From: Burkholderia multivorans ATCC BAA-247
Lineage (GTDB): Bacteria > Pseudomonadota > Gammaproteobacteria > Burkholderiales > Burkholderiaceae
Direction: 5' to 3'
Assembly: GCF_000959525.1 (NCBI RefSeq)
Contig: NZ_CP009832.1
Span: 744,001 to 808,000, forward strand
DNA length: 64,000 nt
Shown one piece after another: positions 1-64,000 of the stretch. Within the stretch, counting starts at the first letter, position 1. Each line of letters starts with the position of its first letter. Under the pieces are notes generated by a model. That model saw nothing but the letters and a program-made list of their open reading frames with translations. It ran no database searches and was not told where the DNA came from. A program made the translations under genes and the position numbers.

Positions 1-1835
<1,835 letters not shown>

Positions 1836-1953
1836 GGCCGTCGGCTGACGGCGCGCTTGCAGCGGCTGACTGCACGCTGACCGCCGGGCACGTCCGCGCG
1901 GCCGCGCAGGATTTTTCGCGCGCGCAAAGCACGGCCGATCGCGGCCGTTCTTG

Positions 1954-1976
1954 CGCAAATCGACCGCGGATTTGCG
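1954..1976. promoter_or_regulatory. Inverted repeat upstream of gdhA
   Basis: CGCAAATC (1954-1961) and GATTTGCG (1969-1976) form a perfect 8-bp inverted repeat with a 7-bp spacer. A second, outer pair, TTCTTGC (1948-1954) and GCAAGAA (1992-1998), brackets it. It lies about 110 bp before the gdhA start, within an AT-richer part of the 249-bp gap. It may be an operator for gdhA, possibly of a LysR or Lrp type, but the regulator is unknown. Confidence 0.35.
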
Positions 1977-2084
1977 AAAAATCGCGATCATGCAAGAAAC
2001 GCATAATCGAATAAGCAAACGGCATTGGATAAAAAAAACGGGTTTTTCGACAATGTGCGCAATCCGTTGAACGTTGGAGCATCC

Positions 2085-3371
2085 ATGTCTTCGCAACTGC
2101 AGTCCATCCCGTCCTACTTGCACGCCGACGATCTCGGCCCGTGGGGCAACTACCTTCAGCAGGTCGATCGCGTCGCGCCGTACCTCGGTTCGCTGTCGCG
2201 CTGGCTGGAAACGCTGAAGCGTCCGAAGCGCATCCTGATCGTCGATGTGCCGATCGAGCTCGACAACGGTACCGTCGCGCACTTCGAAGGCTATCGCGTG
2301 CAGCACAACGTGTCGCGCGGCCCCGGCAAGGGCGGCGTGCGCTACCACCAGGACGTGACGCTGTCGGAAGTGATGGCACTGTCGGCATGGATGTCGGTGA
2401 AGAACGCCGCGGTGAACGTGCCGTACGGCGGTGCGAAGGGCGGTATCCGCGTCGACCCGCGCAAGCTGTCGCGCGGCGAGCTCGAGCGCGTCACGCGCCG
2501 CTACACGAGCGAAATCGGCATCATCATCGGCCCGAACACCGACATTCCGGCGCCGGACGTCAACACCAACGAACAGGTGATGGCGTGGATGATGGACACG
2601 TTCTCGATGAACCAGGGCCAGACGTCGACCGGCGTCGTGACCGGCAAGCCGATCTCGCTCGGCGGCTCGCTCGGCCGCAAGGAAGCGACCGGCCGCGGCG
2701 TGTTCGTCGTCGGCTGCGAAGCGGCGAAGAAGAAGGGCCTCGAAATCGAAGGCGCGCGCATCGCGGTGCAGGGCTTCGGCAACGTCGGCGGGATCGCCGC
2801 GAAGCTGTTCCAGGAAGCGGGCTCGAAGGTGATCGCGGTGCAGGATCACACGGGCACGATCTACCAGCCGGCCGGCCTCGACGCGAACAAGCTGCTCGAC
2901 CACGTCGCGCGCACGGGCGGCGTCGCGGGCTTCGAAGGCGCGGAGCCGATGGCGAACGACGAATTCTGGACGGTCGAGACCGACATCCTGATCCCGGCGG
3001 CGCTGGAAAACCAGATCACCGAGAAGAACGCGTCGAAGATCCGCACGAAGATCATCGTCGAAGGCGCGAACGGCCCGACCACGACCGCGGCCGACGACAT
3101 CCTGAGCGCGAACGGCGTGCTCGTGATCCCCGACGTGATCGCGAATGCGGGCGGCGTGACGGTGTCGTACTTCGAATGGGTGCAGGATTTCTCGAGCTTC
3201 TTCTGGACCGAAGACGAGATCAACCATCGCCTCGAGCGCGTGATGCGCGAAGCGTTCGCCGGCGTGTGGGCGGTCGCGGAAGAGCACAAGGTGTCGGTGC
3301 GTACGGCGGCGTTCATCGTCGCGTGCAAGCGCATCCTGATGGCGCGCGAAATGCGCGGCCTGTACCCCTGA
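2085..3371 (+). CDS. gdhA: Glutamate dehydrogenase (Glu/Leu/Phe/Val family)
   Basis: 428-residue cytosolic dehydrogenase interconverting glutamate and 2-oxoglutarate plus ammonia. The N-terminal dimerisation/substrate domain contains [13 protein letters not shown] and the catalytic-lysine region [13 protein letters not shown]. The C-terminal Rossmann domain contains VQGFGNVGG, and [10 protein letters not shown] follows. The length suits the NAD-type hexameric enzymes. I chose ATG 2085 because GGAG at 2076-2079 precedes it by 5 nt. An upstream in-frame TTG at 2025 lacks such support and would add a Lys-rich, non-family N-terminus. Downstream comes the gltIJKL glutamate/aspartate importer, so uptake and catabolism of glutamate sit side by side. 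Confidence 0.95.
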
Positions 3372-3447
3372 TCGGCGGCGCCGGCCGAACGCGGCCGGCG
3401 ATCGCGATCGATCCATGACGCAATCCACCCGATTGCGTGCATGAACC

Positions 3448-3483
3448 CGCGCGGGCGGTGCCGAATCCGGCACCGCCCGCGCG
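3448..3483. repeat. 16-bp perfect hairpin downstream of gdhA
   Basis: A perfect inverted repeat with 16-nt arms (3448-3463 and 3468-3483) and a 4-nt AATC loop lies 77 bp past the gdhA stop. There is no T-run after it, so it is not a classical intrinsic terminator. It could protect the 3' end of the transcript or act as a T-less terminator. Confidence 0.5.
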
Positions 3484-3613
3484 CGCATGCGGAGCGCCCG
3501 AAGCCGGGAGGACGGCTTTCCGCGCGGCGATTCGTAGTGCGGTAAACAACCAGTACTTTCAGAAATATTACTTTGATACACTGGCGCGGGTTTTAGCCAA
3601 GGAGATGACCACA

Positions 3614-4507
3614 ATGAAATACCACAAGGCAGTCCTGATGGTTGCAGCGCTCTGCGCGTTCGCAAGCGGCGCGCAAGCTCAGGAGACCGGCACGCTGAAG
3701 AAGATCAAGGACACGGGCGTGATCGCGCTGGGCCACCGCGAATCGTCGATCCCGTTCTCCTACTACGACCAGAACCAGCAGGTGGTCGGCTATTCGCGCG
3801 AATTCCAGCTGAAGGTGGTCGACGCGGTGAAGAAGAAGCTGAACCTGCCGAACCTGCAGGTGAAGAACATCCCCGTCACGTCGCAGAACCGCATCCCGCT
3901 GGTGCAGAACGGCACGGTCGACATCGAATGCGGCTCGACGACGAACAACGCCGAGCGTCAGCAGCAGGCCGCGTTCTCCAACACGATCTTCGTGATCGGC
4001 ACGCGCCTGATGACGAAGAAGGATTCGGGCGTCAAGGACTTCGCCGACCTGAAGGGCAAGACGGTCGTCACGACGGCCGGGACGACGTCGGAGCGTCTGC
4101 TGCGCAAGATGAACAATGACAAGCAGATGGGCATGAACATCATCAGCGCGAAGGATCACGGCGATTCGTTCAATACGCTCGAATCGGGCCGCGCGGTCGC
4201 GTTCATGATGGACGACGCGCTGCTCGCGGGCGAGCGCGCGAAGGCGAAGCAGCCGGGCGAATGGGTGATCGTCGGCACGCCGCAGTCGGAAGAAGCTTAC
4301 GGCTGCATGATGCGCAAGGGCGATCCGGAGTTCAAGAAGGTCGTCGACGATGCGATCGCGCAAGTCGAGAAGTCGGGCGAAGCCGCGAAGATCTACGCGA
4401 AGTGGTTCGAGAATCCGATCCCGCCGAAGAACCTGAACCTGAACTTCCCGCTGTCCGATTCGATGAAGAAGCTGTACGCGAACCCGAACGACAAGGCGCT
4501 CGACTGA
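3614..4507 (+). CDS. gltI: Glutamate/aspartate ABC transporter, periplasmic binding protein
   Basis: 297-residue family 3 solute-binding protein. A Sec signal peptide (MKYHKAVLMVAALCAF... ending in AQA) is cut before QETGTLKKIKD. The mature protein has the SBP core IALGHRESSIPFSYYD, VGYSREFQ and VDIECGSTTNN. ATG 3614 is chosen because AAGGAG at 3599-3604 precedes it by 9 nt. The in-frame ATG at 3605 directly abuts that site and is too close. It is the first gene of gltIJKL. A perfect hairpin with a short T-run lies between it and gltJ, which may keep binding-protein mRNA in excess over permease mRNA. Confidence 0.93.
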   Translation: MKYHKAVLMVAALCAFASGAQAQETGTLKKIKDTGVIALGHRESSIPFSYYDQNQQVVGYSREFQLKVVDAVKKKLNLPNLQVKNIPVTSQNRIPLVQNGTVDIECGSTTNNAERQQQAAFSNTIFVIGTRLMTKKDSGVKDFADLKGKTVVTTAGTTSERLLRKMNNDKQMGMNIISAKDHGDSFNTLESGRAVAFMMDDALLAGERAKAKQPGEWVIVGTPQSEEAYGCMMRKGDPEFKKVVDDAIAQVEKSGEAAKIYAKWFENPIPPKNLNLNFPLSDSMKKLYANPNDKALD

Positions 4508-4617
4508 TCACGCGTCACGGCCTGCGCGCGAGCGGCGGGCCGTCCGCGGCGACGTCCGCGTGACGGCAACCGGCACGCTCGGCGAGAACAGGCCGCCGAT
4601 GCAGAATTGACGCTGAC

Positions 4618-4653
4618 GAAACGGAAGAGGCCACGCTTCTTCCGTTTCTTTTT
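4618..4653 (+). terminator. Terminator-like hairpin between gltI and gltJ
   Basis: Perfect 11-bp inverted repeat: GAAACGGAAGA at 4618-4628 and TCTTCCGTTTC at 4638-4648, followed by five T. It ends only 3 nt before the GGAG ribosome binding site of gltJ (4657-4660). It can act as a partial terminator, as a 3' stabiliser of gltI mRNA, or by hindering gltJ translation. Confidence 0.7.
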
Positions 4654-4668
4654 GCTGGAGTCTTGCCC

Positions 4669-5409
4669 ATGTCATACCACTGGAACTGGGGCATCTTCCT
4701 GAGCCCCGTCTCGACCGGCGAGCCGACGACTTACTTCGGATGGCTGATGTCCGGCTTCTGGGTGACGATCGAAGTATCGCTCGTCGCCTGGGTCATCGCA
4801 CTGATCGTCGGCTCGCTGTTCGGCGTGCTGCGCACGGTGCCGAACAAATGGCTGGCCGCGATCGGCACGGTCTATGTCTCGATCTTCCGGAACATTCCGC
4901 TGATCGTGCAGTTCTTCATCTGGTACCTCGTCGTGCCGGAGCTGTTGCCCGCCTCGATCGGCACCTGGATCAAGCAGCTGCCGCCCGGCACGCAGTTCTT
5001 TACTGCGTCGATCGTCTGTCTCGGGCTGTTCACCGGCGCACGCGTGTGCGAACAGGTGCGCTCGGGCATCAACGCGCTGCCGAAGGGCCAGCGCGCCGCC
5101 GGTCTCGCGATGGGCTTCACGCAGTGGCAGACGTATCGCTACGTGCTGCTGCCGGTCGCCTACCGGATCATCGTGCCGCCGCTCACGTCCGAGTTCCTGA
5201 ACATCTTCAAGAACTCGGCGGTCGCGTCGACGATCGGTCTGCTCGATCTGTCGGCGCAGGCGCGCCAGCTCGTCGACTACACCGCGCAGACTTACGAGTC
5301 GTTCATCGCGGTCACGCTCGCGTACGTGCTCATCAACCTCGTCGTGATGGGGCTGATGCGCTGGATCGAAGGCCGCACGCGGCTGCCCGGCTACATCGGA
5401 GGCAAGTGA
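4669..5409 (+). CDS. gltJ: Glutamate/aspartate ABC transporter permease GltJ
   Basis: 246-residue inner-membrane permease of the HisMQ/GltJK family. Hydrophobic segments include [20 protein letters not shown], the [17 protein letters not shown] pair and a C-terminal span near [10 protein letters not shown]. The ATPase-contact EAA loop is visible around [25 protein letters not shown] 4669 is chosen over TTG 4663 because GGAG at 4657-4660 gives 8-nt spacing. It is the second gene of gltIJKL. Its stop overlaps the gltK start by one base (TGATG), so the two permeases are probably translationally coupled and form the heterodimeric channel. Confidence 0.92.
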
Positions 5410-6086
5410 TGCATCAGTTCGACTGGAGTAGTATTCCCGGCGCGCTGCCGACGCTGTGGACGGGGGCGATCGTCACGTTCAAGATCACGCTGATCGCGAT
5501 CGTGGTCGGGATCGTCTGGGGCACGCTGCTCGCGCTGATGCGCCTGTCGGGCGTGAAGCCGCTCGCGTGGTTCGCGAAGGCCTACGTGACCGTGTTCCGC
5601 TCGATCCCGCTCGTGATGGTGCTGCTGTGGTTCTTCCTGATCGTGCCGCAGGTGCTGCAGGGCGTGCTCGGGCTGTCGCCGACGATCGACATCCGGCTCG
5701 CGTCGGCGATGGTCGCGTTCTCGCTGTTCGAAGCCGCGTATTATTCCGAGATCATCCGCGCCGGCATCCAGGCGGTGCCGCGCGGGCAGGTGAACGCGGC
5801 GTTCGCGCTCGGCATGAACTACGCGCAGGCGATGCGCCTCGTGATCCTGCCGCAGGCGTTTCGCGCGATGGTGCCGCTGCTGCTCACGCAGGCGATCGTG
5901 CTGTTCCAGGACACGTCGCTCGTGTACGTGATCAGTCTCGCGGACTTCTTCCGCACGGCCGCGAACGTCGGCGATCGCGACGGCACGACCGTCGAGATGG
6001 TGCTGTTCGCCGGCGCCTGCTATTTCGTGATTTGCTCGGTGGCGTCTGCCCTCGTCAAAGGTCTCCAGAAAAAGGTCACAAGATGA
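5409..6086 (+). CDS. gltK: Glutamate/aspartate ABC transporter permease GltK
   Basis: 225-residue partner permease with the same fold as GltJ. Segments [20 protein letters not shown] and [15 protein letters not shown] are membrane spans. The EAA loop appears as [27 protein letters not shown]. The ATG at 5409-5411 overlaps the gltJ stop, and its own TGA (6084-6086) overlaps the gltL ATG (6083-6085). Such tight packing implies coupled translation of channel and ATPase. It acts with GltI, GltJ and GltL to import acidic amino acids. Confidence 0.92.
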
Positions 6087-6808
6087 TTTCCATCAAGAAC
6101 GTTTCGAAGTGGTACGGCCAGTTTCAGGTTCTCACCGACTGCACGACCGAAGTCAAGAAGGGCGAGGTGGTCGTCGTGTGCGGGCCGTCGGGCTCGGGCA
6201 AGTCGACGCTGATCAAGACCGTGAACGGCCTCGAGCCGTTCCAGCAGGGCGAGATCCTCGTGAACGGCCAGTCGGTCGGCGACAAGAAGACGAACCTGTC
6301 CAAGCTGCGCTCGAAGGTCGGGATGGTGTTCCAGCATTTCGAGCTGTTCCCGCATCTGTCGATCACCGAGAACCTGACGCTCGCGCAGATCAAGGTGCTC
6401 GGCCGCGGCAAGGACGAAGCGACCGAGAAGGGGCTGAAGCTGCTCGATCGCGTCGGCCTGAAGGCGCATGCGCACAAGTATCCGGGCCAGTTGTCGGGCG
6501 GTCAGCAGCAGCGTGTCGCGATCGCGCGTGCGCTGTCGATGGATCCGATCGCGATGCTGTTCGACGAACCGACGTCCGCGCTCGATCCGGAGATGATCAA
6601 CGAAGTGCTCGACGTGATGGTCGAACTCGCGCAGGAAGGCATGACGATGATGGTCGTCACGCACGAGATGGGCTTTGCGAAGAAGGTCGCGCATCGCGTG
6701 ATCTTCATGGACAAGGGCGCGATCGTCGAGGACGACCGCAAGGAAGACTTCTTCTCGAATCCGAAGTCGGATCGCGCGAAGGACTTCCTCGCGAAGATCC
6801 TGCACTGA
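6083..6808 (+). CDS. gltL: Glutamate/aspartate ABC transporter ATP-binding protein
   Basis: 241-residue ABC ATPase. Walker A is GPSGSGKS near residue 35, the Q-loop lies in [14 protein letters not shown], the signature is [15 protein letters not shown], and Walker B is [13 protein letters not shown], followed by the H-loop MVVTHEMGF. These are the hallmarks of polar amino acid importers (HisP/GltL class), and its place as last gene of gltIJKL assigns the substrate. A strong intrinsic terminator follows 32 nt after the stop and closes the operon. Confidence 0.94.
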
Positions 6809-6840
6809 GCGGCGCGGCCTCCGTCGCACGCAACGGCAAA

Positions 6841-6871
6841 CCGCCCGGCCAGACGCCGGGCGGTTTTTTTT
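6841..6871 (+). terminator. Intrinsic terminator of gltIJKL
   Basis: CCGCCCGG (6841-6848) pairs with CCGGGCGG (6856-6863) and eight T follow. It lies between the convergent gltL and autotransporter genes. The As at 6838-6840 extend the stem. Confidence 0.9.
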
Positions 6872-6886
6872 CGTCCGCGCGTGCGG

Positions 6887-9800
6887 CTACCAGCTGTACC
6901 GGTAGCCGACCTGCCCGACGATGCCGCGCCGGTAGTCGCCGCCGATGTTGCGCGCGTATTTGACGTTCGCATACAGCGCACCGGACTTGCCGAAGCCGGC
7001 CGTGACGCCGAGGCCGAGCTCGTACCAGGTGCGGCCCAGATGCGTCGCGAACGGCGTGCCGCCGACGACGGTCCGGCCCGGCGACAGGAAGTCGCGCAGC
7101 ACGTCGGCCGTGAAGTACGGCGTCGCCGCACCGTCGCCCGCGCCCGCTTCCATATTCGGCCGGAAGATCCGCACGCCGACGCGCCCGCGCAATGCATTCG
7201 ACGTCGTGCCGGACACGGCCGACACGTTGTCGCCGAAGCCGTTGAGCTTCAGGTACTGATACATCAGCTGCGCCTGCGGCTCGATCGCGATCGGCGTGCC
7301 GGCGATCGCGAACGGCTTGCCGACTTCCTGCGACAGCGCGACGCCGAAGCCGTTCTGCGACGCTTCGTTGCCGTAACTGTCGCGATAGCGGTTGCCGTAG
7401 TGCGTGGCCTGTCCGACCGTGTCGAAGTACGTGCCGTCGGACAGATAGCGCGTCCAGTAGCCGCCGATGCTTTGCGCATGCATCTGCACCGAGCCGGTCG
7501 AGGTCGACAGGTCCGCCGCGTCGGCGCGCGCGCGGTCGCTGAAGCTCGCATGCGAGGTGCCGATCGTGGCCGTCAGGCCGGCATGCGTGCTGCCGCCGTT
7601 CGGCGTCTGCTCGAGCGTCCAGTCCTTGCCGAGCTGCGCGAAGAAGGTGCGCTCGTCGGCCGCGAAGCGGCCCGCGTTCGCGTCGAGGCTCTGGCCGCCG
7701 ATGCGCCCCCACACGCCGTCGCGGTTGCCCGGCTGCCGCTTCTCGACGTTGTAGACATCGCCGACGCGTTCGTGCAGCTTGCCGAGCGTCGAGAAGCCGT
7801 AGTCGACGTTGAGCAGCGGCGTCAGCGCGTAGCCGGCCACGCCCGGGCGATACGCGAGGTGGCTGCCGCCGCCGTCGCCGCCCGCCGACGGACCGACCGG
7901 ATCGCCGGGATCTGCCGGATCGAGTTGCGAACGCAGATACCAGCCGTTCGCGTCGCGTTGACCGCCGCGGAACAGCCGGTATTCGTACGCGCCCGCTTGC
8001 ACGGGGCCGGCGAGATGGAAGGCCGACGCGCTCGTCGTGCCCCCGTTCGCGGTGACGACGACCGGAATGCCGTCGCCGGTCGTCTGCGCACCGGTGCCCG
8101 CGGTGTTCGCGATCTTCAGGCCCGTCGTGCCGGTCGCGCTGCCGCCGTCGACGACGACGCGGTCGGTCGGTGATGCATCCGCGCCGAGGAACGTGTTCAG
8201 CGCGATCGTGCCGCCGTTGCCGACGTAGCTGCCGGTCGTCAAGGTCTTGTAGCTGCCGGTCAGCGCCGGCGAGCCGGTCGGGGCGGCGAACGCGACCGTG
8301 CCCGCGTTCGTCAGGCTGCTCAGCACGGAGCTCGCCGTCATGTTCCAGGTGCTCGTGCCGTCGACCGTCAGCGCGACCGGATCGATCCGGCCGGTGAGCG
8401 TCGTGCGCTGGGTCAGGAATACGTTGCCGGTGCTCGACGCGTCGGAGACGATGTCGCCGCTCAGGTTCACCGCCGAGGCGGTGAATGTCGTGCGGCTGCC
8501 GTTCGCGAGATCGAGCAGCGTGCCGTTGCCGGTCGTGACGACCGTGCCGTTGCGCACCGCGATGTCCGCGCTGCCGCCGCGCGCGGCGAACGCCGGGCCG
8601 CCCACGGCCGTGATGCTGCCGCCGTCGATCAGCACCGAACTCGTGGCGCCGCTCGCGAGCGTATCGGACGTCGTCACGCCGGACGTCGCGCCCTTCAGCG
8701 TCGTGCCCGTCAACACGAGCGCGCTGCCGCCGTCGGCCGTCGCGCCGTTGCCGGCCGCGCTCGCGATCGACGAGCCCGTATCGGCGAGGCGGCCGCCGCG
8801 CTGCGCGACGATGCCGTCGGCCGCGATACCGGTGGTGCTCAGCTTGGCGCCCGACAGCAGCGCCGTCGTGCCGCCGTCGGCGACGATCGCATGCGCGCCG
8901 GCGCCGGCCGTCGCGACGGTCGTTCCCGTGGCGTCGAGCGTCGAGCCCGCGCCCGACACGAACAGGCCACGCGCGCCGTCGCCGCCCGTGCGCACGACGG
9001 TCGCCGCGTCGGTCGCGATGTGCGCGCCGGCGCCGGTCGAATGCAGGCCGTCCGCGCCGCTGCCCGTCGTGCCGATCTGCGTGCCGGTCAGCACGATCGT
9101 CGAATCGGTGCCGACGTTGTCGATCCCCTTGCCTGCGCCGCCGACCGCGATCGAGGTCGCACCGGCGGCGATCCCGCCGCCGCTGACGGTAGCGTCGATC
9201 AGCATACCGTCCGCACTGCCGTTCGCGACGACGCTGCCTGCGCCGGACAGCGCCACCGACGCGCCGGCGCCGGTCAGATGAACGCCCGCCACGCCGTCGT
9301 CGGCTTCGATCGTGCCTGCGTTGGCGAGCGTCGCCGATGCGCCTTCGACGCGCGCGCCGGTCCCGTTCGCGACGCGGATCGTCGACGTGTTGTTCACCGT
9401 GCCGAGCGTGCCGGCGACGACGCCGGTCGAGCCGGCGCCCGTCAGCAGCACCGTGTTGCGGTTGTCGAGCGTACCGAGCTGTTGCGTGACGAAGCCCGTC
9501 ACGCCGGCCGTCGACGACGTCACGGCCGCATCGTTGGTCAGCCGCGTCGCGACCGCGGTGCCTGCCGGCGCGCCGGACAGGTCGTGCGGCTGACCGTCGA
9601 CGATGCCGGCCGTCGCGCCGTTCGCATTCAGGTTGATCGTCGCGCCTGCGTCGATCGTGCCGGTCGCGCCGCCTTCGACGGCGATCGCGATACCGTTCGC
9701 GCCGTTCACGTTGTAGACCGCATTGCCGGTCGACAACGTGGTGCCCGCATCGGTCGCGACGACGCCGCGCGCGCGTGCGCCGTCGACGTTCGTCGTCAGC

Positions 9801-12109
9801 GTGCCGGCCGCCGACCGGCCCGTGTACGCGGCACCGCCTGCGACGCGGAACAGTGTCGAATCGTCGGTGCCGACGCTCAGGTTCTGCGCGCCGACGTTGA
9901 TCTTCGAGCCGGCGCCGTACGCGTAGAAGCCGATCTGGTTCGTGCCCGACACGAAGTGCGGCACGGCATTCGCGCCGACGTCGATGGTCGCGCCCGCGCG
10001 CGCGTGCACGCCGATCGCGCCGTTGCCGGTGAGGTTCAGCGTGCCGTCCAGTTTTGCCGCCGCGTTCGCCCCTTCGGCCCAGATACCGTAGTTGCGCATG
10101 TCGGACGCGGGATCGATCGCGCCGGCGACGTCGATCGTGCCGGTCGACGTCGCCGACGTGGCGGTCGCGCCGTTGCCGACGACCATGATGCCGATGCCGT
10201 TCACGCCGTTCAGCGTGATCGTGCCGGTGTTCGTGACGGTCGCGGCCGTATCGGCGGCGAGCATCCCGACGTTCGCGAGCGGCGTGCCGGGCGCCGCGCC
10301 GTTGACGGCGATCGTGCCGGCATTGGTGAGCGTACCCGCCTCCGAGCCGATGCTCGCCATCGCCGCACCGTTCTGCGTCAGCGAGCCGATCACGATCGTG
10401 CCGCGGTTCGTCGCGGTGCCCGATGCGCCGAGCAGCACGCCGTACGCATGCGCGGACGACGCGACGTCGTTCACGGCTTCGGGCGCCCCGCCGTCATATT
10501 GCGCCGCGCGGCCGAGATAGATTGTGCCGCCGGCTTCGTTCGTGAAGCTGCCGCCGGCCGCGAAGCCGCCGATCACCTGGCTGTCGAGCGTCGTCGCGTT
10601 GACGCCGACGTTGATCGTGCCGGCGTTCGACGCGGCCGCGCCGTCCATCACGGCCACCGCGTAGTTCTGCAGGTCGGGGCGATTGCGGCCGTACGTCCAT
10701 GCGCCGACGTTCATCACGCCGTTGTTGACGAACGTCGTACCGGCGCCGCTCGCGTACACGCCGTTGCCTTCGGTGTAGGCGTGAAAGCCGAAATTGTCCG
10801 GCTGCGCGCTGCCGCCGGTGTCGAAGTTGTCGCCGGACGCATAGCCGGACGAGATCGCGCCGTTGTTCACGCCGCTCGCGCCGCTCAGCAGCCGCACGAG
10901 CGTGAAGTCGCCCGACAGCCGGCCGTCGTTCACGAAGTGCGCGCCGTTGTCCGCCAGCACGGCCGAGCTCGATTCGACGAGGTTGGTGCCGCGGAAGTCG
11001 ATCTGGCCGTCCTTGCCGATCTGCACGGTCGCGTTCGCGCCGGTGCCGTGCATCACCGACAGATGATCGGTCGGCAGCGCGTTCTCGTCGCCGGGCGAGA
11101 CGTTGTTCGCGTATTCGAAGGTCTGCGTCGACATCGTGACGGCCTGGCCGAACGCCGCGTCGTACGCGGCCTGCGAGCCGAGCGCGCCGCTCTGGATCGA
11201 GCGCACGAGAAAATCGTTGTATGTGGCGAGCGACGCAGCATCGTTGACCGTCCACCTGCTGCCGTCGAATGCGGTGAAGGTGCCCGCGTAGGTCGGTACG
11301 TCGAGCGCGACGCTGCCGAGCGGCCCGCCGTTCGCCAGATAGTCGCCGGTCGTGAATTGGATCTGGTTGCGCGAATGCCAGTCGATCGTGCTCGACGCGG
11401 TACCGGTGCCGTCCGCGAGCGTCAGGTCGGTCTGCTTCGGCGCGATCGAAATCAGGTTGCCGGGCGCCGACGGCGCGGCGGCCGGATCGCCGATCGACAC
11501 GTCCAGCGTGCCGCCCGAGCGGTCGACCGTCCCGATGCGCGCGTTCACGTACTGGTTGCCGTTCACGTCGTGAAATACCGGCACTTCGTGCGCGCCGGCC
11601 GTCGATCCGACGAACGCGGACGAATCGTAGGTGGCGACCGACGTATGCGCGCTCGTGATCGTATCGGGTGTGGCGACGCTTTGCGTCTTGCCGCCGAGCG
11701 ACAGCAGCGGCTGATTCGGGTTGCCGGATACGACCGTCGTGCTGCCGAAGGGCAGCTCGGTATAGCCGGAGTCGCCGGCGGCGCCGGTCCACGCGCCCGT
11801 CACGGCGACCGTGTCGCCGCCCGACACGGTCGCCGAGCCGACCAGGTTGTCGTTGACGGTCGGGCTGAAGGTGCCGAGCGCGCAGCTACCGCCGCTCGCG
11901 ACGCTTGTGCCGTCGCCGCAGCTCGATGCGTAGGCATTGCCGGCCGCGAGCGCGGCGAGTGCGGTGGCGAGCGCCGCGATGCGCAGCGGCGAGCGGCCGG
12001 CGCGCGCAGTGCCGCTGCGCGCCGGCTTGCCGCGCGCGCGCGTGGTTTCCGCGACGGCGATCCAGCACCCCGATGTGTCGCTCCATATCGATCGAAATGA
12101 GTGATTCAC
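6887..12109 (-). CDS. Large type Va autotransporter (pertactin-like passenger)
   Basis: 1740-residue secreted/outer-membrane protein. Residues 1-61 are an extended signal peptide: an ESPR-like N-terminus (MNHSFRSIWSDTSGCWIAVA, then ETTRARGK), a basic stretch, and a hydrophobic core ending NAYA. The passenger (about 62-1440) is a long Gly/Ala/Thr/Val-rich series of short strands of the 'GTI.V' type, as in right-handed beta-helix passengers. Roughly the last 280-300 residues are the translocator barrel (DGVWGRIGGQSLDA, WYELGLGVTAGFGKSG), ending in the aromatic YRYSW. The start is GTG at 12109-12107 with AGGGG upstream; the nearby upstream ATG is stopped at once. The only mature cysteines I find are C64 and C76. 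An adhesin or biofilm role is inferred from family only. Confidence 0.9.
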   Translation of the reverse strand: MNHSFRSIWSDTSGCWIAVAETTRARGKPARSGTARAGRSPLRIAALATALAALAAGNAYASSCGDGTSVASGGSCALGTFSPTVNDNLVGSATVSGGDTVAVTGAWTGAAGDSGYTELPFGSTTVVSGNPNQPLLSLGGKTQSVATPDTITSAHTSVATYDSSAFVGSTAGAHEVPVFHDVNGNQYVNARIGTVDRSGGTLDVSIGDPAAAPSAPGNLISIAPKQTDLTLADGTGTASSTIDWHSRNQIQFTTGDYLANGGPLGSVALDVPTYAGTFTAFDGSRWTVNDAASLATYNDFLVRSIQSGALGSQAAYDAAFGQAVTMSTQTFEYANNVSPGDENALPTDHLSVMHGTGANATVQIGKDGQIDFRGTNLVESSSAVLADNGAHFVNDGRLSGDFTLVRLLSGASGVNNGAISSGYASGDNFDTGGSAQPDNFGFHAYTEGNGVYASGAGTTFVNNGVMNVGAWTYGRNRPDLQNYAVAVMDGAAASNAGTINVGVNATTLDSQVIGGFAAGGSFTNEAGGTIYLGRAAQYDGGAPEAVNDVASSAHAYGVLLGASGTATNRGTIVIGSLTQNGAAMASIGSEAGTLTNAGTIAVNGAAPGTPLANVGMLAADTAATVTNTGTITLNGVNGIGIMVVGNGATATSATSTGTIDVAGAIDPASDMRNYGIWAEGANAAAKLDGTLNLTGNGAIGVHARAGATIDVGANAVPHFVSGTNQIGFYAYGAGSKINVGAQNLSVGTDDSTLFRVAGGAAYTGRSAAGTLTTNVDGARARGVVATDAGTTLSTGNAVYNVNGANGIAIAVEGGATGTIDAGATINLNANGATAGIVDGQPHDLSGAPAGTAVATRLTNDAAVTSSTAGVTGFVTQQLGTLDNRNTVLLTGAGSTGVVAGTLGTVNNTSTIRVANGTGARVEGASATLANAGTIEADDGVAGVHLTGAGASVALSGAGSVVANGSADGMLIDATVSGGGIAAGATSIAVGGAGKGIDNVGTDSTIVLTGTQIGTTGSGADGLHSTGAGAHIATDAATVVRTGGDGARGLFVSGAGSTLDATGTTVATAGAGAHAIVADGGTTALLSGAKLSTTGIAADGIVAQRGGRLADTGSSIASAAGNGATADGGSALVLTGTTLKGATSGVTTSDTLASGATSSVLIDGGSITAVGGPAFAARGGSADIAVRNGTVVTTGNGTLLDLANGSRTTFTASAVNLSGDIVSDASSTGNVFLTQRTTLTGRIDPVALTVDGTSTWNMTASSVLSSLTNAGTVAFAAPTGSPALTGSYKTLTTGSYVGNGGTIALNTFLGADASPTDRVVVDGGSATGTTGLKIANTAGTGAQTTGDGIPVVVTANGGTTSASAFHLAGPVQAGAYEYRLFRGGQRDANGWYLRSQLDPADPGDPVGPSAGGDGGGSHLAYRPGVAGYALTPLLNVDYGFSTLGKLHERVGDVYNVEKRQPGNRDGVWGRIGGQSLDANAGRFAADERTFFAQLGKDWTLEQTPNGGSTHAGLTATIGTSHASFSDRARADAADLSTSTGSVQMHAQSIGGYWTRYLSDGTYFDTVGQATHYGNRYRDSYGNEASQNGFGVALSQEVGKPFAIAGTPIAIEPQAQLMYQYLKLNGFGDNVSAVSGTTSNALRGRVGVRIFRPNMEAGAGDGAATPYFTADVLRDFLSPGRTVVGGTPFATHLGRTWYELGLGVTAGFGKSGALYANVKYARNIGGDYRRGIVGQVGYRYSW

Positions 12110-12674
12110 GACATACCCCTCTTTCTTCTTTTGAAGTGATATTCACCGCGAAGCGGTGAAGGCGCATTCCACGGCGGGAAATGAGCAGGCGTGCGGCAGT
12201 AGTGGCTGCATCGTGCGCCAATCGCATTTCGTTACACCGGGGATGGGGCGAGTCTAACGATTGAAGGGGAGTGTGATTATCAGAAAAATTAAAATCGTGG
12301 TGATAATGCCGATTTTGTCCGATATTTATGAATTGTGTGATTTATCGAACGGAAGGTATTGATGTTAAAGGACTTTGTCATTTTTGTGAGGCGGTGGGGG
12401 AAAATCGCCGGATCGGTGGCGTCGCGCACTGTTCGGCAAAATTCGTCGCGCTAGAATGGGGGTTCGGGATTATATGGTTTTAAGGTCGACTGCTTTTTGC
12501 CGTGCGCGTGGAGTATTTTTATGCGCGAAATAGGGTAATGGCAAGAAAATAATATCGGCCGGTGTTTCGATAGGTCTTTCTGTCCCGCGGATGGAACGGC
12601 GCCGCGTGAATGCGCGCTGTGTCGATGGAAACGGCCGTGGTTGCCGGACGGCGGCGCGGGCGCGCAGGGCGCGC
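12110..12674. other. AT-rich non-coding region upstream of the autotransporter
   Basis: 565 bp with no convincing gene. Positions about 12240-12560 are strikingly AT-rich beside GC-rich neighbours, with A/T runs and TGATTATCA- and GTGATAATG-like dyads. It holds the autotransporter promoter (reverse strand) and the 3' flank of the amidotransferase gene. I could not fix the -35/-10. The composition suggests binding by a nucleoid protein such as H-NS. Confidence 0.6.
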
Positions 12675-13589
12675 TCAGAAATCGATCGTGTCGTCCGGGT
12701 CGCCGTCGGCGGCGGTCGCGAGCGCCGCCGTGCGCGTCGTGCACGGCGCGGACGCCGACGGATCGAGCGACGGATTGCGCAGCTTCTCGAGCACGCGCTC
12801 CGGCACCGGAATCTGCATCCGCGCGGCGACGTCGCCGCACTGGAACATGATCAGCTCGCCGGGCTCGAAGGCCGTCCACACTTCATTGTCGGTGAGCGGC
12901 TGCGTCGCGATCACCGCGACGCGATCCTCCGGCGTCGTGTATTTCGCGAAGTCGATCGACAGGTCTTCGTCGACGAGATGCGCGGTCGAGAACGGCCAGC
13001 GGCGCACGAGGTAGTGCAGCCGCGTCGAGCAGTGCGCAAACAGCGCCTGGCCGTTCGACATCAGGAAATTGAACACGCCGTGATCGGTGATGCCGCGCGT
13101 GAGTTCGCCGACGCGCTCGAACAGTTCCGGCAGCGGCGGCTGCGCGCCGGGAAACGCCTCGCGCAGCCCCTGCATCAGCACGCAGAACGCCTTCTCGCTG
13201 TCGGTCGTGCCGACCGGCTGGTACACGCTGCGCTCGAGCTCGGGCTCGAAGTCCTGCAGATCGCCGTTATGCGCGAAGATCCAGTGCCGCCCCCACAGCT
13301 CGCGCATGAACGGGTGACTGTTCTCCAGCACGATGTGGCCTTGCGTGGCCTTGCGGATATGCGCGATCGTGTTCTTCGACTTGATCGGATAGCGCTTGAC
13401 CATTTCGGCGATGGGCGAGGTGGCCGATGCCTGCTGGTCGATGAAGAGGCGGCACGCCTTGTCCTCGAAGAATGCGATGCCCCAGCCGTCGGCGTGGTGA
13501 TCGGTGAGGCCGCCCCGGGCCGCGAATCCTGTGAAGGAGAATGTGACGTCCGTCGGCGCGGCGCAGTTCATTCCTAGGAGTTGGCACAT
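12675..13589 (-). CDS. Class II glutamine amidotransferase (YafJ family)
   Basis: 304-residue stand-alone Ntn-hydrolase glutaminase domain. With the ATG at 13589 the protein starts MCQLLGMNC, so Cys2 becomes the N-terminal nucleophile after Met removal, as the family requires; this decides the start over a longer frame. Other family features are HHADGWGIAF, HIRKATQG, the FAHNGDL oxyanion region and GTTDSEKAF. It has no fused synthase or sugar-isomerase domain, so the acceptor of the ammonia is unknown, as for E. coli YafJ. The tail after about residue 270 is Ala/Ser/Asp-rich and probably disordered. It is divergent from pyrC. Confidence 0.88.
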   Translation of the reverse strand: MCQLLGMNCAAPTDVTFSFTGFAARGGLTDHHADGWGIAFFEDKACRLFIDQQASATSPIAEMVKRYPIKSKNTIAHIRKATQGHIVLENSHPFMRELWGRHWIFAHNGDLQDFEPELERSVYQPVGTTDSEKAFCVLMQGLREAFPGAQPPLPELFERVGELTRGITDHGVFNFLMSNGQALFAHCSTRLHYLVRRWPFSTAHLVDEDLSIDFAKYTTPEDRVAVIATQPLTDNEVWTAFEPGELIMFQCGDVAARMQIPVPERVLEKLRNPSLDPSASAPCTTRTAALATAADGDPDDTIDF

Positions 13590-13793
13590 TTTACTTGGGG
13601 CGGCAGACTGAAGCGGGGTAACGAACCGGGCGAACCCCCGGTACAATGCGGCTTCTAGCATATCACCGAGCCTCGAGCGGTAAAAAGCGGATTCCGCCGG
13701 CCGAAGGCCCCGTGTTGCGGTTTGCCGTCAGTCGCGACCCGCGCACGCGCGGTCCGGCCCCGCCGATGCCGGCCCGTTCCTCACGAGCCCCCT

Positions 13794-14858
13794 ATGACTG
13801 CCTCGAACGCTTCCTCCCCGGCGACGCTGTCGCTCGCCCGTCCCGACGACATGCATCTGCACCTGCGCGACGGAGAGATGCTCGCCGCCGTGCTGCCGCA
13901 TACCGCCCGCCAGTTCGCGCGCGCGATCGTGATGCCGAACCTGAAACCGCCGGTGACGACCACCGCGCACGCGCAGGCGTACCGCGACCGCATCCTCGCC
14001 GCGCTGCCGGCCGGCATGGCGTTCGAGCCGCTGATGACGCTGTACCTCACCGACAACACGTCGCCGGACGAGATCCGCCGCGCGCGCGAAAGCGGCTTCG
14101 TGCACGGCGTGAAGCTGTATCCGGCCGGCGCGACGACGAATTCGGACCACGGCGTCACCGATCTCGCGAAGTGCGCGAAGACGCTCGAGGCGATGCAGGA
14201 GACCGGCATGCCGCTGCTCGTGCACGGCGAGGTGACCGATGCGTCGATCGACCTGTTCGATCGCGAGAAGGTGTTCATCGATCGCGTGATGACGCCGCTG
14301 CGCCGCGATTTCCCGGGCCTGAAGGTCGTGTTCGAGCACATCACGACGAAGGACGCGGCCGATTACGTGCGCGACGCCGATGCGGCGCCCGGCCTGCTCG
14401 GTGCGACGATCACCGCGCATCACCTGCTGTACAACCGCAATGCGCTGTTCGTTGGCGGCATTCGTCCGCATTACTACTGTCTGCCGGTCCTGAAGCGCGA
14501 AACGCATCGCGTCGCGCTCGTCGAAGCGGCGACGTCGGGCAACCCGCGCTTCTTCCTCGGCACCGACAGCGCGCCGCACGCGCGTGGCGCGAAGGAAGCC
14601 GCGTGCGGCTGCGCCGGCTGCTACACGGCGCTGCACGCGCTCGAGCTGTACACGGAGGCGTTCGACCAGGCCGGCGCGCTCGACAAGCTCGAAGGCTTTG
14701 CGAGCTTCTACGGTGCCGATTTCTACGGACTGCCGCGCAGCGCCGAGACGGTAACGCTGCGCCGCGAGACGTGGGAACTGCCGCGCGAGGTGCTGGCGGG
14801 CGACACGCCCGTCGTGCCGCTGCGCGCCGGCGAGACGCTCGGCTGGAAACTCGCATGA
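13794..14858 (+). CDS. pyrC: Dihydroorotase
   Basis: 354-residue class II dihydroorotase, the third enzyme of pyrimidine synthesis, closing carbamoyl-aspartate to dihydroorotate. The metal-binding motif [10 protein letters not shown] lies near residue 19. The carbamylated-lysine region is [15 protein letters not shown], further metal ligands lie in VHGEV and FEHITT, and the catalytic Asp is in [10 protein letters not shown]. The length matches the PyrC family. ATG 13794 is the first codon giving the family N-terminus. Its stop overlaps the next gene's start (ATGA at 14855-14858), indicating coupling to the DUF3025 protein. Confidence 0.95.
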
Positions 14859-15736
14859 CGCACGCGCCGCCGCGCGCGGCCGCCCACGCGGGCGGCGACG
14901 GCGCGGCTGCGTTCGCGCGGATCGACTGGTCCGCGCCATGGCTCGCGCGCTTCGCGCAGCCGGGCCGCACGGTGCAGGCGGCCGCGACGGTCGGCGACGC
15001 CGCGCTGCTCGAGGCACTGAACGACGCACTGCGCGACGGCGCGCGCGTCACGGGCCGCGGCAAGCCGCTGCGCTTCGTGCCGCAGGCCGAGCTGCCGCCC
15101 GGCATCGCGTACGAAACCCATATCGCCGAAACCGGCCGCGTGCCGACGCGGCACAATCTCCACGACTTCTTCAATGCGCTCGTCTGGCTCGCGTATCCGC
15201 GCATCAAGGCCGCGCTGAACGCGCGCCAGGCCGCGGCGATCGACGCGGCGGGCGGCGTCGGACCGGTGCGCGGCACGCTGCGCGACGCGCTGACGCTGTT
15301 CGACGAGAATGCGGCGCTGTTCGTGACCGCCGATCCCACGCTCGCCGATGCGCTGCGCGCGTTCGACTGGCAGCGGCTGCTGGTTGCCGCGCGCGACGCG
15401 TGGGGCGCGCGCTGCGAGGCGCGGCTCGTCGGCCATGCGCTGCTCGAGAAGCTCGTCGCGCCGTACAAGTCGTGCACCGCGCACGTCTGGATCGTCGAGG
15501 TCGACGCCGACTATTTCTCGTGGCCCGACGCGCGGCGCACCGAGCATGTCGACGCGCAGGTCGCCGCGATGCTCGCGACGCGCGCGCTGACGAGCCGCGA
15601 TTTCTCGCCGCTGCCCGTGCTCGGCGTGCCGGGCTGGTGCGCGGCGAATGCCGATCCGGCGTTCTACGCGGATCCGGCCGTGTTCCGCAGCGGCCGCCGC
15701 ACGCGAGAGGCGGCCGACGGCGGCGCGCAGTGCTAG
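14855..15736 (+). CDS. DUF3025-family protein of unknown function
   Basis: 293-residue soluble protein. It has the DUF3025 look: [19 protein letters not shown] followed by [22 protein letters not shown] and a later LDRAL-type helical part with [17 protein letters not shown]. No catalytic motif is apparent and I assign no function. Translation is coupled to pyrC through ATGA. Its stop codon TAG (15734-15736) forms the first three bases of the rnpB -10 element, so transcription through this gene may interfere with the RNase P RNA promoter. Confidence 0.8.
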
Positions 15737-15739
15737 AAT
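15731..15739 (+). promoter_or_regulatory. Extended -10 promoter of rnpB
   Basis: TGC-TAGAAT is an extended -10 element. Its hexamer (15734-15739) lies about 9 bp before the first paired base of RNase P RNA. No good -35 is visible, as is common for TGn promoters. It overlaps the stop codon of the preceding gene. Confidence 0.65.
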
Positions 15740-15747
15740 GCGCGTCG

Positions 15748-16157
<410 letters not shown>

Positions 16158-16170
16158 CCGCTCGAATGCA

Positions 16171-16208
16171 AAGGGCCGGCGCTCCTGACGGAACGCCGGC
16201 CCTTTTTT
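16171..16208 (+). terminator. Intrinsic terminator of rnpB
   Basis: AAGGGCCGGCG (16171-16181) pairs with CGCCGGCCCTT (16194-16204) and runs into six T. It also faces the convergent OsmC-family gene, which ends at 16225. Confidence 0.9.
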
Positions 16209-16224
16209 CATGCGCGTGCGCTGC

Positions 16225-16647
16225 TTACGCGGCGACGATGTCGAACGAGTGCGTGAGTTCGGCCGTCTTCGCGATCATGATCGACGCCGAGCAGTACTTG
16301 TCGTGCGACAGGTTGATCGCGCGCTCGACCGTTGCCGGATTCAGGTTGCGGCCCGTGACGGTGAAGTGGAAGTGGACCTTCGTGAACACCTTCGGATCTT
16401 CGCTCGCGCGCTCGGCCTTCAGCGTGACCGAGCAGCCCGTGACGTCCTGGCGGCTTTTCTTCAGGATCAGCACGACGTCGTACGCGGTACAGCCGCCGGT
16501 GCCGACCAGCACCATCTCCATCGGCCGCGGCGCGAGGTTATGGCCGCCGCCTTCCGGCGCGCCGTCCATCGCGACGAGGTGGCCGCTGCCGGTCTGTGCC
16601 GAAAACGCCATCCCGTCCTGACCCATCCAGCTTACTTTGCATTCCAT
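16225..16647 (-). CDS. OsmC-family peroxiredoxin-like protein
   Basis: 140-residue OsmC/Ohr-superfamily protein, expected to be a cytosolic dimer that reduces organic peroxides or related electrophiles with two cysteines. It shows the superfamily layout: APEGGGHNLAPRPMEMVLVG, the first cysteine in TGGCTAYDVV and the second in DVTGCSV, then a region starting RNLNPATVERAINLS. It resembles the YhfA-like branch of OsmC. ATG 16647 starts at MECKVSWMG; longer frames add an Arg-rich non-family leader. It stands alone, convergent with rnpB. The in vivo substrate is not shown. Confidence 0.88.
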   Translation of the reverse strand: MECKVSWMGQDGMAFSAQTGSGHLVAMDGAPEGGGHNLAPRPMEMVLVGTGGCTAYDVVLILKKSRQDVTGCSVTLKAERASEDPKVFTKVHFHFTVTGRNLNPATVERAINLSHDKYCSASIMIAKTAELTHSFDIVAA

Positions 16648-16936
16648 GCTTGCGCTCCCGCGTTGCCTGATTCGAATTCGATCCGGCATTGTAGCCCGGC
16701 GCGCAACGGTCGGCTGACGCACTGCACGGCGCGAAACGGTGCGTCCTCGGTCACGGGAGGAACGGCACTCGCGGCGACGATTTCCCTGTCGGCTTTAGGG
16801 GTTTTACTCTAGATGCGTGCGTTCGGGCGCGCCTGATGCCGAAAGTAACTTATTGATTCGACAGAGAAATTTCGTGCGTCGCCAGGTTTGTCGATAATTT
16901 CACATCGTGGTCATCGATTTCGCAATGCAAATTTTC

Positions 16937-16965
16937 TTGTGAAGTCTGCAGGCCATTCGTATAAT
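16937..16965 (+). promoter_or_regulatory. Sigma-70 promoter of the putative sRNA
   Basis: TTGTGA (16937-16942), a 17-bp spacer and a perfect TATAAT (16960-16965). The start site is predicted at about 16972. The 100 bp upstream is AT-rich for this genome. No open frame is served by this promoter before the terminator at 17034. Confidence 0.8.
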
Positions 16966-16971
16966 GCGACT

Positions 16972-17063
16972 CATTGGTTGTCGCGCTGCGGCAACCTCCG
17001 AATGTCTCCTCCACCCTCCTCCTAAGGTGGATTAAGCCCGAACCAGCCGTTCGGGCTTTTTTT
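16972..17063 (+). ncRNA. Putative small RNA with anti-Shine-Dalgarno loop
   Basis: A self-contained transcript of about 92 nt running from a strong promoter to a strong terminator, with no coding frame. Three stems are visible. Stem 1 is GTTGTCGC (16977-16984) with GCGGCAAC (16988-16995). Stem 2 is TCCACC (17010-17015) with GGTGGA (17026-17031), enclosing a 10-nt loop CUCCUCCUAA. Stem 3 is the terminator. The motif CUCCUCC occurs twice (17006-17012 and 17016-17022) and is complementary to Shine-Dalgarno sequences. sRNAs with such exposed CUCCUCC loops are known in alphaproteobacteria, and I recall similar short ones in Burkholderia. Whether this is an already named RNA cannot be told by eye. 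Confidence 0.75.
17034..17063 (+). terminator. Intrinsic terminator of the putative sRNA
   Basis: AAGCCCGAAC (17034-17043) pairs with GTTCGGGCTT (17049-17058) and a run of seven T follows from 17057. It has a perfect 10-bp stem with a 5-nt loop. Confidence 0.92.
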
Positions 17064-17108
17064 CGTCCCATGCAAACAGCGGCGCACGGCTTGCGCGCGC
17101 CGACAGCG

Positions 17109-17411
17109 TCAGGCGGGCTGCCGCGCCGTCGGCCGCGACGCCGCATCAGGCGGTGCGGATGACGTCGGTGCGGCGGGCGCGGACGCATGCGCGGCCGACG
17201 CATGCGCGCGACCGTGTGCGCAGAAATGGCGAACGCGCTCGCGCACGGCGCGCAGGCGCGCGATCCGGTCCTCGGCGTGGGCGGCGCGCGCTTCGGCGAT
17301 GCGTGCGTCGAGCGCATCGAGCTTCGCGTCGCAGCCGGTGCGGGCGAGGGCGGCAGGCGCCGCGGCGGCCAGCAGCGCGGCCGCGAACAGGTAGATCGGT
17401 CGTTGTTTCAT
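17109..17411 (-). CDS. Small secreted DUF1090-like protein
   Basis: 100-residue protein with a signal peptide (MKQRPIYLFAAALLAAAAPA, cut near ALA). A mature helical part follows with a cysteine at each end (TGCDAKLDALDARIAEARAA ... VRERVRHFCAHG). This spacing and the KLDAL...RIAEA heptad-like helices resemble the DUF1090 (YqjC) periplasmic family. The C-terminal 40 residues are Ala/Pro/His-rich and low complexity. Two adjacent ATGs (17414, 17411) are possible and neither has a clear ribosome binding site. No neighbour suggests a role. It is convergent with the sRNA unit. Confidence 0.6.
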   Translation of the reverse strand: MKQRPIYLFAAALLAAAAPAALARTGCDAKLDALDARIAEARAAHAEDRIARLRAVRERVRHFCAHGRAHASAAHASAPAAPTSSAPPDAASRPTARQPA

Positions 17412-17576
17412 CATGCTGGTTTGTTGTTCTGGATGGTCGGCCGGCCGCGGCGCGGCCAGCTCGTGCGCCGCGCGCGACCGGATGCGCCGGCCCGGCGCTC
17501 GGTTCGCCGGGAAATCGGGGCACGGAGCGGATTTTGGCCCATTTCGCGCGCGCCGCACACGGGGCGCGGATTCCCT

Positions 17577-17606
17577 TTGACCGCGCAGCCGCATTTCCTT
17601 TATAAT
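17577..17606 (+). promoter_or_regulatory. Promoter of rplM-rpsI
   Basis: TTGACC (17577-17582), an 18-bp spacer and TATAAT (17601-17606). This gives a leader of about 115 nt before rplM, long enough for ribosomal-protein autoregulation. Apart from this promoter and leader, the 316-bp gap before rplM shows no gene. Confidence 0.8.
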
Positions 17607-17727
17607 TCAGGGCTTTTCCGCATTCATGCCCACGGAAAAAGAACAGGGAGAGCCTGCACCGCGCCTCGAAGCGCACACAGACAAGCAGGAAGAACACATC
17701 GGGCAAAGCAATTTTTTTGGATCGATC

Positions 17728-18156
17728 ATGAAGACGTTTTCCGCAAAAGCCCATGAGGTGACGCGCGAATGGTACGTGATTGACGCGACGGATAAGGTTC
17801 TCGGCCGTGTCGCCAGCGAAGTGGCACGCCGTCTGCGCGGCAAGCACAAGCCTGAGTTCACCCCGCACGTCGACACCGGTGATTTCATCATCGTCATCAA
17901 CGCGAGCAAGTTGAAGGTCACGGGCAACAAGACTCTGGACAAAAAGTACTACCGTCACTCGGGCTACCCGGGCGGTATCTATGAAACGACGTTCGGCAAG
18001 ATGCAGGAACGCTTCCCGGGCCGCGCGCTCGAGAAGGCGGTCAAGGGCATGCTGCCGAAGGGCCCGCTCGGCTACGCGATGATCAAGAAGCTGAAGGTCT
18101 ACGCAGAAGCGACGCATCCGCACTCGGCTCAACAGCCGAAGGCGCTCGAGATCTAA
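17728..18156 (+). CDS. rplM: 50S ribosomal protein L13
   Basis: 142-residue early-assembly protein of the large subunit. Family features are [48 protein letters not shown] and [14 protein letters not shown] 17728 gives the canonical N-terminus; upstream in-frame codons belong to the leader. It is cotranscribed with rpsI 11 nt downstream, the usual bacterial L13-S9 pair. Confidence 0.98.
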
Positions 18157-18167
18157 GGGGAGCCCAC

Positions 18168-18560
18168 ATGATCGGTAACTGGAACTACGGTACGGGCCGC
18201 CGCAAGAGCGCAGTCGCTCGTGTCTTCATCAAGGCTGGCAAGGGCGACATCATCGTCAACGGCAAGCCCATCGCTGACTACTTCGCACGTGAAACGTCGC
18301 TGATGATCGTGCGTCAGCCGCTGGAACTGACGAACCACGCTCAAACGTTCGACATCAAGGTGAACGTGTCGGGCGGCGGCGAAACGGGTCAGGCAGGCGC
18401 AGTGCGTCACGGCATCACGCGCGCGCTGATCGACTACGACGCGACGCTGAAGCCGGCCCTGTCGAACGCAGGCTTCGTCACGCGTGACGCGCGTGAAGTC
18501 GAGCGTAAGAAGGTCGGTCTGCACAAGGCACGCCGCGCCAAGCAGTTCTCGAAGCGTTAA
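18168..18560 (+). CDS. rpsI: 30S ribosomal protein S9
   Basis: 130-residue small-subunit protein whose C-terminal tail reaches the P-site tRNA. It has [13 protein letters not shown] at the start, the [16 protein letters not shown] core and the required ...KQFSKR end with final basic residues. AGGGGAG precedes the ATG. It is the second gene of rplM-rpsI and is followed by an intrinsic terminator. Confidence 0.98.
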
Positions 18561-18607
18561 TTCCGCTTCATGGCCGCGCCGCTTGCGGGCGGCGCCCGCC
18601 GGAAAAA

Positions 18608-18636
18608 CCGCCAGCTTTCGCGCTGGCGGTTTTTTT
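18608..18636 (+). terminator. Intrinsic terminator of rplM-rpsI
   Basis: CCGCCAGC (18608-18615) pairs with GCTGGCGG (18622-18629) and seven T follow. As at 18603-18607 extend the stem. Confidence 0.92.
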
Positions 18637-18778
18637 ATGCGCGCGTGCCGGACGGGCCGTCGCCGCGCGCACCCGGCCCGGCGCAGCGAAATCGACAAGA
18701 ACCTGTTGATTTCATGGACTTCAGCACGATCTTCTGATCGGCCCTACAATAGCGGCTAAAGCTTTTTGGAGAGTTCGC

Positions 18779-19150
18779 ATGAACGCTGTTACCGAATCCG
18801 CAGCAACGACCACCGAAATGCCGGCTCCGTTCGTCTTCACCGACGCCGCGGCCGACAAGGTCAAGCAATTGATCGACGAAGAGGGCAATCCCGACCTGAA
18901 GCTGCGCGTGTTCGTGCAAGGCGGCGGCTGCTCGGGCTTCCAGTATGGCTTCACGTTCGACGAGGAAGTCAACGAGGACGACACCGTGATGAACAAGAAC
19001 GGCGTCCAGCTGCTGATCGACTCGATGAGCTACCAGTATCTGGTCGGCGCCGAGATCGACTACAAGGACGACCTCAACGGCGCGCAGTTCGTGATCAAGA
19101 ACCCGAACGCCACGACCACGTGCGGGTGCGGCTCGTCGTTCTCGGTCTGA
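18779..19150 (+). CDS. erpA: Iron-sulfur cluster insertion protein ErpA
   Basis: 123-residue A-type carrier that delivers 4Fe-4S clusters to apo-proteins, including those for isoprenoid synthesis. The three cluster cysteines are present: [11 protein letters not shown] near residue 47 and TTCGCGSSF at the C-terminus. The N-terminal 15 residues are a short Ala/Thr-rich extension common in Burkholderia. GGAG precedes ATG 18779. A TACAAT (18745-18750) may be its -10, but I see no clean -35. It forms a single-gene unit ending in a bidirectional terminator. Confidence 0.95.
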
Positions 19151-19185
19151 TCGCACGATCGCGCCTTTCCGGTTCGCCGGAACGA

Positions 19186-19210
19186 AAAACGGGGCTTCAT
19201 GCCCCGTTTT
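19186..19210. terminator. Bidirectional terminator between erpA and anmK
   Basis: AAAACGGGGC (19186-19195) and GCCCCGTTTT (19201-19210) form a 10-bp stem with a 5-nt loop. T-runs on both strands suit the convergent genes. Confidence 0.88.
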
Positions 19211-19241
19211 TTATTGTCGGGATCGCGCGCGTCGGCGCGCA

Positions 19242-20396
19242 TCAGCGCGGGTAGAGCGCACCGAGCACGCGTTCGCCGGCCGCGCCGGTCACCGCGGACA
19301 GGTTGCCGGGCTCGCGTGCGACGAAGCGATACGCGAGCCACGCGAACGCGAGCGCCTCGACTTGCTGCGGCGGCACGCCGAGCGCGGCGGTCGTGTCGAC
19401 CGAGCCCGGCACGCCGGCATCGCGCAGCGCGCGCGACAGCGCGTCGAGCAGCACCGGATTGCGCGCGCCGCCGCCGCATACGAACACCGCGCGGCAGTCG
19501 GGCGCATGCCGCGCGATTTCGCGCGCGACCGACACCGCGGTCAGCGCGGTCAGCGTCGCCTGCACGTCTTCGGGCGCGACGTGCGCGAAGGCGCCGAGCT
19601 TCGCGTCGAGCCACGCGGGATTGAACAGGTCGCGCCCCGTGCTTTTCGGCGGCGGCGCGGTGAAATACGGCTCGTCGAGCAGCGTATCGAGCAGGGCCGC
19701 GTGCACGGTGCCGCGCGCGGCGAATTTCCCGCCGTCGTCGTAGGGCTTGCCGAGGTGGCGCGTCGCCCATGCGTCGATCAACGCGTTTGCGGGGCCGCAG
19801 TCGAAGCCGCGCACGTCGCCGCCGCCGCCGTCGGCGGGCAGGATCGTGATGTTGCTGATACCGCCGAGATTGCAGACGACGCGCGTCTCGCCCGGCGCGC
19901 CGAACACCTCCGCATGGAACGCGGGCGCAAGCGGCGCGCCGTGGCCGCCCGCGGCGACGTCGCGGCTGCGGAAATCGGCGATCACGTCGATATGCGCGAG
20001 TTCGGCGAGCAGCGCCGGATTGTTCAGCTGCCGCGTATAGCCGCGCTCCGGACGGTGCCGCACCGTCTGGCCATGCACGCCGATCGCGCGCACGTCGTCC
20101 GGCGCGAGGCCGGCCGAGCGCAGCAGTTCGTGGCAGCACACCGCGTAGCGCGCGACGATGGCGTTGGCGGCGAGCGACTCGCGCTCGATCTCGTTGTCGC
20201 CGGGCTGCTGCAACGCGAACAGCGCGTCGCGCAGCGACTGCGCGAAACCGACGCAGGCCTGCGCGAGCACGACCGGCGCGCTGCCGGCGGCGAAACGCAC
20301 GGCGACGCCGTCGACGCCGTCCATGCTGGTGCCGGACATCAGGCCGAAGTAGATGCCGTCGGCTGGATGGGCGGTTGGCGGGTGTCGTTGCGGCAC
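19242..20396 (-). CDS. anmK: Anhydro-N-acetylmuramic acid kinase
   Basis: Cytosolic murein-recycling enzyme that opens and phosphorylates 1,6-anhydro-MurNAc to MurNAc-6-phosphate. The ASKHA-fold family motif is [13 protein letters not shown] near the N-terminus, followed by [30 protein letters not shown] and [10 protein letters not shown] place the start at GTG 20396-20394 because AGGAG ends 9 nt before it. An ATG seven codons upstream (20417) has no visible binding site and would put that AGGAG inside the gene. It is 384 residues with this start, or 391 from the ATG. It is divergent from tyrS. Confidence 0.93.
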
Positions 20397-20538
20397 GTTG
20401 CGGTTCTCCTGAAGCATGAAGCGCGGGCACGATCCGCGCGCGTTGCGCCGATTATCCGCGCAACGCGGCGCGCCGTTAAGCGACGCGCGCGCAAGTTATG
20501 GGAAAATCCCTGTTTTTGCGACATTCTTCCTGGCACCG

Positions 20539-21780
20539 ATGAGCACCGAACCCAGTTCCAAGCCCGTTTTCCCGATCACCGACGAAGTCCGGCATGCGCT
20601 CGCCGTCACGAAGCGCGGCGTCGACGAGCTGCTGATCGAGGAAGAGTTCGCGCAGAAGCTCGCGCGCAGCGCGGCCACCGGCAAGCCGCTGCGCATCAAG
20701 CTCGGCCTCGACCCGACGGCGCCCGACATCCATATCGGCCACACGGTCGTGCTGAACAAGATGCGTCAGCTGCAGGATCTCGGCCATACGGTGATCTTCC
20801 TGATCGGCGATTTCACGTCGCTGATCGGCGATCCGTCGGGCCGCAACGCGACGCGTCCGCCGCTTACGCGCGAGCAGATCGAGGCGAACGCGAAGACCTA
20901 CTTCGAGCAGGCCGCGCTCGTGCTCGACCGCGACAAGACCGAGATCCGCTACAACAGCGAATGGTCGATGCCGCTCGGTGCGGACGGGATGATCAAGCTC
21001 GCGTCGCGCTACACGGTCGCGCGCATTCTCGAGCGCGAGGACTTCACGAAGCGCTTCCAGGGTGGCGTGCCGATCTCGATCCACGAATTCCTGTATCCGC
21101 TGATGCAGGGCTATGACTCGGTCGCGCTGAACGCCGATCTCGAGCTCGGCGGCACCGACCAGAAGTTCAACCTGCTGGTCGGTCGCGAACTGCAGAAGCA
21201 GTACGGCCAGGAACAGCAGTGCATCCTGACGATGCCGCTGCTCGAAGGTCTCGACGGCGTCGAGAAGATGTCGAAGTCGAAGGGCAACTACGTCGGCATC
21301 AGCGAGAAGCCGACCGACATGTTCGGCAAGCTGATGAGCATCTCCGACACGCTGATGTGGCGTTACTTCGAACTGCTGTCGTTCCGCAGCATGGACGAGA
21401 TCGCCGGCTTCAAGCGCGAAGCCGAAGGCGGCCGCAACCCGCGCGACTTCAAGGTGATGCTCGCGCAGGAAATCGTCGCGCGCTTCCATTCGCAGGCCGA
21501 TGCCGAGCGTGCGCTGGAAGACTTCAACCATCGCGCGAAGGGCGGCGTGCCGGACGACATTCCGTCGGTCTCGCTCGCCGGCGCGCCGCTCGCGATCGGC
21601 CAGCTGCTGAAGCAGGCGGGGCTCGTGCCGTCGACGAGCGAAGCGCTGCGCAACATCGAGCAGGGCGGCGTTAAGATCGACGGCACGACGGTGTCCGACA
21701 AGGGCCTGAAGGTCGACGCCGGCGAATACGTCGTGCAGGTCGGCAAGCGGCGTTTCGCGCGCGTGACGCTCGCTGCATGA
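20539..21780 (+). CDS. tyrS: Tyrosyl-tRNA synthetase
   Basis: 413-residue class I synthetase charging tRNA-Tyr. The HIGH motif is in [14 protein letters not shown] (about residue 60), the tyrosine pocket in [27 protein letters not shown] follows, and KMSKSKGN is the second signature. A C-terminal S4-like RNA-binding domain ([20 protein letters not shown]) completes it. The HIGH context and length place it in the TyrZ-like subgroup. Its stop overlaps the dtd start (ATGA, 21777-21780). Pairing with D-Tyr-tRNA deacylase makes functional sense: charging and removal of mischarged D-tyrosine. Confidence 0.97.
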
Positions 21781-22235
21781 TCGCGCTGATCCAGCGCGTG
21801 AAGCGCGCCGACGTGCGCGTCGGCGAGCGCGTGACGGGCGAGATCGGCGCCGGCCTGCTTGCGCTCGTATGCGCGGAGCGCGGCGACACCGAGGCCGCGG
21901 CCGACAAGCTGCTCGCCAAGGTGCTCGGCTACCGCGTGTTCAGCGACGCGGCAGGCAAGATGAACCTGCCGGTGTCGAATATCGACGGCGCGGGCCGTGC
22001 GGGCGGGCTGCTGCTCGTCTCGCAATTCACGCTCGCGGCCGACACCAACAGCGGGCTGCGGCCGAGCTTCACGCCGGCCGCGCCGCCCGACGAGGGCGCG
22101 CGGCTGTTCGACTATTTCGTAGCCGCCGCGCGTGCGCGTCACCCGATCGTCGAAACCGGCGAATTCGGCGCCGACATGCAGGTGTCGCTCGTCAACGACG
22201 GCCCCGTGACGTTCTGGCTGCAAGTGCGGCCCTGA
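21777..22235 (+). CDS. dtd: D-aminoacyl-tRNA deacylase
   Basis: 152-residue homodimeric proofreading enzyme that hydrolyses D-aminoacyl-tRNA (and Gly-tRNA-Ala). The signature [23 protein letters not shown] includes the SQxT motif, and the Gly-cisPro motif is in NDGPVTFWL near the end. Size and both motifs are standard. The ATG overlaps the tyrS stop, so translation is coupled. Confidence 0.96.
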
Positions 22236-22258
22236 TTCCCCGCCGGAGACGCCTCGCG

Positions 22259-22921
22259 ATGGCTACCACCCAGATCCTCTTCATTCGCCATGGCGAAACG
22301 GCCTGGAACCGCATCAAGCGGATACAGGGCCACATCGACATTCCGCTTGCCGACACGGGCCTCGCGCAAGCGCAGCGGCTCGCCGCGCGCCTCATGCGCG
22401 AGGCGCACGACGGGGCACGCATCGATGCAGTCTATTCGAGCGACCTGATGCGCGCGCAACAGACCGCGCAGCCGTTCGCCGCTGCGCTCGGCCTGCCGCT
22501 GCTGCTGCGCCAGGGGCTGCGCGAGCGTGCGTACGGCGTGTTCCAGGGGCATGACAGCGCCGAGATCGAAACGCTGTTTCCGGACGCGTATGCGGAATGG
22601 CAGACGCGCGATCCCGGCTTTGCGCCGGAAGGCGGCGAATCGCAGCGCGCGTTCTATCATCGCGTGCTGCATGCGCTCGAGCCGATCGTCGCCGCGCATC
22701 CCGGCGGGCGGATCGCGTGCGTCGCGCACGGCGGCGTGCTGGACTGCGTGTATCGCTTCGCGAACGGCCTCGACCTGTCGGCGCCGCGCAACTATCCGCT
22801 GCTCAATACGAGCATCAACGTCGTCGATTACGTCGACGGCTGCGCGCATGTCGTCCGGTGGGGCGACATCACGCATCTCGACGCGCCGAGCGACGACGAC
22901 GGGTATCGCAAGGTGCTGTGA
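22259..22921 (+). CDS. Histidine phosphatase family protein (GpmB/CobC-like)
   Basis: 220-residue phosphoglycerate-mutase-fold phosphatase. The catalytic RHGETAWN is at residues 10-17, with a partner stretch YSSDLMRAQQTA, an acid region RERAYGVFQGH and the second histidine in CVAHGGVLD. This is the cofactor-dependent acid phosphatase layout. The substrate cannot be deduced; the family covers sugar phosphates, alpha-ribazole phosphate and others. It lies 23 nt after dtd and is probably in the tyrS-dtd operon. The 295 bp after it hold no gene that I can support. Confidence 0.85.
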   Translation: MATTQILFIRHGETAWNRIKRIQGHIDIPLADTGLAQAQRLAARLMREAHDGARIDAVYSSDLMRAQQTAQPFAAALGLPLLLRQGLRERAYGVFQGHDSAEIETLFPDAYAEWQTRDPGFAPEGGESQRAFYHRVLHALEPIVAAHPGGRIACVAHGGVLDCVYRFANGLDLSAPRNYPLLNTSINVVDYVDGCAHVVRWGDITHLDAPSDDDGYRKVL

Positions 22922-23216
22922 TCGCGTGCGCGCGTCGGCGTGCGCATCGCGTGACTGCGCGGCGGGTCGTGCGTTGGAGTGGGGCGCGTGTGTGCGGTTA
23001 CTGCGGTTACGGCGTTTGTCGGCTTGCCCGCTTGTCGGCCGCGATCGGCGACGCAGCTTGTCGATTTCCTGATTGCCGTTCTTCTTGCCGCGGTGTCTTG
23101 CGTTCGTGCGTCCGTGCTTCTGCGCGCTGCGCCGGTCTTGCCGTCGATCGCCGGATCGGTCGCCATCAATCACTATGCGGGCCGAGGCACTCCACACCGC
23201 ATTGGCTTCATCGCCA

Positions 23217-24179
23217 TCAGCCGTGATTCGACGACGGACGATCGGGCGGCACGGCCGTCGCGGCGGTCGCGCGACGTCGTGCGCGTTTGGACACGCCGTT
23301 CACGAGCGCCCACCGCAGCACGGGCGCGACGGCGCGCACGCCGGGGCGAACCACCGCGCGGCGCAGCGGCGCGAACGTCGACACGCCGAGCATCTGTTGC
23401 GCCCACGGCGGCAGCAGGTCGACGCCGGCCTGCATCACGAGTGTCGCGGCGGGCCGCAGCATCGGCGACGCGAGCGGCGCGTTCAGCAGGATGCGCATTA
23501 CCTCGAAGGTTCGCGGCCCAGCCTCGAGCTCGGGACGCATCCGCGCGAGATATGCGTCGATTCCGGCGCGCGAGCGCGGAATGTCGGTCGCGCCGAGCCG
23601 CTCGGCGATCTGCGCGGTCTCCGCATAGTAGCGATCCTGCAGTTCGCCCGACAGCGCGGGGTTCACGTAGCGCAGATGCGCGGCGAGAAAGCTCGACACC
23701 TCCGCGACATGCACCCAGGTCAGCAGCGCGGGATCGTCCGCGCGATAGGGGCGGCCGTCCGGTGCCGTGCCGGCGACGCGTGCATGAATCGCCTTCACGC
23801 GTTCGATCAGCGCCAATGCATCGCAGCGATTGCCGAACGTCGTGCCGGAGATGAACGTCGCGGTGCGCCGCAAGCGGCCGAGGATATCGGTGCGAAACGA
23901 CGAATGATCCCAGACGCCCGCAAGCGCAAGCGGATGCAGCGCCTGCAGCAGCAGCGCGCAGATGCCGCCCGTCATCATCGACGTGAAATCGGCATGCACG
24001 CGCCAGCAGACCGCGTCGGGGCCGAACAGCCCCGGATCGCCGGGCGGCGACGAATAGTCGAGCGTCGGGCCGCTGCCGGTGGTCAGATGCGTGACGCCGG
24101 CCGCGACCCGCTTGCGGATCTGTTCGATCCACCGCGGGCTGCCGGCGGTAGAAGGCGGAGCGCTGTGCGGTGTCGTCAT
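23217..24179 (-). CDS. Oxygenase MpaB / DUF2236 family protein
   Basis: 320-residue protein of the DUF2236 family, which includes haem b oxygenases such as rubber oxygenase (Lcp) and fungal MpaB. Family pattern: GPDAVCWRVHADFTSMMTGG, then LLQALHPLALAGVWDHS (candidate haem ligand His), R-rich LGRLRRTATFISGTTFG, and VHVAEVSSFLAAHLRYV (second conserved His). The C-terminus is Arg/Ala-rich. Substrate and haem content are inferred from family only. It is followed 25 nt later on the opposite flank by ruvB, but nothing links it to recombination. Confidence 0.8.
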   Translation of the reverse strand: MTTPHSAPPSTAGSPRWIEQIRKRVAAGVTHLTTGSGPTLDYSSPPGDPGLFGPDAVCWRVHADFTSMMTGGICALLLQALHPLALAGVWDHSSFRTDILGRLRRTATFISGTTFGNRCDALALIERVKAIHARVAGTAPDGRPYRADDPALLTWVHVAEVSSFLAAHLRYVNPALSGELQDRYYAETAQIAERLGATDIPRSRAGIDAYLARMRPELEAGPRTFEVMRILLNAPLASPMLRPAATLVMQAGVDLLPPWAQQMLGVSTFAPLRRAVVRPGVRAVAPVLRWALVNGVSKRARRRATAATAVPPDRPSSNHG

Positions 24180-24204
24180 GGCGGGCCGCGTGTCGGACCG
24201 TGCG

Positions 24205-25272
24205 TTACTGCGCGTCCGGCGTGTCCCAGATGCTTTGCACGGGACTGCCGGCGTCGGGCGCGGCCAGGCCGAAGTGGCGGTACGTGAGGAGCGTCGCGAC
24301 GCGGCCGCGCGGCGTGCGCTGCAGGAAGCCCTGCTGAATCAGGTACGGTTCGAGCACGTCCTCGATCGTGTCGCGCTCTTCGCCGATTGCGGCGGCGAGG
24401 TTGTCGATGCCGACCGGGCCGCCGTCGAACTTGTGCAGGATCGCTTCGAGCAGCTTGCGGTCCATCAGGTCGAAGCCGACCGGATCGACGTCGAGCATCG
24501 CGAGCGCCGCGTCGGCGATCGCTGCCGTGATCTGGCCGTCGGCCTTCACCTCCGCGTAATCGCGCACGCGGCGCAGCAGCCGGTTCGCGATCCGCGGCGT
24601 GCCGCGCGAGCGCTTCGCGATTTCGAGCGCGCCGTTCGGATCGATCTGCGCGTTCAGCAGCGACGCCGAGCGCTGCACGATGCGCGACAGCTGATCGGCA
24701 TCGTAGAACTCGAGGCGCGCGACGATCCCGAACCGGTCGCGCAGCGGATTGGTCAGCATGCCCGCACGCGTGGTCGCGCCGACCAGCGTGAACGGCTGCA
24801 GGTCGAGCTTCACGCTGCGCGCGGCCGGCCCTTCGCCGATCATGATGTCGATCTGGTAATCCTCGAGCGCCGGATACAGGATTTCCTCGACGACCGGCGA
24901 CAGCCGGTGGATTTCGTCGATGAACAGCACGTCGTTGGCTTCCAGGTTCGTCAGCAAGGCCGCGAGGTCGCCCGCGCGCTCGAGCACGGGGCCCGACGTC
25001 TGACGCAGGTTCACGCCCATCTCGCGCGCGATGATGTGCGCGAGCGTGGTCTTGCCGAGGCCCGGCGGCCCGAACAGCAGCACGTGATCGAGCGGCTCGC
25101 GGCGGCGCTTTGCAGCCTCGATGAAGATTTCGAGCTGGCCGCGCACCTTTTCCTGGCCGACGTAGTCGTCGAGCTGGCGCGGCCGCAGCGCGCGTTCGAA
25201 CACCTCCTCGTGCGACGAGGCGGGCGTGGCGGCAATGATCCGCTCGGCGGCGAGTTTGTCGGTTTCAATCAT
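24205..25272 (-). CDS. ruvB: Holliday junction branch-migration helicase RuvB
   Basis: 355-residue AAA+ motor that drives branch migration with RuvA. The Walker A is [12 protein letters not shown], Walker B is [11 protein letters not shown], sensor/arginine-finger regions include [18 protein letters not shown], and a C-terminal winged helix ends with [15 protein letters not shown]. The length is normal. It lies 96 nt downstream of ruvA on the same strand. Confidence 0.98.
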
Positions 25273-25368
25273 GCGGCCATTGTACCGCGCGGCGTGGCGC
25301 GGCCAACCTGGCCGAACGGCCGACTGTCGCGCGCGCCGACGCCGCGCGACACTGGATGCGACGGGCCG

Positions 25369-25950
25369 TTACGCCTTGGAGAGCGCCTTCAGCGCGAGCT
25401 TGATGCCTTCGGACACGCCGGTGCCGGCCGGCACGTTCTTGATCGCCGCGAGGCCTTCCTTTTCGGAATAGCCGAGCGCGAGCAGCGCGTTGAGGATGTC
25501 GGTCGCGTGGTCCGACGCCGACGCGGCGCCGGCGAGTGCCCCGAGGTCCGCGCCGAGCTTGCCCTTGAGTTCGAGCAGCAGGCGCTCTGCGGTCTTCTTG
25601 CCGATGCCGGGCAGGCGCGTGAGGCGCGCGGCGTCCTGCATCGTCACGGCCTGCGCGAGCTCCTGCACGCTCATGCCGGACAGCACGGCGAGCGCCATGC
25701 GCGCGCCGATGCCGGTGATCTTCAGCAGCTCGCGGAACGTCGTGCGCTCCTGCGGCGTGAGAAAGCCGTACAGCAGGTGCGCGTCCTCGCGCACGATCTG
25801 CTGCGTGAGCAGGACGACGCGCTCGCCGGTCTGCGGCAGGTTGTAGAAGGTGCTCATCGGCACGTCGATTTCGTAGCCGACGCCGTTGCAGTCGACGAGC
25901 AGGTGAGGCGGGTTCTTTTCGAGCAGGATGCCGGCGATGCGACCGATCAT
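25369..25950 (-). CDS. ruvA: Holliday junction DNA helicase subunit RuvA
   Basis: 193-residue junction-binding tetramer subunit. OB-fold domain I is [20 protein letters not shown]; two helix-hairpin-helix motifs are [15 protein letters not shown] and [17 protein letters not shown]. The C-terminal RuvB-binding domain follows an Ala/Ser linker. ATG 25950 gives the canonical MIGRIAG; the longer frame is non-family. It is separated from ruvC by 178 nt, a gap with only GC-rich hairpins. Confidence 0.97.
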
Positions 25951-26128
25951 GGATGGCGGGATGCGAGGAAGAAAGCGCGAGTGTAGCGCACGTGCGGCGC
26001 AAAGCCGATGGTCCGGCGCGGCAGCGGCGCAATGCGGCGCGCACGCGCGACGCCGGCCCCGAGCGGCCGCGCCGGTTGCGGTCGGCCGGCCGTTCGCCGG
26101 CACATGCCGGCGGCGCGCCCGGTGCCGC

Positions 26129-26671
26129 TCAGCCGACGAGCCGGCCGCGGCGCAAGCGCAGGCCTTTCTGCGCGAGCGCCGGCGCGAGGCCGCCGAGCGT
26201 GCTCAACGTATTGCCGCCGTGCGCATGGCAGATCGCGATGCCGAGCGCGTCGGCCGCATCGCTGCCGGGCTGGCCGCTCAGGCTCAGCAGCCGCGTGACC
26301 ATCTCCTGCATCTGCGCCTTCGTCGCGCGGCCGTAGCCGACGATCGCCTGCTTCAGCTGCAGCGCGGTGTATTCGGCGACGGGCAGTCCGCCCGATACGA
26401 GCCCGCAGATCGCGGCGCCGCGCGCTTGGCCGAGCAGCAGCGTCGACTGCGGGTTCACGTTGACGAACACTTTTTCGATCGCGGCCTGGTCCGGTGCGTG
26501 TTCGCGTACGAGCGTCGAGACGCCCGCGAAGATCGTGCCGAGGCGCGTGGCCAGATCGGCCGTCGGCGTGCGGATCACGCCGCTCGCGACATAGGCGAGC
26601 CGATGGCCGCTGACGTCTATGACGCCGAAGCCGGTGACGCGCAGGCCGGGGTCGATGCCGAGAATTCGCAT
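26129..26671 (-). CDS. ruvC: Crossover junction endodeoxyribonuclease RuvC
   Basis: 180-residue Holliday junction resolvase. The four acidic residues sit in [14 protein letters not shown] (first Asp), [12 protein letters not shown] (Glu) and [15 protein letters not shown] (two Asp), as in RNase H-fold resolvases. It is cotranscribed with ruvA and ruvB or nearly so. A terminator stands upstream after purH, so the ruv genes probably have their own promoter in the 217-bp gap. Confidence 0.97.
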
Positions 26672-26820
26672 GTGAAGAGGGAGTTGCGTGATGCAGCGAT
26701 ACTACAACGAAAGGGGCAGGGCGCCGTCGCCGCACGGGGCGCCGCGAGGCGGAACCCCCGTTCGCGCGAGGCGCGGTGCAGGTGCGGTCCCGCACGGCCG
26801 GCCGTTCATGCGCGGCCCAA

Positions 26821-26851
26821 TAAAAAACCCGGCGGGTGCGACGCCGCCGGG
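26821..26851 (-). terminator. Intrinsic terminator of dusB-fis-purH
   Basis: Read on the reverse strand, CCCGGCGG pairs with CCGCCGGG and is followed by six T. The stem covers 26828-26835 and 26844-26851, and the A-run lies at 26822-26827 on the + strand. It is 37 nt past the purH stop. Confidence 0.88.
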
Positions 26852-26888
26852 CATGGGCGCAGCGGCCGCGCGGGCCGCATGCGGGCGA

Positions 26889-28454
26889 TCAGTGACGGAA
26901 GTGACGCACGCCCGTCAGGATCATCGCGATGTTGTGCTCGTCGGCTGCCGCGATCACTTCGTCGTCGCGCACCGAGCCGCCCGGCTGGATCACGCAGGTC
27001 GCGCCTGCCGCGACGACCACGTCCAGACCGTCGCGGAACGGGAAGAATGCGTCCGACGCCACGGCCGAGCCGGCCAGCGTCAGGCCCGCGTTCTGCGCCT
27101 TGATGCTTGCGATGCGCGCGGAGTCGACGCGGCTCATCTGGCCGGCACCGACGCCGAGCGTCATGCCGTTGCCGCAGAACACGATCGCGTTCGACTTCAC
27201 GTACTTCGCCACGCGCCACGCGAACAGCAGGTCGTCCATTTCCTTCGGCGTCGGATGACGCTTCGTGACGACACGCAGCTCATGCGGCTGCACGTTCTTC
27301 GCATCGAGCGACTGCACGAGCAGGCCGCCGCCGACACGCTTCAGGTCGAACGCGTTATGGCCTTCGCCAAGCGCGATCTCCAGCAGTCGCACGTTCTGCT
27401 TCGCGGCGAACACCTGCTTCGCGGCATCGGTGAACGACGGCGCGATCAGCACTTCGACGAACTGCTTGGCAACGGCCTGTGCAGCCGCTTCGTCGACTTC
27501 GCGGTTGAACGCGATGATGCCGCCGAACGCCGACGTCGGGTCGGTCTGGAACGCCTTCGCGTACGCATCGGCCGAGTCGTTGCCGACCGCGACGCCGCAC
27601 GGGTTCGCATGCTTGATGATCACGCACGCCGGCGCGTCGAACGTCTTCACGCATTCCCACGCCGCGTCCGAATCGGCGATGTTGTTGTACGACAGTTCCT
27701 TGCCCTGCAGCTGGCGGTAGTTCGCGAGCGCGCCGGCCGGCGTGACGATGTCGCGATAGAACGCCGCGCTCTGGTGCGGGTTCTCGCCGTAGCGCAGGTC
27801 CTGCACCTTTTCGAACGCCATGTTCAGCGTCGCCGGATACGGATTGCGCGAGCTGTGCTTCAGTTCTTCGGTCAGGCTCGTCAGGTAGTTGGTGATCGCG
27901 CCGTCGTATTGCGCGGTGTGCGCGAATACCTTCGTCGCGAGCCGGAAGTTCGTCGCGTAGCCGACCGTGTTGCCGTTCGCCTTCATTTCGTCGAGCACGA
28001 CCGCGTAGTCGGCCGGATCGACGACGACCGTCACGTCGCGGTGGTTCTTCGCGGCCGAACGCAGCATCGTCGGGCCGCCGATGTCGATGTTCTCGATCGC
28101 GTCGGCGAGCGTGCAGTCGTCCTTCGCGATCGTCGCGACGAACGGATACAGGTTCACGACGAGCAGGTCGATCGTCGGGATGTCGTGCGCTTCCAGCGCC
28201 TGCATGTGCTCGGGCAGGTCGCGACGCGCGAGGATGCCGCCGTGCACCTTCGGATGCAGCGTCTTCACGCGCCCATCGAGCATTTCCGGAAAGCCCGTGT
28301 AGTCCGCCACTTCGGTGACGGGCAGGCCCGCGTCGGCGAGCAGTTTCGCGGTGCCGCCCGTCGACAGCAGCTTGACGCCGAGGTCGGACAGCGACTTCGC
28401 GAAGTCGACGATGCCGGTCTTGTCGGAAACGGAAATGAGCGCTTGCTTGATCAT
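26889..28454 (-). CDS. purH: Bifunctional AICAR transformylase / IMP cyclohydrolase
   Basis: 521-residue enzyme doing the last two steps of IMP synthesis. The N-terminal cyclohydrolase (about 1-200) has [24 protein letters not shown] and [13 protein letters not shown]. The C-terminal transformylase has [13 protein letters not shown], the [11 protein letters not shown] catalytic region (Lys-His) and [10 protein letters not shown]. It is third in dusB-fis-purH, 44 nt after fis. Confidence 0.98.
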
Positions 28455-28498
28455 GATGGAACCACCAATAGCCAGGGAAACGGGGACGGGGCGGCCGA

Positions 28499-28732
28499 CT
28501 ACAGCAGGCCGTGCTGCTGCAGCTTCTTGCGCAGCGTATTGCGGTTGATGCCGAGGTACTCGGCGGCGAGCGACTGGTTGCCGCCCGCCTGTTCGAGCAC
28601 GACCTCGAGCATCGGCTTTTCGACGCAGGACATCACCATTTCATAGACGTCGTGCGGATTGGAGCCGTCTAGATCCCGGAAATACACGTCCAGGCTCTCG
28701 CGGACACATTGTTCGATGTTGTGCTTGCTCAT
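28499..28732 (-). CDS. fis: DNA-binding protein Fis
   Basis: 77-residue nucleoid-associated protein and growth-phase regulator. The C-terminal helix-turn-helix is [24 protein letters not shown], typical of the Fis/NtrC family. The N-terminal part is short compared with the 98-residue enterobacterial Fis and lacks most of its beta-hairpin arm region, as in other betaproteobacteria. The start overlaps the dusB stop (ATGA on the reverse strand), the conserved dusB-fis linkage. Confidence 0.95.
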
Positions 28733-29793
28733 GCTGCTAACTGGTTATGGTCGTCCGGCTCGCCCTGACCGTTTTCGTCGTCGTCGACGTAGACGAGGTG
28801 GTCCGACAGCGCCTTTTGCGCGTCGAAGAACGCATTGACGGCGGCGAGCTGCTCGCGGGTGGAATCGAGCGTGTTCATCCGGTGCCGGAACGCGTTGGCA
28901 CCGGAAAGGCCGCGAGTGTACCAGCCGATGTGCTTGCGCGCAGTACGGACGCCGGTGAATTCGCCGTAGAACGCGTAGTGGTCTTCCAGGTGCTCGTTCA
29001 TCACCTGCTGGATCTCGTCGATGCGCGGCGGCGGCAGCAGCTCGCCCGTTTGCAGGAAATGATCGATTTCACGGAACAGCCAGGGCCGGCCTTGCGCGGC
29101 ACGACCGATCATCAGCGCGTCGGCGCCCGTTGCCTCGAGCACGGCCTTCGCCTTCGCGGGCGACGTAATGTCGCCGTTCGCGACGACCGGGATGCGCACG
29201 GCCGCCTTCACGGCCGCGATCGTTTCGTACTCGGCCTCGCCGCGGTACAGATCGGCGCGCGTGCGGCCGTGCACGGTGAGCATCGAGATGCCGGCGGCCT
29301 CGGCGAGCCGCGCGATCGTGATCGCGTTCTTGTGCTCGCGGTCCCAGCCGGTGCGGATCTTCAGCGTGACGGGCACCGCGTCGGGCCCCGTGCCGACGGC
29401 CGCGACGACGGCCTCGACGATCCGCTGCACGAGCGGCTCGTTCTGCAGCAGCGCGGAGCCGGCCGCCACGTTGCAGACCTTCTTGGCGGGGCAGCCCATG
29501 TTGATGTCGATGATCTGCGCGCCGTTGTCGACGTTGTAGCGCGCCGCTTCGGCCATCATCGCCGGATCGGCGCCCGCGATCTGCACCGCGATCGGCTCGA
29601 CCTCGCCTGCGTGGTTGGCGCGGCGCATCGTCTTCGCGCTCTTCCAGAGCTGCGCGTTGGACGCGACCATCTCGGACACGGCGTAGCCGGCGCCGAGCTT
29701 CTTGCAGAGCTGGCGGAACGGACGGTCCGTCACGCCGGCCATCGGCGCGACGAACAGGTTGTTACGCAATACGTGAGAGCCGATAACGGGCAT
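28729..29793 (-). CDS. dusB: tRNA-dihydrouridine synthase B
   Basis: 354-residue FMN enzyme that reduces uridine in the tRNA D-loop. The TIM barrel starts with NNLFVAPMAGVTDRPFRQL, the catalytic Cys lies in INMGCPAKKV, and the FMN phosphate region is ANGDITS with DALMIGRAAQGRPWLF. ATG 29793 (MPVIGSHVL) gives the usual N-terminus; an upstream in-frame ATG would add 11 Ala/Arg-rich residues. It is the first gene of dusB-fis-purH. Confidence 0.96.
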   Translation of the reverse strand: MPVIGSHVLRNNLFVAPMAGVTDRPFRQLCKKLGAGYAVSEMVASNAQLWKSAKTMRRANHAGEVEPIAVQIAGADPAMMAEAARYNVDNGAQIIDINMGCPAKKVCNVAAGSALLQNEPLVQRIVEAVVAAVGTGPDAVPVTLKIRTGWDREHKNAITIARLAEAAGISMLTVHGRTRADLYRGEAEYETIAAVKAAVRIPVVANGDITSPAKAKAVLEATGADALMIGRAAQGRPWLFREIDHFLQTGELLPPPRIDEIQQVMNEHLEDHYAFYGEFTGVRTARKHIGWYTRGLSGANAFRHRMNTLDSTREQLAAVNAFFDAQKALSDHLVYVDDDENGQGEPDDHNQLAA

Positions 29794-29940
29794 CGCAATG
29801 GCACCGCCCGCGGCACGCGCGGGCATCGAAAGGGCGGAGGGAAAACGCGCATTTTACCGTATTCCCAACCCCCGCCGATTTGACCCGGTTTGTGCGGGCG
29901 CACACCGGCACCGGCCGGTGCGGTCTGCGCGCCGCGCGCG

Positions 29941-31128
29941 TCAGCCGCGCTGGCCGAACATCATCTGCCGCGCGATCGCCTTCTTCAGCGGCGGCACGAA
30001 TTCGAGCGCGGTGAGCGCCGCGCCGCGCAGCAGCGGCAGCGGGCCGGCATCGATCGTAAACAGCCGCGCGAGCGTGTCGGTCGCGCCGATCGTGAGCCGC
30101 CGGTCGAGCGCGCGGCGCGCATTGAAGGTCGCGAGCGCGGTCGCGTCGAAACCCTGCGTCGACAGCACGTCGACGAGCGTGTGCGCGTCGCGCAGCCCGA
30201 GGTTCAGCCCTTGGCCCGCGACCGGGTGCAGCGTCTGCGCGGCATTGCCGACGATCGCGATGCGGCCCTTGACGAGCGTCTGCGCGGCGTTGAGCCCGAG
30301 CGGGAACGACGCGCGGCCCGCGATCGCGACGAAGCTGCCCATCCGCTCGCCGAACGCGATCCCGAGTTCGCGCAGGAAGGCGTCGTCGGGCAGCGCCGCG
30401 CGGCGCGCCGCCTCGTCCGGCGCGCAGCACCAGACGAGCGCATAGTCGGCCTGCCGCGGGCCGCCGAGCGGCAGCAGCGCGAGCGGGCCTTCGTGCGTGA
30501 AGCGCTCCCACGCGACGTTCGGGCGCGGCGACGACACCGTCACGGTGCCGACGAGCGCGGTCTGGCCGTAGTCGCGTCGATGCTTGCCGGCGTCTGCCTG
30601 CTGCTCGTGGAACAGCCCGCCTTCGGCATTCACGACGATGCGCGCGCGCAGCACGCGTTCGCCGTGCGGCCCGTCGAGCGTCAGCGCGACGCAGTCGGCG
30701 TCCTGCAGCGGCGCGCGCGCGGTGGTCGACGTGAGCCAGTCGACGCGGCTGCCGCGCACGGCGCCGGCGAGCGCCTGGACGAGCGAGCCGTAGCGCACGA
30801 CGTAGCCGAGCGCCGCGAGATCGTGCTCGTCGCGCTCGATCAGCGTGCGCCCGAAATGGCCGCGCTGCGACACATGAATGTGTTCGATCGGCGTCGCGTC
30901 GGCCGGCCACGCGAGCGTATCGAGCAGCACGCGGCTGCCGTGCGACACCGCGATCGCGCGCGGATCGTTCGCGCTCGCGGACGGCTCGCGCGCATCGATC
31001 AGCGCGATCGACGCGTGCTGCGTCGCGCTGCGCCGCGCGAGCCAGCCGGCGAGCGCGAGCCCGACCGGGCCCGCGCCGACGATCGCGAGGTCGTAGTCGG
31101 TCGGGGGCGGGGAGGAAGCGTGGGTCAT
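29941..31128 (-). CDS. UbiH/UbiF-family FAD monooxygenase
   Basis: 395-residue flavoprotein hydroxylase, probably a ring hydroxylase of ubiquinone synthesis. The N-terminal dinucleotide fold is IVGAGPVGLALAGWLARR, ARIVVNAEGG occupies the DG-motif position, and the second FAD motif is RIAIVGNAAQTLHPVAGQGLNLGLRDA, diagnostic for UbiH/UbiF/COQ6. Which ring carbon it oxidises cannot be read from sequence. It lies 45 nt downstream of pepP, matching the pepP-ubiH linkage seen in E. coli, which favours UbiH. Confidence 0.88.
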   Translation of the reverse strand: MTHASSPPPTDYDLAIVGAGPVGLALAGWLARRSATQHASIALIDAREPSASANDPRAIAVSHGSRVLLDTLAWPADATPIEHIHVSQRGHFGRTLIERDEHDLAALGYVVRYGSLVQALAGAVRGSRVDWLTSTTARAPLQDADCVALTLDGPHGERVLRARIVVNAEGGLFHEQQADAGKHRRDYGQTALVGTVTVSSPRPNVAWERFTHEGPLALLPLGGPRQADYALVWCCAPDEAARRAALPDDAFLRELGIAFGERMGSFVAIAGRASFPLGLNAAQTLVKGRIAIVGNAAQTLHPVAGQGLNLGLRDAHTLVDVLSTQGFDATALATFNARRALDRRLTIGATDTLARLFTIDAGPLPLLRGAALTALEFVPPLKKAIARQMMFGQRG

Positions 31129-31173
31129 CGGAATTCGTGAAACGGAAATAACGGTCGGCGGCCCGCGTGCGGC

Positions 31174-32559
31174 TTACGCGCGCGCACGCATCAGCGCCTC
31201 GATGTCGGCCGCCGCGACGGGCACGTCGCGCGTGATCAGCTCGCAGCCGTGCTCGCGCACGATCGCGTCGTCTTCGATGCGGATGCCGATGTTCCAGTAC
31301 TCGGACGGCACGTCGTCGGCCGCGCGCACGTACAGGCCCGGTTCGACCGTCAGCGCCATGCCGGGCTTCAGCGTGCGCCACGGCAGCGCGCCGTTGGCGT
31401 CGCGCTCGGCGTGCCGTTCGCGGTAGTCGCCGCAGTCGTGCACGTCCATCCCGAGCCAGTGGCCCGTGCGGTGCATGTAGAAACGCGTGTACGCGCGCTC
31501 GGCGATCACGTCGTCGACGTTCGAGAAGCGCGTTTTCGCGATGATGCCGGTGTCGAGCAGCCCCTGCGCGAGCACGCGCACGGCCGCGTCGTGCGGCGCC
31601 TCGAACGGCACGCCCGCGCGCGTCGCGTCGATCGCGGCCTGCTGCGCGGCGAGCACGATGTCGTACAGCGTGCGCTGCGCGGGCGAGAAGCGCCCGTTCG
31701 CGGGGAACGTGCGTGTGATGTCGGAGGCGTAGCCGTCGAGTTCGCACGCGGCGTCGATCAGGATCAGGTCGCCGTCCCGCGCGGCCGCGTTGCCGGCCGG
31801 GTAGTGCAATACGCACGCGTTCGCGCCGGCCGCGACGATCGATCCGTAGGCGGGCGCCTGCGCGCCGTGCAGGCGGAACGTATACAGCAGCTCGGCCTCG
31901 AGTTCGTATTCGCGGATGCCGGGCTTGCATGCCTGCATCGCACGCCGATGCGCGAGCGCCGAGATGTGGGCGGCGCGCGTCATGATCGCGAGCTCGTGTT
32001 CGTCCTTCACGAGCCGCATGTCGTCGAGCAGCGGCGTGAGGTCGCGCATCGCGTCCGGCGCGGCGACGCCCGAGCGTGCCTGCGCGCGCACCGCATCGAG
32101 CCAGCGCGCGAGCTGCCGGTCGAACGCGGTCGACGCGCCGAACCGGTAGTGGACGGTGCCCGCGTCGGCGAGCAGGCGCGGGATCTCGGTATCGAGCACG
32201 TCGGTCGCGTACGCGGCGTCGAAGCCGAACGTGTCGCGCGCGGCCTCGGGCCCGTAGTGGAACCCTTCCCAGATCTCGCGATCGGCGTTCTTCGCGCGGC
32301 AGAACAGGATCGACTCGGGCGCGCCATGCGGCGCGGCCGCGTTCAGCACGAGCACCGCGTCAGGCTCGGTGAAGCCGGTCAGGTAATAGAAGTAGCTGTC
32401 GTGCCGGTACGGATAGCCCGTATCGCGGTTGCGCAGCACTTCCGGCGCGGTGGGCACGATGGCGACGCCGCCGCCCGCGGCGCGCAGTGCGGCAAGCACG
32501 CGTTCGCGGCGCTGGCGGTAGACGTCGACGGCAATGGCGGTATCGAGGGGCGGATTCAT
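31174..32559 (-). CDS. pepP: Xaa-Pro aminopeptidase (aminopeptidase P)
   Basis: 461-residue dimanganese peptidase removing the residue before proline. An N-terminal creatinase-like domain contains SYFYYLTGFTEPDAVLVL. The pita-bread catalytic domain has the five metal ligands: DLILIDAACELDGYASDITRTF (two Asp), HRTGHWLGMDVHD (His), LTVEPGLYV (Glu) and GIRIEDD (Glu). ATG 32559 gives MNPPLDTAIAV; the longer frame is Arg-rich and non-family. It is upstream of the UbiH-like gene in one unit. Confidence 0.95.
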   Translation of the reverse strand: MNPPLDTAIAVDVYRQRRERVLAALRAAGGGVAIVPTAPEVLRNRDTGYPYRHDSYFYYLTGFTEPDAVLVLNAAAPHGAPESILFCRAKNADREIWEGFHYGPEAARDTFGFDAAYATDVLDTEIPRLLADAGTVHYRFGASTAFDRQLARWLDAVRAQARSGVAAPDAMRDLTPLLDDMRLVKDEHELAIMTRAAHISALAHRRAMQACKPGIREYELEAELLYTFRLHGAQAPAYGSIVAAGANACVLHYPAGNAAARDGDLILIDAACELDGYASDITRTFPANGRFSPAQRTLYDIVLAAQQAAIDATRAGVPFEAPHDAAVRVLAQGLLDTGIIAKTRFSNVDDVIAERAYTRFYMHRTGHWLGMDVHDCGDYRERHAERDANGALPWRTLKPGMALTVEPGLYVRAADDVPSEYWNIGIRIEDDAIVREHGCELITRDVPVAAADIEALMRARA

Positions 32560-32741
32560 CGTGCGATTGTAGCGCCGCCGGCCGCGGCGCGCGAAAGTGC
32601 GCGCGAGCGCCGCGCAGCCGGGCCCGCCGGCCGATTGTTGCAAACCATCCACAGGCCGGACGGGCGATTTTCTACCCGGCCGTGCCGCCCGGTTATGATC
32701 GGCGACAACGTATACTCCCGGCGGTTCCCTTAAAAAGGCAG

Positions 32742-33356
32742 ATGATGAAATTAATCGGTTCGCTCAGCAGCCCGTACGTCCGCAAGGCGCGGATCGTGCT
32801 CGCTGAAAAGAAGATCGACTACAAGCTGGAGCTCGAGAACGTGTGGGCCCCCGATACGAACATTCATGCGTCGAATCCGCTCGGCAAGGTGCCGTGTCTC
32901 GTGATGGAAGACGGCGCGGCGGTGTTCGATTCGCGCGTGATCTGCGAATACGTCGATACGCTGTCGCCGGTCGGCAAGCTGATTCCGGCTTCGGGGCGCG
33001 AGCGCGTCGAGGTGCGCTGCTGGGAAGCGCTGTGCGACGGCGTGCTCGACGCGTCGGTCGCGATCCGTCTCGAACACACGCTGCGCGACGAAGCGCAGCG
33101 CAGCGCGAGCTGGATCGCGCGGCAGCAGCGCAAGATCGACGACGGCCTCGTCGCGATGTCGCAAGGCCTGGGCAGCAAGACGTGGTGCGTCGGCAATCAT
33201 TACACGCTGGCCGACATCTCGCTCGGCTGCGCGCTCGGCTATCTCGACTTCCGGATGCCCGAGCTGAACTGGCGCGAACGTCACCCGAACCTCGACAAGC
33301 ATTTCGTGAAGCTGTCGCAGCGTCAGTCGTTCGCCGATACGCTGCCGCAGGGCTGA
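32742..33356 (+). CDS. Glutathione S-transferase, YibF-like
   Basis: 204-residue cytosolic GST. The thioredoxin-like N-terminal domain has LIGSLSSPYVRKARIVLAEK (probable catalytic Ser region), the cis-Pro in LGKVPCLV and the gamma-Glu contact DSRVICEYVD. The all-helical C-terminal domain includes YTLADISLGCALGYLDFR. The closest match I recognise is E. coli YibF. Start: ATGATG at 32742/32745 after AAAGG; either is possible. TATACT at 32711-32716 may be its -10. A compact terminator follows. The substrate is unknown. Confidence 0.9.
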   Translation: MMKLIGSLSSPYVRKARIVLAEKKIDYKLELENVWAPDTNIHASNPLGKVPCLVMEDGAAVFDSRVICEYVDTLSPVGKLIPASGRERVEVRCWEALCDGVLDASVAIRLEHTLRDEAQRSASWIARQQRKIDDGLVAMSQGLGSKTWCVGNHYTLADISLGCALGYLDFRMPELNWRERHPNLDKHFVKLSQRQSFADTLPQG

Positions 33357-33380
33357 CCGGCGGGCCGTATGCCGCAGACT

Positions 33381-33405
33381 GCGCCCCTGAGAGGGCGCTT
33401 TTTTT
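33381..33405 (+). terminator. Intrinsic terminator after the YibF-like GST gene
   Basis: GCGCCC (33381-33386) pairs with GGGCGC (33393-33398) and seven T follow. It lies 24 nt past the stop. Confidence 0.85.
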
Positions 33406-33453
33406 CGACCTGACCGGTTGACGGGCCGCCACCGACCGAGGCCCGCACACGCG

Positions 33454-35073
33454 TCAGTCGATCGACGCGTAGACCGTTTCGCCGAGCGTGAACGAATCGC
33501 TGCGGGCAATCGGCCACCACTTGTCGTACAGCGTATAGCCGCACGTGTTGCCGTCGAGCAGCGCGCCCGGCTTCAGATATTTCAGCAGCTGCGACATCAG
33601 GCGGACCTCGTGCGGCGACACCCGCTGCACGATGTGATGCGCGCGCAGCTCCGACGGATGCGACAGCCCGGCCGCCTGCACGAGCTCCTGCAGCGCGTGC
33701 AGCGTATTGCGATGGAAGTTGTAGACGCGCTCGGCCTTGTCGGGCACGACGAGCGCGCGCTGACGCACCGGATCCTGCGTCGCGACACCGGTCGGGCAGC
33801 GGTCGGTGTGGCAATGCTGCGCCTGGATGCAGCCGACCGCGAACATGAAGCCGCGCGCCGAGTTCACCCAGTCCGCGCCGATGGCGAGCGTGCGCGCGAT
33901 GTCGAACGCGGTGATGATCTTGCCGCTCGCGCCGATCTTCACGCGGTCGCGCAGCCCGATACCGACGAGCGTGTTGTGCACGAGCAGCAGCCCTTCCTGC
34001 AGCGGCACGCCGACGTGGTCGGTGAATTCGAGCGGCGCCGCGCCGGTGCCGCCTTCGGCGCCGTCGACGACGATGAAGTCCGGCACGATCCCCGTCTCGA
34101 GCATCGCCTTCGCAATGCCGAAGAATTCCCACGGATGGCCGATGCACAGCTTGAAGCCGGTCGGCTTGCCGCCCGACAACGTGCGCAGCCGCTCGACGAA
34201 TTCGAGCAGCCCGCGCGGCGTCGAGAATTCCGAGTGCGTCGCGGGCGAGATGCAGTCCTTGCCCATCGGCACGCCGCGCGTCTCGGCGATCTCGGGCGTG
34301 ATCTTCGCGGCCGGCAGCACGCCGCCGTGGCCCGGCTTCGCACCCTGCGACAGCTTGATCTCGATCATCTTGACCTGCGGGTCGGCGGCCTGCTTCGCGA
34401 ACTTGTCGGGGTTGAACGTGCCGTCGTCGTTGCGGCAGCCGAAGTAGCCGGACGCGATTTCCCAGACGATGTCGCCGCCGTGCTCGCGGTGGTACTTCGA
34501 CAGCGAGCCTTCGCCGGTGTCGTGCGCGAAGCCGCCTTTCTTCGCGCCGAGGTTCAGCGCGCGGATCGCGTTCGCGGACAGCGAGCCGAAGCTCATCGCC
34601 GAGATGTTGAAGATCGAGATGTCGTACGGCTGCGCGCGCGTCGCGCCGACGCGGATCCGGAAGTCATGGTTCGGCAGCCGCGTCGGTGCGAGCGAATGAC
34701 TGATCCATTCGTGCGCGACTGCCTTCACGTTCAGCTCGGTGCCGTACGGGCGGTTGTCGGCGACGTTCTTCGCACGCTGGTAGACGAGGCTGCGCTGCGC
34801 GCGCGAGAACGGTTTCTCGTCGGTATCGTCCTCGACGAAGTACTGGCGGATTTCCGGACGGATGAATTCGAACAGGAAGCGGAAGTGGCCCCAGAGCGGG
34901 TAGTTGCGCAGGATCGCGTGGCGGTCCTGGTTCAGGTCGTACAGGCCGAGGGCGACGAGCGCCGCCGGGATCGCGATCCACAGCCCCGAGAGCACGTGGA
35001 ACGACGCGAGCGCGGCCGCCGCGACGAGCAGCAGGACCGCGCACCACATCGCGAGATAGCGTCGTGAAAGCAT
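33454..35073 (-). CDS. Membrane-anchored GltB-like FMN-binding protein
   Basis: 539-residue protein carrying only the central FMN/TIM-barrel synthase domain of glutamate synthase. Residues about 5-45 are hydrophobic (MWCAVLLLVAAAALASFHVL, then IAIPAALVALGLY) and form one or two membrane spans. The barrel has ISAMSFGSLSANAIRALN, KPGHGGVLPAAKIT, VDGAEGGTGAAP and IGADWVNSARGFMFAVGC. The 3Fe-4S motif is complete as C-x5-C-x4-C (CIQAQHCHTDRC). There is no N-terminal glutaminase domain and no GltD gene beside it, so it may use free ammonia or another donor, or not make glutamate at all. ATG 35073 follows GGAG by 5 nt. Confidence 0.85.
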   Translation of the reverse strand: MLSRRYLAMWCAVLLLVAAAALASFHVLSGLWIAIPAALVALGLYDLNQDRHAILRNYPLWGHFRFLFEFIRPEIRQYFVEDDTDEKPFSRAQRSLVYQRAKNVADNRPYGTELNVKAVAHEWISHSLAPTRLPNHDFRIRVGATRAQPYDISIFNISAMSFGSLSANAIRALNLGAKKGGFAHDTGEGSLSKYHREHGGDIVWEIASGYFGCRNDDGTFNPDKFAKQAADPQVKMIEIKLSQGAKPGHGGVLPAAKITPEIAETRGVPMGKDCISPATHSEFSTPRGLLEFVERLRTLSGGKPTGFKLCIGHPWEFFGIAKAMLETGIVPDFIVVDGAEGGTGAAPLEFTDHVGVPLQEGLLLVHNTLVGIGLRDRVKIGASGKIITAFDIARTLAIGADWVNSARGFMFAVGCIQAQHCHTDRCPTGVATQDPVRQRALVVPDKAERVYNFHRNTLHALQELVQAAGLSHPSELRAHHIVQRVSPHEVRLMSQLLKYLKPGALLDGNTCGYTLYDKWWPIARSDSFTLGETVYASID

Positions 35074-35188
35074 GGGGACTCCACAGAAGTGAACGGCCGC
35101 CATGCGTACGCTGCGCGGCGGCGCGCCGGCCTCGACGGAATCGTGTTCCGCCGGGCGCGGCGTGCCGCAAGTCTAAACCGAACGGGGG

Positions 35189-36334
35189 TCAGCGTGCTTC
35201 GGCGAGGGCCGGCGCGGCGGCCGGAGCGGGCGCGTGGCCCGGCTGGCCGGTGGCCGCGAATTCGATGATGCCGCCGCCCAGGCAGACCTCGCCGTCGTAC
35301 AGCACGGCCGACTGGCCGGGCGTGACGGCCCATTGCGCGTCGGCGAACGCGAGCGAGAAGCGCTCGCCGCCGGCGCGCGCGAACGTGCATGCGGCGTCGG
35401 CCTGCCGGTAGCGTGTCTTCGCGCCGCACGCGAAGCCTTCCGCGGGCGGCTCGCCCGCGACCCAGCTCACGTTGCCGGCGACGAGCTCGCGCGACAGCAG
35501 CCACGGATGATCGTGGCCCTGCACGACGTAGAGCGTGTTCGACGGGATGTCCTTCGCAGCGACGAACCACGGTTCGCCGCTGCCGTCCTTGCTGCCGCCG
35601 AGGCCGATGCCCTTGCGCTGGCCGAACGTATAGAACGCGAGGCCGATGTGCTCGCCGACGAGCTTGCCGTCCGGCGTCTTCATCGGGCCCGGTTTCGTCG
35701 GCAGATAGCGGTTCAGGAAGTCGCGGAACGGCCGCTCGCCGATGAAGCAGATGCCGGTCGAATCCTTCTTCTTCGCGTTCGGCAACCCGATCTGCGCGGC
35801 GATCTCGCGCACTTTCGTCTTCGGAATCTCGCCGAGCGGGAACATCGTCTTCGACAGCTGCGCCTGGTTCAGCCGGTGCAGGAAATACGACTGGTCTTTC
35901 GTATGATCGAAGGCCTTCAGCAATTCGAAGCGGCCGTCGCGTTCGCGCACGCGCGCGTAGTGGCCGGTCGCGATCGTTTCCGCGCCGAGCGACATCGCGT
36001 AATCGAGGAACGCCTTGAACTTGATCTCGGCGTTGCAGAGCACGTCCGGGTTCGGCGTACGGCCGGCCGAATATTCGCGCAGGAATTCCGCGAACACGCG
36101 GTCCTTGTATTCGGCCGCGAAGTTCACGGCCTCGACGTCGATGCCGATCAGGTCGGCGACCGACACGACGTCGATCCAGTCCTGACGCGTCGAGCAGTAT
36201 TCGCCGTCGTCGTCGTCTTCCCAGTTCTTCATGAACAGTCCGACGACGTCGTAACCCTGTTCCTTCAGCAGCCACGCGGTCACCGACGAATCGACGCCGC
36301 CCGACATGCCCACTACCACACGGCGCTTGCTCAT
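35189..36334 (-). CDS. mnmA: tRNA 2-thiouridylase MnmA
   Basis: 381-residue enzyme that thiolates U34 of tRNA-Lys, Glu and Gln. The PP-loop is [17 protein letters not shown], the first catalytic Cys is in [14 protein letters not shown], the second in [14 protein letters not shown], and [11 protein letters not shown] and [10 protein letters not shown] are family blocks. The C-terminal 20 residues are Ala/Pro-rich. Its ATG overlaps the stop of the nudix gene upstream, so the two are translationally coupled. Confidence 0.97.
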
Positions 36335-36840
36335 TTGTTTACCGCCTGACGGTCGAATGCATCCGGCCGCGGCGCGACCGAATGCGTATGCACGAAATCG
36401 AGCGGAACGCGCCGCCCGGCCAGATAGTCGTCGACACAGCGCATCACGGCCGGCGACCGGTGGCGTTCGATGCACGCGCGCAGTTCGCCGGCCGTCATCC
36501 ACAGCGTGCGGACGATGCCGTCGTCGAGCCGCTGACCGACGATGCGCTCGCCCGCCGTGCCGCAGAACGTGAAGCGCAGATACGTCGCGCCCGCGCTGCC
36601 GGGGCGCTCGTAATGTGCGAGGTACACGCCGACGAGCGCCGTCGGCACGAACGGATGCGCGGTTTCCTCGAGCGTTTCGCGGATCACCGCGTCGGCGAGC
36701 GTTTCGCCGGCTTCGAGATGGCCGGCCGGCTGGTTGATGCGCAGGCCCGTCGAAGTTTCTTCCTCGATCACGAGGAAGCGGCCGTCGCGCTCGACGAGCG
36801 CCGCGACGGTCACGTGCGGGGTCCAGATTTCGGGTTTCAT
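36331..36840 (-). CDS. NUDIX hydrolase, NudJ-like
   Basis: 169-residue phosphatase. The NUDIX box G-x5-E-x7-REUxEE-x-G is visible as [22 protein letters not shown], with the usual final Gly-type position shifted into HPFVP. It starts with [21 protein letters not shown], which is close to NudJ, known to hydrolyse thiamin pyrophosphate and nucleoside tri/diphosphates. It overlaps mnmA by 4 nt, the same gene order as nudJ-mnmA in E. coli. ATG 36840 is chosen at [12 protein letters not shown]. Confidence 0.9.
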
Positions 36841-37118
36841 GGTTCGGCATTTTACCGGTTGCGCCCGGACGCTGCCGGCCGTCTCGTTAGACGAATCCGA
36901 CCCTTCGGTGCGCGCGGTCGTGCATGGTGCAAGCGTGCGCCGCGCCGCACGTTGGCAACCTCGCACGATCGTGCGGAAAGTGCTGGCGCGCGGAACGCTT
37001 TCGGTTAAAGTGCTGCGTGAACGCCGTTGCCCGTGAGCCGGTAGTCAGCCTGTCCGGCTCGTTGTTGCAGTCAGAATCGCAAGACTAGAAATATCAACGA
37101 TGACTGGAGGAACTGACG

Positions 37119-38258
37119 ATGCATATTGGAGTGCCTGCTGAGACGCGGGCCAACGAGGCGCGCGTGGCCGCGACGCCGGAGACCGTGAAGAAGTACGCGG
37201 CCGCCGGCCACCGCGTCAGCGTCGCGAAGGGGGCCGGGACCGCGGCCAGCTATCGGGACGAAGCCTATGCCGCCGCCGGTGCGGAATTGACCGACCAGTC
37301 GGCCGCGTTTGGCGCCGACATCGTGCTGAAGGTGCAGGCGCCGACCGATGCGGAACTACCGTCGCTGAAGCGCGGCGCGGTGCTGGTCGGGATGCTCGAG
37401 CCGTTCAACGCCGAGCAGGCGGCGAAGCTCGCGGCCGCCGGCGTGACCGGTTTCGCGCTGGAAGCGGCGCCGCGCACCACGCGCGCGCAAAGTCTCGACG
37501 TGCTGTCGTCGCAGGCGAACATCGCCGGCTACAAGGCCGTGCTGGTCGCCGCGTCGCTCTATCCGCGCTTCCTGCCGATGCTGATGACGGCCGCGGGCAC
37601 CGTGAAAGCCGCGCGCGTGCTGGTGCTCGGCGCCGGCGTGGCCGGGCTGCAGGCAATCGCCACCGCGAAGCGGCTCGGCGCCGTGATCGAGGCCTCCGAC
37701 GTGCGGCCCGCCGTGAAGGAGCAGATCGAATCGCTCGGCGCGAAATTCCTCGACGTTCCGTACGAAACCGACGAAGAGCGCGACGCCGCGCAGGGCGTCG
37801 GCGGCTATGCGCGGCCGATGCCGCCGTCGTGGCTCGCGCGTCAGGCCGCGCTCGTGCACGAGCGCGCGAAGCAGGCCGACATCGTGATCACGACCGCGCT
37901 GATTCCGGGCCGCCCTGCGCCGACGCTGATCTCGGCGGAGACCGTGCAGGCGATGAAGCCCGGCTCGGTGCTCGTCGATCTCGCGGCCGGCCGCGGGCCG
38001 GAAGTCGACGGCCGCAAGGGCGGCAACTGCCCGCTGACGGTGGCCGACCAGGTGATCGTGCACAACGGCGTGACGATCGCGGGCCATACGAATCTCGCCT
38101 CGATGGTCGCGTCGGATGCGTCCGCGCTCTACGCGCGCAACCTGCTCGATTTCATGAAGCTGATCGTCACGAAGGAAGGCGTGCTGAACATCGACCTCGC
38201 CGACGACATCGTCGCGGCGACGCTGTTGTGCCGCGACGGCGAAGTGACCCGCAAATAA
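37119..38258 (+). CDS. pntAA: NAD(P) transhydrogenase, soluble alpha subunit part 1
   Basis: 379-residue NAD(H)-binding domain I of the proton-pumping transhydrogenase. It starts [20 protein letters not shown], has the RQD-type loop region and the Rossmann motif [22 protein letters not shown], and ends with domain-I helices ([20 protein letters not shown]). In this three-subunit form the membrane part is a separate gene, unlike E. coli PntA. TGGAGG at 37105-37110 precedes the ATG by 8 nt. It is the first of three tightly packed genes. Confidence 0.97.
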
Positions 38259-38269
38259 CGGAGGAGACC

Positions 38270-38596
38270 ATGGAAGTCATCAATCACACGGTGATCAACG
38301 TGATCATCTTCGTGCTGGCGGTGTACGTCGGCTACCACGTGGTGTGGAACGTCACGCCCGCGCTGCATACGCCGCTGATGGCGGTGACCAACGCGATTTC
38401 GGCGATCGTGATCGTCGGCGCGATGCTGGCCGCCGCGCTGACCGTCGGCGCGACCGGCAAGGTGTTCGGCACGCTCGCGGTCGCGCTGGCGGCCGTCAAC
38501 GTGTTTGGCGGCTTTCTCGTGACGAGACGGATGCTCGAGATGTTCCGCAAGAAGGAGCCCAAGCGTGTCGAGGGCGGCAAGGAGGGCGCGCGATGA
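38270..38596 (+). CDS. pntAB: NAD(P) transhydrogenase, alpha subunit part 2 (membrane)
   Basis: 108-residue membrane subunit with three to four spans ([55 protein letters not shown]) and a basic C-terminal tail. It forms domain II with the N-terminus of PntB. GGAGG sits just before the ATG at 38270. It ends in ATGA shared with the pntB start. Confidence 0.95.
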
Positions 38597-40047
38597 GCAT
38601 GAACGTCGTCACGCTGCTGTACCTCGTCGCATCGGTGTGCTTCATCCAGGCGCTGAAGGGGCTGTCGAACCCGAAGAGCGCGCGGCGCGGCAATCTGTTC
38701 GGCATGGTCGGGATGGCCATCGCGATCCTCACGACGATCGCGCTGATCGTCAAGCAGGCCGCGTGGCTCGGCGCGAACCTGCCGCTCGGGCTCGCGCTCG
38801 TGCTCGGCGCGCTCGTCGTCGGCGGTGCGGTCGGCGCGTTCGTCGCCGCGCGCGTCGAAATGACCAAGATGCCGGAACTCGTCGCGGCGATGCACTCGCT
38901 GATCGGTCTCGCGGCCGTCTGCATCGCGTATGCGGTCGTGTCGGAGCCCGAAGCGTTCGGGCTCGTGCCGCAGGACGCGGTGTCGTCGGACTTCATTCCG
39001 TACGGCAACCGCGTCGAGCTGTTCATCGGCACGTTCGTCGGCGCGATCACGTTCTCGGGTTCGGTGATCGCGTTCGGCAAGCTGTCCGGCAAGTACAAGT
39101 TCCGCCTGTTCCAGGGCGCGCCCGTCGTGTACGCAGGCCAGCACCTGATCAACCTGATGCTCGCGATCGCGATGCTCGGCTTCGGCATCCTGTTCTTCAT
39201 CACGCAGGCGTGGCTGCCGTTCATCATCATGACGGCGATCGCATTCGTGCTGGGCGTGCTGATCATCATCCCGATCGGCGGCGCGGACATGCCGGTGGTC
39301 GTGTCGATGCTGAACTCGTACTCGGGCTGGGCCGCCGCCGGCATCGGCTTCTCGCTGAACAACGCGATGCTGATCATCGCGGGTTCGCTCGTCGGTTCCT
39401 CCGGTGCGATCCTGTCGTACATCATGTGCCACGCGATGAACCGCTCGTTCTTCAACGTGATCCTCGGCGGCTTCGGCGGCGAGGCCGCGGCCGGCGGCGC
39501 GGCGGGTGCGCAGGAGCAGCGCCCCGTGAAGTCGGGCTCGGCCGACGATGCGGCGTTCATGCTCGGCAACGCGGAATCGGTCGTGATCGTGCCGGGCTAC
39601 GGGCTGGCCGTCGCGCGTGCGCAGCATGCGCTGAAGGAGCTGACCGACAAGCTGATCGAGAAGGGCGTCGACGTGCGCTACGCGATCCACCCGGTCGCCG
39701 GGCGGATGCCGGGCCACATGAACGTGCTGCTCGCGGAAGCGGAAGTGCCGTACGACATCGTGTTCGAGATGGAGGACATCAACGGCGAGATGGGGCAGGC
39801 GGACGTCGTGCTCGTGCTCGGCGCGAACGACGTCGTGAACCCGGCCGCGAAGAACGATCCGAAGTCGCCGATCGCGGGCATGCCGATCATCGAGGCGTAC
39901 AAGGCGCGCACGGTGATCGTCAACAAGCGGTCGATGGCGGCCGGCTACGCGGGGCTCGACAACGACCTGTTCTACATGGACAAGACGATGATGGTGTTCG
40001 GCGACGCGAAGAAGGTCATCGAAGACATGGTGAAGGCGGTCGAGTAG
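38593..40047 (+). CDS. pntB: NAD(P) transhydrogenase beta subunit
   Basis: 484-residue subunit: about nine membrane spans in the first 270 residues (proton channel), then the NADP(H)-binding domain III ([74 protein letters not shown]). It couples the proton gradient to NADPH formation. ATG 38593 overlaps the pntAB stop; a second ATG at 38599 is possible. A long T-less hairpin follows at 40098-40129. Confidence 0.97.
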
Positions 40048-40097
40048 CGCATGCGAGCGGTCCGGCCGGGCGATGCGGCCGGGTGCGGTTCGACAAT

Positions 40098-40129
40098 GGG
40101 GCCCGTCCGGCGGATGCCGGCCGGGCCCC
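40098..40129 (+). terminator. Hairpin downstream of pntB, possible terminator
   Basis: GGGGCCCG (40098-40105) pairs with CGGGCCCC (40122-40129), and CCGGC/GCCGG form an inner stem. It lacks a T-run, so termination is uncertain. Confidence 0.45.
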
Positions 40130-40199
40130 GATCGTTTACGGGCGCACGATTCGTTCGACGCACGCGGCGATCGTGTCGCGCACGCGCACGATCGCCGGA

Positions 40200-40401
40200 G
40201 CGCGCTGCGCGCTCGTCGGGCCGCTCGGCGATTCGCTGACCGAGCCGCCGATCGGCGAGGCGGGGCTCGTGAGCGCGCGTATCGACACCGATGAACTCGT
40301 GCGCGCGCGCTACGACTTCGACGTGGTCGGCGCACTATGCGCGCGCCGACGTGTTCTCGCTGCACGTCGACGAGCGGCCGAAGCGGCCCGTGGTGTTCGG
40401 G
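40200..40401 (+). pseudogene. C-terminal relic of a nitrilase, frameshifted
   Basis: Two adjacent frames together encode the classic nitrilase C-terminus. From about 40200, GPLGDSLTEPPIGEAGLVSA is followed by RIDTDELVRARYDFDVVG. After one extra G at 40332 the next frame continues HYARADVFSLHVDERPKRPV and VFG, up to 40401. This matches the 'PLGEVLAGP...EGLL.[27 protein letters not shown]' pattern of nitrilases. The N-terminal two thirds with the Glu-Lys-Cys triad are absent, so it is a dead gene. Nothing recognisable precedes it (40130-40199), and after it the frame runs into the antisense YafY gene. Confidence 0.75.
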
Positions 40402-40463
40402 GCGTCAGCAGGGCAGGGGCGTCCCCGCGCGGGGCGCCGCCCGCGCGAATCGACGCGGCTGCG

Positions 40464-41150
40464 TCAGCGCATAGGCGTTTCCGCGATCCGCATGTAGTCG
40501 GCGATGCGCCGGCCTTCCATGTCCGGAAACTGCTCGTGCACGGTGATGTCGCCCATCCGCGCGATGTCGAACGTGCGGAAGTCGCCGCGCAGCTCGCACC
40601 ACGCGCCGATCGTCCAGCGCCCGCCCCAGTAGACGAGCCCGAGCGGCCACACGCGCCGCTTCGTATGCGCACCGAGCCGGTCGCGATACGTGAAGCTGAC
40701 GATATGGCGCGTATCGACGGCCTGGTGGATCGCATCGACCTTCGCGAAGAACGCTTCGTCGATGTGAAACGACGGCGCGAACACCGGCAGGCGATCGAGT
40801 GCGGTGCGCTTGTCGGCCGGCATCGCGGACGCGATCTTGGCGAGCGCCGATCGCGCGCCGCCCGCGAAGCGCGCGCCGCCCCAGGTCTCGAGCATCCGCG
40901 CGCCGGCCGCGAGCGCGGCCAGCTCCTCGGCCGTGAACGTGAGCGGCGGCAGGCTCGCGTTGCGGTTCAGCCGGTAGCCGATCCCCGCTTCGCCTTCGAT
41001 CGGCACGCCCGACAGCTGCAGGTCGCGCACGTCGCGATAGACGGTGCGCGGCGACACCGACAGCCAGTCGGCGAGTTGCTGGGCGGTCGTCAGACGCCGC
41101 CCGCGCAGCAGTTCGGCGATCTGGAACAGGCGGTCGGCACGGCGCGTCAT
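40464..41150 (-). CDS. YafY-type HTH/WYL transcriptional regulator
   Basis: 228-residue regulator. The N-terminal HTH (about 1-60) is MTRRADRLFQIAELLRGRRL then LADWLSVSPRTVYRDVRDLQ. The C-terminal WYL domain (about 130-215) has VSFTYRDRLGAHTKRRVWPLGLVYWGGRWTIGAW, where WYL proteins sense ligands. Genes of this kind often sit beside VOC-family genes, as here: the VOC gene is 79 nt upstream on the same strand. It may bind the palindrome at 41748-41771. Effector unknown. Confidence 0.88.
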   Translation of the reverse strand: MTRRADRLFQIAELLRGRRLTTAQQLADWLSVSPRTVYRDVRDLQLSGVPIEGEAGIGYRLNRNASLPPLTFTAEELAALAAGARMLETWGGARFAGGARSALAKIASAMPADKRTALDRLPVFAPSFHIDEAFFAKVDAIHQAVDTRHIVSFTYRDRLGAHTKRRVWPLGLVYWGGRWTIGAWCELRGDFRTFDIARMGDITVHEQFPDMEGRRIADYMRIAETPMR

Positions 41151-41229
41151 GGCTGCACCTCGGCTCCTTCGGGGACGGGAATGTCGCGATGATAGCGCCG
41201 CGCCGGCCGCGCGGCGGCGGCACGCGCGC

Positions 41230-41670
41230 TCAGTGGCATTTCGGCGCGTGCAGCCCGACGCGGTTGCCTTCCGTGTCGATCAGATAGCCGATGTAGCCGT
41301 AGTTGTTCGGCAGTTCGACGACCGAGCCCTGCACGACGCCGCCCGCGCGCTTCGCGCGATCGAGCGCCGCGACGACCGATTCGCCGGCGTTCAGATACAC
41401 GAGCACGCCGTTCGCGCTCGGCTTGAGTTGCTGCGGATCGAACACGATGCTGCCGCCCGTGCTCGACGCCTCGTGGTCGAAGATCGCCATCGGCACGCCG
41501 CCGATCACTTCGCGGTGCAGCGTGGTCTGCAGCACGGCTTCGTAGAAGCGGATCGCGCGGTCGAAATCGAGCGACGGAATGTCGAACCACGCGATCGCGC
41601 GATCGGCCGCGCCGGTGGCGGCGGTCTTTGCGGGTGCGGGTGCGGTTGCGGTTGCAGTTGCGGACGTCAT
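41230..41670 (-). CDS. VOC-family (glyoxalase/bleomycin-resistance-like) protein
   Basis: 146-residue protein of the vicinal-oxygen-chelate fold: AIAWFDIPSLDFDRAIRFYE, then MAIFDHE and a second beta-alpha unit ending YIGYLIDTEGNRVGLHAPK. It is close to the VC0887-like group of uncharacterised enzymes. The first 20 residues are an Ala/Thr/Pro linker encoded by a six-copy hexanucleotide repeat. AGGAG precedes ATG 41670. It is probably cotranscribed with the YafY regulator downstream. The substrate is not known. Confidence 0.85.
   Translation of the reverse strand: MTSATATATAPAPAKTAATGAADRAIAWFDIPSLDFDRAIRFYEAVLQTTLHREVIGGVPMAIFDHEASSTGGSIVFDPQQLKPSANGVLVYLNAGESVVAALDRAKRAGGVVQGSVVELPNNYGYIGYLIDTEGNRVGLHAPKCH
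41629..41664. repeat. Six-copy hexanucleotide repeat in the VOC gene
   Basis: Six tandem hexamers of the form TGCGGN/TGCAGT on the + strand encode alternating Ala-Thr and Ala-Pro near the VOC N-terminus. Copy changes would add or remove two residues without a frameshift. Confidence 0.8.
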
Positions 41671-41747
41671 GACGAGCTCCTTTTTTTCGTTCGGATTCTG
41701 TTGGAAACCAGCCTGGCATTGCGCCGGGATTGCAGTGTGATCGACCG

Positions 41748-41771
41748 CTGCTGACAGCGTGCTGTCAGCAG
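41748..41771. promoter_or_regulatory. Palindromic operator candidate upstream of VOC-YafY
   Basis: CTGCTGACAGC (41748-41758) and GCTGTCAGCAG (41761-41771) form a perfect 11-bp inverted repeat with a 2-bp spacer. A further half-site CTGACAGCG lies at 41783-41791, in direct orientation to the copy at 41751-41759 and 32 bp away (three helical turns). The palindrome is centred 90 bp upstream of the VOC start. The YafY regulator is the natural candidate ligand, by inference. Confidence 0.6.
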
Positions 41772-41918
41772 TCGTTGCGGTCCTGACAGCGCGCGGACGC
41801 ATTGCGCCGAACGGCGGGAGCGGGAGCGGGACGGGGAAGGTACGCGGCCGGGCGGCCGGGCATGGCGGTGGGTGGCAGCAGCCGGCGCGCGCGGCGCCGG
41901 TGCGGGTGGCGACGACGC

Positions 41919-43217
41919 TTACGCGTCGCCGTCCGATGCGGCCGGGCGCGCCTTCACGCTGCCGGCGATCAGGTCGAAACGGAACAGCCGGCATTCGAGC
42001 GCGCCGTTGAACAGCGGCGTCTTCGCCGATTCGCGCAGCCGCAGCTGGCCGGGCAGCGCGCGGTCCGACGTCAGCAGGAACGCCTGCCAGCCGGCGAAGC
42101 GCTGCTTCAGCGCATCGCCGAGCGCGTTGAAGAACTCGCTGTCGGGCGCGTCGGTGTGCGTACGGCGGAACGCGTCCTCGTTGCCGCGGTTGCGGCCGGT
42201 TTCGCGCGCCTCGCCGCGTGCGCTGCGGCCGCGCACCTCGATCCGCTCGCCGTACGGCGGATTCGCGACGATCAGGCCCGGCCCGTCGCACGGCGGCGTC
42301 ATGCCGCGTGCATCGACCTGCTTGAGCCAGACGGACGGCACGCCCGCGCGCTCGAGGTTCGCGCGCGCCTTCTCGAGCATGTCGCCGGAGATGTCGCTGC
42401 CGTAGACGCGCAGATCGTCGCGCCGGCCGCGCGCCGCGCGCTTCGCGTCGATCGCGGCGACCTTCAGCCCCTGCCAGGCCGTGATGTCGTACTGCTTCAG
42501 CTTCTCGAAACCGAATCGGCGCTCGACGCCCGGCGCGACGCCGAGCACCATTTGCGCGGCTTCCGCGAGGAACGTGCCGCTGCCGCACATCGGGTCGTAC
42601 AGCGGCGTGCCGGGCGTCCAGCCGGTCAGGCGCAGGATGCCGGCCGCGAGGTTCTCGCGCAGCGGCGCCGCGCCCTTGTCGAGACGCCAGCCGCGCTTGA
42701 ACAGCGGCTCGCCGGACGTGTCGAGGTACAGCGTGCAGTCGGTGGCCGTCAGGAATGCGAACACGCGCACGTCCGGCGCGCCGGTGTCGATGCTCGGGCG
42801 TGCGCCGGTCTTGTCGCGCATCCGGTCGCAGATCGCGTCCTTGACGCGCAGCGTCGCGAATTCGAGGCTCTTCAGCGGCGACTTGATCGCGGTGATGTCG
42901 ACGCGCAGCGTCTGCGTCGCCGCGAACCAGCGTTCCCAGGGCTGCTCGAGCGCGAGCGCGTAGACGTCCTGCTCGCTGCGGTACGGGCGGTGCGCGATCT
43001 TCAGCAGAATCCGGCTCGCGATCCGCGAGTGCAGGTTCGCGGCCATCCCGGCGGCCCAGCCGCCGCGGAAATGGACGCCGCCCGGCACCTGCGCGCCCGC
43101 GGCGAACGGCGCGCCGTCCAGGTGACGGCCGGCGATCTCGGCCAGCTCGGCGGCGAGCGCCGCTTCGAGGCCGCGCGGGCAGGGAGCGAAAAAGTCGTAC
43201 AGGGTGGGCGAGGACAT
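41919..43217 (-). CDS. rlmL: 23S rRNA m2G2445 methyltransferase, RlmL-type
   Basis: 432-residue THUMP-containing class I methyltransferase. The N-terminal THUMP region begins TLYDFFAPCPRGLEAALAAE. The catalytic domain has LYDPMCGSGTFLAEAAQM (SAM site), a D-x-S motif in VYGSDISGDML, and the NPPYGER catalytic tetrapeptide. It corresponds to the RlmL half of enterobacterial RlmKL; the RlmK half (C7-methyl of G2069) is absent, so the two activities are split here. Insert RSARGEARETGRNRGNEDA near residue 355 is low complexity. ATG 43217 gives MSSPTLYDFF. Confidence 0.9.
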   Translation of the reverse strand: MSSPTLYDFFAPCPRGLEAALAAELAEIAGRHLDGAPFAAGAQVPGGVHFRGGWAAGMAANLHSRIASRILLKIAHRPYRSEQDVYALALEQPWERWFAATQTLRVDITAIKSPLKSLEFATLRVKDAICDRMRDKTGARPSIDTGAPDVRVFAFLTATDCTLYLDTSGEPLFKRGWRLDKGAAPLRENLAAGILRLTGWTPGTPLYDPMCGSGTFLAEAAQMVLGVAPGVERRFGFEKLKQYDITAWQGLKVAAIDAKRAARGRRDDLRVYGSDISGDMLEKARANLERAGVPSVWLKQVDARGMTPPCDGPGLIVANPPYGERIEVRGRSARGEARETGRNRGNEDAFRRTHTDAPDSEFFNALGDALKQRFAGWQAFLLTSDRALPGQLRLRESAKTPLFNGALECRLFRFDLIAGSVKARPAASDGDA

Positions 43218-43332
43218 AAGGCGGGTGCGGGGACGTACAAAAGTCCAGTATTGTACGCGGCGCCGGCGCGTGCGGCCCGGCGTCGGCCGCAACGCGGTTC
43301 GCGGCCGGCGCGCCATGCGCCGGCCGGCGTGG

Positions 43333-45465
43333 CTAGTGCGAACCGGACTGCTGCGCGCGCGCGTCGCAGCCGGCGGCCGGCCAGAGCAGCCCGAACGGAT
43401 GCGCGACGACCGCGCGCAGGATCGCCGCGACGAGCGCGCGCACCTTCGTCGGCCGCAGGCTGCGCGAGCGCACGGCCATCGTGAACGCGAGCGCGAAGCT
43501 CACCAGCACGTTGAGGATCGCCATGCTCAGCACGCCCGCGCAGGCCCACCAGAGTTCCGGCGTGCCGAGCGCGCCCTTGCCGAGCACGCCGAGCGCCACG
43601 CCGATCGAGCCGGCCGACAGCGTCACGTGCCGCACTTCGAACGGAAACAGGAACACGGTGACGATCGCCGGAATCAGGCCGAGCATCAGCCCGAGCCCGA
43701 CGTTCGCGACGACGCCGGCGACGTTGGACCGGCAGAAGTGCGCGAACTTCGCGGCGCCGGCCGCGCCGAGCGTGAGCCGCAGCCGGCGGTTGTAGGCGAG
43801 CGCGTCGCCGACGCGATGCAGCACGAACCAGTTGTCCGCCCAGCCGGCGAGCAGGCTCGACGCCCACAGCAGCACGCCGGTCAGCGCCGCGTAGAACGGC
43901 GTCGGGCCGAACAGCGAGAACGAATGCAGCGTCGCGTGCGCCTTTTCCGGCGAAATCACGTTCACGTGCAGCACGCCGGCCGCGAACAGCTGCACGAGCA
44001 GGCACACCGGCAGCACGACGAGCACGTTGCCGGAAATCGCGGCCGCCTGCGTGCGGATCAGCGCGATCACCGACGCGACGAACGCCTTCACGCCTTCGTC
44101 GTGGCCCGTGTCGTCGAGCTCGCGTGCGAGCGTCGGCGCGGTCATCGCGGGCTGCTTCGTCGCGAGCGTGAAATGCAGGAAGTGCATCAGCATGAAGCTC
44201 GCCGCGTAGTTGACGCCGGCGAGGAGCCCCTCGAGCATCGACTGCAGGTGCGCGCCGGTGATCGCGAACTTCACGCAGACGGTCGCGACGGTCACGAGTC
44301 CGCCGCCCGCGGCCATGCGCAGCATCTTCAGATACTCGGCGCGGCTGCGCGAAATGTAGTGCTCGCCCGTATCGGCATTGGTCTCCACGAGCTTGCGCGC
44401 GAACAGCGAGAAATTGCTGCGCATCAGGTGCGCGACGCTCTGGCTGTTCTGGTTCGCGTCGACGAGTTCGGCGGTCAGACGTGCCATGCCGCGCAGATCG
44501 TCGCGCGCCATCCACGCGTTGAGCAGCGTCTCCGCGCGCAGAATGCGCATCCGCATCCGCTCGACCTGGAACACGATGTCGACCGACACGCCGTTGCGGT
44601 ACAGATGCGAGAACACGTCGTCGACCGCGACGCGGCATTCGTCGAGCAGCACGCGCAGATAGTTCACCTCGTGCAGCAGCTTGCTCGGATCGCCGCCGTC
44701 CTCGACCGCCGCGTGCGCGGTTTCGACCGCGAGCATCGCGCGCGTGAGCCGGTAGAACGGCTGCGCTTCGAGCGGCGTGCGCGCATCGTCGTCGGACAGG
44801 CGGCTGCGCACCGTCTGCGACAGGCCGGTCGAGCTGATCTGGCAGGTCAGGTTGTGCAGCGCGGCCAGCAGGTCGCGCGAGAACGAGCCAGGTTCGTGGC
44901 GCTCGTCGTCGGTCACGTCGAACGCGAGCAGATCCGCGAGCCGCGCGAGCAGATCGTCGGGCAGCGCGTCGATCCACTGCGCGTCGTCGGGCGTCGGGAA
45001 CATCAGCGTGAACAGCGCGGACAGCTCGCGGCGATTCGGCGCCGGCGGAATCAGCGAGGCATCGATGCGCTCGAACAGCGCGCCGAAGAAGCCCGAATGC
45101 ACGGGCATGCCCGCATCGCACAGCAGCGAGATGCCGTCGCATTCGCGCAGGATGCCGCGCACGATGCGCGCCGCGTGCGACTTCCATGCCGGATTGCGAT
45201 CGAGCACGTGGAACAGGTAGCGCAGCCGCGCATGCGCGGGATAGGCGCGGGCGTCGTCGCCGCGTTCGGCCGAGCCGTCCTGCGCGGCCTGTGCGGTCTG
45301 CATCGCGCCGCCGCGGCGCAGCCAGTGCGCGAGTTCGATCAGCCATTCGCTGCGCTCGGCGTACGACGCCTCGGCGTTCGCGTGCGCGAGCAGCGCATCG
45401 AGCTGATGGCTCGCACTGCGCGACGCGCGCCACTTCTTGATCAGGGTCGTCAGGGAACGGAACAT
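43333..45465 (-). CDS. Gcr-like 'site-specific recombinase' family membrane protein
   Basis: 710-residue protein matching the family named SpecificRecomb (COG4389), for example Gcr of Neisseria. About 370 soluble residues, rich in helices, come first. After residue 390 several strongly hydrophobic spans appear (AGGGLVTVATVCVKFAITGA, VLVVLPVCLLVQLFAAGVLH, FYAALTGVLLWASSLLAGW, VGLGLMLGLIPAIVTVFLF). I see neither a tyrosine- nor serine-recombinase active site. An integral membrane role is more likely than recombination. ATG 45465 gives MFRSLTTLIKKW; no strong ribosome binding site is seen. Confidence 0.75.
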   Translation of the reverse strand: MFRSLTTLIKKWRASRSASHQLDALLAHANAEASYAERSEWLIELAHWLRRGGAMQTAQAAQDGSAERGDDARAYPAHARLRYLFHVLDRNPAWKSHAARIVRGILRECDGISLLCDAGMPVHSGFFGALFERIDASLIPPAPNRRELSALFTLMFPTPDDAQWIDALPDDLLARLADLLAFDVTDDERHEPGSFSRDLLAALHNLTCQISSTGLSQTVRSRLSDDDARTPLEAQPFYRLTRAMLAVETAHAAVEDGGDPSKLLHEVNYLRVLLDECRVAVDDVFSHLYRNGVSVDIVFQVERMRMRILRAETLLNAWMARDDLRGMARLTAELVDANQNSQSVAHLMRSNFSLFARKLVETNADTGEHYISRSRAEYLKMLRMAAGGGLVTVATVCVKFAITGAHLQSMLEGLLAGVNYAASFMLMHFLHFTLATKQPAMTAPTLARELDDTGHDEGVKAFVASVIALIRTQAAAISGNVLVVLPVCLLVQLFAAGVLHVNVISPEKAHATLHSFSLFGPTPFYAALTGVLLWASSLLAGWADNWFVLHRVGDALAYNRRLRLTLGAAGAAKFAHFCRSNVAGVVANVGLGLMLGLIPAIVTVFLFPFEVRHVTLSAGSIGVALGVLGKGALGTPELWWACAGVLSMAILNVLVSFALAFTMAVRSRSLRPTKVRALVAAILRAVVAHPFGLLWPAAGCDARAQQSGSH

Positions 45466-45804
45466 AAAACGGAGTAGCGAAAGCCCTGGACGGGCGGGTT
45501 CGGAGGGCCGGCCGGGCATGCGGCGCGGCGCCGGTGAGTACGGGTGTGGCGGTCGGGGCGCCGGACGCGGCGCCCCGTTGCGGTGCACGCGGATCGCGGG
45601 CGGACGTCCACCGGACCGGCGTGCGGGCCGGACGCGCCCGGCGCTGCCGGCTCGCGCGCACGGCGGACAGCCGGCGGCGCGAGCGTGAAAGTGCGTAGGA
45701 TCGTCAATCGACCGCAAAAACGCAAGGCGACCGCGCGACGCGGCGCCGGTTCCGGTCGACTTTGACAAAGAGTGCAAAGTCGCGCGGCGGAGAGCCGCGC
45801 GCTT
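45466..45804. other. Non-coding gap with an inverted repeat
   Basis: 339 bp without a supportable gene between pqiC and the Gcr-like gene, both reverse strand. It should contain the Gcr-like promoter, which I could not place. A 7-bp inverted repeat GACTTTG (45758-45764) / CAAAGTC (45775-45781) and a GCGCGGC/GCCGCGC hairpin just beside the pqiC stop are the only structures seen. Confidence 0.5.
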
Positions 45805-46536
45805 TTACGCGCCCGGCTGGCCGGTCGCGCCGGCGTCGGTCGCGGGCGCCGCAGCCGGCGCCGGCGGGCAGGGCACGAGCGGCGGGACCGCTGCGGCGGC
45901 CGTCTTGCCGGCCGGCTGCGCGGCCGTGCCGCGGCGCGCGGCGAGCGCGCGCACGCCGGCCGCCGCCTGCGCCGCGATCGCGTCGAGCGCGCGCCGATGG
46001 CCGGCGACCAGCGCGTCGTAGCCGCTGCCGACCGGCTCGGCGACGCTCGTGCGGCACGTCATGACCGCTTGCGAGCCGACCGCGCGCACGCTCCATACCG
46101 CGTCGATCGCCGCGCGCTTGCCGGGCCACGATTCGAAGCGCTGCACGTTCACGCTGATCCGGTACACGGGCATGCCCGGCGGCACGGCGGAATCGGCGAC
46201 GTCGATCGTGCCGAGCCGCGCGGCGAGATCGTCGGACAGCGCCCGGCGGATTTCGTCGGCGGGCGGCGCTGCCCAGCGCTCCTGTTCGAGCACGTCGACC
46301 TGCGCGCCGCCCTTCTGCACGACGAGCTGATTCTTCGCGATCTGCTCGGGCACGTCGACCGACGGCACTTCGATCAGGAACGGCGGATTGGCCGGCGCGG
46401 TGCGCGCGGGCGCGGCGGCGTCGGCGCGGGCGAGCGTATAGAACCGCGCGGGCGGCGAACTGCACGCGGCAAGCGCGAGTGCGGCGAGCACGGCCGCCGC
46501 GCCGCTCGCGAGAACGTTCACGCGAGTCGTCGTCAT
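45805..46536 (-). CDS. pqiC: PqiC-like outer-membrane lipoprotein
   Basis: 243-residue lipoprotein of the ABC-type transport auxiliary (DUF330) family. A lipobox is visible as LALAACSS, giving Cys25 as the lipid anchor. The domain has PPARFYTLARAD, NQLVVQKGGAQVDVLEQERW and a C-terminal Ala/Pro-rich tail. In E. coli PqiC docks the PqiB tunnel at the outer membrane. The start overlaps the pqiB stop by 4 nt, and it is the last gene of pqiA1-pqiA2-pqiB-pqiC. Confidence 0.88.
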   Translation of the reverse strand: MTTTRVNVLASGAAAVLAALALAACSSPPARFYTLARADAAAPARTAPANPPFLIEVPSVDVPEQIAKNQLVVQKGGAQVDVLEQERWAAPPADEIRRALSDDLAARLGTIDVADSAVPPGMPVYRISVNVQRFESWPGKRAAIDAVWSVRAVGSQAVMTCRTSVAEPVGSGYDALVAGHRRALDAIAAQAAAGVRALAARRGTAAQPAGKTAAAAVPPLVPCPPAPAAAPATDAGATGQPGA

Positions 46537-48152
46537 GGTTGATCTCCTGGCTTGCCCTTGATCAGCGATTCGGGATGGCGCTCCAGATAGTCGGCGAGCG
46601 CGTTGAGCGACTGCAGCGTGCGCGTGAGCTCCTTCAGCGCGCCGCGCACGTCGGACTGCAGCGGCGAATCCTGCTGCAGCGTCGCTTCGGCGGTCGAGAA
46701 GGTCTGCTTCGCGGCCGACAGCGTGTCGCGCGCCTCCGGCGCGACCTGCGTGTCGAGCTGCTTGAACAGCTTGTCGGCGTTCGACAGCGCGCTGTTCAGG
46801 TTCGCGCCGATCTGGTCGAACGGCACCTTGTCGAGCTTCTTCGCGATGTCGGCGACCTGCAGCTGCAGTTCGTCGAGCGTGTTCGGCACGGTCGGCAGCT
46901 CGAGCGGCTGATGCGACACGTCGACCTTCGCGGGCGGCGCCTTCGGGAAGAAGTCGAGCGCGACGTACAGCTGGCTCGTCAGCAGGTTGCCGGTGCGCAG
47001 CTGGCCGCGCAGCCCGTGCTGGACGAGACGCTGGACGATCTCGAGGCGCGCCGCTTCGCCCTTGCTCGCGATCGTCTCGCGGAAGCGCCGGCCGAGCCGT
47101 TCCGGATACACGTTCATCGTGACCGGCATCGTGAAGTTCTTCGTCTTCGGATCGTAGTCGATGCCGATGTTCGTCACTTCGCCGAGCACGATGCCGCGGA
47201 AGTCGACCGGCGCGCCGATCCCGAGCCCGCGCAGCGACTGGTTGAAGTTCATCACGACCTGCAGCGGCTGGCCGTCCGGATCGCGCATCGCGTCGCCTTC
47301 GTCGGCCGCCAGGCGGAACGTCGTGTTGTTCGGCGCGAGCACACCGCTGCTCTGGTTCGGCGGCGTCTGGAACGCGATACCGCCGAGGATGACCGTTGCG
47401 AGCGACTGCGTGTTCAGCTTCAGCCCGCTCGAGTCGAGCCGCAGATCGACGCCGCTCGCCTGCCACCAGCGCGAGTTCGTGCCGACGTACTGGTCGTACG
47501 GCGCATTGACGAACACGTTGAACGTGACGCCCGTGCCGTCCTTGTCGAGCGAGAAGCCGACCACCTGGCCGACCTGCACGCGCCGGTAGTAGACGGGCGA
47601 GCCGATGTCGACGGAGCCGAGCGAATCGCCGCGCAGCACGTACTGCGTGCCCTTCTGGTCCGCCGTGACGGCCGGCGGCTTCTCGAGACCCGTGAAGTCG
47701 GTCTGCACGTCCTGCGAGCGGCCCGCGTCGACGCCGATGTACGCGCCGGACAGCAGCGTGCCGAGCCCCGACACGCCGGTCGCGCCGACGCGCGGCCGCA
47801 CGATCCAGAAGCGCGAGTCCTTGACCGCGAAGTCTTCGGCTTCCTTCTTGAGCTGCACTTCGACGAGCACGCGCGACAGGTCCTTCGACAGCTTGATCGT
47901 CTTGACCATGCCGATCTCGACGTCCTTGTACTTGACCTGCGTCTTGCCGGGCTCGAGCCCTTCGGCGCTATGGAAGCTGATCGTGATCTCGGGGCCGCGT
48001 TCGCGCACCGAGCGCACGACGAGGCCGATCCCGATCAGCGCGGCGATCAGCGGCACGAGCCAGACGAGCGACGGCAGCCAGCCGCTTTTCGTCGAGATCG
48101 TCGGGTCGGGCGGCCGGGACTCGTCGTGTTGCGGGCCTTGCGGACTATTCAT
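46533..48152 (-). CDS. pqiB: PqiB-like MCE-domain protein
   Basis: 539-residue periplasm-spanning protein that builds a lipid-conducting tunnel. One N-terminal membrane anchor (LPSLVWLVPLIAALIGIGLVV) is followed by three MCE domains, starting near residues 50 (ITISFHSAEGLEPGKTQVKY), 165 (YVLRGDSLGSVDIGSPVYYR) and 290 (LQVVMNFNQSLRGLGIGAPV). A long C-terminal helical needle (about 440-520, heptad-like LDELQLQVADIAKKL) is typical of PqiB. It overlaps both neighbours by 4-8 nt. Confidence 0.93.
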   Translation of the reverse strand: MNSPQGPQHDESRPPDPTISTKSGWLPSLVWLVPLIAALIGIGLVVRSVRERGPEITISFHSAEGLEPGKTQVKYKDVEIGMVKTIKLSKDLSRVLVEVQLKKEAEDFAVKDSRFWIVRPRVGATGVSGLGTLLSGAYIGVDAGRSQDVQTDFTGLEKPPAVTADQKGTQYVLRGDSLGSVDIGSPVYYRRVQVGQVVGFSLDKDGTGVTFNVFVNAPYDQYVGTNSRWWQASGVDLRLDSSGLKLNTQSLATVILGGIAFQTPPNQSSGVLAPNNTTFRLAADEGDAMRDPDGQPLQVVMNFNQSLRGLGIGAPVDFRGIVLGEVTNIGIDYDPKTKNFTMPVTMNVYPERLGRRFRETIASKGEAARLEIVQRLVQHGLRGQLRTGNLLTSQLYVALDFFPKAPPAKVDVSHQPLELPTVPNTLDELQLQVADIAKKLDKVPFDQIGANLNSALSNADKLFKQLDTQVAPEARDTLSAAKQTFSTAEATLQQDSPLQSDVRGALKELTRTLQSLNALADYLERHPESLIKGKPGDQP

Positions 48153-48774
48153 GGTGTTTCCCTGAGGTTTCGACTGGATCCCAGATCAGACGGGGATCGA
48201 ACTGCATCGACGCGAGCATCGTCAGGATTACGACCGAGCCGAACGCAAGTGCGCCGGGGCCGGCCGTGATGACGGCAAGCGAGCGGAAATGGACGAGCGC
48301 GACGGTGAGCGTCACGACGAAGATGTCGAGCATCGACCAGCGGCCGATGCGCTCGACGATCCGGTACAGGCGCGTGCGCTGCAGCGGCCGCCATGCGGTG
48401 CGGCGCTGCGCGCTGATCACGAGGATCAGCAGCACGCCGAGCTTGAGCATCGGCACGAGGATGCTGGCGACGAACACGACGACCGCGAGCGGCCAGTCGC
48501 CCGACACCCAGAAGTAGATGACGCCGCTCATGATCGTGTCCTGCTGCGAGCCCATCAGCGACGAGGTGCGCATGATCGGCAGCAGGTTGGCCGGAATGTA
48601 CAGGATCGCGGCGGCGATCAGCAGCGCCCACGTGCGCGCGATGCTGTTCGGCGTGCGAAAGTGCAGCGCGCTGCCGCAGCGCGCACAGTGCGCGTGCGGC
48701 CGGTCGAGCGTCTGCACGAGCCCGCACGCATGGCAGCTGACATAGCCCTCGCGGGCGGCGGTCGGCGTCGTCAT
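48145..48774 (-). CDS. pqiA: PqiA-like membrane protein, second half
   Basis: 209-residue inner-membrane protein equal to one half of E. coli PqiA. It starts with a zinc-ribbon-like C-x2-C ... C-x2-C (SCHACGLV, HCARCGSAL) and has four spans, including TWALLIAAAILYIPANLLPI and WPLAVVVFVASILVPMLKL. The DIFVVTLTVALVHF segment near a conserved GRWSMLD is the family signature. It overlaps the first pqiA-like gene by 4 nt and pqiB by 8 nt. Confidence 0.88.
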   Translation of the reverse strand: MTTPTAAREGYVSCHACGLVQTLDRPHAHCARCGSALHFRTPNSIARTWALLIAAAILYIPANLLPIMRTSSLMGSQQDTIMSGVIYFWVSGDWPLAVVVFVASILVPMLKLGVLLILVISAQRRTAWRPLQRTRLYRIVERIGRWSMLDIFVVTLTVALVHFRSLAVITAGPGALAFGSVVILTMLASMQFDPRLIWDPVETSGKHHE

Positions 48775-49436
48775 CGGCGGGCGCCTTCGGCCAGCGGCGC
48801 GACGCCGTCGCGCGGCGTACGCATGCGGCCGGCGCGCAGATCGTCCGCGATGTCCCACAGCGTGCGCGGATCGAACATCAGCACGACCGCGAGCATCAGC
48901 GTGAGCGCGCCGAACGCGAACAGCGCCGCTTCCGGCACGACGCGCGCGAGGCTCACCATCTTCACGATCGTCACGAGGATGCCGAGCATGAAGACCTCGA
49001 TCATCCCCCACGGGCGCACGAGCTGCACCGCGCGCAGCACGGCGTTGAAGCCGGGCGGAATCACGCCGCGCCGTATCGGCAGCAGCAGATACAGCAGCGC
49101 CGACATTTCGACGAGCGGGAACAGCACGGTCGAGCAGAACACCATCGCGCCGACGATCGCCATGTCCTGCCGCCAGAGCGCGTCGATCGCGCCGATCAGC
49201 GTCGTCTGTACGCGGTTGCCGTTCACGTCCATCTCGAGGATCGGGAAGGTCTGCGCGATCACGAACGTGATCAGCGCGGCGAGCGCGAGCGCGCAGATCC
49301 GCTCGATCTGCGAGGCGCTGTTGCGATAGAGCATCGCGTCGCAGCGCGGGCAGCGCGCGACTTCGTGTCCGCTAAGGCGCGGTTTATGCAACAGTGCGTC
49401 GCACTCGTGACAGGCAATCAGATCGTTTCGTTGCAT
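48771..49436 (-). CDS. pqiA: PqiA-like membrane protein, first half
   Basis: 221-residue inner-membrane protein, the paralogue of the next gene and the start of the operon. It has the same layout: CHECDALLHKPRL with CPRCDAML as Cys pairs, four spans (ALAALITFVIAQTFPIL, AIVGAMVFCSTVLFPLVEM, IEVFMLGILVTIVKMVSL, FAFGALTLMLAVVLMFD). In E. coli both halves are fused in one 417-residue PqiA; here they are two coupled genes. It is divergent from the cytochrome b561 gene. Confidence 0.88.
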   Translation of the reverse strand: MQRNDLIACHECDALLHKPRLSGHEVARCPRCDAMLYRNSASQIERICALALAALITFVIAQTFPILEMDVNGNRVQTTLIGAIDALWRQDMAIVGAMVFCSTVLFPLVEMSALLYLLLPIRRGVIPPGFNAVLRAVQLVRPWGMIEVFMLGILVTIVKMVSLARVVPEAALFAFGALTLMLAVVLMFDPRTLWDIADDLRAGRMRTPRDGVAPLAEGARR

Positions 49437-49692
49437 GGACAAAGGGGTTGCGCGACGGCGAAAGGCGGCGTCGACGGGGCCGGAACCCGCGCCAATCTTA
49501 CCAAAACGCCTTTTGCACCGTGTCGACGGGCGCCGCCGCCGTGACCGGTCTGTAACATGGCGGCAGGCGGGCGGCGCGATGACGCGTCTGTCCTCAGATG
49601 CCGCGCGCGTCAAAAGGTTGCGGTAGCATGGCGCCCGTGACGAGTACCGGCCGCGACGGCCGGCGGCCGTTCGCTGAACTGAGGAACGCAAG

Positions 49693-50253
49693 ATGACATC
49701 GAATTCGCTGCGGCCCGCGCCGTCGGGCTATACGGGCACCGCGATCGCGCTGCACTGGCTGATCGCGCTGCTGATCGTCTGCGGCTTCGCGCTCGGCTGG
49801 GTGATGACCGACATTCCGGGCTTCACGCCGACGAAGCTGAAGTACTTCTCGTGGCACAAGTGGATCGGCGTGACGGTGTTCGCGCTCGCGATCGTGCGCG
49901 TGCTGTGGCGCGCGACGCACGTGCCGCCCGCGCTGCCGGCCGGCATGCGCGCGTGGCAGCGCACCGCGGCGCACGTGGGGCATCTGCTGCTGTACGTGCT
50001 GATGCTCGTGATTCCGGCGACCGGCTATCTGTACAGCTCGGCTTCGAACATCCCGGTCGTCTATCTGGGCATCGTGCCGCTGCCGCGGCTGATCGATCCC
50101 GATCCGGTGCTGAAGGAAACCTTCAAGACGCTTCACGTGTCTTTGAATTACATTTTGCTTGCGCTCGTGTCGCTGCACGTGCTCGCGGCGCTCAAGCACC
50201 AGCTGGTGGACCGCGACGGCCTGCTGTCGCGGATGCTTCCCTTTGCCAAATGA
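49693..50253 (+). CDS. Cytochrome b561 family protein
   Basis: 186-residue four-helix membrane dihaem cytochrome b. Candidate haem histidines lie in TAIALHWLIALLIVCGF (first span), FSWHKWIGVTVFALAIV (second), TAAHVGHLLLYVLMLVIP (third) and ALVSLHVLAALKHQLV (fourth). It shuttles electrons, probably between the quinone pool and a periplasmic partner. Two YceI genes follow at 8 and 64 nt, the same pairing as yceJ-yceI in E. coli, so they probably form one unit. Confidence 0.9.
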   Translation: MTSNSLRPAPSGYTGTAIALHWLIALLIVCGFALGWVMTDIPGFTPTKLKYFSWHKWIGVTVFALAIVRVLWRATHVPPALPAGMRAWQRTAAHVGHLLLYVLMLVIPATGYLYSSASNIPVVYLGIVPLPRLIDPDPVLKETFKTLHVSLNYILLALVSLHVLAALKHQLVDRDGLLSRMLPFAK

Positions 50254-50261
50254 AGGATCCC

Positions 50262-50822
50262 ATGAAAGTGTCTTTCTCCCGTTCCATGCTGGCCGCGTTC
50301 GCCGCGGCGTCACTCGTCGCGTCGGGCGCGGCGCTCGCCGACGTCGACCTGGCGAAGAGCAAGGTGTCCGCGGTGTCGAGGCAGATGAACGTGCCGACCG
50401 AAGGCGTGTTCAAGAAGTTTTCCGCGCAGGTGAAGTTCGATCCGGCGAAGGCCGCGCAAGGCAGCGCGCAGATGACGATCGACGTCGCGAGCTTCGACCT
50501 CGGCGACAAGATGTACAACGACCAGGTCGCGGGCAAGGAGTGGTTCGACGCGAAGGCGTATCCGCAGGCGACCTTCGTGTCGTCGGCGATCGCGCCGGCC
50601 GGCGGCAACAAGTACAACGTGACCGGCAAGCTGACGATCAAGGGCAAGACGGAGAACGTCACGGTGCCCGTCACGGTCACGCAGAGCGGCGCGACGCAGA
50701 CCTTCGACGGCGTGCTGCCGATCAAGCGCTCGACGTTCAACGTCGGCACCGGCGAATGGAAGGACACGTCGGTCGTGGCGGACGAAGTGCAGATCAAGTT
50801 CCATCTCGTCGCGACGAAGTAA
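50262..50822 (+). CDS. YceI-family periplasmic protein (first copy)
   Basis: 186-residue secreted lipocalin-like protein. A signal peptide (MKVSFSRSMLAAFAAASLVA..., cut after ALA) precedes DVDLAKSKVSAVSRQMNVP and a beta-barrel typical of YceI isoprenoid-binding proteins (EWFDAKAYPQATFVSS, LTIKGKTENVTVPV). ATG 50262 follows AAGGA by 5 nt. An in-frame ATG at 50250 would place that site inside the gene. It is probably cotranscribed with cytochrome b561 and the second YceI gene. Confidence 0.88.
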   Translation: MKVSFSRSMLAAFAAASLVASGAALADVDLAKSKVSAVSRQMNVPTEGVFKKFSAQVKFDPAKAAQGSAQMTIDVASFDLGDKMYNDQVAGKEWFDAKAYPQATFVSSAIAPAGGNKYNVTGKLTIKGKTENVTVPVTVTQSGATQTFDGVLPIKRSTFNVGTGEWKDTSVVADEVQIKFHLVATK

Positions 50823-50886
50823 GCGGCGGGCTGTCGCACCACCCGAATGCCGCGCGAGGGCGCGGCGTTGTTCCTAGGAGAATGAG

Positions 50887-51468
50887 TTGAAAAAGCATCT
50901 GATGATCGCCGCCGGCGCGCTCGCCGCTTCGCTGTCGTTCTCGGCATTCGCCGAAAGCGCGACGTACCAGTTCGATCCGAGCCACACGTATCCGAGTTTC
51001 GAGGCCGATCACTTCGGCGGCCTGTCGGTCTGGCGCGGCAAGTTCGACAAGTCGAGCGGCACCGTGACACTCGATCGCGCGGCGAAGACGGGGACGGTCG
51101 AGGTGACGACCGACATCGCGTCGATCCACACCGGCAGCGCGAAGCTCGACGAGCATCTGCAGACGGCCGACTTCTTCGACGCCGCGAAGTATCCGCAAGC
51201 CGTCTACAAGGGCACGATCAAGTTCGACGGCGACAAGCCGGCGTCGGTCGTCGGCAACCTGACGCTGCATGGCGTCACGAAGCCGCTGACGCTCAAGATC
51301 GACTCGTTCAAGTGCATGCCGCATCCGATGCTCAAGCGCGAAGTGTGCGGCGTCGACGCGGTCGGCGAATTCAACCGCGACGAATTCGGCCTCGACTACG
51401 GCAAGCAGTACGGCTTCAAGATGCAGACGAAGCTGCTGATCACGGCCGAAGCCGTCAAGCAGCAGTAA
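50887..51468 (+). CDS. YceI-family periplasmic protein (second copy)
   Basis: 193-residue paralogue of the previous gene. Signal peptide [20 protein letters not shown], cut before [16 protein letters not shown], which is the canonical YceI N-terminus. Barrel motifs [19 protein letters not shown] and [14 protein letters not shown] follow. Translation starts at TTG 50887 with AGGAG at 50876-50880, 6 nt upstream; the next in-frame ATG is inside the signal peptide. It is closer to the E. coli YceI pattern than the first copy. A strong terminator ends the unit. Confidence 0.9.
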
Positions 51469-51513
51469 CGCGCGCAGCCGGGCGGCGCGTCGCGCCGGCC
51501 CGCCGCGAACCGG

Positions 51514-51551
51514 CCGCCGCGCTCCCGATCGGGGCGCGGCGGACTTTTTTT
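51514..51551 (+). terminator. Intrinsic terminator of the cytochrome b561-YceI unit
   Basis: CCGCCGCGC (51514-51522) pairs with GCGCGGCGG (51534-51542), and seven T occur at 51545-51551. Confidence 0.88.
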
Positions 51552-51646
51552 ACGTGCCTATAATCGTTCGGGCGCCTGCCGGCGCGGCGGCCGACCGCGT
51601 ACGCGGCGGCGCGCGAACAGAACGTACAACGACAAGGAGATCGCCG

Positions 51647-52924
51647 ATGCATGCCGTCACGCCGTCCCGTTCCATAGCCTCGTCGCCGCGCGTGTGGCGC
51701 GCGGTGGTCGCCGCGTCGATCGGCAACGCGCTCGAGTGGTTCGACCTCGTCGTCTACGGCTTTTTCGCGGTGACGATTTCCAGGCTGTTCTTTCCGGCCG
51801 GCAACGACACCGTGTCGCTGCTGCTCACGCTCGGCACCTTCGGCGTGTCGTTCTTCATGCGTCCGCTCGGCGCGATCGTGCTCGGCGCCTATGCGGACCG
51901 CGCGGGCCGCAAGGCCGCGCTCACGCTGTCGATCCTGTTGATGATGGCGGGCACGCTGATCATCGCGGTGCTGCCGACCTACGAGACGATCGGCATCGCG
52001 GCGCCGCTGATCCTCGTCGCCGCGCGGCTGATGCAGGGCTTTTCGGCCGGCGGCGAGTTCGGCAGCGCGACCGCGTTCCTCGCCGAGCACGTGCCGGGGC
52101 GGCGCGGCTTCTTCGCAAGCTGGCAGGTCGCGAGCCAGGGCCTGACGACGCTGCTCGCGGCCGGCTTCGGCACCGTGCTGAACGCGCAGCTGACGGCCGC
52201 GCAGATGGCCGCGTGGGGCTGGCGCGTGCCGTTCTTCTTCGGGCTGCTGCTGGGGCCGGTGGCTTACTACATCCGCAAGAAGGTCGACGAGACGCCGGAG
52301 TTCCTCGCGGCCGAAAGCACCGCGAGCCCGCTGCGCGACACGTTCGCGTCGCACAAGGCGCGGCTCGTTGCCGCGATCGGCGCGGTGGTGCTCGGCACGG
52401 TCGCGACGTATCTCGTGCTGTTCATGCCGACCTACGGCGTGAAGCAGCTCGGCCTCGCGCCGTCGGCCGCGTTTGCGGCGATTCTCGTCGTCGGCGTGAT
52501 CCAGATGGCGTTCGCGCCGCTCGTCGGCCACTGGTCGGACCGTTACGGCCGCGTGCGCGTGATGCTCGCGCCGGCGCTCGGCTTCCTCGTGCTGATCTAC
52601 CCGGCATTCGCGTATCTGGTCGCGCATCCGGGCTTCGGCACGCTGATCGCGCTGCAGGTGCTGCTTGCCGTGCTGATGACGGGCTATTTCGCGGCGCTGC
52701 CGGGCTTGTTGTCCGAGGTGTTTCCGGTGCAGACGCGCACGACCGGGATGTCGCTCGCGTACAACGTCGCGGTGACGATCTTCGGCGGCTTCGGGCCGTT
52801 CATCATCGCGTGGCTGATCAAGGCGACCGGGATGAAGACCGCGCCAAGCTTCTACCTGATGTTCGCGGCAGTGCTGAGTCTCGCGGCGCTGGTCGTGTTG
52901 CGCAGGCGGTTCGGGTTTCGGTGA
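51647..52924 (+). CDS. MFS transporter, MHS family (citrate/tricarballylate-type)
   Basis: 425-residue inner-membrane symporter with 12 spans. The metabolite:H+ symporter signature is present: IGNALEWFDLVVYGFF in span 1, the loop-2 motif GAYADRAGRKAAL, RLMQGFSAGGEFGSATAFLAEH and the charged loop GHWSDRYGR between halves. Overall pattern is nearest CitA/TcuC-like carriers, so a tricarboxylate or related acid is a likely but unproven substrate. AAGGAG (51634-51639) precedes ATG 51647 by 7 nt. It is a single-gene unit. Confidence 0.88.
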   Translation: MHAVTPSRSIASSPRVWRAVVAASIGNALEWFDLVVYGFFAVTISRLFFPAGNDTVSLLLTLGTFGVSFFMRPLGAIVLGAYADRAGRKAALTLSILLMMAGTLIIAVLPTYETIGIAAPLILVAARLMQGFSAGGEFGSATAFLAEHVPGRRGFFASWQVASQGLTTLLAAGFGTVLNAQLTAAQMAAWGWRVPFFFGLLLGPVAYYIRKKVDETPEFLAAESTASPLRDTFASHKARLVAAIGAVVLGTVATYLVLFMPTYGVKQLGLAPSAAFAAILVVGVIQMAFAPLVGHWSDRYGRVRVMLAPALGFLVLIYPAFAYLVAHPGFGTLIALQVLLAVLMTGYFAALPGLLSEVFPVQTRTTGMSLAYNVAVTIFGGFGPFIIAWLIKATGMKTAPSFYLMFAAVLSLAALVVLRRRFGFR

Positions 52925-53083
52925 CGGGGCGGCGTCGGCGCCGCGCCCGCGAGGAGGGGCGGCGTCGCGGCGGCGCAGTGTTGCGCCCCTGCGGTAAGCG
53001 GACGGGGAAGGGGAGCGCTTCAGCCTACCGGGCAACGCTTCGACGCCGGCGGCTGAACGTAGCCGCCGCGTGCGACCAAACAT

Positions 53084-53112
53084 AAAAAAAGCCGGCCCTG
53101 TCGGACCGGCTT
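53084..53112 (-). terminator. Intrinsic terminator after secF
   Basis: On the reverse strand GCCGGTCC pairs with GGGCCGGC (one wobble), followed by seven T (As at 53084-53090 on +). It closes the yajC-secD-secF unit and faces the MFS gene. Confidence 0.85.
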
Positions 53113-53148
53113 TGCGCGTTTACCGCAACGGTGACGCAGCGGCGGCGC

Positions 53149-54099
53149 TCAGACCTGCGCGCCTGCGTTCGGATCGTCCGGATCGTGCGCGACCTTCTTT
53201 TCCTTGATCAAGTCTTCGCGCTTGATGCCGAGCCACATCGCGAGCGAGCCCGCGACGAACACCGACGAATAGATGCCGAACATGATGCCGACCGTCAGCG
53301 CGAGTGCGAAGTAGTGCAGCGTCGGGCCGCCGAAGAAGAACATCGACAGCACCATCATTTCCGTCGACGTGTGCGTGATGATCGTCCGCGACATCGTCGT
53401 CGTGATCGCGTGGTTGATCACCTCCGGCACCGTCATCTTGCGTTCGCGGCGGAACGTCTCCCGGATCCGGTCGAAGATGACGACCGACTCGTTCACCGAG
53501 TAGCCGAGCACCGCGAGAATCGCCGCGAGCACCGCGAGCGAGAACTCCCACTGGAAGAACGCGAAGAACCCGAGAATGATCACGACGTCGTGCAGGTTCG
53601 CGATGATGCCGGCGACCGCGTACTTCCATTCGAAGCGGATCGACAGGTAGATCACGATGCCGATCACGACGCAGGCGAGCGCGAGCAGCCCGTCGGTCGC
53701 GAGCTCGCGGCCGACCTGCGGGCCGACGAACTCGACGCGCTGCAGCGTGACGTCCGGACTTTGCGCCTTCAGCGCCGTCATCACCTGATCGCTCTGTTGC
53801 GCGGAGGTCAGGCCTTCCTTCAACTGCAGGCGGATCAGGACGTTGCGCGAGGTGCCGAAGTTCTGCACTTGCGCGTCGGCGTAGCCGAGCTTGCCCAGCG
53901 TCGCGCGCACGGGTTCGAGCTGCGCGGCCTGCTGGTACTGCACCTCGATCACCGTACCGCCGGTGAACTCGACCGACAGGTGCAGCCCGCGGTGGAACAG
54001 GAAGAACACGGCGGCGAGGAACGTGACCAGCGAGATCACGTTGAACACCAGCGCGTGCCGCATGAACGGAATGTCTTTACGGATGCGGAAAAATTCCAT
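53149..54099 (-). CDS. secF: Protein translocase subunit SecF
   Basis: 316-residue membrane protein that with SecD uses the proton gradient to complete Sec export. First span ALVFNVISLVTFLAAVFFLF, then VEFTGGTVIEVQYQ in the periplasmic domain, and C-terminal spans including GLLALACVVIGIVIYLSIRF, YSVNESVVIFDRIRE and TIITHTSTEMMVLSMFFFGG. It lies 18 nt after secD. Confidence 0.97.
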   Translation of the reverse strand: MEFFRIRKDIPFMRHALVFNVISLVTFLAAVFFLFHRGLHLSVEFTGGTVIEVQYQQAAQLEPVRATLGKLGYADAQVQNFGTSRNVLIRLQLKEGLTSAQQSDQVMTALKAQSPDVTLQRVEFVGPQVGRELATDGLLALACVVIGIVIYLSIRFEWKYAVAGIIANLHDVVIILGFFAFFQWEFSLAVLAAILAVLGYSVNESVVIFDRIRETFRRERKMTVPEVINHAITTTMSRTIITHTSTEMMVLSMFFFGGPTLHYFALALTVGIMFGIYSSVFVAGSLAMWLGIKREDLIKEKKVAHDPDDPNAGAQV

Positions 54100-54117
54100 G
54101 GCTTCGTCTCCGGGGCC

Positions 54118-56139
54118 TTATTGGGTCGAGCCCGGTTTCTTCGGCGACACGCCCGGCTGCGCACGGTTGCGCAGTTGCGGCTTGCCGGCGCGCGGCGCGT
54201 TGCCCTTCGGCGGGGCGGCGAGCTTCGCGGCGCGCGCGGTGTCGGTCGATTCGTCGGCCGCCGCGAGCGACGCGGCCGCTGCGGCGCCTTCCGGCCGCCA
54301 CACCTGGCCGATCGCGAGCGACTTCAGCTTCTTGCGGCCGCCGTACCAGAGGTTGACGATCCCGCGCGAGAAGAACACCGCGGAGAACATCGACGTCAGG
54401 ATGCCGAGGCAGTGCACGATCGCGAACGCGCGCACCGGGCCCGAACCGAACGCGAGCAGCGCGAGACCGGCGATCAGCGTCGTCACGTTCGAGTCGAGAA
54501 TCGTCGCCCATGCGTGCGCGTAGCCGGCCTGGATCGCGAGTTGCGGCGGCTGGCCCGCGCGCAGTTCCTCACGCACGCGCTCGTTGATCAGCACGTTCGA
54601 GTCGATCGCCATACCAAGCGCGAGCGCGATAGCGGCGATGCCCGGCAGCGTCAGCGTCGCCTGCATCAGCGACAGCACCGCGACGAGCAGCAGCAGGTTG
54701 ACCGACAGACCGATCACCGAGATCACGCCGAACAGCATGTAGTAGGCGATCATGAACACCGCGATCGCGCAGAAGCCCCAGATCACCGAGTGCACGCCCA
54801 TCTTGATGTTGTCGGCGCCGAGGCTCGGGCCGATCGTGCGTTCCTCGATGATGTCCATCGGCGCGGCGAGCGAGCCGGCGCGCAGCAGCAGCGCGAGATC
54901 GGCTGCGGCCTGCGGCGTGGGCTGGCCCGTGATCTGGAAGCGGTCGCCGAGCTCCGACTGGATCGTCGCGACCGTCAGCACTTCGCCCTTGCCCTTCTCG
55001 AACAGCACCATCGCCATCGGCTTGCCGATGTTGTCGCGCGACACGGTGCGCACGGCGCGGCCGCCCGCCGAATCGAGGCGGATGTTGACCGACGGACGCT
55101 GGTGTTCATCGAAGCCGGCCGACGCGTCGATGATGCGGTCGCCGGTGAAGATCACATCCTTCTTCAGCAGCACGGGCACCTGGTTGCCCTGCGTGAACAG
55201 TTCCTCGCCCGGCGGCACCGGATCGTTCGGATTCGGATGCGTGTTGATCGGATCGGCGAGGCGCGCTTCGAGCGTCGCCGTGCGGCCGATGATGTCCTTC
55301 GCCTTCGCGGTGTCCTGTACGCCCGGCAGTTCGACGACGATGCGGTCGTTGCCTTGCTGCTGCAGGATCGGCTCCGACACGCCGAGTTCGTTCACGCGGT
55401 TGTGCAGCGTGGTCAGGTTCTGCTTCAGCGCGGCGTCTTCGACGGCCTTCTGCACGGCCGGCGTGAACGTGCCGACGACCTGCGTGCCGCCGCCGCCCGG
55501 CTGCGTCGCCCATTGCAGTTCGGTGATCGACGACGCGAGCACCTTGCGTGCGTCTTCCGCCGTCTGCGCGTCGCTGAAGTTCACGACGACCGATTGATCG
55601 ACGCGGCTCACGCCGCCGTCGCGGATGTTCTTGTCGCGCAGCAGCGAGCGCGCGTCGGCCGCATCGGAGTCGAGCTTCTTCGTGAGCGCGCCCGTCATGT
55701 CGACCTGGAGCAGGAAGTGGACGCCGCCGCGCAGGTCGAGGCCCAGATACATCGGCAGCGCGTGCAGCGCGGTCAGCCAGCGCGGCGAGGCGCTCTGCAG
55801 GTTCAGCGCGACTACGTATTGCGGATCGTTCGGGTCGGCGTTCAGCGTCTTTTGCAGCAGATCCTTCACGCGCAGCTGCGTGTCGGTGTCCTTCAGGCGC
55901 ACGCGGATGTTCGCGTTGGTCGCCGTGTTCTCGAAGGTGACGTCGTCCGGCTTGATCTGCGCGGCCGCGAGCGCCGTTTCGACCTGCGTCAGCGTGTTCG
56001 CGTCGAGCTTGACCGTGGCCTTGCCGCTCGACACCTGCACCGCCGGCGCTTCGCCGAAGAAATTGGGCAATGTGTACAGAAAGCCGATGGCGAGCGCCAC
56101 GACCATCACGACATATTTCCAGAGTGGGTAACGATTCAT
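54118..56139 (-). CDS. secD: Protein translocase subunit SecD
   Basis: 673-residue RND-like translocation motor. The N-terminal span is YVVMVVALAIGFLYTLPNFF. The large periplasmic P1 domain carries LGLDLRGGVHFLLQVDM, and the C-terminal five-span block has LALGMAIDSNVLINERVREEL with the conserved Asp. The last 50 residues (Ala/Lys/Pro-rich, ...GNAPRAGKPQLRNRAQ) extend past the E. coli end and look disordered. Middle gene of yajC-secD-secF. Confidence 0.97.
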   Translation of the reverse strand: MNRYPLWKYVVMVVALAIGFLYTLPNFFGEAPAVQVSSGKATVKLDANTLTQVETALAAAQIKPDDVTFENTATNANIRVRLKDTDTQLRVKDLLQKTLNADPNDPQYVVALNLQSASPRWLTALHALPMYLGLDLRGGVHFLLQVDMTGALTKKLDSDAADARSLLRDKNIRDGGVSRVDQSVVVNFSDAQTAEDARKVLASSITELQWATQPGGGGTQVVGTFTPAVQKAVEDAALKQNLTTLHNRVNELGVSEPILQQQGNDRIVVELPGVQDTAKAKDIIGRTATLEARLADPINTHPNPNDPVPPGEELFTQGNQVPVLLKKDVIFTGDRIIDASAGFDEHQRPSVNIRLDSAGGRAVRTVSRDNIGKPMAMVLFEKGKGEVLTVATIQSELGDRFQITGQPTPQAAADLALLLRAGSLAAPMDIIEERTIGPSLGADNIKMGVHSVIWGFCAIAVFMIAYYMLFGVISVIGLSVNLLLLVAVLSLMQATLTLPGIAAIALALGMAIDSNVLINERVREELRAGQPPQLAIQAGYAHAWATILDSNVTTLIAGLALLAFGSGPVRAFAIVHCLGILTSMFSAVFFSRGIVNLWYGGRKKLKSLAIGQVWRPEGAAAAASLAAADESTDTARAAKLAAPPKGNAPRAGKPQLRNRAQPGVSPKKPGSTQ

Positions 56140-56244
56140 GAGGGGGCCGAACGGATGGTTGGCATGAAAGCGTCGCGTCCGGCGCCGCGGCGGCCGGCCC
56201 GGCAGGGCAGCGGCGACGCGGGAGCCGGACGCTCGGTGACGGGC

Positions 56245-56568
56245 TTACAGCGACTTGATCGTGCCCTTCGGCAGAATGGTCGTGACGGCCGCCTTCTGCA
56301 CCGTGATTTCGGTGCCTTCGGCGATCTCGACGCCGATGTAGCCTTCGCTGACCTTCGTCACCTTGCCGACGAGGCCGCCGCTCGTGACGACTTCGTCGCC
56401 CTTGGCCATGGCGGCGAGCATGTTGCGGTGCTCCTTCTGCCGCTTCATCTGCGGACGGATCATGATGAAGTAGAGCACGGCGAACATCAGGATGAGCGGC
56501 AGGAAGCTCATCAGGCTCGATTCGGCGCCACCGGCACCTTGCGCGAAGGCATTGGAAATGAACGGCAC
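56245..56568 (-). CDS. yajC: Sec translocon accessory subunit YajC
   Basis: 107-residue single-span protein of the SecDF-YajC complex. One membrane helix (SSLMSFLPLILMFAVLYFIMI) is followed by the RPQMKRQKEHRNMLAAMAKGDEVVTSGGLVGKV core. Translation starts at GTG 56568-56566 with GGAG about 8 nt upstream. It is the first gene of its operon, behind an extended -10 promoter. Confidence 0.95.
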   Translation of the reverse strand: MPFISNAFAQGAGGAESSLMSFLPLILMFAVLYFIMIRPQMKRQKEHRNMLAAMAKGDEVVTSGGLVGKVTKVSEGYIGVEIAEGTEITVQKAAVTTILPKGTIKSL

Positions 56569-56609
56569 GTTGGTCTCTCCGTAGGGGAAGATCGAAAATT
56601 AAGCCGGTT

Positions 56610-56618
56610 ATTCTACCA
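56610..56618 (-). promoter_or_regulatory. Extended -10 promoter of yajC-secD-secF
   Basis: On the reverse strand TGG-TAGAAT forms an extended -10 with the hexamer at 56615-56610. It lies about 42 bp before the yajC start codon. No clean -35 is seen. Confidence 0.55.
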
Positions 56619-56802
56619 CCGGCCCCATCTGCAAACGGCGCGGCAAATGCGCTTTGGGATCAAGCTGTTAAAGCGCGAAGCGCGATTGCCGCGACCGGTT
56701 TGGAAAGGTAATTGTAATGTTTTGGCGATCGGGACCGAGCGGCGCGACGCATTATTTCGTTCGCATACGATGCGCGGGCCACGCCCGGCCAGGCCAGGCC
56801 CG

Positions 56803-59251
<2,449 letters not shown>

Positions 59252-59418
59252 GCGGGCTGGTTCGAAACGGCCGGCGGGCGCCGCCGGCATGGCGGAAACG
59301 CGTAAAGGGGGCGCGCGAGCCGCTATGATGGCGGGATGCGCGGCCTGGCCGGCGTCGTTCGTTCGGACGACGTGAAAGCCGCTATTGTACTTGCCTTGCG
59401 AAGCACGCTCACGACCCG

Positions 59419-61794
59419 ATGCCTGTCTCACCCCGCCGTTCCGCCGCCGCTGCCGATTCCGACGATCCGTTCGACACGGAGCTCGCCGCGTCGCCGCCGG
59501 CGCGCGCGGTCGATCGCGACGCCGCGCCGCCGGTCGGTCGTGCGGCGCCGCGCCGCGGACCGAAGCGCGGTGCCGACGGACGGCTCGCGCAGCCGGCCGC
59601 GGCCGCGCAGGCCGAGTCGATCGACGACGATGCGCACGCAGGCCCGCCCGCCGATGCGCCGGCAGACGCCGACGGCGCGCCGGCCGCGAAGCGCGGCAAG
59701 AAGGCCGCGGCGGCGAAATCGTCCAAGCCGGCGCTGAAAACCGCCGACAAGCTCGCGAAGCTCGGGCTCACGCGCTCGATCGATCTCGTCCTGCATCTGC
59801 CGATGCGCTACGAGGACGAAACGACGCTCACGCCGATCCGCGATCTGCTGCCGGGCGGCATCGCGCAAACCGAAGGCGTCGTGATCGACAACGAGGTCGC
59901 GTATCGCCCGCGCCGCCAGCTCGTCGTGAAGATCCGCGACGACGACGGCGAGCAGCTCGTGCTGCGTTTCCTGAATTTCTACGGCTCGCAGGTCAAGCAG
60001 ATGGCGGTCGGCCAGCGCCTGCGCGTGCGCGGCGACGTGCGCGGCGGCTTCTTCGGGATGGAGATGGTGCATCCGGCGGTGCGCGTCGTCGAAGCCGATG
60101 CGCCGCTGCCGCAGGTGCTGACGCCCGTCTATCCGAGCACGGCCGGCGTGTCGCAGGCCTATCTGCGCAAGGCGATCGAGAACGCGCTCGAGCGCACGCC
60201 GCTGCCCGAGCTGCTGCCGCCCGAAATCGAGCGCGACTACCTGAAGCCGCTCGGCGTGCCGACGCTCGCTGACGCCGTGCGCATCCTCCATCATCCGGGC
60301 GTCGATTCCGACGAAGCCGCGCTGATGGACGGCTCGCATCCGGCATGGACGCGCATCAAGTTCGAGGAACTGCTCGCGCAGCAGCTGTCGCTGAAGCGCG
60401 CGCACGAGGAGCGCCGCACGCGCGCGGCGCCCGCGATGCCGCGCCGCACCGCGCGCGAGACCGACGCGCTGACCACGCGGCTCTACGCGGCGCTGCCGTT
60501 CCGGCTGACGGGCGCGCAGGCGCGCGTCGTCGACGAGATCGCGCACGATCTGACGCTGCCGCACCCGATGCAGCGGCTGCTGCAGGGCGACGTCGGCAGC
60601 GGCAAGACAGTCGTGGCTGCGCTCGCGGCCGCGCAGGCGATCGACGCCGGCTACCAGGCCGCGCTGATGGCGCCGACCGAAATCCTGGCGGAACAGCATG
60701 CGCGCAAGCTGCGCGGCTGGCTCGAGCCGCTCGGCGTGTCGGTCGCATGGCTCGCGGGCAGCCTGAAGGCGAAGGAAAAGCGCGCCGCGATCGAGGCGGC
60801 CGCGCTCGGCACCGCGCAGCTCGTGATCGGCACGCACGCGATCATCCAGGACACCGTCGAATTCGCGCGGCTCGGGCTCGTCATCGTCGACGAGCAGCAT
60901 CGCTTCGGCGTCGAGCAGCGGCTCGCGCTGCGCGCGAAGGCCGCCAACGCGGCGGACGGCGCGCAGGGCTTCCAGCCGCATCAGCTGATGATGTCGGCCA
61001 CGCCGATCCCGCGCACGCTCGCGATGACGTATTACGCGGATCTCGACGTGTCGACGATCGACGAACTGCCGCCGGGCCGCACGCCGGTGCTGACGCGCGT
61101 GGTCGGCGACGCGCGCCGCGACGAGGTGATCGCGCGCGTGCGAGAGGCCGCGCTGACGGGCCGCCAGGTGTACTGGGTCTGCCCGCTGATCGAGGAAAGC
61201 GAGACGCTGCAGCTGCAGACGGCGGTCGAGACCTACGAGACGCTCGCCGCCGCGCTGCCCGAACTGAAGGTCGGCCTCGTGCACGGGCGGCTGTCGCCGG
61301 CCGACAAGGCGGCCGTGATGGACGCGTTCACGCGCAACGAGGTGCAGCTGCTCGTCGCGACGACCGTGATCGAGGTCGGTGTCGACGTGCCGAACGCGTC
61401 GCTGATGGTGATCGAGCACGCCGAGCGCTTCGGCCTCGCGCAGCTGCATCAGCTGCGCGGGCGCGTCGGGCGCGGCACCGCGGCGTCGGTCTGCGTGCTG
61501 CTGTACTCGGGGCCGCTGTCGATCGCGGGCCGCGAACGGCTGAAGACGATGCGCGAGACGACCGACGGCTTCGAGATCGCACGGCGCGACCTCGAGATCC
61601 GCGGGCCCGGCGAATTCCTCGGCGCGCGTCAGTCGGGCGCCGCGATGCTGCGCTTCGCAAACCTCGAGACGGACGGCTGGCTGATCGACCCCGCGCGCGC
61701 CGCCGCCGCGCGACTGATCGCCGCGTATCCGGACGTCGTCACGCAGCATCTGGCGCGCTGGCTCGGCGCGCGCGAGCAGTATCTGAAGGCTTGA
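59419..61794 (+). CDS. recG: ATP-dependent DNA helicase RecG
   Basis: 791-residue fork-reversal and junction helicase. After about 105 residues of low-complexity Ala/Pro/Asp/Lys-rich sequence comes the wedge domain ([19 protein letters not shown]). The motor domains follow: Walker [18 protein letters not shown], box [16 protein letters not shown], motif [22 protein letters not shown], and the TRG region [17 protein letters not shown]. coli RecG has 693 residues, so the extra N-terminus is the oddity. The start ATG 59419 is the first possible one. Confidence 0.96.
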
Positions 61795-61875
61795 GGCCGC
61801 GTTTGAGGGTCGGAGCCTTAGCGCCGATCGGCCGACCGCGATGCGGAGAAACTTGGCGAACGGCCGCCACAGGGT

Positions 61876-61905
61876 GTATAAATTATGCCTATCGCTCGTT
61901 TATAC
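61876..61905. promoter_or_regulatory. Candidate OxyR autoregulatory site and oxyR promoter region
   Basis: GTATAAA (61876-61882) and TTTATAC (61899-61905) form a perfect inverted repeat just before the oxyR start. Inside it, ATAA-N7-CTAT (61878-61892) resembles the OxyR ATAG-N7-CTAT unit. The repeat ends 15 bp from the ATG, so binding would repress oxyR. Confidence 0.4.
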
Positions 61906-61919
61906 CTGATTGACCCACA

Positions 61920-62879
61920 ATGACGCTGACTGAATTGAAATACATCGTCGCGGTTGCGCGCGAGCGGCATTTCGGCCGCGCGGCCGAAGCGTGCTTCGTG
62001 AGCCAGCCGACGCTGTCGGTGGCGATCAAGAAGCTCGAGGACGAGCTGAACGTGCAGATCTTCGAGCGCGGCGCGAGCGAAGTGAGCGTCACGCCGATCG
62101 GCGATCAGATCGTCACGCAGGCGCAACGCGTGCTCGAGCAGACGTTCGCGATCAAGGAGATCGCGAAGCAGGGCAAGGACCCGCTCGTCGGCCCGTTCCG
62201 CCTCGGCGTGATCTACACGATCGGCCCGTACCTGCTGCCGACGCTCGTCAAGCAGATGATCCAGCGCGTGCCGCAGATGCCGCTGATGCTGCAGGAGAAC
62301 TACACGCTGAAGCTGCTCGAGCTGCTGAAGCAAGGCGAGATCGACGCGGCGATCATGGCGCTGCCGTTTCCCGAAACGGGGCTGATGGTGCGGCCGCTGT
62401 ACGACGAGCCGTTCGTCGTCGCGCTGCCCGCCGGCCATCCGTGGGAGAAGCGCCGCGAGATCGACGCCGAAGACCTGAAGCAGGAAACGATGCTGCTGCT
62501 CGGCAACGGTCACTGCTTCCGCGACCACGTGCTCGGCGTGTGCCCCGAGCTGATGCGCTTCTCGCAGACGGCCGACGGCATCCAGAAGACGTTCGAAGGC
62601 TCGTCGCTCGAGACGATCCGCCATATGGTCGCAAGCGGCGTCGGCATCACGGTGCTGCCGAGAATGTCGGTGCCGGAGATCGGCCCGCGCGCGAACGGCC
62701 CGGACGCCGAGCTGCTGTCGTACGTGCCGTTCAACGAGCCGGTGCCCGACCGCCGCGTCGTGCTGGTGTGGCGCAAGAGCTTCACGCGGATGCCGGCGAT
62801 CGACGCGATCAGCGAAGCGATCGCCGCGTGCGAGCTGCCGGGCGTCGCGAAGCTCGACATGCCGGCTACCTTGAACTGA
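61920..62879 (+). CDS. oxyR: Hydrogen peroxide-inducible regulator OxyR
   Basis: 319-residue LysR-type thiol sensor. HTH: LTELKYIVAVARERHFGRAA with QPTLSVAIKKLEDEL. The redox cysteines are in LGNGHCFRDHVLGVCPEL, with the C-x8-C spacing that forms the intramolecular disulfide, and the family GSSLETIRHMVASGVGITVLP follows. It precedes katG on the same strand but is closed by its own terminator, so katG has a separate, probably OxyR-driven promoter. Confidence 0.96.
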   Translation: MTLTELKYIVAVARERHFGRAAEACFVSQPTLSVAIKKLEDELNVQIFERGASEVSVTPIGDQIVTQAQRVLEQTFAIKEIAKQGKDPLVGPFRLGVIYTIGPYLLPTLVKQMIQRVPQMPLMLQENYTLKLLELLKQGEIDAAIMALPFPETGLMVRPLYDEPFVVALPAGHPWEKRREIDAEDLKQETMLLLGNGHCFRDHVLGVCPELMRFSQTADGIQKTFEGSSLETIRHMVASGVGITVLPRMSVPEIGPRANGPDAELLSYVPFNEPVPDRRVVLVWRKSFTRMPAIDAISEAIAACELPGVAKLDMPATLN

Positions 62880-62905
62880 CGTGGCCGCCGCGCCGCATCG
62901 ATCGA

Positions 62906-62932
62906 CGGGGTCTCGCGACCCCGTTTATTTTT
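62906..62932 (+). terminator. Intrinsic terminator of oxyR
   Basis: CGGGGTC (62906-62912) pairs with GACCCCG (62917-62923) around TCGC, followed by TTTATTTTT. It separates oxyR from the katG promoter. Confidence 0.9.
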
Positions 62933-62934
62933 CC

Positions 62935-62989
62935 CTATCGAATAGATTTAAACAATTGAATTCTGTTGGGCGATAGATTTACGTAGACT
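62935..62989 (+). promoter_or_regulatory. katG promoter with OxyR-like half-sites
   Basis: TTCTGT (62961-62966), a 17-bp spacer and TAGACT (62984-62989) make a plausible weak promoter. Upstream and across it lie CTAT (62935-62938), ATAG-N7-CAAT (62942-62956) and a second ATAG (62973-62976). The 9-mer ATAGATTTA occurs twice, 31 bp apart. OxyR quarter-sites are ATAG/CTAT, so activation by OxyR is likely. Confidence 0.5.
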
Positions 62990-63055
62990 CTTCACATGGT
63001 CGGCGTCCCCGAGGCGCCCGTTGCAGATTCAATGCAAGCGTCAAAGGAGGATGTC

Positions 63056-63193
63056 ATGATGCGATCGGTATTGCGGCACGCGCAGCGGAACATCGCGTCG
63101 CGCGAGCAAGTCGTCAATCGTGCCAGGGCCGCGATCCGCAGCCTGCGTCCGATTGCGTTCGCATACCTGGCGGATCGCACGTATGGCGGATGA
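63056..63193 (+). CDS. Small ORF 1 in the katG leader (unknown)
   Basis: 45-residue frame with one of the best ribosome binding sites in the window (AAAGGAGG at 63043-63050, 5 nt before ATG 63056; a second ATG follows at 63059). The product is basic, [20 protein letters not shown] then [20 protein letters not shown], with no signal peptide or known motif. It resembles no family I know. Third-position GC is lower than in neighbouring genes, so selection on the protein is uncertain. It could be a leader peptide controlling katG or a stand-alone small protein. Confidence 0.45.
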
Positions 63194-63250
63194 CGCCGTA
63201 CGCCGGTCCCGTGTTCCCCCGATTCAACCGCGCCGAAGAGGGAGCAAAAC

Positions 63251-64000
<750 letters not shown>

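Follow-up and report, generated by a model that had tools for sequence, protein, structure and literature searches.

An NcS27-type small RNA of the RF02278 family in Burkholderia multivorans and its likely pairing with selected Shine-Dalgarno regions

Small RNAs of the Rfam family RF02278, "Betaproteobacteria toxic small RNA", carry two CU-rich sites, the second of which lies in a hairpin loop and is followed by a terminator hairpin. Family members are reported to be toxic to E. coli when carried on a cloning vector (Kimelman 2012, as cited in the 2015 J2315 paper). According to that 2015 paper, Burkholderia cenocepacia J2315 has four RF02278 RNAs; among them is NcS27, with a length of 92 nt and a position between BCAL3348a and BCAL3349. 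As described in a later paper (Sci Rep 2017), the start of NcS27 was mapped by dRNA-seq and its end by 3'-RACE, and a processing site gives rise to a shorter form. The same paper reports that NcS27 is 9.7-fold up in biofilm, that its overexpression slows planktonic growth and lowers respiration, that expression of the reverse complement of its CU-rich 5' part makes growth faster, and that neither overexpression nor silencing has a significant effect on biofilms. Its target predictions comprise transport, catabolism, and regulator genes. As summarized in a 2024 review, NcS27 overexpression attenuates growth in a substrate-dependent manner and affects phenylalanine and tyrosine breakdown and sugar transport (Sass 2019). 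A 2025 fitness study names 14 'core detrimental fitness genes', which were positively selected in two host models; ncS27 and ncS03 belong to this set.

Several other RNAs resemble the one described below. The J2315 double-hairpin RNAs NcS03, NcS05, and NcS62 belong to the same family, but they consist almost entirely of two hairpins in the account of the Sci Rep 2017 paper. The name bdhR1, used in the S17 preprint for one RF02278 RNA of B. cenocepacia, refers to NcS27 or a paralogue. By its description in that preprint, S17 of Bordetella pertussis has a similar kind of conserved 5' end, RNase E processing, pairing with ribosome-binding sites, and kinship to RF02278; in contrast, it has a 190-nt precursor with a longer 5' part and is not similarly toxic in E. 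coli. The preprint describes S17 as Hfq-dependent and RNase E-processed, as repressing a target in a lacZ fusion, and as leaving exponential growth of E. coli unimpaired when overexpressed. The authors of the Sci Rep 2017 paper drew a comparison with Neisseria NmsR; by description, the NmsR / NgncR_162-163 siblings have two unpaired CU-rich stretches complementary to the ribosome-binding sites of metabolic genes, but their genes lie in tandem. Four RF02278 RNAs are also listed for Herbaspirillum seropedicae.

Here, we describe an RNA of this family in Burkholderia multivorans ATCC BAA-247. The window analysed is a stretch of 64,000 nucleotides, to which all coordinates refer. A reading of this DNA made from its letters alone (the sequence-only reading) had proposed an sRNA gene of about 92 nt between an OsmC-family and a DUF1090-like gene. 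The features of the locus are as follows.

16225-16647, minus strand: osmC-family gene, divergent upstream neighbour (PF02566, 66 bits)
16916-16942, plus strand: conserved block GATTTCGCAATGCAAATTTTCTTGTGA, made up of the -35 and the bases upstream of it (mean identity 83.5% over 80 sequences, with the window as reference)
16937-16965, plus strand: sigma-70 type promoter TTGTGA-17-TATAAT, the sole promoter-like site in 16700-17600
16972-17063, plus strand: predicted 92-nt primary transcript of the NcS27-type sRNA (fold z-score; length, order, and strand as in NcS27)
16976-16996, plus strand: 5' hairpin, cut off by processing in the orthologue
17003-17063, plus strand: RF02278 core, presumed mature RNA (Rfam match 17003-17064)
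17003-17012, plus strand: pairing site 1, UGUCUCCUCC, first seven bases unpaired (99.5% mean identity)
17010-17031, plus strand: hairpin 2 (UCCACC/GGUGGA), 99.4% of cells paired
17016-17025, plus strand: pairing site 2, the hairpin-2 loop CUCCUCCUAA (unpaired probability 0.78-1.0)
17034-17063, plus strand: intrinsic terminator with U tract, stem 17034-17058
17109-17411, minus strand: DUF1090-like gene, convergent downstream neighbour (PF06476, 26.8 bits, cut-off 24.4)

Both neighbours are thus what they had been taken for. Just past osmC, at 15749-16160, lies the RNase P RNA (RF00010, 291.6 bits), and the Paraburkholderia loci L083 and L087 also have an RNase P RNA about 0.85 kb from the sRNA; the grouping is kept there.

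In the Rfam search that the sequence-only reading had proposed, 17003-17064 matches RF02278 over model positions 1-64 of 64 with 73.6 bits (gathering cut-off 50 bits), and the segment has the layout of the family. By length, gene order, and strand, the RNA is the orthologue of NcS27. The two agree in length (92 nt), in the order and strands of their neighbours, in RF02278 membership, and in their CU-rich sites; the longer primary form, mapped in J2315 and predicted here, would in both cases carry an additional 5' segment. The sRNA lies between the DUF1090-like and osmC genes on the strand opposite to both, and from this arrangement BCAL3348a and BCAL3349 appear to be the DUF1090-like and osmC genes. 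NcS27 comes from another genome, probably of another species of the B. cepacia complex, and the likeness is one of such features rather than of J2315 letters. The sRNA at 16972-17063 is therefore already known, both through a catalogued family and through an experimentally studied orthologue. The sequence-only reading had named CUCCUCC-loop sRNAs of Burkholderia as a kind to which this RNA is alike; the kind was right, and the relation is closer than likeness. Its suggestion of regulated expression is borne out for NcS27 by the biofilm data of the Sci Rep 2017 paper. The anti-hemB RNA (RF02837) has a CU-rich loop and a terminator as well, and membership in that family is ruled out by a score of 25.6 bits against a cut-off of 49.5. 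MicC, AgvB, and SorY all fall far under their Rfam cut-offs. Homology to ncS35 is likewise ruled out, as the paper describing it gives no Rfam match and places it between BCAM2068 and BCAM2069.

The gene has all the signals of an independent transcription unit, as had been claimed. Direct reading and a scan both give the -35 TTGTGA at 16937-16942 and the -10 TATAAT at 16960-16965 with a 17-nt spacer, so that the promoter had been read correctly to the base; in the scan of 16700-17600 it scores 10 of 12 matches, while shuffles average 0.1 sites. The predicted fold of 16972-17063 has an energy of -38.5 kcal/mol (z = -5.0; none of 200 shuffles is equally stable) and consists of three hairpins, at 16976-16996, 17010-17031, and 17034-17058. 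The last is the terminator stem, one of three terminator-like sites in 16700-17600, where shuffles average 1.3. The absence of an open reading frame had also been claimed. Taken literally this does not hold, as two mechanical frames cross the unit, a 62-aa TTG frame at 16974-17162 and a 155-aa reverse frame at 16850-17317, but single-base length differences among the orthologues would break either of them.

The central hairpin presents CUCCUCCUAA in its loop and CUCCUCC occurs twice, at 17006-17012 and 17016-17022, as the sequence-only reading had seen. The second copy lies in the loop of hairpin 2. The first can be described more precisely, as it is half exposed: 17006-17009 are unpaired and 17010-17012 lie inside the stem. 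In the processed form, the predicted unpaired probability is at least 0.99 for 17003-17009. A single CUCCUCC carries no meaning because the motif is rarer in the 64-kb window (3 occurrences) than the chance mean of 5.4. Paired copies no more than 8 nt apart, however, occur at only 2 places in the 6.32-Mb genome, both within RF02278-family matches, and the reversed pattern at none in the whole genome.

Conservation was assessed at osmC loci of Burkholderia, Paraburkholderia, and Caballeronia (the best 80 of at least 563 relatives). On the osmC side, which was the side compared, 79 of the 80 have the sRNA upstream of the gene and on the other strand; at the remaining locus (L061) the contig ends 177 bases upstream. 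The closest of 27 named loci compared, a set that may lack the window's own species, is that of B. pseudomultivorans (90% over 5.5 kb), which makes an origin of the window in the B. cepacia complex probable. Identity was counted over the 79 orthologues and the window (80 sequences), with the window as reference and L061 left out. Mean identity is 99.5% in site 1 (17003-17012), 99.6% in the 3' strand of stem 2, 98% in the -10, 79% in the 5' hairpin, and 73% in the -35; it falls to 42% in the spacer between -35 and -10, and to 42-47% across the promoter spacer and the downstream flank. The sequence-only reading had staked its interpretation on loop and stems being better conserved than the flanking spacer, and the spacer is indeed far less conserved than site 1, the loop, and stem 2. 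The block 16916-16942 is conserved about as well as the 5' hairpin, and it could possibly be a regulator-binding or UP-type element. The Sci Rep 2017 paper mentions an upstream motif common to three J2315 homologues.

Compensating stem changes, another proposed sign of a real structure, are found in two of the three hairpins. Pairs were counted in 58 distinct sequences including the window, repeats and two loci without the 5' hairpin being left out. The window structure is formed in 94.6% of cells, and there are 64 both-sided changes, where shuffles give 18.6 and slid versions no more than 19; further pair types are not above shuffles (19 versus 18.9). In the 5' hairpin, both-sided changes are seen in 4 of 9 pairs (for example, C-G in 31 and A-U in 16 sequences) and 86.1% of cells are paired, the innermost pair failing in 38 of the 58 sequences. 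RNAalifold predicts no 5' hairpin, which appears only with the window fold imposed; its support therefore leans on that choice, though slid versions score far lower. In the terminator, 2 of 10 pairs show both-sided changes (G-C to A-U in 26 sequences) and 99.3% of cells are paired. In hairpin 2, 5 of 6 pairs never vary among the 58 sequences and no covariation is seen, so that its pairing is unproven by covariation because stem 2 hardly varies. The seven letters CUCCUCC of its loop are invariant in the 58 sequences, and the UAA end of the loop varies.

Two of the 79 orthologues, L083 and L087, have no 5' hairpin. They still score above the Rfam cut-off (72.5 and 71.7 bits), and a TATAAT stands six bases before TGTCTCC. 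The predicted primary transcript of these loci would thus start where the processed form starts, as it appears by eye to do in the paralogues. Such orthologues, with the promoter next to the processed form, are newly described here, and since the promoter abuts that form they support the short form as the working RNA.

The locus is best explained, with a high degree of confidence, as an NcS27 orthologue that is processed and pairs with selected Shine-Dalgarno regions, thereby restraining uptake, catabolism, and growth. Its own sigma-70 promoter would produce a 92-nt RNA ended by the intrinsic terminator, a transcript assumed from the orthologue. The 5' hairpin may then be cut off just before UGUCUCC, judging from the processing site of NcS27 and the RNase E cleavage of S17. 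What remains, an RNA of about 61 nt that begins near 17003, is probably the working form. It would show two single-stranded C/U-rich sites, the exposed UGUCUCC end and the CUCCUCC loop; conservation of the exposed 5' end equals or exceeds that of the loop. These sites may pair with the Shine-Dalgarno regions of selected mRNAs for substrate transporters, catabolic enzymes, and regulators. The pairing would block ribosome binding, with less uptake, catabolism, and growth as the putative outcome when nutrients run short. Hfq is the likely chaperone of the RNA. The function given here is carried over from the orthologue.

The selection of mRNAs can be examined through the perfect complement of site 1, GGAGGAGACA, which occurs at 25 places in the genome compared with 1 for the reversed pattern. 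Five of the 25 lie inside four genes of the RNA family and five in one identical context, and the member of this context that was tested (L111) is antisense to 23S rRNA. As a side observation, and one that counts against the best explanation, TGTCTCCTCC, the ten letters of site 1 in the sense orientation, is present in 23S rRNA (about 1300-1800 of locus L111). By the identical context these letters are probably found in five rRNA operons, and they are probably there by chance. Among the remaining 15 complements, 14 stand 9-15 nt (from the first base) before a start codon (ATG in 13, TTG in one) whose frame is 240 aa or longer, and the 15th has no frame there. This placement of 14 out of 15 complements outside family genes and rRNA is new here. 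It is partly trivial because GGAGGA is itself a Shine-Dalgarno sequence. The Pfam scan of 10 of the 14 frames (first 260 residues at most) identifies a cytosine/purine-type permease, three MFS transporters, a solute-binding protein, ETF-QO, an acyl-CoA dehydrogenase, an IclR regulator, a GAF/PAS protein, and a MetA-pathway phenol-degradation protein. We infer that the RNA of this genome blocks ribosomes on these leaders. Duplex energies of three leaders are set aside, as they ignore internal structure.

It had been proposed that the RNA could pair with many Shine-Dalgarno sequences and tune translation globally. CUCCUCC is close to the ribosomal anti-Shine-Dalgarno core, and an RNA exposing it might act as a general damper that pairs with any Shine-Dalgarno sequence. 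The reported toxicity of family members on a cloning vector in E. coli (as cited in the 2015 J2315 paper) and the lower planktonic growth and respiration on NcS27 overexpression (Sci Rep 2017) would agree with such an action, but the conserved site extends past the anti-Shine-Dalgarno letters into UGUC at 99.5% identity. The damper also fits poorly with the letters that follow GGAGGA. Among 100 listed of the 163 GGAGGA-N5-10-ATG sites, GACA is the commonest tetramer in this position with 7 occurrences, against 0.74 expected from column composition; none of 20,000 shuffles has as many, and some tetramer reached 7 in 7 of 20,000. GACA, the complement of the conserved UGUC, fits the sRNA in this position and not the 3' end of 16S rRNA. 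GGAGGA before ATG has 163 matches (reversed, 27) and GGAGGT 111 (reversed, 46), and no conclusion is built on the GGAGGT counts. Two further observations stand against a general damper: in the preprint, S17 overexpression left exponential growth of E. coli unimpaired, and NcS27 affects growth on some substrates and not on others, as stated in the 2024 review. General damping is therefore improbable, and we prefer selective control by an extended match. Pairing with Shine-Dalgarno sequences remains likely, and 'global' was probably too broad a word in view of the target predictions and the perfect-match sites. Two reports do count against selective restraint of growth as well, as the Sci Rep 2017 paper describes no significant effect of NcS27 in biofilms and the S17 preprint no effect on exponential growth of E. 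coli.

The genome has seven RF02278-family matches including the window sRNA, of which four are over the cut-off. The three others over the cut-off score 80.3, 76.0, and 53.0 bits, and each carries TGTCTCCTCC close after a -10-like sequence, as judged by eye. L005, L006, and L007 (42.1, 33.7, and 33.0 bits, each at about 1501-1569 of its own locus) are below the cut-off and are not counted as members; by eye, they keep all or part of site 1 without the second CUCCUCC, and may possibly be one-site siblings. Sharing of all or part of site 1 among several matches, together with the fact that U-rich terminator tails and C/U stretches are the usual ligands of Hfq, could suggest that the RNA is a sponge, which mainly binds other sRNAs or a protein such as Hfq instead of mRNAs. 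This is very improbable, since the CU letters have one and the same sense in all the paralogues, which cannot pair with each other through them, and the perfect complements sit at ribosome-binding positions. It is hardly credible that some longer transcript simply has its 3' UTR or terminator region here, or that the hairpins arose by chance and have no role of their own: the unit does lie between two genes, and its terminator could serve other transcripts, but both neighbours are on the other strand, the unit has its own promoter with a 98% conserved -10, and the orthologue NcS27 has a mapped start (Sci Rep 2017).

The family is widespread among relatives of the host. In the window's family, which we take to be Burkholderiaceae, matches at E <= 0.001 are present in 285 of the 299 genomes sampled, and matches over the cut-off in 278. 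The corresponding numbers are 188 and 114 of 300 for the window's order, and 83 and 3 of 274 for the class sample, the 3 over the cut-off all coming from the window's order. No RF02278 match is found in 14 control genomes.

Selective control by an extended match raises a broader reading, to which we give only tentative credence: the ribosome-binding sites of the hosts would hold an address code for the sRNA, in which GGAGGA followed by GACA marks the controlled genes and sites of this kind are denser where family copies are more numerous. A search of 60 genomes from the window's family for GGAGGAGACA before ATG gives 245 matches; one scrambled extension gives 20 and the reversed pattern 6. The 245 are matches and not distinct genes, as the places listed (150 at most) include double counts (G009) and at least one site antisense in an sRNA gene (G037). 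Matches per Mb correlate with family copies (Spearman 0.58 in the 60 genomes and 0.40 in those 32 that reach 4 Mb or more, uncorrected for composition and kinship). The density is 0.95 per Mb in the family and 0.27 in 58 genomes outside the order, the scrambled control covering the family only. Those matches outside the order count against an address code, as do the genomes below 4 Mb, where 11 matches occur in 5 of 28 genomes though many keep one sRNA copy; G046, with 4 family copies and 0 matches; and G023 (4 matches) and G003, G027, and G038 (one each), which match without family copies.

The analysis mainly confirms that a true sRNA gene and its likely action could be read from raw sequence by an unaided reader, whose observation was correct and whose interpretation is partly supported. 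If the address code is true, the regulon would be readable from sequence alone. Should the extended-match rule hold, sequence would suffice for listing the targets of a widespread RNA family, and what has been known as a 'toxic anti-SD RNA' would become a selective regulator.
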